Shown here: positions 1 to 47,066 of the stretch, one piece after another
Numbering within the stretch: position 1 is the first letter of the stretch
How the letters are laid out: the number at the start of each line of letters is the position of its first letter
NCBI GenBank assembly: GCA_030679145.1
Contig: JAUXTU010000069.1
Span: 1-47,066, forward strand
Source of the DNA: Bacteroidota bacterium
GTDB lineage: Bacteria; Bacteroidota; Ignavibacteria; UBA10030; UBA8401
Length of the DNA: 47,066 nucleotides
Direction of reading: 5' to 3'
Made by a program: the position numbers and the translations under genes
Notes under the pieces: generated by a model
What the model was told of the DNA's origin: nothing
Database searches by the model: none
The model's input: the letters and a program-made list of their open reading frames with translations, nothing else

Positions 1-1
1 A

Positions 2-205
2 ACCCGTGAATATTCAAATCAGAATGCTTCAGTAATGAATGGTTCAGTAGTCTTTTCAGCGTCGCAATCAGGTTTACCTGCTTCACAATCTCAGGTTACT
101 TCAACTGCTACATTCGCAGGAAAAACAGTCACGATTAAAGCGGTCTTCAGTTACGATCGTAATCGTTGGAGACTTATCCGAATGTATGTTCCTCCGGTAG
201 CGTAA
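2..205 (+). CDS. 3' end of an unidentified protein gene
   Basis: An open frame runs from the window edge to a TAA at 203-205, giving the last 67 residues of a protein. The piece is rich in Ser, Thr, Gln and Val and ends in R-M-Y-V-P-P-V-A. It could be the beta-rich end of an exported protein, but I recognise no family. It converges on the M61 peptidase gene across about 80 bases in which I see no clear terminator hairpin. Confidence 0.5.
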   Translation, partial: TREYSNQNASVMNGSVVFSASQSGLPASQSQVTSTATFAGKTVTIKAVFSYDRNRWRLIRMYVPPVA

Positions 206-287
206 AAACTGTTCTTCTTAAAATCCTTCAGTGTAAATCTAGCAGTCTCTTAACTTCATTTACAAAAACTACGACTACTGAAAAATC

Positions 288-2066
288 TCAATTCCAATGT
301 TCACCAAGCCAGTCTTCATAGATTTTTTGCTGAAGTTCTGTTGGCTTGTCTACCTTCTTGACGGTAAATGAAGGACTGCCAAAATATTCGAGCTTTAGTT
401 TTATTTCTTTCAATTTATCATTTCTGAAAACTGTAATTCTCACTTCCTCGCCTTCTTTCATAGAGGCGATCCGATCATTGAAATCCGAAGATCGAACCCG
501 AAAACTATTCAATGCAACGATCTCATCATTGATATCGAGTTCTGCTTTCTCTGCAGGGGAATGGGGCGTAACATTGGTGACTCGAGTCTTTTCGCCAAAA
601 TCTTGAAGTGAAATTCCAAGATTGATTTTTTTTGTAGAATCTTTTGCAATAAGTTCAAGCCCGGCATACGAAAGAACTTTTTCCCACGGGAGGGGGTTGG
701 TTGAAAGAAGAAAAGAATCAAATATTTCTTTCAAATTACTCCCTGCAAATTCCTCGCAGACTTTTTGAATATCGGCATTCGTAAATCCTTTGGTGTAGGG
801 GAAACGTTTATACATTGTCCGCAGAACATCATCAAATGAAAATTTATTTTTCGATCGCTGCCGAATTTCCAGATCGAGTAAAAGACTTACCTGTGATCCT
901 TTTCCGTAATAATCGCTTTCTGCATTTTGCGAATTTTGTTTTCCTCGCCAATATTTTATCCACGAATCGAAACTTGACTCCACAAGTGGTTGGATGTTAT
1001 TGCCGTACCGTAAGCGTTCATTATTCACCATTTGTGATACATTTTCAAGATATGATTTTGCAGTAGAAAATTTTGTACGAACTAATATCAGGTCGTCATA
1101 ATATGATGTAGTTCCTTCGCTGACCCATAGTTCTTCAGTGTAACTTTCCTTTGAAAAATCATACGGTGCAAACGCTTTCGGTCGGAGCTGCTTCACGTTC
1201 CATGTATGAAAGTATTCATGCGATACAAGCCCGATAAATCCTTTATAGGAGACCGGATTTGAGAAGATAAATGGTCTAACTCCCATAATTGTAGAATTGA
1301 TATGTTCTGTTCCGCCGCCTGCATTTGGCTGGCAATGAATCATAAAAATGTACTTGTTATAAGGAAGGTCTCCCCACAATTCCTTGTTAGCAATAACAAT
1401 TTTTGTAAAATCAGCAATGAGAGTATCAATATTCCAATTCCCTTCACCATAAATACTGATTATGTGTTTCTTTCCATCGACAAAAAATTCAAAATCCTTT
1501 TGTGTACCGATCTCGAGCGGGCAGTCGCCGAAGTATTCAAAATTAGGTGCGGTAAACGTAAATGGCTTGTCCGCAACTTCATCAAGTCCGGTAGTGACTT
1601 TCCAGTTTCCAAACGGAATTACTTTTACCTCAATTGGTTTATTCTTTAATTCTTCTACATACATAAAGACCGAAAGAGGATCAACAAAAGCATGTTCATT
1701 GTTTAATTCCCGGGTCCGTTGGTTAAATTCATTTGCATACACCTTATATCGTACAGTAACGATTTTTGATTTTTCCTTTTCGATAAGCCAAGTATCCTTA
1801 TCGTTCTTTTTAAAGAGGAGAGTTCTATTGTTTTCATCAACAGCATTGAATTCCTGTACGCCTCCGGAAAAATCAAAGATCATATATCGTCCCGTGCGCC
1901 ACGCCGGCATATGGAATGCAACGGTTTTTGAAGAAAAATCCCGAAGAGTGATCTCCACTTCAAGCAAGTGTGTTTGAGGTTTAGACATTGAAAGCGTATA
2001 AGTGATGGAAGGCTGTGCGTTAGACATAATGGTAAAAATAGTTAAGGAAAAGAGTGTCTTTATCAT
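288..2066 (-). CDS. Secreted M61 family aminopeptidase with PDZ domain
   Basis: Predicted exported zinc aminopeptidase of the M61 (glycyl aminopeptidase) family, about 592 residues. The gluzincin motif H-E-Y-F-H-T-W-N-V-K lies at residues 283-287 onward and the third ligand Glu in W-V-S-E-G near 317, so the catalytic set looks intact. An N-terminal beta domain precedes the catalytic domain, and a PDZ domain covers roughly residues 500-570. I chose the ATG at 2066 because it opens a typical signal peptide (M-I-K-T-L-F-S-L-T-I-F) ending at S-N-A-Q. The frame is open 37 codons further upstream, but those residues are not signal-like and would overlap the region of the porU promoter. No Shine-Dalgarno site is visible. 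The gene is divergent from porU and stands alone. The family is clear; the substrate is unknown. Confidence 0.9.
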   Translation of the reverse strand: MIKTLFSLTIFTIMSNAQPSITYTLSMSKPQTHLLEVEITLRDFSSKTVAFHMPAWRTGRYMIFDFSGGVQEFNAVDENNRTLLFKKNDKDTWLIEKEKSKIVTVRYKVYANEFNQRTRELNNEHAFVDPLSVFMYVEELKNKPIEVKVIPFGNWKVTTGLDEVADKPFTFTAPNFEYFGDCPLEIGTQKDFEFFVDGKKHIISIYGEGNWNIDTLIADFTKIVIANKELWGDLPYNKYIFMIHCQPNAGGGTEHINSTIMGVRPFIFSNPVSYKGFIGLVSHEYFHTWNVKQLRPKAFAPYDFSKESYTEELWVSEGTTSYYDDLILVRTKFSTAKSYLENVSQMVNNERLRYGNNIQPLVESSFDSWIKYWRGKQNSQNAESDYYGKGSQVSLLLDLEIRQRSKNKFSFDDVLRTMYKRFPYTKGFTNADIQKVCEEFAGSNLKEIFDSFLLSTNPLPWEKVLSYAGLELIAKDSTKKINLGISLQDFGEKTRVTNVTPHSPAEKAELDINDEIVALNSFRVRSSDFNDRIASMKEGEEVRITVFRNDKLKEIKLKLEYFGSPSFTVKKVDKPTELQQKIYEDWLGEHWN

Positions 2067-2162
2067 TGTAAATTCAAATTTTATGAATGAGGAATATTGT
2101 TGATGAAATAATCTACTGAAAGTGATTTCTCTCTGCAAGTGAAAATCCGTAATAAAAATTAG

Positions 2163-2191
2163 TTGACAAACTAGCAACCCTTCTCTATATT
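2163..2191 (+). promoter_or_regulatory. Sigma-70-type promoter of porU
   Basis: TTGACA at 2163-2168 is followed after exactly 17 bases by TATATT at 2186-2191. This is nearly the consensus of the primary sigma factor and predicts a start near 2198. That leaves a leader of about 165 bases before the porU ATG. The match is directly visible; use in vivo is inferred. Confidence 0.7.
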
Positions 2192-2197
2192 TGATAT

Positions 2198-2363
2198 AGA
2201 AATTGAACTAAAAACAAGGAGCAACAAGTATAGATCTATTGTTAAAGGCTGTGAGTCAGTAAAAGTAATTTTTTTTGACACCTTTAACGTTTATACTCGT
2301 TGCTTTTTCATTGTACCGAACGTGAATGTGTCTTTTGAAACTCACAGTTCGGTATTTTAATTT
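2198..2363 (+). promoter_or_regulatory. Folded 5' leader of porU
   Basis: The leader can fold extensively. An outer stem pairs 2221-2232 with 2292-2303 (12 positions, one A-C mismatch), extended weakly by 2216-2220 with the U-run at 2304-2308. Inside it GTTAAAGG (2241-2248) pairs with CCTTTAAC (2281-2288). A second hairpin pairs 2314-2321 with 2347-2354 and continues with 2322-2325/2342-2345 past one bulged A. A competing 8-bp pairing joins CTGTGAGT (2249-2256) to ACTCACAG (2340-2347), so two exclusive folds or a pseudoknot are possible. The start codon follows the last hairpin by nine AT-rich bases and has no Shine-Dalgarno site. I do not recognise a known riboswitch class. Confidence 0.5.
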
Positions 2364-5300
2364 ATGACAAAATTCATATCCATATTTATCATCTTCTTTT
2401 GCGCAAAAAGTTTTGCTCAGAATGATCAGTTATTTCCAGATATCCGTGTTACAGAATCGGATGATCGCGGTATAACAATTGAGGTGCGGCCGGAATATAT
2501 CCAAAATGCAAAAATCGTTTCAACTGAAGGAACATTTGAATTACCACAGTTCAAATCATCGTCATCACGCATATCAGACAGGCCGGGGAGTGAGGATATT
2601 CGGACGCGGGTAATTTCAATTGCTCTTCCTTCGTATCAAAGTAACACTGTTTCAATCATTGGCTCTGATTTTCAAACGATTACCGGTTTTTCGCTGGCCC
2701 CTGTTCCGGAACAAAAAATTGTTGATGATATGGGAACCACAATAAAATCATATAAAACAAATTTTATCTCTCGTCAAAGTTTTTACCCGCAGCAGATTGT
2801 CCAATTATCAAATGTTGGAATGGTAAAGAATTGGCTGACGGCAAATCTTATTGTTGCACCGTATCAGTATAATGCTGCTGAAAAAACATTAAGAAAATAT
2901 ACACGTATTGTTGTGCGGATAGACTTTGGTTCGAGAGATTTTCCTTTTGACCAAACTGGAAATGATGATTGGGCAAAAGCATCGTTAGTAAATTATTCGA
3001 CTGCAAAACGATGGATAACTCCTACAAGTTTCAAAAAGAGTACTGCTTCAAATTCTATGTTCACCTCCGGGACATGGATTAAAATGGAGATTGTTGATGA
3101 TGGCATGTATAAAATTGATGCGAACTATCTGCGGTCTGTAGGAATTGAACCTTCGTCGCTTACTTCGATTACTAATATTAAGATATTTGGATATGATGGG
3201 AAAAATATTCCGGAAAGTTTAGGGACAATTCGACCTTCAGATATTCCTCAACTCGCGGTAGAATATGTTGATCGTGATTCTAACGCAAAATTTGATAATG
3301 ACGATTATGTTCTTTTTTACGGACAAGGAATCAATGGGTGGAACTATAATAAACTTGATAAAGAATTCACTCATTACGTGAATCCTTATACATTTAGCAA
3401 CTATTACTTTTTGACTGTTGGAGCCATTGTCCCGATCATAGAAATTCAACACGTGAATAAATCATCGCCATCAATTGACACAGTTAAACAAACACTTGGA
3501 AAAGTTTTCTTTGATGAAGAGAAATACAACTTCAATCAATCAGGTCAATTGTGGGTCAGCCCACCAATGAATGCGAATGAGTCAAAACCAATCTTGAATA
3601 AACTTCCAGGATGGGCATCTGGAACAACAATTTTATATAAGTATAAATTATTCTCACGAGCAACAGCAGCTGCTGAATTCATCTTTAAGGAATCTGACCA
3701 AGTATTAGGGAATGCATCTGTGTCCGCAATGTCTGATTATGAATTAAACGAAGTTACGACTTCATTTGCTCTCAGTATTGAAGGACAAATGTCTTTTATT
3801 CCATCCCCATCTCTAACTGACCAGCGAAGTAATCTGGCAATTAAGTATTCGGTTAACAGTTCCGTTGCTTCAGGATTTATTGATTGGATAAGGATCTTTT
3901 ACAGACAAGATCTGGCGGCGTTTAATGACCAAATAGTGTTTGATTCTCCTGATACAACTGCTACTGTAGAATTTGCACTTAATGGATTTAGTACAAGCTC
4001 AGTGAATATCTACGAAGTATCCGATGTAAATAAAGTCAGAAAAATATCATATGATAAAAAGGCAAATGTCGGTTCAATTGTATTTAATGATATTCTGACA
4101 ACGGGTTCAATTAAAAGATATTGGGTAGGAACAGATGCAAAATATCTTTCTCCAAAATCAGCCACAAAAGTCCCAAATTCCAACTTGCATGGATTTACCG
4201 GTGCGGATTTTATCATCATCACTCACAATGATTTTAAGAGTGAAGCACTTCGGTTAAAAACTCATAAAGAAAGTTTACCCGCAACAAAAAAGCTTAGCAC
4301 GGTTGTCGTTGATGTTGATACAGTATACAACGAATTCGGTATTGGGATGCCAGATCCGGTTGCCTTGAGAGATTTTTTGAAATATGCTGTTGACAACTGG
4401 TCTGTAAAGCCAAAATATGTTTTATTTTTTGGTGATGCCAGTTATGACTTCCGGTCAATTCTAAAGAATGACCGTTCATGGGTTCCGACATATCAGACCT
4501 TAGAGTCTAATGATAAAATAGATACATATAGTAGTGAAGATTTCTTTACATGTCTTGATCCAAATAATACTGCCACTGTAAGTATTGCTCATGGTCGTTT
4601 GACACCGCGATCGTTGGAACAAGCAAGACTTCTTGTTGATAGAATAATCCAATATGAAGCGAAGCCGACTCGGGGAACGTGGAAGAATGTGATCACTATT
4701 GTTGCAGATGATCTTTGGACTCCGGATGGTGATGAATATATTCACACAACTCAGGCGGAAGCGCTTGTAGTAAATTCACCCAAAGAATTTGACGTGAAAA
4801 GGATCTATGCAGAAACATATCCGGTGGTCTTTACTTCTGCCGGGCGAAGAAGACCGGATGTGCGGCAGGCAATTATTGATATGGTGAATCGCGGAACATT
4901 GATCCTGAATTTTACTGGACATGGAAATCCTAAGGTGTGGACTCATGAAAGTATTTTAACACTTGATGATGTACGAAGTCAATTCACCAACAATGAGAAA
5001 CTTACGTTTATTATTGCCGCCACATGTGATTGGGGACGATTTGAGGAAGCAGGTGAGCCGAGTTCCGCTGAGGAAGTAATGTTTAATACAAAAGGGGGAG
5101 CGATTGGCGTGCTTAGTGCTACGCGGGTTGTTTATTCGGATCATAATGCGGAAACAAATCAACAATTCTATTCCAAACTATTCTCGAATTCATCGTCTAT
5201 TCGATTAGGTGATGCATATTTACTTGCAAAAAATGAACTCAGCAATGATTTTCGCTCTCTCGTGAATAAGAGGAAATATTTTCTGATGGGTGACCCGACA

Positions 5301-6377
5301 TTACGGCTTGCCGTGCCTGAAGGGAAGCTTTTTGTCGATTCGTTGGTGAGCGAAACATCTACACTTGCTGACACGATTCGCGCTTTAGATAAGATTACGA
5401 TTAAAGGAACCGTTAGGGATTCGACAAATGCAAGTGATGTGAATTATTATGGGACGGCATTGATCAATGTTCATGATGCTGATGTTGAAAAATCAATCTC
5501 AACAATTCCCGGAATGATCTATAATGAAAATGGCGGAATTATTTATAAAGGTGAAGCTTCCATTAAAAACGGAATTATGAACACATCCTTTGTAGTTCCT
5601 AAAGATATAGCATATCAAAATAAAAATGGCCGTCTTGCAGTCTATTTCTCCAACACACAGTCTGATGGACGAGGATATACTAAAAATTTTATTGTCGGAG
5701 GGACAAATAATAATTTTCAACCAGATTCGATAGGACCTGAGATCCAGATCTATTTTGATACGACAAATTTTCGATCTGGTGATGTTGTGAATGAGAATCC
5801 GACCCTCATTGTGAGTTTGAAAGACAGCAGCGGCATTAACTCGTCGGTAAATAGTATTGGCCATCGACTAGAGGCATGGATAGACGGCAGTTCCAAAAGT
5901 GTTGATCTCACTGATGCATACAAAGGTGATGTAGATAGTTACCAGCAGGGAAAAGCAGAATACCAGCTATCGGGGATTTCTCAAGGAAGTCATTCAATAA
6001 AAGTTCGTGCGTGGGATGTTCACAATAATTCATCATCTGCGGAATTGTATTTTGTAGTTGCATCGAGCAGCGGGCTTTCGATTCAACAATTATATAATTT
6101 CCCGAATCCTGTTTCAACCACTACGTCTTTTACATTCCAACACAACCAGTTGACACCGATCGATGTGACAATTCATATCTATACTGTTGCAGGACGTCGT
6201 ATTCATACTATAGAACGATTTGGAGTAGGAGAGAGATTTGTGAAGATTGATTGGAACAGGAGAGACAGCGACGGTGATGAAGTTGGAAATGGAATATATT
6301 TCTATAAAGTAATTGCAAAGACTGTTGACGGACAATTTACAAGTGAAGCTATCGGCAAATTAGCTGTGGTACGATGA
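2364..6377 (+). CDS. porU: Type IX secretion sortase PorU (C25 peptidase)
   Basis: PorU is the gingipain-like cysteine protease that removes C-terminal sorting domains from T9SS cargo at the outer membrane and links cargo to a surface anchor. The 1337-residue product has a signal peptide (residues 1-18, ending F-A-Q), a long beta-rich N-terminal region and a C25 domain. The catalytic His is 853 in T-G-H-G-N and the Cys is 888 in A-A-T-C-D-W. An Ig-like stretch follows, then its own C-terminal sorting domain from about residue 1245, opening N-F-P-N-P-V and ending in G-K-L-A-V-V-R. It is somewhat longer than the 1158-residue P. gingivalis protein. The adjacent porV supports the assignment, since PorU and PorV work together. 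Expression probably depends on the promoter and leader described separately. Confidence 0.92.
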   Translation: MTKFISIFIIFFCAKSFAQNDQLFPDIRVTESDDRGITIEVRPEYIQNAKIVSTEGTFELPQFKSSSSRISDRPGSEDIRTRVISIALPSYQSNTVSIIGSDFQTITGFSLAPVPEQKIVDDMGTTIKSYKTNFISRQSFYPQQIVQLSNVGMVKNWLTANLIVAPYQYNAAEKTLRKYTRIVVRIDFGSRDFPFDQTGNDDWAKASLVNYSTAKRWITPTSFKKSTASNSMFTSGTWIKMEIVDDGMYKIDANYLRSVGIEPSSLTSITNIKIFGYDGKNIPESLGTIRPSDIPQLAVEYVDRDSNAKFDNDDYVLFYGQGINGWNYNKLDKEFTHYVNPYTFSNYYFLTVGAIVPIIEIQHVNKSSPSIDTVKQTLGKVFFDEEKYNFNQSGQLWVSPPMNANESKPILNKLPGWASGTTILYKYKLFSRATAAAEFIFKESDQVLGNASVSAMSDYELNEVTTSFALSIEGQMSFIPSPSLTDQRSNLAIKYSVNSSVASGFIDWIRIFYRQDLAAFNDQIVFDSPDTTATVEFALNGFSTSSVNIYEVSDVNKVRKISYDKKANVGSIVFNDILTTGSIKRYWVGTDAKYLSPKSATKVPNSNLHGFTGADFIIITHNDFKSEALRLKTHKESLPATKKLSTVVVDVDTVYNEFGIGMPDPVALRDFLKYAVDNWSVKPKYVLFFGDASYDFRSILKNDRSWVPTYQTLESNDKIDTYSSEDFFTCLDPNNTATVSIAHGRLTPRSLEQARLLVDRIIQYEAKPTRGTWKNVITIVADDLWTPDGDEYIHTTQAEALVVNSPKEFDVKRIYAETYPVVFTSAGRRRPDVRQAIIDMVNRGTLILNFTGHGNPKVWTHESILTLDDVRSQFTNNEKLTFIIAATCDWGRFEEAGEPSSAEEVMFNTKGGAIGVLSATRVVYSDHNAETNQQFYSKLFSNSSSIRLGDAYLLAKNELSNDFRSLVNKRKYFLMGDPTLRLAVPEGKLFVDSLVSETSTLADTIRALDKITIKGTVRDSTNASDVNYYGTALINVHDADVEKSISTIPGMIYNENGGIIYKGEASIKNGIMNTSFVVPKDIAYQNKNGRLAVYFSNTQSDGRGYTKNFIVGGTNNNFQPDSIGPEIQIYFDTTNFRSGDVVNENPTLIVSLKDSSGINSSVNSIGHRLEAWIDGSSKSVDLTDAYKGDVDSYQQGKAEYQLSGISQGSHSIKVRAWDVHNNSSSAELYFVVASSSGLSIQQLYNFPNPVSTTTSFTFQHNQLTPIDVTIHIYTVAGRRIHTIERFGVGERFVKIDWNRRDSDGDEVGNGIYFYKVIAKTVDGQFTSEAIGKLAVVR

Positions 6378-6459
6378 TTGGTTGGCATTCTGAATACTAT
6401 TTCGTCCGATTTTTGCCGTTTCGAGTGCTATTAATTTTCGGTTATGTGTTGAGTCACAG

Positions 6460-6489
6460 TTGGTATTAAAAATGTTTATTAACTATATT
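6460..6489 (+). promoter_or_regulatory. Possible promoter of porV
   Basis: TTGGTA at 6460-6465 and TATATT at 6484-6489 are 18 bases apart in the 141-bp gap between porU and porV. The -10 hexamer is the same as that of porU. There is no terminator hairpin after porU, so readthrough from porU is also possible. Confidence 0.4.
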
Positions 6490-6518
6490 TATCAATAATT
6501 ATCAATGAGGAGTTCTAC

Positions 6519-7631
6519 ATGAAAAAGATGTTCAGTGCAGTTGGGCTGTTTCTAATGTCCATTGGAGTTGTTCAATTTATGTCCGCACAGGCTGGTTCGA
6601 CCGCGGTACCTTTTTTGATGATTTCTCCGAATTCACGAGCAAGTGGAATGGGAGAAGCAGGAACCGGAATTGCAGATGATGCTGCATCGATCCATTGGAA
6701 TCCTGCAGGCCTTGCATTCCAACATGGCGGTGAAATTAGTATTACCCATTCAAACTGGCTGCCGCAATTTAATCTTTCAGATTTATTTTATGATTATTTC
6801 AATATCAAACAGGAAATTCCTGACTATGGCGGAACATTAGGTGCAAGTATTACATATTTGAACCTTGGTGAATTTATTGTTACGACAGATAAAGATCCGA
6901 CTCCGGTTGATAAGTTCAAAGGGTTTGAAGTTGCAGTCACCCTTGGTTACGGAACTCAAATTTCGGAAGACTTTGGTATTGGAACAAACCTTCGTTTTAT
7001 CAATAGTAGTTTATCTCCAATTGGTACTGCAGAAGAAAAAGGAAATGGTATCGCCAATGATTTTAGTTTTGATATAGGCTTTTTATACAGACCAAAATCG
7101 TTGGTCATTCCGTTTTTAGATGAAGATATCGGCGATCATTTCAGTGTCGGTGTCAATCTTACCAATCTTGGGCCAAAGGTAACGTACATTGATGCTGCTC
7201 AAGCAGATCCGTTACCGACACAATTGAGAGTTGGATTCGGAATTATACCGCTGAAAGATGAATTCAACAGTTTGACGATTGCGATCGATTTTGCAAAATT
7301 ATTAGTGTACAAAGAACCAAACGGTGCATCGCATGAACTTCCAAAATCATTGATCACATCATTCACCAATAATTCATTCGACAACAATATGAAGTTCATC
7401 AACACATCGCTTGGAATGGAATATTGGTACGACAAAAAAGTTGCATTACGAATGGGATATTTCTTTGAAGACCCGAAGAACGGGAATCGTAATTTTATGA
7501 CATTTGGTGCAGGTCTTCGGTATGATATCTACGGATTCGATTTCAGTTATATTTCTTCGAAAGAAGAAAACCACCCGCTATCCGAGACTCTTCGCTTTAC
7601 ACTCCTTATTCTTTGGAATGAGGCATTGTAA
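6519..7631 (+). CDS. porV: Type IX secretion outer-membrane protein PorV
   Basis: PorV is a FadL-like 14-strand outer-membrane barrel that collects cargo from the T9SS translocon and presents it to PorU. The 370-residue product has a signal peptide (to about residue 25, S-A-Q-A-G) and then the family-typical opening with F-L-M-I-S-P, a S-R-A-S-G-M-G-E-A-G stretch and S-I-H-W-N-P-A-G-L-A. Alternating beta strands follow to an aromatic-rich C terminus. The related PorQ/PorP-type proteins share this start, but the position directly after porU favours PorV. A Shine-Dalgarno site GAGGAG (6507-6512) sits six bases before the ATG. A perfect 17-bp hairpin follows the stop codon. Confidence 0.9.
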   Translation: MKKMFSAVGLFLMSIGVVQFMSAQAGSTAVPFLMISPNSRASGMGEAGTGIADDAASIHWNPAGLAFQHGGEISITHSNWLPQFNLSDLFYDYFNIKQEIPDYGGTLGASITYLNLGEFIVTTDKDPTPVDKFKGFEVAVTLGYGTQISEDFGIGTNLRFINSSLSPIGTAEEKGNGIANDFSFDIGFLYRPKSLVIPFLDEDIGDHFSVGVNLTNLGPKVTYIDAAQADPLPTQLRVGFGIIPLKDEFNSLTIAIDFAKLLVYKEPNGASHELPKSLITSFTNNSFDNNMKFINTSLGMEYWYDKKVALRMGYFFEDPKNGNRNFMTFGAGLRYDIYGFDFSYISSKEENHPLSETLRFTLLILWNEAL

Positions 7632-7643
7632 GCTATTCCTCTT

Positions 7644-7687
7644 TATCATTGAAGACACGACACTTATTTCTCGTGTCTTCAATGATA
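7644..7687 (+). promoter_or_regulatory. Perfect 17-bp hairpin after porV
   Basis: TATCATTGAAGACACGA (7644-7660) is exactly complementary to 7671-7687, with a 10-base loop. It is not followed by a U-run (ATATAGTTTC), so it is not a standard intrinsic terminator. It lies between the porV stop and the next start at 7718. It may protect the porV 3' end, attenuate the downstream gene or bind a protein; its role is inferred. Confidence 0.6.
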
Positions 7688-7717
7688 ATATAGTTTCAAC
7701 TTCAAATCCGTGTTGAT

Positions 7718-10700
7718 ATGATAACTAAATTTTTTTTTGTTGCAGTATTTCTTTCGCAGATTCTTTTGCCGCAAAAGCTTTCTCATCCGTTGCGAGCGCC
7801 TTCTCCAAACAATAGTAATCGAACATTGTTGTCTGTAAAGTCATTTCCCGATACGATGAAAGTGCTTGCGATACTTGTGCAGTTCAAATTCGAAGAGAAG
7901 AATGATTCACGCACTTCCGGCAACGGACAATTTGATACCGCGTTAACAACAGAACGGATTATTGATTCACCGCCGCATAATTCTGCATATTTTGCAGATC
8001 ATTTTGTATTCGCTCAAAATTATTTTTCTAAAGCATCGAACGGAAAACAGAATATTGCAACAACGGTGTTTGACAAAGTAATAACATTGAAAAAGGAAAT
8101 GAAAGATTACGCACCAGTGAATAGCAATCTTCCATTGGCTGAGATGCTTAAAGAAGCGTGGTATACTTTAGATTCTTTGTATCCGGGTGAAATACAGTAT
8201 CAACAGTATTCTATGTTCACGGTATTTCACGCCGGTGTTGGAAAAGATATCGACCTTCGGGCATCGCTTGGTTACGACCCAACACCACTTGATATTCCAT
8301 CGCTCTATTTTAGCCTGTCATCTCTTCAAAATTTATTGGGAAATTCATTCCAAGGATTTTCATTAAAAAATTCTCCATTTAAAATTCCAAATTCTGTCGT
8401 GCTGCCCGAAACTGAAGTTCGAAGAATCCCCTCAGTCGGCGGTGACTTTGTTTTGAAACTGAGCATTAACGGACTGCTGATCGCAAGTATTGGAAGTCAT
8501 TTAGGACTTCCTGATTTATTTGAAACAACAACGGGGAAAACGGCGATCGGACGATTTGGATTGATGGACGGACAATCAATTTTTAGTTTTGCCGGAATTT
8601 GCCCTCCCGAACCAAGTGCGTGGGAAAAAATATTTTTGGGGTGGACAACACCCATTGAAGTGTTTGGGAATAAAACCCTTAACGCTCCTGCTGTCGGTTT
8701 ATATCCGATAGGAAATGATACGATCTATAAAATTCCGATCAGTGCAAAGGAATATTATCTTGTTGAGAATCGCAATCGCGATGCACAAAAAAACAATCAT
8801 TTTATTACAATGAAGTGGAATGGTCAAACAATCCAGAAAACATTTTCGCAAGATGAAGATTTTTTTTCGAATGCGAACATTGATTCTGCATTTGGAGTTG
8901 TAGTTGATGTAGATGAACTTGATTGGAGCCTTCCGGGAATTATCAATGCATACAATGATTATCGCGGTGGAATTCTAATATGGCATATTGACGAAACGAT
9001 TATAGAAAAGAATATTGCTTCAAATACAATCAATGCTGATCCGAAAAGACGGGGAATCGATCTGGAAGAAGCGGATGGATCACAAGATCTCGGTCAATCG
9101 TATGATTTTGGAAATCCTGCTTCGGGAAGTGAAGATGGTTCGCCGATCGATTATTGGTTTGATGGAAATATTTTTCCTAATTACAAAAATGAATTTTCCG
9201 AGAATACCAGTCCAAATACGTTGACGAATACGTATGCAAAATCGCATGTAACCATCAAGAATTTTTCGGTTGCTTCGCCGAGAATGACATTTGAAGCGAA
9301 TGTCGGTGATGCTGATATTCAATTAATGAAAGTAATCAAACGAAAGAATCTTAAATTTGATAATAATGACGCTCCGCTTGCCGCGGATTTGAACGGCGAT
9401 GGAAAACAAGAGTTGATCTACACCAGCGGCGATTCGATCTATGTATTGAGAGATGACCTTACACCATATTTGAATAACACGACAGGATTGTTCTATCCTA
9501 TAGGGGGAAGATTCCAGCCTGTATACTTGACAAATTTTGGTGGTGATCCTAATCCTAATAATAATTATAAGGGAATTTTGGTTTCGCATGATAAAACTGC
9601 CTATCTCTTCAATGTAGTTAATACACAAAACAGTATTGCGGATACACTCTCGACCTTAACACTTTCAGAAAAGATCGTTACTCCACCATCATATAATGCG
9701 AAAGACAAATCAATCCTGTTGGGCGTTGATTCCAATAGATATGCCCGACTTGATTATCAATTTGGTGCAAATTCTACTATTTATATTGTCAACACATATT
9801 CACCGCTTGCTGATATTCCTTTGATATTAACTTCCAACGTCCGTCCATATTCTTTTTATAGTAAGAATAAATATTTAGATGGAACTTCGCCGAATATTTT
9901 TTACTCTTACGATAATAAAAAAATTATCGCTGCGACTTTGGGACGATTTACCAAGACAAATAATTTAACGTCAAAAGAAGGGGCAAAAGATGTAATTATT
10001 TTTGATGATAATTCTTTAATCGTTTCAATTAATGGGAAGCAGATAACATTTGGAGTCGAATTATCTGCATCTCTTGCAGTAGCAGATATCAATAATGACG
10101 GTGCAATGGAGATTTTACTGGGAACTTCAAATGGACTTTTTTGTATTAATGAAAATGGTATTGTTCAAGAAAATTTTCCTCTAAAAGTATTGGATGGTGG
10201 AAAGATTGTCGGTAGCCCGATTGTTGTTAAAATGACCGGATCAACCGAAACTGCAATTCTTTTTGGCAGTTCAAATGGTCAAATATATGCTTACACGTCA
10301 AAAGGGAAAATAGTCTATGGTTTCCCATTGCAAACCGGAGGAATTGTTTCGTCACCAGTCTTATGGGGAGATAAACTTGTAGTTGCATCAACGGATTCTT
10401 CAATCTATGTGTGGAAAACAGGAAATCTATTTGATACATCAAAAATATTATGGGGAAATTTTCTTGCAGATAATTACCACTCTAATTTTGTTGAAAATAC
10501 AGGAACGGTTTCTAAAAAATCGTCCGAATTTCTTCCCAAAAAATTTGCATACAATTGGCCTAATCCTGTCTATAGCGGCTCGACGAACATTCGCTATTTC
10601 CTTGGTAAATCGGGAACGGTGAAGATCAAGATTGTTAATCTTGCGGGTGAACTTGTTGAGGAATTGAATGGAACAAATTATGCAGGAATGGACAACGAAG

Positions 10701-10810
10701 TGCAGTGGAACATTACAACGATCCAAAGCGGAATTTATTTTGCACAGATCACTGCAAGCGGCAACGGGGAACAACAAAGTCAGATCGTGAAGATTGCGGT
10801 GGTGAAATAA
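7718..10810 (+). CDS. Secreted M6-like protein with degenerate zinc motif, FG-GAP repeats and T9SS sorting domain
   Basis: A 1030-residue exported protein. The N-terminal half resembles M6 (immune inhibitor A-like) metalloproteases. The section S-H-L-G-L-P-D-L-F (residues 260-268), the later G-R-F-G-L-M-D-G and W-E-K-I-F-L-G-W segments follow the family layout. However, where M6 enzymes carry H-E-x-G-H this protein reads A-S-I-G-S (residues 256-260), so two zinc ligands and the catalytic Glu are missing. The second half has FG-GAP/VCBS-like repeats (A-D-L-N-G-D-G-K-Q-E-L near 560 and A-D-I-N-N-D-G-A-M-E-I near 790). The C-terminal sorting domain starts N-W-P-N-P-V and ends I-V-K-I-A-V-V-K. 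It sits directly downstream of porV. It is probably T9SS cargo and probably inactive as an M6 protease. Its last base overlaps the next start codon (TAATG). Confidence 0.75.
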   Translation: MITKFFFVAVFLSQILLPQKLSHPLRAPSPNNSNRTLLSVKSFPDTMKVLAILVQFKFEEKNDSRTSGNGQFDTALTTERIIDSPPHNSAYFADHFVFAQNYFSKASNGKQNIATTVFDKVITLKKEMKDYAPVNSNLPLAEMLKEAWYTLDSLYPGEIQYQQYSMFTVFHAGVGKDIDLRASLGYDPTPLDIPSLYFSLSSLQNLLGNSFQGFSLKNSPFKIPNSVVLPETEVRRIPSVGGDFVLKLSINGLLIASIGSHLGLPDLFETTTGKTAIGRFGLMDGQSIFSFAGICPPEPSAWEKIFLGWTTPIEVFGNKTLNAPAVGLYPIGNDTIYKIPISAKEYYLVENRNRDAQKNNHFITMKWNGQTIQKTFSQDEDFFSNANIDSAFGVVVDVDELDWSLPGIINAYNDYRGGILIWHIDETIIEKNIASNTINADPKRRGIDLEEADGSQDLGQSYDFGNPASGSEDGSPIDYWFDGNIFPNYKNEFSENTSPNTLTNTYAKSHVTIKNFSVASPRMTFEANVGDADIQLMKVIKRKNLKFDNNDAPLAADLNGDGKQELIYTSGDSIYVLRDDLTPYLNNTTGLFYPIGGRFQPVYLTNFGGDPNPNNNYKGILVSHDKTAYLFNVVNTQNSIADTLSTLTLSEKIVTPPSYNAKDKSILLGVDSNRYARLDYQFGANSTIYIVNTYSPLADIPLILTSNVRPYSFYSKNKYLDGTSPNIFYSYDNKKIIAATLGRFTKTNNLTSKEGAKDVIIFDDNSLIVSINGKQITFGVELSASLAVADINNDGAMEILLGTSNGLFCINENGIVQENFPLKVLDGGKIVGSPIVVKMTGSTETAILFGSSNGQIYAYTSKGKIVYGFPLQTGGIVSSPVLWGDKLVVASTDSSIYVWKTGNLFDTSKILWGNFLADNYHSNFVENTGTVSKKSSEFLPKKFAYNWPNPVYSGSTNIRYFLGKSGTVKIKIVNLAGELVEELNGTNYAGMDNEVQWNITTIQSGIYFAQITASGNGEQQSQIVKIAVVK

Positions 10811-13800
10811 TGTTGAGAAAAAAATGGTTATTTGATTATCAGAGACTTCTGGAAAATTGTTCGCCTTTTGTCATTTCGAGCGGAGCCCCAAAGGGGCGAG
10901 CAAGAAATCTCACGCCTGAATTGATACAAAAAAACAAGATTCCTCGTCACTCCGTTTCTCGGAATGACATTGATTTTGGATTTATCAAATTCCTTTATCA
11001 ATCAATATTTTTGCTCACGCTATTTTCTCTTCCACTTTATTCGCAATGGCAAGATTATGAAAAAGCTGTTCACGGTGGTTTGCATTGGCAGACTTTAGAA
11101 ACAAAGCATTTCCTTGTTCATTATCATGATGGAGCAGAACGAACGGCGCGTGTAATTGCACAAGTTGCGGAAGATATTTATGGTCCTGTAACGACATTGT
11201 ATGAGCACGAACCTGACCAAAAAGTAAGTTTTGCCGTGATTGATTATGAAGATAATTCCAACGGTGCAGCATATTTTTACGACAATAAAATTCTGATCTG
11301 GGCGCCGGCATTGGATTTTGACCTTCGAGGAACGCACAATTGGCTTCGAAATGTCATTGTTCACGAGTTTACTCACATAATACAGATCCAAACTTCCATG
11401 AAGTTTGGACGCAAATTCCCCGGAATATATTTACAGTGGCTCAATTACGAAGAGGAACGCCGGCAGGACGTTTTGTACGGTTATCCAAACACTGTTGTTT
11501 CATATCCACTTTCCGGATTTATTATCCCAAGCTGGTTTGCTGAAGGTGTTGCTCAGTATAATCGCCCGGAAATGAGCTATGATTATTGGGATTCGCATCG
11601 GGATATGATTCTGCGTTCGTATGTATTGGACAGCAACATGCTTTCGTGGAATGAGATGAGCGTATTTGGTAAAACATCTCTTGGAAATGAATCATCCTAC
11701 AATGCCGGTTTTGCTCTGTCAAAATATCTCTCTGAAACGTACGGACAGGATATTATTCCAAAGATAGCCAAGAATATTTCCCGCACCAATATGGTTACAA
11801 TGGATCAGTCAATCGAACGGACTATCGGAAAAACTGGTCAACAAATCTATGACGAATGGAAGAATTACCTCACATCGGATTATCGGAAAAGAGTAGAGAA
11901 GATAGAATCGAATAAAGTTGAAGGAACAAGGATCGCCGATGTCGGATTCGGAAATATGAATCCTGCATTTTCTCCCGACGGGGAAAAAATTGCGTATATC
12001 TCGAATAAAGAAACTGATTATTTTGGTTTGTCGTCAATCTATATATACGATGTTAATACAAAAGAAGAAAAGATGCTTGTTGCCGGTGTCCGTTCAACGT
12101 TATCCTGGTCGTCTGACGGACAGAAAATTTATTATTCTAAACTGACTGATAATCAAGACATTGGGTTCAAAATTTCTGATCTGTTCGTTTACGATCTTGA
12201 AAATGAAGAAGAGATACAGTTAACAAAAGGATTACGCGCGGCAAATCCATCACTTTCATCCGATGGAAAATTATTGTCTTTTGCTGTTGGAAATGATGGA
12301 ACGATGAATGTTGGGATTTCTGACACTACCGGAGGTAATTTTCATCAGATAACGAGTTATAAAAGCGGAGAGCAAATCTATCTCCCCAAATGGTCACCAG
12401 ATGGAAAAAATATTGTCTTTGGATATGCCTTTCGCGAAGAACAAGATATTGCGTCTGTAAATATTGAGATTCGTTCTGTTGATATTCTTGTAGATGGAAC
12501 TCCTGATGATCGTAATCCGGTCTACAGTGCCGACGGAAAGTATTTGTATTTCGTCTCCGACCGCACCGGGATTTTTAATGTGTATAAATTGAACGTTGCC
12601 ACAAAAGAAGTCACACAAGTCACGAATGTTCTTGGAGGAGCATTTACACCCAGCCTAAGTGATTCAGGAAAGATGGCGTATTCGTTATATACATCAAGAG
12701 GATTTAAGATCAACTATCTTGTCGATAGTATATCACAAGATTTAGCTTCATCACATTATTTAGAACCCGAGAGAATACGTCGGCCTGAAATTAAAATTGA
12801 TGATAGTTCGTTGAAGCGTAATCAATTTGATTTTGTCGCATTGAGAAATTATGATGACACTAAAGTTTCGAACATAACCAAAGCAGAATACAAAAATATC
12901 TATAGCAGCCTTTCGATTATTCCCTTTCTGCGAATTGACAACTATAACTCAAAATCTTCCGGATTAGATTTTTTAAAACCGGGTTTTTATTTTATATCAG
13001 GCGATGTTATTGAAAAAATGCAATTGTTTGGCGGTGCTGCTATCAATCACATTTTCGAACGAGATCTCTTTTTGCAATTTGAATACAGGGATAAAATTTT
13101 TGGTCTATATCAGCTTGGATTATTGCCAACGGCATCTGTTGAAGTTTACAATGTCTCTCGAAAACGTACGGGCGAAAAGATCACCATTGTAGAACAGTTT
13201 GAAGAAACTTCAGCAGATATTACATACAGTCTGTTCGAGTTTGATTTTTTTCTAACACACCCTGTTTTTGCAGAGAATAGTATTTTGCGGTTAGGGTATA
13301 CTTACAGCCAATATAGCAATGCAATAAGTTCTTTTCTTGTAAAGAGCAGTGCACTTCTTGTCCCGGCATCGTCCGACATATATTTTAAGGGAAATAATTT
13401 TTCGCTGCAATATTCAATTAAAGGAATTTTACCCGCGCGAACACGCGAGATCAATCCAAGCGGTCGATCTTTTGCATTACGTCTCGATAATGAGTTTAAT
13501 CATTTCACAACAGAAGATTCGACAGGTGCTTCAGAATTTGAAGCAACCGATACCGGAATTAAATTAAAATTGGTTCCCTATACAATACGAAGAGCAGAAT
13601 TTCGTTATACCGAACATTTGCCTCTTCCGTTGTGGAAGCATACGCTGTCATTTACACTTCGTGGCGGAACAATCTTTGGACAAAAAGTGCCGGATTTCTT
13701 TGACTTCTATGCGGGGGGTCTTGTCGGAATGAAAGGATATCCATTCTATTCGATCAGTGGAAATGAAATTGCATCGTTGAATATCGCTTACCGTTTTCCT

Positions 13801-14139
13801 ATTTGGGAAAATATTGATATCAGAATTTTCCAGCTTTACTTTGATCGGTTCTATGGAGAATTTCATGCTGATCTTGGAAATGCGTGGAATGGATTACCAA
13901 ATATTCGAGACTTCAAAAAAGATGCCGGGTTTGAATTACGCCTTGAGGCTTTTTCGTGGTATGCATATCCCACAAGGATATTCTTTAATGGTACATACGG
14001 TCTCGATTCTTTTACATATGATCGCAGGAATGTGAAAGCTTCGTATGGAAAAGAATGGCGGTTCTATTTTGGTGTTTTGTTCGGATTCGATTTCAGTAAT
14101 GACATAAAACGAATGTTAGGAGATTTTCATGAATGGTAA
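10810..14139 (+). CDS. Gluzincin peptidase / TolB-like propeller / outer-membrane barrel fusion
   Basis: A 1109-residue protein with three parts. Residues 85-380 look like a peptidase MA-like gluzincin domain, with H-E-F-T-H at 185-189 and a downstream Glu in W-F-A-E-G (residue 245). Residues 380-680 hold PD40/TolB-like beta-propeller repeats of the type N-P-A-F-S-P-D-G-E-K-I-A-Y. From about 760 to the end the sequence is beta-rich with an aromatic C-terminal half like a BamA/Omp85-type barrel. The frame is open further upstream, but the ATG at 10810 overlaps the previous stop (TAATG) and fits coupling. The hydrophobic export segment lies unusually far in (residues 57-78, ending Y-S-Q), because a palindromic repeat forms residues 20-54. 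No ATG lies between repeat and export segment. Function is unknown; an envelope role is inferred. Confidence 0.75.
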   Translation: MLRKKWLFDYQRLLENCSPFVISSGAPKGRARNLTPELIQKNKIPRHSVSRNDIDFGFIKFLYQSIFLLTLFSLPLYSQWQDYEKAVHGGLHWQTLETKHFLVHYHDGAERTARVIAQVAEDIYGPVTTLYEHEPDQKVSFAVIDYEDNSNGAAYFYDNKILIWAPALDFDLRGTHNWLRNVIVHEFTHIIQIQTSMKFGRKFPGIYLQWLNYEEERRQDVLYGYPNTVVSYPLSGFIIPSWFAEGVAQYNRPEMSYDYWDSHRDMILRSYVLDSNMLSWNEMSVFGKTSLGNESSYNAGFALSKYLSETYGQDIIPKIAKNISRTNMVTMDQSIERTIGKTGQQIYDEWKNYLTSDYRKRVEKIESNKVEGTRIADVGFGNMNPAFSPDGEKIAYISNKETDYFGLSSIYIYDVNTKEEKMLVAGVRSTLSWSSDGQKIYYSKLTDNQDIGFKISDLFVYDLENEEEIQLTKGLRAANPSLSSDGKLLSFAVGNDGTMNVGISDTTGGNFHQITSYKSGEQIYLPKWSPDGKNIVFGYAFREEQDIASVNIEIRSVDILVDGTPDDRNPVYSADGKYLYFVSDRTGIFNVYKLNVATKEVTQVTNVLGGAFTPSLSDSGKMAYSLYTSRGFKINYLVDSISQDLASSHYLEPERIRRPEIKIDDSSLKRNQFDFVALRNYDDTKVSNITKAEYKNIYSSLSIIPFLRIDNYNSKSSGLDFLKPGFYFISGDVIEKMQLFGGAAINHIFERDLFLQFEYRDKIFGLYQLGLLPTASVEVYNVSRKRTGEKITIVEQFEETSADITYSLFEFDFFLTHPVFAENSILRLGYTYSQYSNAISSFLVKSSALLVPASSDIYFKGNNFSLQYSIKGILPARTREINPSGRSFALRLDNEFNHFTTEDSTGASEFEATDTGIKLKLVPYTIRRAEFRYTEHLPLPLWKHTLSFTLRGGTIFGQKVPDFFDFYAGGLVGMKGYPFYSISGNEIASLNIAYRFPIWENIDIRIFQLYFDRFYGEFHADLGNAWNGLPNIRDFKKDAGFELRLEAFSWYAYPTRIFFNGTYGLDSFTYDRRNVKASYGKEWRFYFGVLFGFDFSNDIKRMLGDFHEW
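10869..10969. repeat. REP-like palindromic repeat inside a coding start
   Basis: The left arm 10869-10910 begins TGTCATTTCGAG, and the right arm 10937-10969 ends CTCGGAATGACA. The right arm read on the minus strand begins TGTCATTCCGAG and ends GAGGAATCT, matching the left arm's TGTCATT-YCGAG, CGGAG and GAAATCT blocks. A small hairpin GCCCCAAAGGGGC lies in the left arm. This form resembles intergenic palindromic repeats (TGTCATTCCGAG type) common in Bacteroidota-related genomes. I see no other copy in the window. Here it is translated, in frame, as part of the barrel fusion protein. Confidence 0.75.
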
Positions 14140-15022
14140 GTTTTTTGCTGCTCTGTTTTTCTGTGTTGTGAATGTTCTATTCAGCGGTGAAAAGACATTT
14201 ACAGGAAACTTTAGAGTTGATCTATTGAATTCTGTTCAAGATTCTGTTAGTGAAACTGAGATGACGTTAACAAAGAATGATCTACGTCAAAATCCATTTA
14301 TGAATGGGTTGTATTCATTGGTACTCCCTGGGGCTGGAGAATTCCATACCGAACGGTATACAAAAGCAGCAATTTTCTTCTCTGCCGAAGTTGCACTAAT
14401 TGTATACGCGGTCATCAGCAATAATAATGGGGATAAAAAAACAAACGAATTCCAGGCATATGCTGAAGCCCATTGGGATGCCGAACGTTACGCACGATGG
14501 ATTCAGGTGCACGGTAAATCTGAATACGGACCAACCAATGTTGAATTTAATGACATTGATTTTGCTGCTATAAAGAGTAAGAAAGACTTCTCGAAGATTA
14601 ATGAGTGGGAAAGCGGATTACATAAATTAGGATTTTCTCACCAGCTTCCTGCGTATCAAGCACAACAATATTATGAATTGATCGGAAAGTATCATCAATT
14701 TAAATTTGGATGGGACACATATCCTGATTTAAACAATGATGGTGTGCCGGATTCAGATGGCGGAGATTACGACAATCTTCTTACCTCGGAAAAACAATTT
14801 AAAGATTATGCGGTAGAACGCGGAAAAGCAAATGATTATTATTATGCAGCGAGTTTTGCTGCAAGTGCTTTGGTGATCAATCACGTTCTTAGCGCAGTAG
14901 ATGCATTTTTCTCGACAAACAGCTATAACAAAGAACTGACTGCATCATTTCACATTACACCAGTTAATGGATTAGAAGGGAAGAGATTATTATCGGAAGT
15001 AAGAGTGCAGATTCCTTTTTAA
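14129..15022 (+). CDS. DUF5683-like exported protein
   Basis: A 297-residue protein with an N-terminal export signal (residues 1-20). The segment N-P-F-M-N-G-L-Y-S-L-V-L-P-G-A-G-E followed by Y-T-K-A-A-I-F-F-S-A-E is like the DUF5683 family, which carries membrane-embedded N-P...L-P-G-x-G stretches and has no known activity. The middle is charged and includes a D-L-N-N-D-G-V-P-D-S-D-G-G-D section (about residues 200-213) that could bind calcium. A second hydrophobic stretch lies near 240. The gene overlaps the barrel fusion by 11 bases and has a Shine-Dalgarno site AGGAG at 14118-14122, so it is probably co-translated. Family assignment is moderate. Confidence 0.65.
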   Translation: MNGKFFAALFFCVVNVLFSGEKTFTGNFRVDLLNSVQDSVSETEMTLTKNDLRQNPFMNGLYSLVLPGAGEFHTERYTKAAIFFSAEVALIVYAVISNNNGDKKTNEFQAYAEAHWDAERYARWIQVHGKSEYGPTNVEFNDIDFAAIKSKKDFSKINEWESGLHKLGFSHQLPAYQAQQYYELIGKYHQFKFGWDTYPDLNNDGVPDSDGGDYDNLLTSEKQFKDYAVERGKANDYYYAASFAASALVINHVLSAVDAFFSTNSYNKELTASFHITPVNGLEGKRLLSEVRVQIPF

Positions 15023-15049
15023 AAGAACATCTGTGTTGTTATGATCTGA

Positions 15050-16135
15050 CTATTTATTTACCCGCAGAATATTGATAGCACCCGCTGTAAAGAAAATAAT
15101 ATTCGCCATCCACGCAGTAAGTAACGGATCAATATCTCCGTTGTATCCAAATACGCTGCTGATTTTCATGAACACCATATAGATAAATACCACCGCTGCG
15201 GAAATTCCGACCTGCACTGCAATACCCCCCCGCCGTTTTGCAAACGAAAATGGAACTCCAAAAAGAACAACAATAACGCTGGCAAATGGGAATGCAATTT
15301 TGTTATGGTAATCCACAAGCCATCGTGCAGCATTATTTCCGCTGCTCTGTTGTCGTTTAATAAAATCGGCGAGTTCGTTATAGTTCATCTCTTCGGGTTT
15401 CTCAACTTTTTTGATGATGTCCTTTGGTGTAAATGTTAAGTTTGGAAAAGTATAAGAATCAAATTTTTCAATCTTTTCACCTTTGAATTTGGTAAAGCGA
15501 TACTGACCATTTTTCGCCGTCCATCGTTGATCCGTACTGTCCCACAATAACTGAAGAGCGTCCCAGCGCTGTGATATGGAAAGCAAACTTGATGTTGTAA
15601 ATTCTTGTATCGAAACTCTTACTCCCATATTTGATGTTCCATCAAAAAAGGCGATATAAACTATTCGTTTCTGCCCGTCCTGAAGATAGATATTGGTTCG
15701 AGCAGAAGATTCGAGATTTTTATGAAGAAATTTTCGTTCAATTGAAAATTTATGTTGATTTGCGTATGGAACAACCCATCCGTTGAAATAAACCGATGCC
15801 AGACTGATAAGGATAGTTATAGACATAATCGGAAGCATATAACGGTAAATGCTCATTCCGCCCGCTTTCATTGCGGTAAGTTCATTGTTTGAAGCAAGTT
15901 TTCCTGTTGTAAACAAACTTCCAAGTAGCACAGCAACCGGTGTCATTAATTTTATGATCTCCGGCAAGAATGCGATGTAATATTGAATGATGATCTCATT
16001 GGTCACATTGTTGTCGAGGAAATCATCGAGATTTTCCATCAGATCGATGACCAAAAAAATGGCCATGAACGTGATCAATCCGAACACTGTTGTGAGAATG
16101 AATTGTTTAAGAATATAGGTGTCTAATTTTTTCAT
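15050..16135 (-). CDS. lptG: LPS export permease LptG (YjgP/YjgQ family)
   Basis: Inner-membrane permease of the LptB2FG transporter that lifts lipopolysaccharide onto the Lpt bridge. The 361-residue product has the family layout: three N-terminal membrane helices, a periplasmic beta-jellyroll-like middle (about residues 110-260) and three C-terminal helices. The conserved stretch N-E-L-T-A-M-K-A-G-G-M-S-I-Y-R lies after the second helix. The frame is open 16 codons further upstream, but the ATG at 16135 overlaps the stop of lptF as ATGA, which decides the start. LptF and LptG names are assigned by order only, since both belong to one family. It converges with the DUF5683-like gene across 27 bases. 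Confidence 0.85.
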   Translation of the reverse strand: MKKLDTYILKQFILTTVFGLITFMAIFLVIDLMENLDDFLDNNVTNEIIIQYYIAFLPEIIKLMTPVAVLLGSLFTTGKLASNNELTAMKAGGMSIYRYMLPIMSITILISLASVYFNGWVVPYANQHKFSIERKFLHKNLESSARTNIYLQDGQKRIVYIAFFDGTSNMGVRVSIQEFTTSSLLSISQRWDALQLLWDSTDQRWTAKNGQYRFTKFKGEKIEKFDSYTFPNLTFTPKDIIKKVEKPEEMNYNELADFIKRQQSSGNNAARWLVDYHNKIAFPFASVIVVLFGVPFSFAKRRGGIAVQVGISAAVVFIYMVFMKISSVFGYNGDIDPLLTAWMANIIFFTAGAINILRVNK

Positions 16136-17502
16136 TGCGTCAATCGCTCGATCAGTTTGGCAGGAATGAATCTGCGCCACCAATTGAAATTCAATTCAAT
16201 ATTTTCCTTGCTGACTTTGTATGTTAAAAACGAACCTAACAGTCCGATGAAAATATTTGCACCCCACATACCAACCCACGGCTCAATAATTTGTCGATCA
16301 GCTAGTTTCTCTCCGCCGATTAGCGATGACCAATATAGCAGGAAAAAACCGAGACTGAGCGATGCTGCAATTCCAAATCCGCCGCGCCGCGCCATTACGC
16401 CGAGCGGTGCGCCGACAAGAATAAAGACAAAACACGCAACAGGGATAGAATATTTTTTATGGATCTCAACAAGAAATTCCCGTATCTGTTTTTGCTGATA
16501 TCCGTCGTTAGCGATCTCACTTTCGATACTGTTCCGATAGAACATCAATTGGCTTTTCATTTCAGTATATTGATCGATATTCTTCCAAAAATCCTTTGCT
16601 GCCGATGCATCAGGTACAGAACCGTAAAAAAGTTTTTGATTCAATGCGGTTGTGTAAGAGTGAATTCTTTCCTGAATTGTTTTAGTTAAACCTTTCAAAC
16701 TATCGACCATATATAGCATTTCACCGGAACTTAATTCGCGATCTCCGCGGGTGAATGCATCGACTGCCGATCGTTCAAAATCAAATCCTTCAGAAATAGT
16801 TGTAAGTCGCTGCCGTTCAAATCTAACCACGCGATAGAGATTTGGTTTATTATGATCAACTTCATAGATTTCTCCGTCATATAAATCCATGATCAGTTTT
16901 CTATAATCGTTTGAGAACGAAAGTGAGCCACGCTTCGCTGTGATCAGGGTATTCTTACTCGGGTCGGAATGATTGTAGATGGTTACACCTTCAAGTTCGT
17001 TCGATTCTTCGAATGTCTTACGAACAAGCATACTGTATCCGGCCATGTCTTGATTGAATAAACCCGGAATAAGCGTTAATGTCGGTTTTTTCCTGCGGAT
17101 ATCCAGTGTAAGAGTTTTGGATCGGTGATTTGCTTCCGGCAGGACCTTATTGTTGAACTCAATCATTAGATATGTAATAATCAACGCACAAATGGCGATA
17201 GGGAACATCATTCGGTATAAACTCATTCCTCCGGCTTTCATTGCTGTGATCTCATTGGTGGATGCCATTGACCCAAATGCCATAAGCGTTGCGACCAAAA
17301 CTGCCATTGGGACAGCGAGGACAACCATCCACGCAAGATTAAGCATCATCAATTCTGCTATTACAGCACCGCTCAATCCTTTTCCAACAAGTTGATCCAT
17401 AAACTTCATTACAAATTGAAGGATAAAGACCGACATCAAGAACAAAAATGAACCAATAAATGGTGCAGTATGCCGCTTTGCGATGTAGAACCAGATTTTC
17501 AT
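16132..17502 (-). CDS. lptF: LPS export permease LptF (YjgP/YjgQ family)
   Basis: Partner of the downstream permease in the LptB2FG complex. The 456-residue product carries the same three-plus-three helix arrangement and the same N-E-I-T-A-M-K-A-G-G-M-S-L-Y-R motif near residue 80. It is about 90 residues longer than its neighbour because of a charged, probably helical insertion in the periplasmic part (roughly residues 230-340). Such an insertion is common in FCB-group members of this family. The ATG at 17502 is preceded by GAGAGG at a rather long distance of about 12 bases. LptB, LptA and LptC are not in the window. Confidence 0.85.
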   Translation of the reverse strand: MKIWFYIAKRHTAPFIGSFLFLMSVFILQFVMKFMDQLVGKGLSGAVIAELMMLNLAWMVVLAVPMAVLVATLMAFGSMASTNEITAMKAGGMSLYRMMFPIAICALIITYLMIEFNNKVLPEANHRSKTLTLDIRRKKPTLTLIPGLFNQDMAGYSMLVRKTFEESNELEGVTIYNHSDPSKNTLITAKRGSLSFSNDYRKLIMDLYDGEIYEVDHNKPNLYRVVRFERQRLTTISEGFDFERSAVDAFTRGDRELSSGEMLYMVDSLKGLTKTIQERIHSYTTALNQKLFYGSVPDASAAKDFWKNIDQYTEMKSQLMFYRNSIESEIANDGYQQKQIREFLVEIHKKYSIPVACFVFILVGAPLGVMARRGGFGIAASLSLGFFLLYWSSLIGGEKLADRQIIEPWVGMWGANIFIGLLGSFLTYKVSKENIELNFNWWRRFIPAKLIERLTQ

Positions 17503-17653
17503 ACCACAAGATACCTCTCATTTGGTTTGACAATCAAGATTTTATTTTTATTTTATGCTACAATTCTTACTTGGGAACTGTAACAAAGCGTGAAAATTAT
17601 TCACAATCTGACGGAAATAATTTCATATTCATTCACTTTCAAAAAGGATTACC

Positions 17654-18637
17654 ATGAAAAAAGCGCTGAAAATAGTTGGATTTATTGTTGGCGGTTTACT
17701 TTTGGTTATTATCGGCCTTGTTGCCTATCTCAATTTTTTCTTCCCGAAAGTTGCTCCGGCGCCAGCAATGACCATTAATGCCACACCGGAGATGGTTGAA
17801 CGTGGAAAATATTTGGCAAACCATGTTAGTGTTTGTATGGACTGTCATTCAGAACGGGATTTTACAAAATTTTCGGGTCCACTAATGCCAGGAACATTAG
17901 GAAGAGGAGGCGATAAGTTTGATCGTGAAGGAGCAGGAATTCCTGGGACATTCTACGCACGAAATATTACGCCAACAAATTTGAAGAATTGGACTGATGG
18001 TGAGATCTACAGAATGATTACCACAGGCGTACGTAAAAATGGAGAACCGGTTTTTCCTTTGATGCCTTACTTGGCTTACGGTAAAATGGATCCCCAAGAC
18101 GTTAAATCGATTATAGCGTATCTTCGAACCTTAACACCGTTAGAGGGGAGTTATCCGGATGCCCAATTTGATTTTCCAATGAACCTTATTGTGAGAACAA
18201 TTCCAAAAGATGCTACTCCCAGTGTACTACCTGATCCGAAGGATACGGTAAAATATGGTGAGTATTTAGTAATGATTGGAGCGTGCGCCGATTGTCATAC
18301 GCCGATGGAGAAAGGTGAGCCGTTGCCCGGAATGCGTCTTGCGGGTGGTTTTGAATTTAAATTTCCCAACGGGAATGTTGTCCGTTCTGCAAATTTAACT
18401 CCAAGTCATGAAACCGGAATTGGACTGTGGACAGAAGAAGTTTTTCTCGGAAGGTTTTATACATACAGAGATTCAGCAGGGCGAAATAAAGCGGTCACTC
18501 CCGATGAATTCAATTCGGTGATGCCATGGACAATGTATGCCGGAATGACTGACGGAGATCTAAAATCGATCTATCGTTATTTAACAACGGTAGATCCGGT
18601 TGAACATAAAGTTGAAAAATTTACTGTTCATAAATAG
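17654..18637 (+). CDS. Membrane-anchored diheme cytochrome c
   Basis: Electron carrier with two c-type heme sites, C-M-D-C-H at residues 61-65 and C-A-D-C-H at 211-215, in two related cytochrome domains. The N terminus (residues 7-28) is a single hydrophobic helix, probably an uncleaved anchor holding the hemes in the periplasm. Methionine axial ligands are probably in F-P-L-M-P-Y (near 137) and S-V-M-P-W-T-M (near 290). Similar diheme proteins act as electron acceptors of alcohol or sorbitol dehydrogenases, but no dehydrogenase is adjacent. AAGGAT lies about seven bases before the ATG. The gene is transcribed alone and ends at a clear terminator. Confidence 0.88.
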   Translation: MKKALKIVGFIVGGLLLVIIGLVAYLNFFFPKVAPAPAMTINATPEMVERGKYLANHVSVCMDCHSERDFTKFSGPLMPGTLGRGGDKFDREGAGIPGTFYARNITPTNLKNWTDGEIYRMITTGVRKNGEPVFPLMPYLAYGKMDPQDVKSIIAYLRTLTPLEGSYPDAQFDFPMNLIVRTIPKDATPSVLPDPKDTVKYGEYLVMIGACADCHTPMEKGEPLPGMRLAGGFEFKFPNGNVVRSANLTPSHETGIGLWTEEVFLGRFYTYRDSAGRNKAVTPDEFNSVMPWTMYAGMTDGDLKSIYRYLTTVDPVEHKVEKFTVHK

Positions 18638-18660
18638 ATAGAATAAAAATTAAGTATTAT

Positions 18661-18694
18661 AAAAAACCTTGCAGATATAATTGCAGGGTTTTTT
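18661..18694 (+). terminator. Intrinsic terminator of the cytochrome c gene
   Basis: AAAAAACCTTGCA (18661-18673) pairs with TGCAGGGTTTTTT (18682-18694), with one G-U pair and an eight-base loop. The A-run and T-run make it usable on either strand. Confidence 0.85.
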
Positions 18695-18780
18695 GTTTGT
18701 TGCTACTTCTATGAATATTTTCAATATTCAAATGCAAAAAGAGGAAACATTTCATTTATGAAATTTTAAGATCAAATCTT

Positions 18781-19767
18781 ATGAAAAAAATCCGTTACGG
18801 AATAATTGGTTTTGGTAATTTTGCGGAGCGTGCAATTATGCCGGCGATCCGCTCAGTTCAAAATTCTGAGCTTGTCGCAATTCAAAAACGAAATCTTGAG
18901 AACGCAAAGAACAAAGCAGTGGAACATTCAATTCCCTTTTATTTTGACTCTGTGGAAGCACTTGTTAATTCAAAGGAAGTTGATGCAGTTTTTATTGTCT
19001 CGGCAAATTCCCAGCATCACAGAGAAACTCTGTTAGCAGCTCGGGCAAAAAAGCATGTGATTGTTGAAAAACCGATGGCGATTAATTTCCTGCAAGCAAA
19101 AGAAATGATCGAAGTGTGTGAATTGAACAATGTTAAATTTATGACAGGACATATGTTGCGCTTCTCACCGTTATTGAGACGAATGAAAGAAATTGTCGAT
19201 TCAGGACTCATCGGAAAAATTTCATTTGCTCAATCCCATTTTGTATACGATGCACAGTTATCTCAACGAAAATGGGTGTTGGACAAGAAAAATGCAGGCG
19301 GTGGTCCGCTGTTTGATATTGGGATACATTGTTTGGATTCGATGCGGTTTGTTTTGAATGATGATAATGTTGTAAAAGTGAATAATTTAATGAATCCGCA
19401 ACACACCGAAACCGGAGTTGAAAAGACAAGTCTTTTGACATTCCAATTCTCAAAAGGCACCATAGGAAGCGTCTATACATCGTATGAAACATCCTATCGA
19501 CAATCGTTTATAGAATTCTTTGGAACGAAAGGTTCTATTTCAGCATTCTATTTCACTCCAAGCAATACACCAACAACGTTAGAAATCAAAATGGGGAAGG
19601 ATGGACTTGTTGATACAGTTAATCATGAAGAAATCTCAGTCCCAAATTTATATGAATTGGAGATATCTCACTTTTCTGATTGCATCTTGAATGATACAAA
19701 CCCTCTTGTTGATTCAAAAAGCTCATTACACAATCAGCATATCCTTGAATTGGCGATAAATACCTAA
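18781..19767 (+). CDS. Gfo/Idh/MocA family NAD(P)-dependent oxidoreductase
   Basis: A 328-residue soluble dehydrogenase. The N-terminal Rossmann motif is G-I-I-G-F-G-N-F-A (residues 7-15), and the family signature V-E-K-P-M-A lies near residue 97. The C-terminal alpha/beta domain contains G-P-L-F-D-I-G-I-H-C-L-D (about 175-186), whose Asp and His occupy the usual catalytic places. The family oxidises or reduces sugars, inositols and related compounds; the substrate cannot be read from sequence. It stands between a terminator and pfkA with no operon partner. No strong Shine-Dalgarno site is visible. Confidence 0.85.
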   Translation: MKKIRYGIIGFGNFAERAIMPAIRSVQNSELVAIQKRNLENAKNKAVEHSIPFYFDSVEALVNSKEVDAVFIVSANSQHHRETLLAARAKKHVIVEKPMAINFLQAKEMIEVCELNNVKFMTGHMLRFSPLLRRMKEIVDSGLIGKISFAQSHFVYDAQLSQRKWVLDKKNAGGGPLFDIGIHCLDSMRFVLNDDNVVKVNNLMNPQHTETGVEKTSLLTFQFSKGTIGSVYTSYETSYRQSFIEFFGTKGSISAFYFTPSNTPTTLEIKMGKDGLVDTVNHEEISVPNLYELEISHFSDCILNDTNPLVDSKSSLHNQHILELAINT

Positions 19768-19861
19768 ATTGAAGGATTAAATAAAACTTCTTTTAGAATT
19801 TCTCTTTTTTTGCTACATTGTATGGCACAATAGTTCACATATTTATTAATGAAAACAAATA

Positions 19862-20965
19862 ATGACAAATAAAAAAATTAAACGACTAGGAATTCTTACC
19901 GGCGGAGGTGATTGTCCAGGACTTAATGCAGTTATTCGTGGTGTTGCAAAACCAGCAATGAATGATTATGGTCTGACAATCGTTGGAATTGAAGATGGTT
20001 TTGAAGGATTTGTTGAAGGACGTATGCGCGAAATCTCGCGTGATGATATTGCCGGAATTATTGGAGAAGGCGGAACAATTCTCGGTACTTCCAATAAAGG
20101 GGACCCATTCCATTATCCATCTGAAGGAATGAATGGTGTTGAGATTGTTGATGCTTCGCAACGTGTTCTAAAGCATTACAAAGGCTGGGGCTTAGATGCT
20201 CTTGTCACTATCGGTGGCGACGGAACAATGCATATTTCTAATAAACTTGGCGAATTAGGAATGAATATTGTCGGCGTTCCCAAAACAATTGATAATGACC
20301 TTGAAGCAACCGACCAAACATTTGGATTTGATACGGCTCTTTCCATTGCAACTGAAGCGATCGATCGTTTACATACAACTGCATCTGCTCACCATCGTGT
20401 TATGGTAATTGAGGTGATGGGACGATATGCGGGATGGATCGCATTGGAAGCAGGACTTGCCGGTGGAGCAGATATTATTTTGCTTCCCGAACTTCCGTTC
20501 AAATGGGAAAGTGTTATGCGCCGGGTTATTGAACGAAGCACTCGCGGCAATCGGTACAGTATTGTTTGTGTAGCCGAAGGTGCTAAAGCATCTGATGAAG
20601 AAATTGTTATTAAGGAAACCGATGTGAAACGTACTGATCCAATCCGTTTCGGCGGTATAGGCGAACATGTTGGCCGCCGTATTACTCAAGAAACAGGTTT
20701 GGAAACACGAACAACGATTCTCGGACATTTACAACGCGGCGGTAGTCCAACGGCGTTCGACCGAGTTCTTGCAACACGGTATGGAACAAAAGCTGTTGAG
20801 CTTGCTGTGAACGGTGAATTCGGACGAATGGTAAGTCTTCGCGGATTGAATGTTACAAGTGTAACAATCAAAGATGCGATCTCGAAACAACGATTGGTTC
20901 CGATTGAGGATGGAGAAATTGTGAACACCGCTCGTGCTGTTGGGACAAGTTTTGGAGATGAATAA
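19862..20965 (+). CDS. pfkA: 6-phosphofructokinase, mixed-substrate group III type
   Basis: Phosphorylates fructose 6-phosphate in glycolysis. The 367-residue product has the N-terminal G-G-G-D-C-P-G-L-N (residues 14-22), G-G-D-G-T at 118-122, P-K-T-I-D-N-D at 140-146, and M-G-R-Y-A-G-W near 185. Gly in G-G-D-G-T is typical of ATP enzymes, while Lys in P-K-T-I-D-N-D is typical of pyrophosphate enzymes. This combination defines the mixed-substrate group, so the phosphoryl donor cannot be called. The ATG lies in an A-rich stretch without a Shine-Dalgarno site. A hairpin follows the gene. Confidence 0.93.
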   Translation: MTNKKIKRLGILTGGGDCPGLNAVIRGVAKPAMNDYGLTIVGIEDGFEGFVEGRMREISRDDIAGIIGEGGTILGTSNKGDPFHYPSEGMNGVEIVDASQRVLKHYKGWGLDALVTIGGDGTMHISNKLGELGMNIVGVPKTIDNDLEATDQTFGFDTALSIATEAIDRLHTTASAHHRVMVIEVMGRYAGWIALEAGLAGGADIILLPELPFKWESVMRRVIERSTRGNRYSIVCVAEGAKASDEEIVIKETDVKRTDPIRFGGIGEHVGRRITQETGLETRTTILGHLQRGGSPTAFDRVLATRYGTKAVELAVNGEFGRMVSLRGLNVTSVTIKDAISKQRLVPIEDGEIVNTARAVGTSFGDE

Positions 20966-20995
20966 TTCCGTTGAATAGATTACGATGGAACAACC

Positions 20996-21033
20996 AATGC
21001 CGAGTCTTTCATTATTGATGAAATCTCGGCATT
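20996..21033 (+). terminator. Hairpin between pfkA and aat, probable terminator
   Basis: AATGCCGAG (20996-21004) pairs exactly with CTCGGCATT (21025-21033). An inner TTTCAT/ATGAAA pairing extends the stem, and AAATTTTTA follows. It ends 13 bases before the GTG of aat, so it could also affect aat translation. Confidence 0.7.
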
Positions 21034-21046
21034 AAATTTTTACTCT

Positions 21047-21667
21047 GTGAAAACGAATTCTGTTTTTGCTAACGACGTACCGATCATCGATAGCGAATTA
21101 TTGTTGAAAGCGTATTGCAATGGATTGTTTCCAATGGCGGATGGTAGAGATGGAGAGATTCATTGGTTTTCTCCGGAACAACGCGGAATAATCCCGCTGA
21201 ATGATTTAAAGATATCCCGAAGCCTTCGCCAAACGATCCGAAAGAAGAAATTCGCAATCCGAATCGATTCCAATTTTGAAGCAACAATACGAGCGTGCGC
21301 AAAACGGAATGACGTTTGGATTTCGGAAACGATCATCCAAAGTTATCTTCAACTCCATCGGCTCGGGTATGCTCATTCGGTTGAATGTTGGAATAACGAA
21401 ACACTGGTGGGCGGATTATATGGCGTAGCAATTGGCGGAGCTTTTTTTGGAGAATCAATGTTCAGTCAAATGACTGATGCTTCAAAAGTGGCACTGGTCT
21501 ATTTAGTAAAAAGGATGAATGAGCGAGGATTTGTTTTACTTGATACACAATATTCCAATCCTCATCTGTTAACTCTTGGGTGTATTGAAATTCCTCAGTT
21601 TGAATATTTACAGCAATTACAACATGCGATTCAATTAGATTGTCATTTCACGGATGAACATCGATGA
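21047..21667 (+). CDS. aat: Leucyl/phenylalanyl-tRNA-protein transferase
   Basis: Transfers Leu or Phe from tRNA to the N terminus of proteins with basic first residues, marking them for ClpS/ClpAP under the N-degron rule. The 206-residue product has the family features Y-C-N-G-L-F-P-M (residues 23-30), W-F-S-P-E-Q-R-G, a [18 protein letters not shown] block near 122-138, and D-T-Q-Y-S-N-P-H-L near 165. The start is a GTG right after the preceding hairpin, and no Shine-Dalgarno site is visible. Its stop overlaps the purC ATG (ATGA), so the two are translationally coupled. ClpS is not in the window. Confidence 0.92.
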
Positions 21668-22554
21668 ATATCATTACTGAAACTAAATTCCCCGGTTTGC
21701 AATTCTTAAAACGGGGAAAAGTACGCGACATCTACGATGTCGGGAAGTATCTGCTCTTTGTCGCAACGGATCGATTATCGGCGTTCGATGTTGTGATGCC
21801 GCAGGGAATTCCGTTAAAGGGAAAAGTGCTCACACAAATTTCTGCATTTTGGTTCGAACAAACCAAAGACATCATTCCAAATCATGTCATCTCAACAAAT
21901 GTTGATGACTTTCCCAAAGAATGCGAGCCTTACAAGGAACAGCTGCGCGGACGAAGTATGCTGGTTAAAAAATCAAAACCGCTTTCCGTTGAATGTATCG
22001 TTCGTGGCTATATTTCCGGTTCCGGCTGGATTGATTATCAAACCACGGGAGCAATTTGCGGAATCAAGCTTCCAAAAGGATTGGTAGAGAGTCAAAAACT
22101 TCCGCAGATAATATTCACTCCTTCAACCAAAGCGGAAATTGGAGTTCACGACGAAAATATTTCTTTTGAACAGATGGTTCAAAGAGAAGGAAAAAAATTA
22201 AGCGAACAAGTTCGTGATACAGCTACGGCAATATTTAACCGTGCGTCTGAAATAGCCGAAGCAAAAGGAATCATTATTGCTGATACAAAAATGGAATTCG
22301 GTTTATTGAATGGAGAATTGATATTGATCGACGAATTGCTTACTCCTGATTCTTCACGGTTTTGGCCGAAAGAGACCTATTCACCAGGAAGCGCCCAAAA
22401 TAGTTATGATAAACAATTTGTCCGCGATTATTTACTGTCAATCAATTTCAATAAAAGACCGCCCGGACCGATCATACCTGATGAGATCATTAATAAAACT
22501 TCAGCATTATATCAAAAAGCAGTTGTTCAACTGACGGGAAAGAGTGTGGAATGA
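21664..22554 (+). CDS. purC: SAICAR synthase (purine biosynthesis)
   Basis: Phosphoribosylaminoimidazole-succinocarboxamide synthase joins aspartate to CAIR using ATP. The 296-residue product shows G-K-V-R-D-I-Y-D near residue 18, D-R-L-S-A-F-D near 36, the conserved [14 protein letters not shown] near 108, and [12 protein letters not shown] near 220. The length fits the longer, SAICAR synthase-only form. It overlaps aat upstream and the PpiC gene downstream, each by four bases (ATGA). No other purine gene is nearby, so the coupling is to unrelated functions. Confidence 0.95.
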
Positions 22555-24407
22555 GAGTATTGCACAGTGTTTTGATTTTTATCATTGGTCAATCCATAAT
22601 GTTTGGTCAGCTGGAGTTTTCGTCAAAAGAACTTCCCAAAGATACGCTTGCAACAATTGGATCACAGATCATTTCTGCAAAAGATTTTCTCGAACGTTTT
22701 GAGCTGATGCCGTGGCCTAAAAAAGATGTTGCGTCAAGGGTCGAATATACCAAACTTGAATTCCTTCAATCAATGGTAGCTGAAAAAATATTGGCCATGG
22801 AATCTCGTCAGCAGAATATCGGAACCGACTCTACAACAATGAGTTTACAGCAAAATCTTGAACGGTTATTTGTCCGTGATGAATTCTATAAACGCGAAGT
22901 TTTGCCTAAAATCTCTGCTCCTCCAGGAGAAATATTTGAAGGAATGAAACGGATCCCTTATGAAAGTGAGGTAGTTGTCATGGGTATTCTATCTCAAAAA
23001 GAAGGAGAACTGCTTCGAAAAAAAATAATTAGAAGCAAGAATAAGAGTGCTACGTTTAATTTCTTTATCGATTCGTTATATGTTCCACTGGACACAATAA
23101 CAGTTGGGTATGGATTTGGCGATAAGACAGCTGAAGATGTCGTGTTTTCTATTGGGAAAGACAGTGTATCAAGTCCCGTTGAAATTGATCCGCTCGGATG
23201 GGTGATGTTCCGTTTATTGCAGAAAAAATCGAACGATCAGTTAGTAAGATTATCACACCCCGATCGTTTAAGAAAAGTAGAAAACATTATCAGGCAACGG
23301 AAAGAAGATTCGATTGCAACAAAAGTGTTCGCATCAGTAACATCCCCTCAGAAGGCTGAAGCAAATCCGGAATTATTCTATATGTTGGCGGATTCCATCC
23401 TTGCAATGATGAAAACGGATTCAGCGGCATATTTTTCAAAAGGGATGTATATCTTTTCATCAACAGCAATTGCAGAGCTTCAGAAAAAATTTACATCTCG
23501 TCTCAATGATGCGTTCATCACTATTGCATCAGGGAATATGTCGGTTGATGACGTTTTGATCAGTTTAGGAAATAACAGTGTTGCATTTCCTTCGCTGAAG
23601 CCCGAGCAAGTTCAGTCGGTATTAAATAATAATATTAAAACTGTAATACAAAATGAGCTTTTAACAAGAGAAGGATTAAAGAAAAACCTTCACCAAACCG
23701 AAAATGTTCGTCACGATATTTCTACATGGTTGGACAATCGAAAGAGTATGTTGTTGATACGATCTGTTCTTGATACAGTTCAAGTATCTAAAGATGAGAT
23801 TGAACTTGAATACCAACTATCGCCGCAGAAATACGGTGCATCCATTTTCGTAAGGCTGCGTGAAATTTTAGTAGATAGTATTTCTTTTGCCAAAGAGCTT
23901 CGAGAAAGAATAAATAAGAAAGAAGATTTTTCAACACTTGCAAAAAAATATTCAAAACGCAAGGATTGGGAAAAAAATGGGGGAGAATCTCCCTGGATTG
24001 AAGTGAATAAGTGGGGAGATTTAGGAGTTTATGCTTCGAATGCGAAGTTGAATGAAATAAGTGGTCCATTGAAAATTACCGGCGGGTTTACCATTTTTTC
24101 CGTGATTGAAAAGAAGATTGTTGATGATTCAATCCGTGCAAATTTTTTTGAAACCAGTCATACGATAGAGCAAAAATTATTGAATGAAAAACGCCTGCAA
24201 GTGATGAACAGTTATATTGGAACTTTGGCAAAGAAATACAATGTTACAATGAATGAAGAAGCGTTGCGAAACATAAAAACTACCACGACAAATATGTTTA
24301 CCTGGCGGAATCTTGGTTTTGGCGGCAGGATTGTTGCCGTTCCCCAAGTGGTTAGACAAACTGATTGGGTATACGAATGGATGAAACAAAAACAATTAAA
24401 TCAATAA
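22551..24407 (+). CDS. Exported peptidyl-prolyl isomerase (PpiC/SurA-like chaperone)
   Basis: A 618-residue exported protein with a signal peptide (residues 1-20, ending M-F-G-Q). An N-terminal SurA-like helical region precedes a parvulin-type domain at about residues 429-523. That domain carries [18 protein letters not shown] and a glycine-rich turn. Around residue 40-75 the sequence [11 protein letters not shown] is typical of SurA-like chaperones that escort outer-membrane proteins. The long middle is charged and poorly conserved. Coupled to purC through an ATGA overlap. It could help the barrel proteins of this genome to fold; the client range is inferred. Confidence 0.82.
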
Positions 24408-24433
24408 TTTATTTTTGGATGGGAATATAACCA

Positions 24434-25522
24434 ATGAGTTCTTTAAATGTTGAAAATATCTTGAATGCACTCCGCGCAGTTCGTGATCCGGATCTTAATC
24501 GTGATATCGTCTCGCTGAATTTCATTAAAGATATTAAGATCGAAGGGAAGGATGTTAGTTTCTCCATTGAACTTACTACGCCCGCTTGTCCCGTAAAGGA
24601 TGAAATGAAAGCTCAGGCAGAAAATGTTGTTCGGCAAAATATTCCTGAAATTGGAAAACTGAATGTGACAATGACGGCAATTGTTTCAAAGCGTTCAAAT
24701 ATGCAGGCAATGCCGATACTCACCGGTGCTAAAAATACTATTGCTGTTGCCAGCGGTAAAGGTGGCGTAGGAAAATCTACTGTTGCCGTAAATCTTGCAG
24801 TTTCTCTTGCGCGTCAAGGTGCAACTGTTGGTTTGATAGATTGCGATATCTATGGTCCCAGCATTCCGTTGATGTTCAATATCAACGAAAAGCCGCAGAT
24901 GCATAATCAAAAATTAGTACCGTTAGAAAAATACGGTGTAAAAGTGATGTCGATCGGATTCTTAATTGATTCCACTCAGGCAGTTATTTGGCGCGGTCCA
25001 ATGGCGAGTGGTGCCGTAAAACAATTTATGACCGATGTAGAATGGGGTGAACTTGATTATCTTGTGTTTGATCTTCCTCCCGGTACAGGTGATATTCAGT
25101 TGACGCTTGTACAACAAATACCAATAACCGGTGCAGTGATCGTTACGACGCCGCAAGAAATGTCGTTAACGGATGCACGAAGAGGAATGGCAATGTTCAA
25201 CAAAGTGAATGTTCCAATTCTTGGTGTTATCGAAAATATGAGCTATTTCATAAGTTCAAATGGTGAACGGGAAAATATTTTTGATACCGGCGGCGGAAAA
25301 AAAGTTGCTGAACAATTTAAGGTTCCCTTCCTTGGCGAGATTCCTATTTACACGAAGATTAGAATCGGCAGTGATTCGGGCAGACCAATTACCGATTCGG
25401 AACCGGATAGTGAACCGGCGAAAATTTTTCAAACAATATCAAAAAATCTTGCAGCTCAGATCAGTATCAATAATCTCTCAAAGCAATCTGCACCGATTGA
25501 AATATCATTAGGAACAAATTAA
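24434..25522 (+). CDS. mrp: Mrp/NBP35-type iron-sulfur carrier ATPase lacking the usual CxxC
   Basis: P-loop protein of the Mrp/ApbC/NBP35 family, which carries iron-sulfur clusters to target enzymes. Residues 1-85 form a MIP18 (DUF59) domain, with D-L-N-R-D-I-V near 18 and T-T-P-A-C-P-V near 50. The ATPase domain starts with deviant Walker A G-K-G-G-V-G-K-S-T at about 108-116. The product is 362 residues long. Most bacterial homologues have a C-x-x-C cluster-binding motif after E-N-M-S; here the stretch reads E-N-M-S-Y-F-I-S-S-N-G-E (from about 267), with no cysteine. Cluster binding may therefore differ. An Nfu scaffold protein is encoded next, which supports a role in cluster handling. A strong terminator hairpin follows. 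Confidence 0.88.
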   Translation: MSSLNVENILNALRAVRDPDLNRDIVSLNFIKDIKIEGKDVSFSIELTTPACPVKDEMKAQAENVVRQNIPEIGKLNVTMTAIVSKRSNMQAMPILTGAKNTIAVASGKGGVGKSTVAVNLAVSLARQGATVGLIDCDIYGPSIPLMFNINEKPQMHNQKLVPLEKYGVKVMSIGFLIDSTQAVIWRGPMASGAVKQFMTDVEWGELDYLVFDLPPGTGDIQLTLVQQIPITGAVIVTTPQEMSLTDARRGMAMFNKVNVPILGVIENMSYFISSNGERENIFDTGGGKKVAEQFKVPFLGEIPIYTKIRIGSDSGRPITDSEPDSEPAKIFQTISKNLAAQISINNLSKQSAPIEISLGTN

Positions 25523-25531
25523 TTTAATACG

Positions 25532-25562
25532 GATGGAGTCCACCGATATGGTGGACTCCATC
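25532..25562 (+). terminator. Strong hairpin between mrp and nfu
   Basis: GATGGAGTCCACC (25532-25544) pairs exactly with GGTGGACTCCATC (25550-25562), with a five-base loop and TTTTAATT behind it. This is an intrinsic terminator for mrp. It ends 11 bases before the nfu ATG, so it could instead act as an attenuator. Confidence 0.82.
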
Positions 25563-25573
25563 TTTTAATTAAT

Positions 25574-25807
25574 ATGACACTTACAGAAAAAGTTCAGCAA
25601 TCGCTTAATTCCGTCCGTCCATATCTGCAGGCAGATGGAGGAGATGTTGAACTTGTGCGAATAACCGATGATGGATTTGTGGAAGTGAAGCTCATCGGTG
25701 CTTGTGTCTATTGTCCGATGTCGAGAATGACACTTCGCGCAGGTGTTGAACGGAGATTACTAAAAGATGTTCCTGAGATTCGAAGAGTGGAACAGGTGTT
25801 ATTTTAG
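25574..25807 (+). CDS. Nfu-type iron-sulfur scaffold protein
   Basis: A 77-residue single-domain NifU C-terminal (Nfu) protein that assembles and hands over iron-sulfur clusters. The domain core L-Q-A-D-G-G-D-V-E-L (residues 18-27) and the cluster-binding C-V-Y-C-P-M-S (residues 43-49, C-x-x-C) are present. The length matches stand-alone Nfu domains. It starts only 11 bases after the terminator hairpin of mrp and has no Shine-Dalgarno site. Expression therefore needs readthrough of that hairpin or a promoter that I cannot identify. Confidence 0.9.
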   Translation: MTLTEKVQQSLNSVRPYLQADGGDVELVRITDDGFVEVKLIGACVYCPMSRMTLRAGVERRLLKDVPEIRRVEQVLF

Positions 25808-26131
25808 AGTTCAAGATTATTCCAAATCTTAAACTATAGGTTCAAGACTTATGCCGCGATTATTTTCACGGCATTGTTATTTTAAATTTGACAACTATTC
25901 AGTACATTTAACAGATTTATTATAAAACATTAATGAAAAACGTTTCAATAGATTTCACTGACTGCTAAAATAAATAATCTCTAAAGTTATGTTCCTCCCA
26001 ATTCAGATAGTCTTGTCTTAATCTGGAAATTTTCTTTAAAAGATAACTTGCTATTATAGTAAACTACTTTAAACTTACCGCCAAGTAATACTCTACTTCT
26101 ACAACAAGTTATCCCCGATGCAGGAGAAAAT
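25808..26131. other. Intergenic region at the left edge of the cargo island
   Basis: About 324 AT-rich bases without a credible gene. A weak hairpin ATGCCG/CGGCAT (25851-25856 with 25869-25874) followed by a T-rich stretch may end nfu transcription. A TTGACA at 25888-25893 has no matching -10 element at 16-18 bases. The region ends in the Shine-Dalgarno site AGGAG (26122-26126) of the next gene. No tRNA or insertion element is visible. Confidence 0.5.
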
Positions 26132-27658
26132 ATGACGAGAATGGATACTAAACCACAAAGTATAAGTATCAGACATATATTTATCTTTCAATTATTTTTA
26201 TTTGTGTTAACATTTGTGCAACACACAAATGCTCAGCAACTTCTTTGGCAGCGTGTGTTTAACCCAGGTGGGCAGGATGAAGCAAGGGGTGTTGCCGTAG
26301 ATTATGAAGGTAATATTATCGTTACTGGAACTACAGACCCTACCGCAATAGACTATAAAAATCTTGCAGATTTTTTTACTGTGAAGTACAACTCACAGGG
26401 AGACACCATTTGGACTCGTCGATTTAATGTCTCATCATATGATCATGCAAGAGGTGTTGCTGTTGATAAAGCAGGAAATATCATCGTTGTAGGTGAAACA
26501 ACAACTGATACAGCTACTAACGGTGATATACAGGTGGTAAAATATAATCCAAATGGTGATACACTCTGGACTCGAAGATACGGCAAACCGAAAGAACGAA
26601 ATTCGACAGGAGGGGTCGCTATAGATTCGCGTGGCAGTATTATTATTACTGGATTTGAAAACTCAACAGAATACGGTTTTTATAATTATGTAACTGTGAA
26701 GTACGATTCAAACGGAACATTACTTTGGACACGTTGGTATATTGGCTTTGGGGATGATCTTGCTGAAGGTATTGCGGTGGATGATTCTGACAACGTTGTT
26801 GTTACGGGAAAGTCAGAAGGTGAAATGGGATGGGACTGGCTGACAATAAAATATTCTCCTGGAGGTGATACAGTTTGGACGAGGAGATATGATTTGTCGA
26901 CAGACGATAAAGCGCATAGCGTTACTATAGACAAAGATGGAAACATTATCATCTGTGGAGAATTGGGTAATATTGCTTCTCCAAACGATTATTACGGTGC
27001 GGTGGTGAAATACAACCGTCAAGGTGATACACTTTGGACAAAAAAATTCAATAAATTGAAAAACGAAGGGGTAACGAAATTCGCAAGTGTTATTACTAAT
27101 GATTATGGAGACATTTTTCTAACAGGTACATATTTTCAAAGGGATATAGTTGGGTATATTTCATATAATTACTACGTGGCTAAAAGCGATTCATCCGGTG
27201 ATACTCTTTGGACACGCTTATATAATTATCATAATGACGACGAACCGAGCGGCATAACGGTAGACAAATCAGGGAATGTTATAGTTACAGGTACAGCAAA
27301 TCACAGTGAAGTATCTTTTGCCGGAAATTTTCTAACAATAAAGTTAAATGATATTTCAACCGATGTAAATCTTCATTATGAGAACCATCAGCCAGTAAAT
27401 TTCTCGCTCAAGCAAAATTATCCGAATCCGTTTAATCCTTCGACAATGATCAGTTATCAATTACCAATGAGCAGTAGAATGACTTTGAAAGTATACGATA
27501 TACTTGGAAAAGAAATCGCAACACTTGTAGATGAAAAAAAGGAGGTGGGAACTTACATAGTGTTGTGGAATGCAAGTATGTTTACCAGCGGTGTTTATAT
27601 TGCACGATTAACTTCGGAGAATTTTTCTGCATCAATTAAACTTTTGCTTGTACGATGA
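26132..27658 (+). CDS. Secreted SBBP-repeat beta-propeller protein with T9SS sorting domain
   Basis: A 508-residue exported protein. After the signal peptide (ending T-N-A-Q-Q near residue 36) come seven repeats of about 50 residues. Each has a G-V-A-V-D-x-x-G-N-I-I-V-T-G strand pair and a V-K-Y-x-x-x-G-D-T-L-W-T-R close (residues about 50-410). Seven units suggest a complete seven-bladed propeller of the SBBP type. The last 85 residues are a sorting domain with N-Y-P-N-P-F-N-P, L-K-V-Y-D-I-L-G and a basic end, so this is predicted T9SS cargo. AGGAG lies five bases before the ATG. No catalytic motif was seen; a binding or adhesion role is inferred. Confidence 0.85.
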   Translation: MTRMDTKPQSISIRHIFIFQLFLFVLTFVQHTNAQQLLWQRVFNPGGQDEARGVAVDYEGNIIVTGTTDPTAIDYKNLADFFTVKYNSQGDTIWTRRFNVSSYDHARGVAVDKAGNIIVVGETTTDTATNGDIQVVKYNPNGDTLWTRRYGKPKERNSTGGVAIDSRGSIIITGFENSTEYGFYNYVTVKYDSNGTLLWTRWYIGFGDDLAEGIAVDDSDNVVVTGKSEGEMGWDWLTIKYSPGGDTVWTRRYDLSTDDKAHSVTIDKDGNIIICGELGNIASPNDYYGAVVKYNRQGDTLWTKKFNKLKNEGVTKFASVITNDYGDIFLTGTYFQRDIVGYISYNYYVAKSDSSGDTLWTRLYNYHNDDEPSGITVDKSGNVIVTGTANHSEVSFAGNFLTIKLNDISTDVNLHYENHQPVNFSLKQNYPNPFNPSTMISYQLPMSSRMTLKVYDILGKEIATLVDEKKEVGTYIVLWNASMFTSGVYIARLTSENFSASIKLLLVR

Positions 27659-27729
27659 AACGAAAGAAGTTGTAAAGTTAAGGTAGGAACTACACGCACG
27701 GTTAATTTTTTATTAGATGGGAGTAAATT

Positions 27730-30700
27730 ATGAAATCGCTTATACAAATATTTGTAATTATTCTTTTTGTTGTAACGAATTCAACAGCACAGTGGGTAAA
27801 CTTAAAGGGTTCAAAAGAAAAATCTGTCACGATTACACTTCGTGGAGATACTCCAAGTGGAACAATTATCGAGTTCACACCTGTGGGATACTATTTGAAA
27901 ATAGTGAATCTTGAAGGAAAAACTTATTCTGTCATATCTATTCCCAAAGCAGTGCCGTTTCTTGAAAAAGGGTATCCTGAACTTCCAAGAGTTAGTAGAA
28001 GTGTTATGGTTTCTGATGAAGCTAAAATGAAAATTGAGATTCTTGAAGTCGATTGCGAGACCACGTACGTTGCACCTATTTTATCATCAAAAGGAAATAT
28101 TCATGGCTCGATTGATCCAGAAAGTGTGCCTTACACTTTTAGCGATGTGTATAAAACAGATAAATGGTGGCCCGAACAAGTTGTTGACCTTTCTGATCCG
28201 TTTATATTACGGGATATCCGCGGCATTACTGTTCGATTTAATCCTTTTCGATACAATGCAGTAAGGGGACAACTTATTACTTGCAAACAACTTATTGTTC
28301 GCGTCTATGCTGATGGAGTTGATGACAAAAATATAAAAACGAATAGGAAAGGAGTTATTAATCGAGACTTCTCTGAAATTTACGAACGATTCTTCTTGAA
28401 TTTCCACAAAAAAACGAATAATGCTTTAGGTAAAACAACTTATACAGGTATTAATGAAACAGGAAGAATGCTTATTATTGCTGCCGATGATTTCTACAAT
28501 AATGTAATACCGTTAAGGGATTGGAGAACGAGAAAAGGACTTCAAACAATATTGGTGAAATGTTCCAATGTCGGTACAACATTTAATTCAGTATTCACAT
28601 ACATTCAAAATATGTATCTTAGTGAAAGTAGTGTTACATATATTCTTTTAGTTGGCGATGGAAATACTCCCGATGTACCTATGAAGAGTGTTCCATTTGG
28701 GGGTACTGATTATCATGATCCAAAAGATCCCTTATATTCTTTGCTTGAATTTGAGATCCCTTACCCTCCACACACACCTGATCCCTATCCAGATGCATAC
28801 ATATCTAGAATTTCCGCAGAGAACACCGACCAAGTTGATAATCAGGTGAGGCGAATTCTGAAGTACGAAACAAATCCACCAACAGGTAACTGGTTTCAAC
28901 AAGCAAGCGGTATTGCATCGCAACAGTACGGTGATACGACGGACTGTAACTTATTAAGAGATGATTTAATCGCTTATGGATATACGTCTGTCGATAAGCT
29001 CTATAATATCGGAAGCGCACAACCTATTTCGGATGCAATTAATGCTGGAAGGAGTTTTGTGAATTTTGATGGACATGGTTCGGGTGCATCATGGTCGTTT
29101 TCACAACCTTATGTCAATCCTCTCTTTTCCATTGCAAACGTTCAAAATCTTGTAAACACAAATATGCTACCGTTTGTTTTTTCAGTAGGTTGCGAAGTTG
29201 GAGATTTTGCAGATATGAGTACTTGTTTTGCAGAGGCATGGCTTCGAAGCGGAACAAAAGACAATCCTACTGGCGCAATTGGGTTTTACGGTTCATCAGT
29301 TCTTCAAGGTGGCACAATACCAAAAATTGCACAAACCGAAGCAGTAGATATTCTCGTTGCCGATGCAAAAGTAACCATCGGTGGGCTTTGTTATAACGCT
29401 TCGTGTAAAATGATTGAAAGTCAGCAACCAAACGAAATTGCTGAGTTCAAAGGATGGAATATTTTCGGAGATGCAGCGACACAGTTATGGACAAAGGTAC
29501 CAACAAATTTTACCTCTGTCAGTGTCACAGATAATGGAAGTTCAATTACCGTCAATGTCGGCGTTGCTGGTTCAACAATTTGTGTTTCTAGTGGAAACAA
29601 CGGAGCGACATATTGGGATAGACAAGACAACGTAAGTAGTTCTACATTCACTACGTCTGTTCGTCCCCTTTACGTTACCGTTACCAAGCATAATTATATT
29701 CCATATACCGCTGTTACTGGCGGTATGTTTGCGAGTAATGAGTTCTGGTTTGGGAATATGAAAGTTCTTGGGAACATAACATTAAATCGTAATTATAGTC
29801 TTACTATTCCCGCAAACACAAATATTTCTTTTGCAAACGGAACCTCGCTTTATGTTTATGGTGTATTAAACGTCAACGGCACTTCATCTTCACCCGTAAC
29901 ATTTACATCCATTTCAGGTAATTCTCCGGGTAGCTGGGGTTCAATTATCTTAAGCGGCACAGGTACAGAAGGTTCAAATTTAAATTACATTACAATGCAA
30001 TATGGAACTGATTTGCAATTCCTAAACAGTGCAACTGGTACAATTCAGAATTCTATATTGCAATATAACACACGCGGCGTTTATATTTACAACTCGCAGC
30101 CTGATATTATTAATAATTCAATTTATGAAGTTCAACAAGACGGTATTCTGTGTAACGCAGCAGGTTATTCTCCCCTCGTAAAAGATAATACTATTACAAA
30201 AACATCTGGGAATAGTTACTATCAAAACTATAGCGGTATTAACATTGGAGGTTCCACCACATACGGTTATTTACCTCACAATGATATCAAAGGATTTTAT
30301 TATGGAATGTACATTGGCGGTGGACCAACTGTTCACTTCGTAGACAGAGCAATCAATCAACCGTATCCAAACAATCGTATAATGTTTTGTCTATTTGGAA
30401 TTACAGCGGGATGGGGATCCTACGTTAGCAATGTATATTACAGCGATTACAACAGCATTTACAGTAATGCGTATTACGATCTTTATGCTTATAATTCTTC
30501 AAATATTTCTCTGGGATATAATTACTACGGAGGAGGAAATCCGACAACCTATACTTATAATTCATCATGGATAAATTACTACACGCCATTGACGTGGAAT
30601 CCGTGGGAAGAATATTTTAGGCAAGCACCATTAAATTTACTATCAGATACTCAAGAATTTTCAGCATTGACAACGCCCGCACGGGTCAGTAATACTGAAA

Positions 30701-31509
30701 CACCTCAGTTTGTTTCTTCGGATGACGAAACAGGTTTTGAAAAAGGACTAGAACTTGAACGACAAAAAGATTACACAGGCGCAATCGCACATTATACACT
30801 CATGCTCAAAGCAGGAAAAATATCGAGACAACTATTGGCCGAATTAGCTCATGTTGGATCAGAATATGGGAGTGTGGACGTTGTGAGTTATTTTGAGACA
30901 ATGAAAAACTCAAAATCTGAATATCAAGCGTATTGTATGCAATTACTCGCAGGATTATATATGCGTCGAGGAGAGAAAGAAAAGAGTGCCGCTGTTTATG
31001 ATGAAATCATTGCAAATTTTTCTAATACCCATGATGAAAAAATGGCTCAACTTCAAAAGTTCTATTATATACTCCATGTTGAGAATGATATAGAAACAGC
31101 TCAGAATCTTTTGAATATAATTGCAACAAGATATGCGGAGGATGATGTCGAGCGTGATGTTGTTCGCGCGCAGTCTATACTGAGCTCTTCGTATGTGTCT
31201 CCCAAAGAAAGCAAAGATAGTTCAAACGCCACAAGTAAGACGCTTAACAATTTTGTTCTTTTCCAAAACTACCCGAACCCCTTTAATCCTATAACAACGA
31301 TTTCTTATAAAGTTCCGCAAGCGGGTAAGGTATCGTTGAAAGTTTATGATGGTTTAGGTAGAGAAGTAATTGTGTTGGTAAACGGACAACAATCTGAAGG
31401 TGCTTATAATACACAATTTGATGGAACAACATTAGCAAGTGGTATTTATTTCTATCGTTTGCATGTAGGCAGTTATATTGAAACAAAAAAGTTAGTTTTA
31501 ATGAAGTAA
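27730..31509 (+). CDS. Secreted C25 cysteine protease with beta-helix, helical repeats and T9SS sorting domain
   Basis: A 1259-residue exported protease. A signal peptide (to T-A-Q near residue 21) and an N-terminal prodomain-like region precede the gingipain-type C25 domain. Catalytic His 449 lies in D-G-H-G-S and Cys 488 in S-V-G-C-E-V-G-D-F. From about 660 to 960 the sequence is a right-handed beta-helix rich in Asn, Tyr and Gly. Residues 1000-1140 are charged TPR-like helices (E-K-G-L-E-L-E-R-Q-K-D-Y-T-G-A-I). The sorting domain (N-Y-P-N-P-F-N-P) closes the protein at L-V-L-M-K. A GGGAG site precedes the ATG. Unlike PorU it lies among cargo genes, so it is probably an exported protease rather than the sortase. 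The downstream S8 protease carries the same C-terminal architecture. Confidence 0.87.
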   Translation: MKSLIQIFVIILFVVTNSTAQWVNLKGSKEKSVTITLRGDTPSGTIIEFTPVGYYLKIVNLEGKTYSVISIPKAVPFLEKGYPELPRVSRSVMVSDEAKMKIEILEVDCETTYVAPILSSKGNIHGSIDPESVPYTFSDVYKTDKWWPEQVVDLSDPFILRDIRGITVRFNPFRYNAVRGQLITCKQLIVRVYADGVDDKNIKTNRKGVINRDFSEIYERFFLNFHKKTNNALGKTTYTGINETGRMLIIAADDFYNNVIPLRDWRTRKGLQTILVKCSNVGTTFNSVFTYIQNMYLSESSVTYILLVGDGNTPDVPMKSVPFGGTDYHDPKDPLYSLLEFEIPYPPHTPDPYPDAYISRISAENTDQVDNQVRRILKYETNPPTGNWFQQASGIASQQYGDTTDCNLLRDDLIAYGYTSVDKLYNIGSAQPISDAINAGRSFVNFDGHGSGASWSFSQPYVNPLFSIANVQNLVNTNMLPFVFSVGCEVGDFADMSTCFAEAWLRSGTKDNPTGAIGFYGSSVLQGGTIPKIAQTEAVDILVADAKVTIGGLCYNASCKMIESQQPNEIAEFKGWNIFGDAATQLWTKVPTNFTSVSVTDNGSSITVNVGVAGSTICVSSGNNGATYWDRQDNVSSSTFTTSVRPLYVTVTKHNYIPYTAVTGGMFASNEFWFGNMKVLGNITLNRNYSLTIPANTNISFANGTSLYVYGVLNVNGTSSSPVTFTSISGNSPGSWGSIILSGTGTEGSNLNYITMQYGTDLQFLNSATGTIQNSILQYNTRGVYIYNSQPDIINNSIYEVQQDGILCNAAGYSPLVKDNTITKTSGNSYYQNYSGINIGGSTTYGYLPHNDIKGFYYGMYIGGGPTVHFVDRAINQPYPNNRIMFCLFGITAGWGSYVSNVYYSDYNSIYSNAYYDLYAYNSSNISLGYNYYGGGNPTTYTYNSSWINYYTPLTWNPWEEYFRQAPLNLLSDTQEFSALTTPARVSNTETPQFVSSDDETGFEKGLELERQKDYTGAIAHYTLMLKAGKISRQLLAELAHVGSEYGSVDVVSYFETMKNSKSEYQAYCMQLLAGLYMRRGEKEKSAAVYDEIIANFSNTHDEKMAQLQKFYYILHVENDIETAQNLLNIIATRYAEDDVERDVVRAQSILSSSYVSPKESKDSSNATSKTLNNFVLFQNYPNPFNPITTISYKVPQAGKVSLKVYDGLGREVIVLVNGQQSEGAYNTQFDGTTLASGIYFYRLHVGSYIETKKLVLMK

Positions 31510-31524
31510 ATATTTTTCTATAAC

Positions 31525-31559
31525 AAAATCCCTGAAATCTGAAAGGTTTCAGGGATTTT
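31525..31559 (+). terminator. Terminator of the C25 protease gene
   Basis: AAAATCCCTGAAA (31525-31537) pairs exactly with TTTCAGGGATTTT (31547-31559), with a T-rich tail. It is a diverged copy of the terminator after the S8 gene (37011-37043), with paired changes in the stem. Confidence 0.88.
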
Positions 31560-31566
31560 ATATTTT

Positions 31567-31647
31567 TTACTGCTTCAACTGTACTTCCCGAACATTCCCA
31601 TCTTTAATTTGCATGATTTTCCCCTGCGCTTTTCTCACCAGATCGTA
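31567..31647 (-). pseudogene. Truncated 3' end of a second ftsE copy
   Basis: On the minus strand these 81 bases encode the last 26 residues of FtsE plus TAA, running [10 protein letters not shown] at the start and V-R-E-V-Q-L-K-Q at the end. The protein sequence is identical to the end of the intact ftsE at 37052-37720. The DNA differs at eight positions, all silent (for example TAC/TAT, AGA/CGA, GCG/GCA, CAG/CAA). Similarity stops abruptly after 31647. The terminator and spacing beside it are also shared with the intact locus. It is a relic of a complete ftsE from a related genome or an old duplicate. Confidence 0.88.
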
Positions 31648-32372
31648 GAGTGCACAATTTTAGTATGAATCTAAAAAATGGATTTCTATTTTTTAATGTT
31701 CCTCTAAAACAAAAGATAGATTTATCCGATTTAGTTGTTCCGCACTATTTACAAAAAATCTTTTTCTAAAACCTTCCAAATTTCTCTAAAAAGAGCATAT
31801 CAAAAAAATAGTTAAACTATTTTTATTTTCTTTATTCCGATTTTCAATTTTCACGGATATAAGTACATGAGGGGAAGTCCGCGAAAGAAGTATTGTATCC
31901 AATTGTACGATTTTATGTGAGGTAAGTACAATTGTCACTTGTTCTTGTTGTGAGTGGTTTACTCCTTTACACAATAAACGGATTTACCAAGTGTGAGTCT
32001 TATTGATAAAAAATTCCATCATAGAGATTTTTTGAAAATACAAATGAAATCACATCTTGATAATTAGATTTCAAATGGTGTTATCAAAAAATAAGTAATA
32101 AAAAATGTTGCAAAAAAAATCAATTTGCAATTGAAGGGGCGTTGTTTTTTGTTTCATAAATTTGAGATTAAAATATTTTCTCTCTTTTAACAATTCATTT
32201 TTATTGTTTTCGCAAATGTAAAAATGATAAATGTGAAATTGAATAAAAAATGATGTTTTTGTTAAGGCGCGATTTTTGCATCTTAATTATTATTGCCACC
32301 GTTAAATAATTTTGAATGAAAAAGTTCAAGATGTTTTAGAATTGATGGAACAATTAACCATCAATTAATAGT
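31648..32372. other. AT-rich region without recognisable genes
   Basis: About 725 bases with runs of A and T and only short open frames. I see an inverted repeat CAATTGTAC/GTACAATTG at about 31900-31932 and a TTGCAAA...TTTGCAA pair near 32107-32130. No tRNA, insertion element end or promoter stands out. It begins exactly where the ftsE relic ends and may hold decayed sequence from the recombination event. Confidence 0.5.
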
Positions 32373-32387
32373 TTGAAAGTTAAACGT

Positions 32388-33398
32388 ATGAACAAAATAA
32401 TTTTTAGTTCCTTAATCGCCATTTTTCTTATTGGTCTTTCATGCGACAAAGATAATCCGTCCGATGGTGGCAAATCTCCGTGTGGAGGAATTGATCCGCT
32501 CATAATTCCTGAATCTCCATACAGCAACCCAATCTGGCATCCGAGCGGAAAATTTATAGGCTTCAACCATACACCATTAGTAAATATTACGTATCCCTAC
32601 GGCGAGGGATGTTGGGGCGAACAGCATTTTAGTTATGACTCAACAGGGTTTTGGTTGATTGATTCTGACGGAACAAATATGCATAGAATATTTCCCCACA
32701 CACTACAAAACCCAGTATGGTCACCCGACGGAGAGTGGATTGCATATGTTTCAGGCGCGCAAATTTTCAAAATGAAATTTACTGGAACAACATTTGACAC
32801 GGCAACAATTGTGCAACTTACTAACGGAGGCCGTAATTTCTTTCCGGCGTGGAGTCCTGATGGAGAGTGGATTGCGTATAACAGATCAATATGTGAAGGA
32901 CCGAGCACCTGTGGAATTTGGATGATGTCGGCATCGGGTCAAAATCAAAGGTTCTTGGCTGCGTATGGAAATTATCCCGATTGGCATCGTTATGCAACAA
33001 AAGTCCTTTACCGAACTCGTGCAATCACAAGAACAGGACAACCTATAGGCGATTCGCTCTGGCAATTCGATATCAGTACCAATTCAAGAGGTTTGCTCAC
33101 GGTTCTCAGTGGTATAAATTTGGACAACCGCTATCCTAAATACTCCCCAAATGGAACAAAGATAGCATTTTGGTCAAGTGGTAACTTGTGGATAATGGAT
33201 AGTACTGGTAGCAATCTTCTACAACTTACAACTACGGGAGTTGATGTCGACTTCGGACTTCCTTTTAGTTGGTCACCTGTGGGAGATAAAATTATTTATA
33301 CACGATATCAATCAACCGATTGGACAATGAAGAACGGTGTTCTTTGGACGATTGATGTCAATTCTAAAATAGAAAAGCAGTTTACCTTCAATCCTTGA
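32388..33398 (+). CDS. PD40/TolB-like propeller lipoprotein
   Basis: A lipoprotein of about 336 residues. The signal ends in a lipobox L-I-G-L-S-C, with the lipidated Cys at residue 19 counted from the ATG at 32388 (an in-frame ATG at 32373 is also possible). At least five PD40 (WD40-like) repeats follow, such as P-V-W-S-P-D-G-E-W-I-A-Y, P-A-W-S-P-D-G-E-W-I-A-Y and P-K-Y-S-P-N-G-T-K-I-A-F. They build an open or complete beta-propeller like the one in TolB. There is no sorting domain, so export would use the lipoprotein route. The binding partner is unknown. It precedes the S8 protease by 193 bases of structured leader. Confidence 0.82.
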   Translation: MNKIIFSSLIAIFLIGLSCDKDNPSDGGKSPCGGIDPLIIPESPYSNPIWHPSGKFIGFNHTPLVNITYPYGEGCWGEQHFSYDSTGFWLIDSDGTNMHRIFPHTLQNPVWSPDGEWIAYVSGAQIFKMKFTGTTFDTATIVQLTNGGRNFFPAWSPDGEWIAYNRSICEGPSTCGIWMMSASGQNQRFLAAYGNYPDWHRYATKVLYRTRAITRTGQPIGDSLWQFDISTNSRGLLTVLSGINLDNRYPKYSPNGTKIAFWSSGNLWIMDSTGSNLLQLTTTGVDVDFGLPFSWSPVGDKIIYTRYQSTDWTMKNGVLWTIDVNSKIEKQFTFNP

Positions 33399-33446
33399 TA
33401 TAGCAGATCATTGAAGAAAAGGAGATGATAGTTATGAAAAAATAAA

Positions 33447-33523
33447 AGCCCCCGTGGGCAACATCCTTAAATATTCCCCCACGAAGGAGAATTATGTTCA
33501 GGACAATTGTTCCTGCGAGGGCT
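33447..33523 (+). promoter_or_regulatory. Structured leader around the start of a small ORF
   Basis: AGCCC (33447-33451) can pair with GGGCT (33519-33523), enclosing a CGTGGG/CCCACG hairpin (33453-33458 with 33478-33483) and a short AGGA/TCCT hairpin (33500-33514). The AAGGAG ribosome site (33484-33489) of the leader ORF sits directly at the 3' foot of the CGTGGG hairpin. This geometry could gate ribosome access. I recognise no described RNA family. Confidence 0.4.
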
Positions 33524-33595
33524 TATTGTTTCTTTAAAGATACAATCAAATTCACTCAAACACAAAAATACTTTACAGAAAGGAAAATACTATGA
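33494..33595 (+). CDS. 33-codon leader ORF coupled to the S8 protease
   Basis: ATG at 33494 follows AAGGAG (33484-33489) by four bases and opens 33 codons that end TGA at 33593-33595. The stop overlaps the ATG of the S8 protease gene as ATGA. The peptide starts M-F-R-T-I-V-P-A-R-A-Y-C-F-F and is basic (end T-E-R-K-I-L), with no recognised domain. The strong ribosome site and the exact coupling suggest real translation, either as a small protein or as a leader peptide that controls the protease. It could still be chance; homologues were not tested. Confidence 0.45.
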   Translation: MFRTIVPARAYCFFKDTIKFTQTQKYFTERKIL

Positions 33596-36500
33596 AACAG
33601 AGAAAGTTTTCTTTGAAAAAATTATGGACTATTTCTGTGTTGTTTTTATCCGTTTTACCAATTACAACTTTAGCACAGAACGATCCGACAAAAGAAATTC
33701 TTGTCTATTTTACTTCTGGGGTTGAGCGAGCAGCTAAAGGGCAACTAACGGCCCGAACAGCGTCATCAGCAGCAAAAACAATTCTTGCACATTTCAAAAT
33801 AGGCGAGGACAAAATAACATCAGCTTTTCCGGATTTTGATGAAACTGATACACTAAAGAAAACACCTGAAGGTAGAACGATTGGTATGCCAAACATGGCA
33901 AAGATATTTAGAATTCGAGTTCCTGATGGCGTTGTAAGAAAAAGTGTCATTGACTCATTAAAGAAACTTTCGAATGTTCTTTTTGCTGAACCAAACGGCA
34001 TTGCGGCACCTCACAGCATTCCGGACGATCAATACTTTTCATACCAATATTCACTTCAAGCTGGGGGCGGCACCGGAAAAATTTCTGCACCAGAAGCTTG
34101 GGATATTTACACGGGATCATCGAGTAGTATTATCGGGATTATTGATTATGGTGTTGATGGTACACATCCTGATTTAAGTGGTAAGGTATCGGGAGATGCG
34201 CCAAATACCGTCTATCATGGCACTCATGTTGCTGGAATTGCTGCGGCAAAAACAAACAACAATGCAACAGGTATAAGTGGTGTTGACTGGAATGCACAAT
34301 TACTATCAAAGAATATCGAATATTCTGACGATGTAACAACATACCAACAGATTGTAGATGCTGTCAACTACAGTTCTAATGTTAATGTTTTAAACAATAG
34401 TTGGGGACTTATTTATCCAGACCATTCTGGCGGACGCTATTCAACCACTGTAAAATTGGCGTTTGTTTACGCATATAAAATGAATCGTACCGCTGTCGTT
34501 GCTATGGGGAACTCGAATGGGAGTCAAACGCAATACCCCGCAGGTTTTGGACAAGGAATCATTGCAATAGGGTCAACCGATGCTGACGATGTAGTTGCTG
34601 GATCTTCTAATATCGGGAACCATATTGACGTTACTGCACCCGGAGTTTCAATATTATCGACCTATCGCAACGGGAATTTTTCGGACGATGCAAATTACCA
34701 TACTGACGGTGGTACTTCCATGGCAGCTCCACATGTGTCCGGTATCGCATCGTTGTTGAAAGGATATAACTCAAATCTTTACAACGACGACATCGAAAAT
34801 ATCATTCGACTTTCCGCAGACAAAGTTGAAGGGATGAACGGGCAAGATTTTACTACCGAGTACGGTTATGGTCGAGTTAATGCTCGCAAAGCGTTAAACT
34901 TGCTTCGTGCCCCTGTTGCTTTAACTCAAGCAACTGCGTATGGAGGAACAGATTATTATAAAGGACCTGCTACCCAAATGGCAATATATGGTGTCAGTGG
35001 TTTACCAACTGCTGTATATATTGTTTATAGGCACGAAGTACGAAAAAATGTCACTTTCCCAACAAGCAGTTTTCGCAAAATTTGGGGACGTGGTGCGGCA
35101 ACCTTTGGTTGGGCAGATAACGGTAACGTAAATTTTGGAATGGGCTGGTGTGAAGCGGTTCCAGGAACGGTTACTTCTTCTTCTGCAACCTTGCGCACCA
35201 ATGTCTATGAAGTGTACAATACTTCAGGACAATGGATTGGCTGGTATCCAACAACACCTGGAAATGTGACGTTTGCATATTCTGTATTAGGTGTTCCGCA
35301 GATAATTTCGACAAATAGCACATTAGATGGCAATTTTGCTTTTGATGATTATGTGACAGTGAATAGTGGTGCAACTTTGACTATTACCCCGGGTTCAGTT
35401 ATTTCGTTTGCAAGTGGAAAGTCATTGATTGTACAAGGTGTACTGAACGCCAATGGCACATCGTCTCAACCAATAACATTCACCTCGCAGTCTGGTACAA
35501 CTCCCGGCAGTTGGGAGGGAATCACATTTTACGAATCTGGTGCGTCTGGCTCAACACTAAATCATGTAAAAGTTCAATATGGTAATGACATATATGCGAT
35601 TAATGTTCCAAGTTTTACCGTGAATAATTCAACCATTGAAAATATGGTAAACGGTGTAAATGCATATGGTTCTAATGGATGGGTAATGAATAGTACAATT
35701 ACCAATCCGCGAGATCATGGTATAGTTTCAAATATATCAACACTATCTTGCTACCATAATACAATTACAAAAACAGATTTTTCCGGCGCAGGAATTTTAT
35801 ACACTGCCGGTGCAAGTGATTATATTTGGGACAACGATATTTCAGGTTTTAACTGGGGAATTGGTGCAATATGGGGATCAAGTGCATATTGCGGGCATCC
35901 TTCAAATACCGGAAATAACAATTCTATAACCAACTGTTTAATTGGTGCAAATGTTTATCAAAGCGGATATGCAATGTTTGGAGAATATATCGAGTATGAC
36001 GATATATATAATCCATATTATGCAGGAAATACAATAGACAATAATATAAGTTACGATGCACAAGTGTACACAAACAGCACTGTGTTTGCGCAAGGAACGA
36101 ATTGGGGAGGTGGTAGCCCTACTTATTCGGTTTATGATAATTCGATTTTTTATTATGACCTTGGAGGTAACAATAGAGTTTTGGCGAATGGTAAACTAAA
36201 TATGGTTGAAGAAGCAGCCACGTTCGGAAACGAACAATCACAGCAAAACTCAATATCACTAAAGACGCTATCTTCAACTTCTGTTATGTCGAAAGATGAT
36301 CTTGGGATTCTTCCTTATATCAAATTAATGAAAACATACAATGATACAACAGCAGAATCCATATTGAATACATTTTTATCCTTAGACGAAAAAGCACCTC
36401 AAGTCACGAAATTACTTCTTGCGAACATCTATTTGAAACGTGATGAGATAGAAAAGGCAAAACAAGTAAATTCCGACTTATCCAAAGCAAATCCCAATAG

Positions 36501-36996
36501 TGCACTTGGCTGCAGAGCAGAGTTGAATAATTTTTACATTGCTCTTTATAAAGAAAGAAATATCAACGTTGCAAGTGCCATGTTAGATGAAATTGCTGTC
36601 AACGCAAAGTACATTGAGCCTATTGAACTTGCTTTGGCTATGCATGATTTAAAAACAAGCAAAGTAGTAAATGAAAGTATGGGTAACAGTTCGTTTAAAA
36701 AACACACAGAGCAAATTAATGCAATATCTCCAGACAAATTTGAATTGTTACAAAACTATCCCAACCCATTCAATCCGACAACGACTATTGCATTTTCACT
36801 TCCGCAAGAGGGTAATGTTACCCTGAAAGTATTTGATGCCCTCGGAAGAGAAGTCGCAATATTGGTGAATAGTTTTAAATCGGCAGGGCATTATAATGTG
36901 GAATTTAATGCTCTAGCATTTGCAAGCGGTGTATATTTCTATCGTTTACAAGCAGGGAGTAATATTGCCACAAAGAAGTTAGTTTTGATGAAGTAA
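33592..36996 (+). CDS. Secreted S8 subtilisin-like protease with beta-helix, helical repeats and T9SS sorting domain
   Basis: An 1134-residue exported serine protease. After the signal peptide (ending T-L-A-Q near 29) comes a propeptide-like region, then the S8 domain. The catalytic residues are Asp 185 (I-I-D-Y-G-V-D-G), His 209 (Y-H-G-T-H-V-A-G) and Ser 376 (G-G-T-S-M-A-A-P-H), with Asn in L-N-N-S-W-G. A beta-helix occupies about 590-870 and opens with G-V-L-N-A-N-G-T-S-S, matching the C25 protease's G-V-L-N-V-N-G-T-S-S. Charged helical repeats and a sorting domain (N-Y-P-N-P-F-N-P, ending L-V-L-M-K) follow. AAAGGA lies seven bases before the ATG, which overlaps the leader ORF stop. It is predicted T9SS cargo; the substrate is unknown. 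Confidence 0.9.
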   Translation: MKQRKFSLKKLWTISVLFLSVLPITTLAQNDPTKEILVYFTSGVERAAKGQLTARTASSAAKTILAHFKIGEDKITSAFPDFDETDTLKKTPEGRTIGMPNMAKIFRIRVPDGVVRKSVIDSLKKLSNVLFAEPNGIAAPHSIPDDQYFSYQYSLQAGGGTGKISAPEAWDIYTGSSSSIIGIIDYGVDGTHPDLSGKVSGDAPNTVYHGTHVAGIAAAKTNNNATGISGVDWNAQLLSKNIEYSDDVTTYQQIVDAVNYSSNVNVLNNSWGLIYPDHSGGRYSTTVKLAFVYAYKMNRTAVVAMGNSNGSQTQYPAGFGQGIIAIGSTDADDVVAGSSNIGNHIDVTAPGVSILSTYRNGNFSDDANYHTDGGTSMAAPHVSGIASLLKGYNSNLYNDDIENIIRLSADKVEGMNGQDFTTEYGYGRVNARKALNLLRAPVALTQATAYGGTDYYKGPATQMAIYGVSGLPTAVYIVYRHEVRKNVTFPTSSFRKIWGRGAATFGWADNGNVNFGMGWCEAVPGTVTSSSATLRTNVYEVYNTSGQWIGWYPTTPGNVTFAYSVLGVPQIISTNSTLDGNFAFDDYVTVNSGATLTITPGSVISFASGKSLIVQGVLNANGTSSQPITFTSQSGTTPGSWEGITFYESGASGSTLNHVKVQYGNDIYAINVPSFTVNNSTIENMVNGVNAYGSNGWVMNSTITNPRDHGIVSNISTLSCYHNTITKTDFSGAGILYTAGASDYIWDNDISGFNWGIGAIWGSSAYCGHPSNTGNNNSITNCLIGANVYQSGYAMFGEYIEYDDIYNPYYAGNTIDNNISYDAQVYTNSTVFAQGTNWGGGSPTYSVYDNSIFYYDLGGNNRVLANGKLNMVEEAATFGNEQSQQNSISLKTLSSTSVMSKDDLGILPYIKLMKTYNDTTAESILNTFLSLDEKAPQVTKLLLANIYLKRDEIEKAKQVNSDLSKANPNSALGCRAELNNFYIALYKERNINVASAMLDEIAVNAKYIEPIELALAMHDLKTSKVVNESMGNSSFKKHTEQINAISPDKFELLQNYPNPFNPTTTIAFSLPQEGNVTLKVFDALGREVAILVNSFKSAGHYNVEFNALAFASGVYFYRLQAGSNIATKKLVLMK

Positions 36997-37010
36997 TTAT
37001 TCTTCACTTT

Positions 37011-37043
37011 AAATCCCCGAAGTCTAAAAGGCTTCGGGGATTT
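37011..37043. terminator. Bidirectional terminator between the S8 gene and ftsE
   Basis: AAATCCCCGAAG (37011-37022) pairs exactly with CTTCGGGGATTT (37032-37043), flanked by T-rich sequence on the right and A-rich on the left. It lies between converging genes and can serve both. Confidence 0.88.
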
Positions 37044-37051
37044 TTATTTTT

Positions 37052-37720
37052 TTACTGCTTCAATTGTACTTCCCGAACATTCCCATCTTTGATTTGCATA
37101 ATTTTTCCCTGTGCCTTTCGCACCAGATCATAATTATGCGTTGTCATCAATACAGCAGTCCCTCTTGCATTGATATCAAGAAGAAGTTTAAGAATATCAT
37201 GAGATGTGCCCGGATCTAAATTTCCTGTCGGCTCGTCTGCTAAAATCAAAAATGGCTCGTTTACCAATGCTCTAGCGATACAAACCCGTTGTTGTTCGCC
37301 CCCTGAAAGCTGATGCGGCATTGCATTTCGTTTATGACTTAATCCGACCTGTGTTAAAACAGTAATAACTTTTTTCTTTATCTCATCGGATCCGGCTCCG
37401 GTTACATGAAGTGCGAACGCAACATTATCGAAAACATTTCTATCATCCAGGAGTTTAAAATCTTGAAAGATAATTCCAAGCTTTCTTCTTAAGAATGGTA
37501 TTTGTGAAGATGTGATTGTTTTTGAAGAAAATTCACCGACCGAAACTACACCGCTCGTAGGAAGCAAATCCATATACAATAACCGCAGCAGACTGCTTTT
37601 GCCGGCACCGGATTCGCCAACCAATGAAACAAATTCTCCCGGCTCAATAACAAAATTGATGTTGTTGAGAACGGTATGATGGTTAAATGCGACGCGAATA
37701 TCGTCTAATTGAACAAGCAT
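37052..37720 (-). CDS. ftsE: Cell-division ABC transporter ATPase FtsE
   Basis: ATPase of the FtsEX complex, which controls cell-wall hydrolases at the division site. The 222-residue product has Walker A G-E-S-G-A-G-K-S (residues 35-42), the signature L-S-G-G-E (138-142) and Walker B I-L-A-D-E-P (about 159-164), followed by [13 protein letters not shown] near 85 is typical of FtsE rather than LolD. Its ATG shares one base with the pdxA stop (TAATG). No ftsX lies next to it in the window; downstream it meets the cargo island. A diverged copy of its last 26 codons is present at 31567-31647. Confidence 0.9.
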
Positions 37721-38715
37721 TATTTTTTCCGTTGTTCTATGATTGATACAGCAAGTTGAATTGCCGAGATCATGCTCCCGGGGTTTGCAATTTTCTTCCC
37801 TGCAATATCAAATGCGGTTCCGTGATCGGGCGACGTGCGAATGATCTTTAATCCTGCAGAGAAATTCACTCCTTCGTCAAATCCTGTCATCTTTAATGGA
37901 ATGAGTCCTTGATCGTGATACATTGCAAGAATCGCATCATAGTTCTTATATGCTTTCGATGCGAAAAATCCATCGGCAGGAAATGGACCGGATGCGTCGA
38001 TTCCTTTTTCTTTTGCTTTTTTGATTGCGGGAATGATGACATCATTTTCTTCGGTTCCAATTGCACCATTTTCACCCGCGTGAGGATTCAATCCAAGGAT
38101 AGCAATTGAAGGAGTTTTGATGCCAAGATCATTCTTTAATGAGGAATTTACGGTTTCAAGTTTTTCAATGATACGATCCACAAATAAATTCTCAGATACT
38201 TTCTTTAATGGAATATGTACGGTCGCTAATGCAACTCTCATACTCTTTGCAAGCAGCATCATCGTTACTCGTTCTGATCGAGTGAGCATTGCAAGCATTT
38301 CTGTTTGTCCGGGGAAATTATATCCTGCAAGGTGCAGTGCTTCTTTTGAAACCGGTGCTGTTACCATTGCATCAACTTCTTTTGCAAGACATAATTTTAG
38401 AGCGTGTTCAATTGCCATTCCTGCACAGACACCGGAATCGGGAGAAATTTTTCCAAGCTGAATACTTTTAGATGTTGCCGGGTGTACGGTCAGGACGGGA
38501 ACAGCACCATTTTTGATCTTTGCTGATAGTTTATCAACTGCAATCAATTCAATATTAAGCTTGAATAGCTTTACGTAATACTGAAAAATATCAAACGAAC
38601 CGATAAGAACAGGTTGTATATTTTTTTTGATCTTCGGTGAGACGATGCTTTTTAAAGTAACTTCCGGACCAATTCCGTTAAAATCTCCGATTGTGATAGC
38701 AATAGTTGGTTTCAT
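37720..38715 (-). CDS. pdxA: 4-hydroxythreonine-4-phosphate dehydrogenase
   Basis: Oxidises 4-phosphohydroxy-L-threonine in the DXP-dependent vitamin B6 pathway. The 331-residue product begins with I-T-I-G-D-F-N-G-I-G-P-E (about residues 6-17). It contains T-A-P-V-S-K-E near 140, L-N-P-H-A-G-E-N-G-A-I-G near 210 with a metal-binding His, and M-Y-H-D-Q-G-L-I-P near 265. The R-T-S-P-D-H-G-T-A-F-D-I-A-G block lies near 293. All match PdxA. The start overlaps the stop of the GWxTD gene by four bases (ATGA). No other pdx gene is in the window. Confidence 0.95.
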   Translation of the reverse strand: MKPTIAITIGDFNGIGPEVTLKSIVSPKIKKNIQPVLIGSFDIFQYYVKLFKLNIELIAVDKLSAKIKNGAVPVLTVHPATSKSIQLGKISPDSGVCAGMAIEHALKLCLAKEVDAMVTAPVSKEALHLAGYNFPGQTEMLAMLTRSERVTMMLLAKSMRVALATVHIPLKKVSENLFVDRIIEKLETVNSSLKNDLGIKTPSIAILGLNPHAGENGAIGTEENDVIIPAIKKAKEKGIDASGPFPADGFFASKAYKNYDAILAMYHDQGLIPLKMTGFDEGVNFSAGLKIIRTSPDHGTAFDIAGKKIANPGSMISAIQLAVSIIEQRKK

Positions 38716-40010
38716 TTATTCTCTGCGAGTTTATAATTTCCCTGTTTGCTGGGGTCTTCGAATGTAAAAATTTTGTTAATGGAACTATATTTCCAAATCT
38801 CCTTAGGAGATCCGCCGGGACTTAATGTCCGTTCGGTAGAAGCAGGCTTTCCGTACTGGATATAAATTCTTCCCCGATCAGTTATTGCCCCATTCATTTC
38901 ACGCAACGTTCTGAAGGCAGTAAAAGCAAAATCTACCCTTCGATAAAACTCATGCATCACTTCATTATATGCTGTCGAAGGGGTTGTATCCTTTTTCTTC
39001 CAAAACTCTTCAAACTTTTTAATTCGGGTCTCTCGTCCGCCGCGACGAAGTTCCGAATAATCATCTTTTGTTAAAATGAATTGAAGTGGTTCAGTTGCAA
39101 GATCAAGGTCGTAGAGTGATATTGGCATATCAAGCCAGCGTGAGCCAAATTGTGTCTTAACTTTTGATGAATCGGGGAATGTAAATTCAATTTCATATTG
39201 TCCTTGACGTAATTGCAAACCGTCCAACGAAATATAATTAACTGTTGTACTATCATCGGTCCCTAATTTCAATTGGATGTTCTCTGAAAAGAGGGAGGGG
39301 ATAAAAGTCTTCTGTCCAAACGAAGAAACTGAAACATTCGTTGACGATGTAATGATCTCTTTCTCATCTTCATCGAGTTGAAGTTTTGATAGAGAATACA
39401 CCGCCGAAGGATATTTATGTTTCGAAAGAAAGACAAATCCATAATTTTGCGAGAAGAGAACATCGCGGCCAAGATTAAACAGTTGAAAAGAATCTTGGGC
39501 GAAATCCTTTACTGGAATCAGCGAAGACAATATTACAGCACTCTTTGAAATTAAGATTTGCTCTTTTGAATTGGAAAAAGTACGCTTTGACTCTTTGTCT
39601 TCTAATTTGAAAATGATCTGATATCGACCATCGTGGATCTGGAATGTAAATAGATCCTGTGAGTACTGTGTGCGAAGATGTACTGTAGAATTATCATTCG
39701 ACGTTAAATTAAGCTGACGTATATTCCGTGCAATTGACGTTCCGGTTGAATCGAGAAGTTCAACGGAAACTTCACCGTTTGCTGAAAAAATGTCTGCGTT
39801 ACTATTAGAGGATTTAGTAAAAACAAAAAAATCTGAACGGATCCTGAAAGGGATAATGACTGTATTGGTCTCATTCGTCCGGTAATAACTGCTGCCGAAA
39901 TAGACGACACTTCCGGAAGTTTGCTCCCGTACTGTTCTTTCTTGTGGATAAAGAAATAATAGTGTAAGACAGTGTAATATAAAAAAACGTTTCATTGTTG
40001 TAAGAATCAT
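38712..40010 (-). CDS. GWxTD-domain exported protein
   Basis: An exported protein of about 432 residues with an N-terminal signal (M-K-R-F-F-I-L-H-C-L-T-L-L-F). The last 130 residues form a GWxTD-type domain, with L-R-R-G-G-R-E-T-R-I, a F-W-K-K-K-D-T-T-P stretch, D-R-G-R-I-Y-I-Q-Y-G-K-P and E-I-W-K-Y. This family is widespread in FCB and related phyla and has no known activity. I set the start at the ATG at 40010, five bases after the AGG of a Shine-Dalgarno-like AAAGGTGG. The next in-frame ATG (39995) would also keep the signal peptide, and the open frame extends to 40055. It overlaps pdxA by four bases. Confidence 0.8.
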   Translation of the reverse strand: MILTTMKRFFILHCLTLLFLYPQERTVREQTSGSVVYFGSSYYRTNETNTVIIPFRIRSDFFVFTKSSNSNADIFSANGEVSVELLDSTGTSIARNIRQLNLTSNDNSTVHLRTQYSQDLFTFQIHDGRYQIIFKLEDKESKRTFSNSKEQILISKSAVILSSLIPVKDFAQDSFQLFNLGRDVLFSQNYGFVFLSKHKYPSAVYSLSKLQLDEDEKEIITSSTNVSVSSFGQKTFIPSLFSENIQLKLGTDDSTTVNYISLDGLQLRQGQYEIEFTFPDSSKVKTQFGSRWLDMPISLYDLDLATEPLQFILTKDDYSELRRGGRETRIKKFEEFWKKKDTTPSTAYNEVMHEFYRRVDFAFTAFRTLREMNGAITDRGRIYIQYGKPASTERTLSPGGSPKEIWKYSSINKIFTFEDPSKQGNYKLAENK

Positions 40011-40113
40011 AGCCACCTTTGTGTTATAGAATTTTCTTATTGCTGGGCGACTCAAGAATTATCATTAATTACATAGTGAAAGATAAGAAAATTGGGTGAA
40101 ATGAAGAAGTGTT

Positions 40114-41484
40114 TTATTGAAACAGTGTAATTTGCTTTCCAATCTCTGCAGCATGTACCTTAATATGAGGAAACTTTTTCATAATTGAGTATCCCATCCA
40201 ATCAATCGAACCGTGTTCGCCGTGTACGAGAATAACAGTTGAAGGATTAAGCTTTTGAACAATTGAGAGAATTCCTTCTCGATTGCTGTGAGCAGAAAAA
40301 CGGAATTGCTCCACATCGCACGAAACATTTTGCGGTTCGCTGGCATCGGTTAATTGGATCAAACTCCCTTTGTGTGAATTGCGTACTCGAAAGCCGGGTG
40401 TTCCCGGATCCATATATCCCACTGTAAAGATGCCTGATTTAGGTTGAGAAAGCCATCGCTGGGTCAATTTGTATGACAATGTATTTTCAATGATCATTCC
40501 GCTTCCTGCAAGCACGATACATTGCTTTCGTAAAAGATCATCAATATGTTCTATGTCGTAAAGATCTTGTTGAGGAATTTCTGAAAGGATAAGATCTGTA
40601 TCATTGTAAGGAACTGTATATCTGTTCTTATCATACACTGAAGAGATTTTTCTGCCGACTCCTCCGGTATAAATATCAGTCGTTGCAAGAACTCCTTTTT
40701 GCATCAACTTCCAAACTGTTGATAACATCTCTTGCATTTTCCCAAGGGCGAAAACCGGTATCAGAATTGATCCGCCTCTGTTAAGAATTTTGTTAACGCT
40801 TTGTGCAAATCGAACTTGTTCTTCTTCCCGGGTCGGAAGCTGTTGAGAATCTGTGGCACCGTGTGTGCATTCAAGTATAACAACATCAACCTTTTGTTTT
40901 GGTAATTGTGCGCCTGAAAGTAATGATTGCTTATCCAGGTTGATATCGCCACTATAAAAAATAGAACGACCATCGTATTCTAGTAAGGTACCGGCAGATC
41001 CTAGAATATGTCCGGCATCGTGAAAAGAGGCTTTGACCGATTCATTCCCCGAATGACGATAGCCATTTACCGTAAACTGTTCTTCATATGCACGCCATTC
41101 GATGCTTTGAATGAGTAGATCGATCTCTTCGTGAGTGTATGCTCTGATCGATAGTTCATTTTTTAATTGCTCCTTCAGAATATTAACGGAATTATGCAAT
41201 GTAATTTCCGCCACCGCCCTTGTTTGTGGTGTGGTTACGATTCGAATATAAGGATGACGTTGAACGAGATATGGGAGGGAATCAATGTGGTCTTGATGTG
41301 CGTGAGAGATCAACGCAGCATCCACATTTAAGTCTTTGATAAAATCAAATTGGGGAAGAGAATCGGCTCCAAATTTGCGAGGATGGGTCCCGCTGTCTAG
41401 AATGATGCCGGTTCCTTCAATATTTAAATAATAACATGAAGCGCCAATGTCGTTTGCGCCGCCCAGTGGGATAAAATTTATCAT
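40114..41484 (-). CDS. Metallo-beta-lactamase/beta-CASP hydrolase (RNase-like)
   Basis: A 456-residue two-metal hydrolase of the beta-CASP type, the fold of archaeal and eukaryotic CPSF73-like RNA nucleases and their bacterial relatives. The metal motif S-H-A-H-Q-D-H-I-D lies near residues 60-68. Further ligands are H-D-A-G-H-I-L-G near 152 and the Asp in F-Y-S-G-D-I-N-L near 175. A beta-CASP insertion with L-I-P-V-F-A-L-G-K near 243 follows, and V-H-G-E-H-G-S near 427 closes the site. No signal peptide is present, so it is cytoplasmic. It overlaps the TlpA-like gene by four bases. RNA processing is the family role; the substrate is not known. Confidence 0.85.
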   Translation of the reverse strand: MINFIPLGGANDIGASCYYLNIEGTGIILDSGTHPRKFGADSLPQFDFIKDLNVDAALISHAHQDHIDSLPYLVQRHPYIRIVTTPQTRAVAEITLHNSVNILKEQLKNELSIRAYTHEEIDLLIQSIEWRAYEEQFTVNGYRHSGNESVKASFHDAGHILGSAGTLLEYDGRSIFYSGDINLDKQSLLSGAQLPKQKVDVVILECTHGATDSQQLPTREEEQVRFAQSVNKILNRGGSILIPVFALGKMQEMLSTVWKLMQKGVLATTDIYTGGVGRKISSVYDKNRYTVPYNDTDLILSEIPQQDLYDIEHIDDLLRKQCIVLAGSGMIIENTLSYKLTQRWLSQPKSGIFTVGYMDPGTPGFRVRNSHKGSLIQLTDASEPQNVSCDVEQFRFSAHSNREGILSIVQKLNPSTVILVHGEHGSIDWMGYSIMKKFPHIKVHAAEIGKQITLFQ

Positions 41485-42017
41485 CGGTACTGTTTTTTTA
41501 TCAATTTATCCTTCTTAAGGAGCTCATCAACAACACTCGTAAATTGATTGTATGTTTGTTTTCCAAGAAGAAATTTCTTCTGAATGCCGTTCTTATCAAA
41601 GATGAATGTGGCCGGAACTGCTCCGGACCATTCACGATTTAATGTATTGATCAAACTATCCTGTGAAGCAAAGTCCGCTACAAATATTTGAAATGGAACA
41701 CGAAGAGAATCGAGAAAGGGGATGATCTTTTCATTCACTTCATCAGGATAATCTACACTGAGTGCAATGATCTGAACGTTCTTCTTCTTGTATTTTGACG
41801 AGAGTTTGATCAGATCGGGAAATTCTTCCTTGCATGGTTCACACCAGGTTGCCCAGATATTCAACAGCAAGATATTTCCATCTCTATTTGTGATGAGGGA
41901 GTCTAACCCTTTTTCAGTTATTGGAGTGACTCTCTGCGAAAAGGAAATTGTTGAATACCATATGAAAAAAAAGAAGCCGAGCAATACTCGGCTTCTTTTC
42001 AGAAAATTCAATTTCAT
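41481..42017 (-). CDS. TlpA-like thiol-disulfide oxidoreductase
   Basis: A 178-residue thioredoxin-fold protein with an N-terminal signal or anchor (residues 9-28, ending S-F-S-Q). The active site is W-A-T-W-C-E-P-C-K (C-x-x-C near residues 59-62), and the cis-Pro loop is A-V-P-A-T-F-I near 133. Such proteins reduce or isomerise disulfides in the periplasm, for example in cytochrome c maturation. Its start shares one base with the stop of the redoxin gene (TAATG), and its end overlaps the beta-CASP gene. A joint redox role with the upstream redoxin is likely. Confidence 0.88.
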   Translation of the reverse strand: MKLNFLKRSRVLLGFFFFIWYSTISFSQRVTPITEKGLDSLITNRDGNILLLNIWATWCEPCKEEFPDLIKLSSKYKKKNVQIIALSVDYPDEVNEKIIPFLDSLRVPFQIFVADFASQDSLINTLNREWSGAVPATFIFDKNGIQKKFLLGKQTYNQFTSVVDELLKKDKLIKKQYR

Positions 42018-42577
42018 TAATTTACACGTTTGATTGAACAGCCGAATGCTTTCGTCTCTTTGTTTGACACCTGTTTTCCTGCGATAATTTCGTCTAAAGC
42101 AGCACGGAGATCTTTTGATTGAACTTTTGCCTCTCGCTGTGAATCATCTATCCGTCCATGGTATAACACAGCAAATGATGTGGGATGGATTATAAATATT
42201 TCCGGTGTGTGGTTTGCCTGTAACTTATCTGCAATAACGTTGTTGATATCTTTCAGAATAGGAAACCCAAATTTCTGTTCTTGAGCATGTTCTTTAATGT
42301 CTTCCGTTGTTTCCGCTTTATTCGAATTAATTCCAAGAATTGCAATGTCCTTACCGGTATAATCATTATATAACGAAGCCATTCTTTCATTATATGCGTT
42401 GGAAACGGGGCATTGGGTGGAAATGAACATCAATACAATAGCTTTTGCTTCTTTGTAGTCAGTGAGTGAAATTGTTTTTCCATTATAATCATTCAAGGAA
42501 AAATTCTCAACAGATGACGGTGTTCCAGCAGAAATAACCCCCGCAGTGATAAGCAGAGATAAAAATAGTTTTTTCAT
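42017..42577 (-). CDS. Exported redoxin-domain protein (AhpC/TSA-like)
   Basis: A 186-residue exported thioredoxin-fold protein with a signal peptide (residues 1-18). The active-site stretch is F-I-S-T-Q-C-P-V-S-N-A-Y-N near residues 50-62, so it has one cysteine in a C-P-V-S form rather than C-x-x-C. A second cysteine occurs in the C-terminal tail F-G-C-S-I-K-R. This pattern is common in redoxin proteins of Bacteroidota relatives and Planctomycetes whose function is not settled. AAAGGGGG precedes the ATG by about five bases. The TlpA-like protein encoded next could recycle it. Confidence 0.8.
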   Translation of the reverse strand: MKKLFLSLLITAGVISAGTPSSVENFSLNDYNGKTISLTDYKEAKAIVLMFISTQCPVSNAYNERMASLYNDYTGKDIAILGINSNKAETTEDIKEHAQEQKFGFPILKDINNVIADKLQANHTPEIFIIHPTSFAVLYHGRIDDSQREAKVQSKDLRAALDEIIAGKQVSNKETKAFGCSIKRVN

Positions 42578-42593
42578 AGAGCCCCCTTTAATG

Positions 42594-43004
42594 TTAAATA
42601 CTATATTTTTGAATAACGTCTTCAGGAATTTTTTCTGATCGTTCGGTTTGAAGATTGATCATTGTATATTCAAACATTCCGTCAACACAGATCTTATTTG
42701 TTTCTTTTCTCACTACTTCAAACAACACATTAACCCCATTAGTTCGCATTTCCTGAATCTGTGTCTTTACAATTGCAATATCGCCGAGTTTCATTGCGCG
42801 TTTAAAATGCATTGTGCAGCCACTGACAACCCACCCAAAACCGCGTGTAATAAACTCATCCATAGACATACCATAGCACCGCGTCATCTGATCATAACGG
42901 GCGGCAAGCACATAATCAAAATATTTTGAGTTATGAACATGATTATTCATATCAATGTCATCCGGACGGACAATAATTTCTGTTTCAAATTTTTGATAAA
43001 CCAT
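42594..43004 (-). CDS. Acyl-CoA thioesterase (4HBT hotdog family)
   Basis: A 136-residue single hotdog-fold protein like YbgC/4-hydroxybenzoyl-CoA thioesterase. The signature V-R-P-D-D-I-D-M-N-N-H-V-H-N-S-K-Y (residues 12-28) includes the catalytic-type Asp and the H-V-H-N turn. It hydrolyses acyl-CoA or acyl-ACP thioesters in the cytoplasm; the chain is not predictable. Only one base separates it from pepA upstream, so it is part of the same transcript. The start codon immediately follows the pepA stop and no independent ribosome site is visible. Confidence 0.87.
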   Translation of the reverse strand: MVYQKFETEIIVRPDDIDMNNHVHNSKYFDYVLAARYDQMTRCYGMSMDEFITRGFGWVVSGCTMHFKRAMKLGDIAIVKTQIQEMRTNGVNVLFEVVRKETNKICVDGMFEYTMINLQTERSEKIPEDVIQKYSI

Positions 43005-43005
43005 T

Positions 43006-44499
43006 TTATTTCCAGTTTTTCAAAAAATCAACTAGTAAGCGAACGCCAGCACCTGATCCGCCACGTGGAGTATAGTCTTGATTCTCTTCAAGAATAACCG
43101 TTCCCGCAATATCTAAATGAACCCACTTATAATCTCCGATAAATTTTTTCAAGAACCAGCCGGCTGTTATCGCGCCAGCCCATCGTCCCCCGACATTTTT
43201 AACATCTGCGACATCGCTTTTGATCAATTTTTCATATTCATCATATAACGGTAATTGCCACACACGGTCATACGTTTTATCTCCGGAAGTTGAAAGTGCA
43301 TTCATCACTTCTTGATCATTTCCCATCATTCCGCTAGCGTAATGTCCGAGCGCTACAACGCAGGCACCAGTAAGTGTAGCAAGATCGATTACGACTTCTG
43401 GCTTGAATGTTTCAGCATACGAAAGTGCATCTGCAAGAATCAATCTTCCTTCCGCGTCTGTGTTATCGACCTCCGAAGTTTTTCCATTGTAATGTCGGAT
43501 AATATCTCCCGGCTTTACTGCAGAGCCGCTTGGCATATTCTCAACGGAAGGAATAAGTCCGATGATATGTCGTTTTATCTTCAGACGCGAGACAGCATCA
43601 AATGTTCCGATAACTGCTGCAGCACCTCCCATATCCATTTTCATCTCTGCCATCCCGGCCGATGGTTTTATGGAAATACCGCCGGTGTCAAACGTAACAC
43701 CTTTGCCGACAAGAACAATCGTTCCATTTTTTTTATATTGCTTGCCATATTCAAGCGTAATGAATCTCGGTTCTTTTTCACTTCCTTTGCTTACTCCAAT
43801 TACACCACCCATTTTAAGTTTGTTGATCTTTTTTCTATCAAAGACGGTTACAGAGAACCCAGCGCTTTTCCCTAATTGGATTGTTTCTTTTGCCAGAGTT
43901 TCAGGATAAATTTCACTCCCTGGGGCATTTGTTAAATTTCGTGCGTGAATTGTTGCCTCAGCAATAATTTGTCCAGTATGAATTCCGTTTTGGATCTCTT
44001 TTGTTTTTGTTGAAGTTGAGCAGAGTGTAATTGCAATTAACTGTTTGCCATTCTTTTCTTTAGAAATATATTTATCATATTTATACAACGAAAGGAGAGA
44101 AGCCTCGGAAATAGCCAGTGCAATTTCTTCCTCTGAAAAAGTCTTCGCCAATTCGATTTCTGAAATATCAAATGCTGCGGAAGATACTTTTAAGGCTTTT
44201 GCTTTCTTTGCAGCGGTTGCGCCAGCACGACGTATTTTTTCTATAGTAATTTTTTTAGACTCGCCTAATCCAACAATAAATAAACGTGACGTTTTTTTAT
44301 TAGTAGAATAAACTAACAGTGTTTCTCCTTCTTTTGCGAAAAAATCTTTGGAGTTAAATGCTGATTCAATAGATTGGCCAAATATTTTTGATAGTAGTGA
44401 TGATGACCGTTTGAATAACTTTTCATCCTGAAAAATGAATGCAGCGGTAAACTCTGATGATATGGAACCAATGGTTCCCGAAATTGATTTAATGATCAC
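43006..44499 (-). CDS. pepA: Leucyl aminopeptidase (M17)
   Basis: Cytosolic two-zinc aminopeptidase that removes N-terminal residues from peptides. The 497-residue product has an N-terminal macro-like domain and a C-terminal catalytic domain with V-G-K-G-V-T-F-D-T-G-G (about 256-266), K-M-D-M-G-G-A-A near 286 and the M17 signature N-T-D-A-E-G-R-L near 343. The start is GTG at 44499; AGGAG (44506-44510) six bases upstream decides it. It is the first gene of the eight-gene minus-strand cluster ending with ftsE. Confidence 0.94.
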   Translation of the reverse strand: MIIKSISGTIGSISSEFTAAFIFQDEKLFKRSSSLLSKIFGQSIESAFNSKDFFAKEGETLLVYSTNKKTSRLFIVGLGESKKITIEKIRRAGATAAKKAKALKVSSAAFDISEIELAKTFSEEEIALAISEASLLSLYKYDKYISKEKNGKQLIAITLCSTSTKTKEIQNGIHTGQIIAEATIHARNLTNAPGSEIYPETLAKETIQLGKSAGFSVTVFDRKKINKLKMGGVIGVSKGSEKEPRFITLEYGKQYKKNGTIVLVGKGVTFDTGGISIKPSAGMAEMKMDMGGAAAVIGTFDAVSRLKIKRHIIGLIPSVENMPSGSAVKPGDIIRHYNGKTSEVDNTDAEGRLILADALSYAETFKPEVVIDLATLTGACVVALGHYASGMMGNDQEVMNALSTSGDKTYDRVWQLPLYDEYEKLIKSDVADVKNVGGRWAGAITAGWFLKKFIGDYKWVHLDIAGTVILEENQDYTPRGGSGAGVRLLVDFLKNWK

Positions 44500-44527
44500 T
44501 GACTGCTCCTGATATTTTAATAAATAA

Positions 44528-44575
44528 AAACCTTGCGAAGGGTATGCCCATTCTTATAAAACCTTCGCAAGGTTT
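44528..44575 (-). terminator. Terminator of the nrnA-like gene
   Basis: AAACCTTGCGAAGG (44528-44541) pairs exactly with CCTTCGCAAGGTTT (44562-44575). Read on the minus strand, the stem is followed by TTTTTATTTATT. It separates the DHH gene from pepA, so pepA needs its own promoter or readthrough. Confidence 0.85.
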
Positions 44576-45557
44576 ATCTTAACATTAATTTTGTTTTTTC
44601 TATTACAAGGTTCACTGCTTCCCTCAACAGCAGACCTTTTATTCGAGCTCCTGCTGCATTTTTATGTCCGCCGCCGTTGAATTGTTTTGCAAGTGTATTG
44701 ACTGAAATATCTCCTTTTGACCGAAAACTCACCTTTACACCATCGCTCAATTCTACGAATACCAACCCGACAATGACACCTTTGATGGATAGAACATAGT
44801 TGGTGAAATTGTCGACATCAGCTTCACTGCTGTTCGTTTCAGAAAAGACTGAGCGGGGAAGAACCATCGCTGAAATTTTGCCATTGTCGTGCATCTCAAT
44901 ACTCTCCAGTGCTTTACCTAACAGATGAAGTTTGTTGATTGCTCCATTCTCAAAAATTTCCTGATAGATCTCATATGGATTGACGCCTCGAGCGAGAAGA
45001 TCGGCTGTAATTGTGTGGGTTTCAGAATCTGTTTTTGGAAATTTAAATGATCCAGTATCGGTCATTATTCCGGCATAGAGAGCATCTGCAATTGGTTTTG
45101 TGATTGAAGTATTGTCGACATACACCAGAATGCGATACAATAATTCAGATGCAGCTGGAACCTCCGTATCAATAATATACAGATCGGCAAACTGGTCATG
45201 TTCAAGATGATGATCGATGCACACTTTGTATGCTTTGCTTTTTTGAACAATATCTGCGAATGCACTGAACCGCTTTGGGGAATTCGTATCAATAACAATA
45301 AAACAATCTGCTTTAAGAATATGATGATCGAGATGAGATGAATATGTCTCAACGGGAAAAATCTTGGTAAGAAAAATCAGATGATCCGGTGTCTCGCTTT
45401 GATTGACGATCTTTACTTGTTTCCCTTTGTTGTGAAGAAAACTGGCAAGTGCCACCTCACTTCCAATTGCATCAGCATCCGGATTGACATGGGTTGTAAT
45501 GACAAACGACTGTTTTGTTTCGAAAATGTGTTTTAACTGGGAGAATTGTTCTTTCAT
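44574..45557 (-). CDS. nrnA: DHH/DHHA1 phosphoesterase (NrnA-like nanoRNase / pAp phosphatase)
   Basis: A 327-residue cytoplasmic phosphoesterase of the NrnA type, which degrades oligoribonucleotides of two to five residues and often pAp. The DHH domain has T-H-V-N-P-D-A-D-A-I-G-S near residues 22-33, V-I-D-T-N near 92 and the D-H-H-L-E-H-D motif near 119. The DHHA1 domain ends with F-R-S-K-G and F-N-G-G-G-H-K-N-A-A-G-A (about 300-311), which binds the substrate phosphate. All key residues are present. It stands alone, with a terminator on its 3' side. Confidence 0.9.
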   Translation of the reverse strand: MKEQFSQLKHIFETKQSFVITTHVNPDADAIGSEVALASFLHNKGKQVKIVNQSETPDHLIFLTKIFPVETYSSHLDHHILKADCFIVIDTNSPKRFSAFADIVQKSKAYKVCIDHHLEHDQFADLYIIDTEVPAASELLYRILVYVDNTSITKPIADALYAGIMTDTGSFKFPKTDSETHTITADLLARGVNPYEIYQEIFENGAINKLHLLGKALESIEMHDNGKISAMVLPRSVFSETNSSEADVDNFTNYVLSIKGVIVGLVFVELSDGVKVSFRSKGDISVNTLAKQFNGGGHKNAAGARIKGLLLREAVNLVIEKTKLMLR

Positions 45558-45616
45558 CTATACAAAATATGAAAAAATGAGTTGGCTTCAAAGATGAGAA
45601 TGATCTTTAAAACACA

Positions 45617-45639
45617 AATGCCCGAAACAGTCGGGCATT
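45617..45639 (-). terminator. Hairpin after the coiled-coil gene
   Basis: AATGCCCGA (45617-45625) pairs exactly with TCGGGCATT (45631-45639), with a five-base loop. On the minus strand it lies about 25 bases past the stop of the coiled-coil gene and is followed by TGTGTTTTA, a weak U-tract. Confidence 0.65.
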
Positions 45640-45663
45640 AAAACAGTGCAAGCTGATATTTTG

Positions 45664-46206
45664 TTACTTTTCTCCTTTATGGATCGTACCATAAATTTTT
45701 GTTCCATCTTTAACTTCGAGCGTGATAGTCTCATTTTGCCAGATTACTTTTGTCCCAAGAATATCTTTGATTCCGATAAGTTCATATCGAACTTGATTCA
45801 CTCCAATTTGTAGAACTTCAACTGATGATTTTAGTCCTTCAAATTTATTTTCAAGTGAACCGAGTCTCTTGTTGGATTCATCCACCTTATTTTCCAGCGA
45901 GTCAAGTCGATGATTGGACTCGTCTGATTTTGCTTCAAGTGAACCAAGCCGCTGATTCGATTCATCGGATTTATTTTCAAGTGAGCCAAGCCGCTGATTC
46001 GATTCATCGGATTTATTTTCAAGTGAGCCGAGTCGTTGATTAGATTCGTCTGATTTTGCTTCAAGTGAACCAAGCCGTTGATTGCTAATGGTAATACCAT
46101 CTTCAACATTGCCAATACGGTTTTCAAGTGAAATAAATCTGGCATTCGTATCACTTCTAAGACCTTTTATCTCTTCTAAAATTGCTTGCAAAATTTTTTC
46201 TTCCAT
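45664..46206 (-). CDS. Small coiled-coil protein made of 14-residue repeats
   Basis: A 180-residue protein of unknown function. Residues 1-40 are helical. Residues 41-124 consist of six consecutive 14-residue units of the type S-N-Q-R-L-G-S-L-E-N-K-S-D-E, that is two heptads per unit with Leu at the hydrophobic positions. A long parallel coiled coil is therefore expected. The C-terminal 50 residues (V-R-Y-E-L-I-G-I-K-D-I-L and I-Y-G-T-I-H-K-G-E-K) look like a small beta-containing cap. There is no signal peptide or membrane segment, so it is probably cytoplasmic. The near-identical DNA units suggest recent repeat expansion. Confidence 0.65.
   Translation of the reverse strand: MEEKILQAILEEIKGLRSDTNARFISLENRIGNVEDGITISNQRLGSLEAKSDESNQRLGSLENKSDESNQRLGSLENKSDESNQRLGSLEAKSDESNHRLDSLENKVDESNKRLGSLENKFEGLKSSVEVLQIGVNQVRYELIGIKDILGTKVIWQNETITLEVKDGTKIYGTIHKGEK
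45835..46086. repeat. Six tandem 42-bp coding repeats
   Basis: Six head-to-tail 42-bp units encode the 14-residue coiled-coil repeats. Central units are nearly identical at the DNA level; the outer ones (45835-45918 side) have diverged. Copy number is likely to vary between strains. Confidence 0.85.
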
Positions 46207-46241
46207 AATTGGCTTTCAAGTAATTACTTAAAAGTAATAAA

Positions 46242-46270
46242 AAAAGCCGTGTAATCAAACAACGGCTTTT
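46242..46270 (-). terminator. Terminator after korB
   Basis: AAAAGCCGT (46242-46250) pairs exactly with ACGGCTTTT (46262-46270), with an 11-base loop. On the minus strand it follows the korB stop by about 20 bases and continues into TTTATTACTTTT. Confidence 0.8.
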
Positions 46271-46289
46271 CCTGAACATTTGTCATTTG

Positions 46290-47066
46290 TTATTGAATTA
46301 CCCACGTATCTCCGCCGTTCAATAATTTGTCAAGCTGTCCTTTTCCACGTTTGGAAATTGCAGAATCGATTTGTTTTTCCATTTCATCTTCATAACGCGG
46401 ACGATCGATTGCCAGGAAGATTCCTACAGGGCGTGGAAGCTCTGGATGATAGGTCATATTCGCAAGGATGAAAGCCAATGTTGAATCTTTTTCATTATGA
46501 ATAAGCAGATCATTGGTTGAATGGCTCCCATCTTTTAATGATACGACAACTGGTGAGAAACCATCCAGTTTTATTCCTTTGTCATTATCTTTTCCGAATA
46601 CTAACGGTTTTCCATGTTCCAAGAAAACAACACTGTCGGATTTCGTCTCTTTTTCAGTGAATTTGAAAAATGCCCCATCGTTGAACACGTTACAGTTCTG
46701 ATAGATCTCAACAAACGATGTTCCTTTATGCTCTGCAGCGCGTTTAATGATCGTCTGCATATGTTTAGGATCACGGTCTAACGAACGGGCAACAAATGTT
46801 CCGCCTGAACCAAGTGCTAAGCTTGCAGGATTGAACGGCATATCAACGGAGCCGAGCGGGGTGGATTTTGTGACCTTTCCGGTTTCCGATGTTGGTGAAT
46901 ATTGACCTTTTGTTAAACCATAGATCTGATTATTAAACAATAAAATATTCAGATCAATATTTCGTCGCAAAACGTGAATCATATGATTTCCACCGATTGA
47001 TAGTCCGTCACCATCACCCGTTGCAACCCACACCATTAGATCAGGCCGTGCAATTTTTAAACCGGA
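46290..47066 (-). CDS. korB: 2-oxoacid:ferredoxin oxidoreductase beta subunit, 5' end outside the window
   Basis: Thiamine-diphosphate-binding subunit of a 2-oxoglutarate- or pyruvate-type ferredoxin oxidoreductase. The visible 258 codons begin inside the protein. G-D-G-D-G followed by G-G-N-H (about 18-28 residues in) is the TPP/Mg motif. [17 protein letters not shown] is characteristic of the KorB family. The Met at 47036 is not the start, since the frame stays open to the window edge and the upstream residues fit the family. The alpha subunit would be expected just upstream, outside the window. Reductive TCA or oxidative use cannot be told apart here. Confidence 0.9.

Follow-up and report, generated by a model that had tools for sequence, protein, structure and literature searches.

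Some genomic islands, for example at tRNA genes, duplicate the 3′ end of the gene they target. A different route by which foreign DNA becomes joined to a chromosome is homology-facilitated illegitimate recombination, which the excerpts available of the relevant reports describe for competent bacteria, in Acinetobacter, Streptococcus pneumoniae and Pseudomonas stutzeri (PMC2884548), and in E. coli by conjugation (PMC3240628). The same route has been proposed for the stacking of type VI modules in Vibrio, in a report that also cites C-terminal displacement in rhs loci (PMC5361080, in the part available).

We analyzed a locus that shares features with each of these. It lies in the window, by which we mean the whole stretch of DNA analyzed (47,066 nucleotides), and consists of two two-gene cassettes between nifU and ftsE, separated by an 81-bp relic of a second ftsE. 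The features are as follows, in order.

24434-25522, plus strand: Mrp/ApbC-type ATPase, the conserved left neighbor (Pfam ParA (NUBPL), 344 bits; Mrp-nifU-ftsE order in relatives)
25574-25807, plus strand: nifU, a 77-aa NifU-domain protein at the left border of the variable gap (NCBIfam NifU/NfuA)
26132-27658, plus strand: SBBP beta-propeller protein carrying a type IX sorting domain, the upstream gene of cassette A (Pfam SBBP, Por_Secre_tail)
27730-31509, plus strand: C25 peptidase carrying a beta-helix, a TPR-like part and a type IX sorting domain, the downstream gene of cassette A (Pfam Peptidase_C25, Propeptide_C25, Por_Secre_tail)
31520-31566, plus strand: predicted terminator hairpin of the C25 gene, homologous to that of the S8 gene (folding -20.6 kcal/mol)
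31567-31647, minus strand: ftsE relic, the last 26 codons and stop, probably from the ftsE of another lineage (alignment, genome search, silent differences, species-level distance)
31648-31719, no strand: right side of the joint, without ftsE similarity (sequence comparison)
31720-31881, plus strand: dispersed leader with a promoter-like motif (similar stretches in this genome, G001 and G003)
32388-33398, plus strand: PD40 beta-propeller protein with a lipoprotein-like signal (by eye), first gene of cassette B (Pfam PD40)
33592-36996, plus strand: S8 subtilase carrying a beta-helix, a TPR-like part and a type IX sorting domain, the downstream gene of cassette B (Pfam Peptidase_S8, Por_Secre_tail)
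37010-37051, plus strand: predicted terminator hairpin of the S8 gene (folding -23.2 kcal/mol)
37052-37720, minus strand: ftsE, intact, 222 aa, right border of the variable gap (NCBIfam FtsE equivalog)

Like homology-facilitated illegitimate recombination, as far as the excerpts describe it, the locus suggests a one-step joining of foreign DNA with one non-homologous joint and alternative segments between conserved flanks, and the two ftsE versions involved are diverged (pS 0.50, pN 0 between the relic and the intact gene). Unlike the described cases, the process is here deduced from one product, and the homologous anchor and the donor are conjectural. The resemblance to type VI effector-immunity displacement in Vibrio cholerae, in the available part of that report (PMC5361080), lies in variable genes for secreted proteins at a fixed site with conserved neighbors, where new modules are added, a remnant is kept and the same recombination route is proposed. 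In contrast to type VI and rhs displacement, however, the remnant is the tail of a housekeeping flank gene rather than an orphan immunity gene or toxin tip, and the cargo is of type IX and comes as whole two-gene cassettes, which are not known to have an immunity function. No orphan immunity genes stand behind the modules, the block holding the SBBP, C25, PD40 and S8 genes only. As in islands that duplicate a 3′ end, there is a direct repeat of the end of a gene. Unlike in such islands, no recombinase was recognized, the repeat reaches into a terminator and a sorting domain, and other occupied sites lack a repeat. Judged by titles and the openings of abstracts, no ftsE relic beside type IX cargo was found described, which is no proof of absence.

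The ftsE relic and its silent differences

The sequence-only reading had held that the last 26 codons of ftsE recur at 31567-31647, directly after the terminator of the C25 gene, with eight of 81 bases differing and every change silent. Alignment bore this out: the minus-strand translation is identical to the end of FtsE, the stop of the relic adjoins the C25 terminator hairpin, and all eight differences, seven of them transitions, are silent. The relic and the ftsE tail lie in one genome, in the same orientation and 5.5 kb apart; when the draft genome (3.83 Mb, 123 contigs) was searched with the relic, its own ftsE (E 1e-27) was the only strong match besides the relic itself, the one after it having E 1.0. 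A coding function for the relic was set aside, an in-frame stop lying five codons upstream with no preceding ATG (read by eye).

The alignment of the region with the end of ftsE, suggested in the same reading, revealed a repeat longer than had been stated. It runs from 31247-31647 against 36734-37132 and takes in, besides the ftsE tail, the terminator hairpin and a less well matched type IX sorting domain, with 72% identity between 31247-31518 and 36734-37005 and 87% between 31526-31647 and 37011-37132. By segment, the aligned columns agree at 73/81 positions in the ftsE tail, 44/60 in the spacer and terminator, 60/72 in the last 24 codons of the sorting domain, and 71/112 and 61/83 in its earlier parts. 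The ftsE similarity stops at 31647. Among the matches listed for 22 family genomes (query 31240-31720), with at most 29 candidates scored per genome, the ftsE part was seen at ftsE loci alone, a single one per genome except in this one.

Depending on the share of transitions, the probability that a random change here is silent is 0.20-0.33, and all eight of eight random changes would be silent by chance with a probability of 2e-6 to 1.5e-4. The argument that a dead fragment would have gained amino-acid changes thus holds. The relic and the intact gene differ at 8/78 coding bases (pS 8.0/16.0 = 0.50, pN 0), which is close to what separates G005 and G007, two species of one genus, in their ftsE tails (9/78, pS 9.0/14.3 = 0.63, pN 0; whole genes, pS 0.47 and pN 0.013). 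This match to two species of a genus agrees with the further proposal that the differences arose in functional genes of different strains or species. From the silent-only pattern and the species-like distance, the two tails most likely parted as functional orthologs. The relic is not a recent copy of the intact gene, for which there are too many silent differences and zero amino-acid changes.

The relic also appears too well preserved to have decayed ever since the split. Neutral evolution over that time should have left 15-34 changes on its branch, where 1-5 are seen; in this crude Poisson estimate around a point estimate (P 0.004 down to 5e-14), neutral decay since duplication is rejected. 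Polarized by eye against G005 and G007, three of the eight changes fall on the branch of the intact gene, one on that of the relic, and four are ambiguous. None of the 62 non-synonymous sites has changed, which sets a 95% upper limit of about 3/62 = 0.05 per site on neutral change after detachment, whereas the divergence between relic and ftsE is about 0.41 per lineage (from dS 0.82). By this rough comparison, detachment of the relic would fall within roughly the final eighth of the period over which the tails have diverged. Given a species-level difference that is silent throughout, it is best read as an orthologous ftsE tail, recently severed.

In a maximum likelihood tree of 15 ftsE genes and the relic, the relic and the intact gene of this genome were joined with 97% support in the whole-gene alignment and with 46% on the 78 tail columns alone, while G005 and G007 were mutual nearest relatives (99%). 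The relic is nearest to the intact gene (8/78), followed by G005 and G007 with 16/78 and three non-synonymous differences each. A tree had been suggested earlier, with the provision that grouping of the relic with this genome's own gene as a recent copy would speak against a transfer. The grouping did appear, but the distance is that between species and not that of a recent copy. Judged from these comparisons, the relic is the nearest known relative of the intact gene, yet as distant as another species. No possible donor genome was found, which is unsurprising since the genomes searched cover one per species and about half of the species.

Beside the two ftsE ends, the terminator stems differ in two base pairs, each altered at both positions (T-A to C-G and A-T to G-C), as would be expected of terminators kept functional. 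Given these paired changes, and a terminator, spacing and ftsE tail that repeat together, both ends look maintained in their lineages. The sorting domains tell a less clear story. Those of the C25 and S8 proteins differ with a pS of 0.57, but over the last 24 codons pS is 0.45, near the 0.50 of the ftsE tails, which fits a single split of one block made up of sorting domain, terminator and ftsE end. However, the S8 sorting domain is equally close to that of a gene on contig C87 of the same genome (72.0%) and to that of C25 (71.6%), and outside the sorting domain the C-terminal half of C25 is closer to a protein of G010 (47%, 464 bits) than to that of S8 (pieces of 129 and 96 bits). It is thus not clear that the sorting domains went through the same history as the ftsE tails, and a common descent of the entire C-terminal halves of C25 and S8 from one neighbor of ftsE is weakened by the G010 and C87-gene similarities.

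Similarity to the homologs in G026 fades near residue 690 in C25 and near residue 568 in S8. Beyond these points, C25 and S8 show 41, 36, 20 and 31% identity by segment and then 62% in the sorting domain. As a separate observation, the C25 proteases of G026 (L163, G026:C125, 9053-12895) and of the window (27730-31509) have a common protease half and unrelated C-terminal halves, a module exchange near residue 690 between C25 proteases of two families.

A variable gap and two cassettes

At the right border of the gap, FtsE scores 267.1 bits against the NCBIfam equivalog cut-off of 264.85; at the left border, all NCBIfam NifU/NfuA matches of nifU fall under the full-length cut-offs. FtsE was detected at E<=1e-45 in 17/22 family genomes and not in the other five, four of which (all except G008) were searched again, with only G003 yielding a fragment, at a contig end. 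The gap is empty in 11/17 genomes with FtsE, nifU facing ftsE with 9-96 bases between the aligned ends, and filled in 3/17 by type IX cargo-like genes that point towards ftsE and differ each time. In the window, four genes occupy 11.2 kb. In G015, other genes stand beside ftsE with no nifU within 1.5 kb, and the contigs of G002 and G011 stop 0 and 496 bases beyond ftsE.

Two filled gaps in relatives may be described in their own right: that of G007 holds one DUF3160 gene (L148, 2176-4761) and that of G017 five sorting-domain genes (L149, 547-7321). Por_Secre_tail exceeds the Pfam cut-off in all five G017 genes and falls just under it in the G007 gene (25.7 vs 27 bits). Neither insert contains a second piece of ftsE or nifU. 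Since the gap is empty in G005 and filled in its nearest relative G007, the filling has changed between sister species elsewhere too.

In the window, the SBBP and C25 genes lie between nifU and the relic, and the PD40 and S8 genes between the relic and ftsE. Three of the four (SBBP, C25 and S8) carry Por_Secre_tail above the Pfam cut-off, and thus the C-terminal sorting domain by which type IX cargo is recognized; Pfam found none in PD40. The 33420-33540 stretch between PD40 and S8 opens on a tiny ATGAAAAAATAA frame, after which comes a G+C-rich sequence resembling an inverted repeat (AAAAGCCC...GGGCTTATT).

Both cassettes are mobile and have homologs in other genomes of the order, at places other than beside ftsE. 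The C25 protease half (residues 1-677) was found at E<=1e-40 in 6/98 genomes of the order, this one included, and in none of the 21 other family genomes (22 searched). Its nearest relatives, in G026 (67% identity) and G039 (55%), belong to other families, and in both an SBBP homolog lies directly before C25 (47% and 41%). The C25 reading frame of G039 is split and on a small contig. FtsE of this genome is 62% and 61% identical to that of G026 and G039. The G026 C25 is thus closer than the housekeeping FtsE, which together with its absence from the other family members suggests that C25 spread by transfer. The S8 protease half was likewise found in 6/98 genomes, this one included (E<=1e-70), nearest in G011 (67%) and G026 (62%); a PD40 homolog directly precedes S8 in G026, and the 3′ part of one precedes it in G011. 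In G026 neither cassette is on the ftsE contig, and in G039 C25 is on a different contig from ftsE. The search for relatives in which C25 adjoins ftsE, called for by the sequence-only reading, came back empty: among the 98 genomes of the order, neither cassette was found beside ftsE elsewhere, so that neither parent version of the site has been seen.

The joint and its origin

The relic ends in a joint without visible homology: the similarity of the copies ends at 31647, and nothing ftsE-like follows. The joint stands 72 bases before a leader of about 160 bases, versions of which precede genes for exported and other proteins in this genome, G001 and G003. Lying upstream of PD40, the leader indicates that the right-hand half brings its own upstream region. 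Its core at 31836-31861 (plus strand), TCCGATTT-N9-ACGGATATA, has 8 exact copies in the genome vs 0 in a reversed control, and we take it to be a putative promoter of an alternative-sigma (ECF) regulon. Some copies of the core precede genes for type IX cargo or lipoprotein-like products (on contigs C6, C14 and C87, and here PD40); others precede a response-regulator-like ORF (C75) and a regulator-like pair (C106), neither protein of which was named by Pfam. GC content ranges from 0.33 to 0.43 per kb across the block with no sharp step at the joint, and is of no help in separating resident from incoming DNA. A search of 25500-37800 against Rfam gave no match above the gathering score, and its five weak matches were all far below.

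We consider it likely that a single recombination, between versions of the nifU-ftsE site about as diverged as those of two sister species, left the relic as its scar. Version A would have read nifU ... SBBP-C25-terminator-ftsE and version B ... PD40-S8-terminator-ftsE. The joint would have formed inside the ftsE of version A, 26 codons before the stop, tying it without visible homology to DNA upstream of the version B PD40. The product would hold both cassettes in a row, with the A ftsE reduced to its tail and the B ftsE whole. A likely route would be homology-facilitated illegitimate recombination, with pairing in a common flank on one side and end joining on the other; the anchor would be Mrp/nifU if the A half arrived and ftsE/pdxA if the B half arrived. 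Such a scar is supported by the variable gap (11/17 empty, 3/17 cargo-like) and by the patchy distribution of the two-gene cassettes (6/98 each). Counting against it are the shortness of the tail, with 46% support on the tail alone, sorting domains that do not clearly share its history, and the unseen parent versions.

A scar of this kind accommodates either direction of arrival. The sequence-only reading had the C25 gene come in with the ftsE tail of a donor in which it also lay beside ftsE. The anatomy, in which sorting domain, terminator and ftsE tail recur as a unit, does imply that C25 adjoined ftsE in the source lineage, but it does not imply the direction. In the reverse of that reading, which is quite possible, the C25 half and the relic are resident, the relic being the genome's former ftsE, and the PD40-S8 block arrived with the working ftsE. 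All of the anatomy fits equally well, and at the only four polarizable silent sites the relic has the G005 and G007 state at three and the intact gene at one, numbers too small to favor either direction. Nothing specific opposes it, the C25 half being as patchy as the S8 half. We thus regard the two directions as about even.

It is improbable that the assembler fused contigs of two co-occurring species at 31648. The genome is a draft of 123 contigs, and two species with differing versions of the site would give exactly these halves. However, the assembler would have had no common sequence to cross, as the similarity ends at 31647 and the leader begins only at 31720, and a crossing at 31647 would run on into ftsE; there is no N in 27000-38500, and estimated contamination is 0.86%. 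On the same two coordinates, a misassembly driven by repeats was set aside.

A site-specific integrative element that carried a replacement ftsE 3′ end, and so duplicated its attachment site, is very unlikely. Such islands resemble this block in the direct repeat of a gene 3′ end that flanks it, with silent differences, but apart from PD40 and S8, the only ORFs of 80 aa or more between the repeats are two on the minus strand that lie within these genes, and no recombinase was recognized there (Pfam on PD40 and S8). The repeat moreover runs through the terminator and coding sequence, beyond an attachment region, and the occupied sites of G007 and G017 have no second copy of ftsE or nifU; attachment-site duplication was set aside on these grounds. 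Hardly credible is a tandem duplication of sorting domain, terminator and ftsE tail within one genome, followed by decay of the tail: two copies in the same orientation 5.5 kb apart and homologous C-terminal halves of C25 and S8 suit it, but not eight of eight silent differences, no indel in 81 bases, and 1-5 changes on the relic where neutral decay predicts 15-34.

Implications for type IX cargo

The recombination scar is ordinary in kind, a recombination between relatives at a variable site. What is unusual is the evidence, a silent-only fossil of a housekeeping gene. We also entertain, as a doubtful extension, that in this family the nifU-ftsE gap is an exchange site for type IX cargo, where recombination swaps two-gene protease cassettes between species, and at which the sorting domain, terminator and ftsE end serve as the right-hand anchor and the relic marks a missed exchange that stacked two cassettes. 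If true, the sorting domain would be both a secretion signal and a recombination handle, and the latter role would explain the diversification of type IX cargo repertoires.

A scar between two site versions predicts sister species with one or the other cassette beside ftsE. An 81-bp dead fragment that carries the codon history of another lineage would date and order a recombination in bacteria known from draft genomes, and the scar would show how several secreted-protease genes can come to stand in a row at a single site. Overall, the comparison suggests that this row of secreted-protease genes was stitched together from two diverged versions of one chromosomal site.
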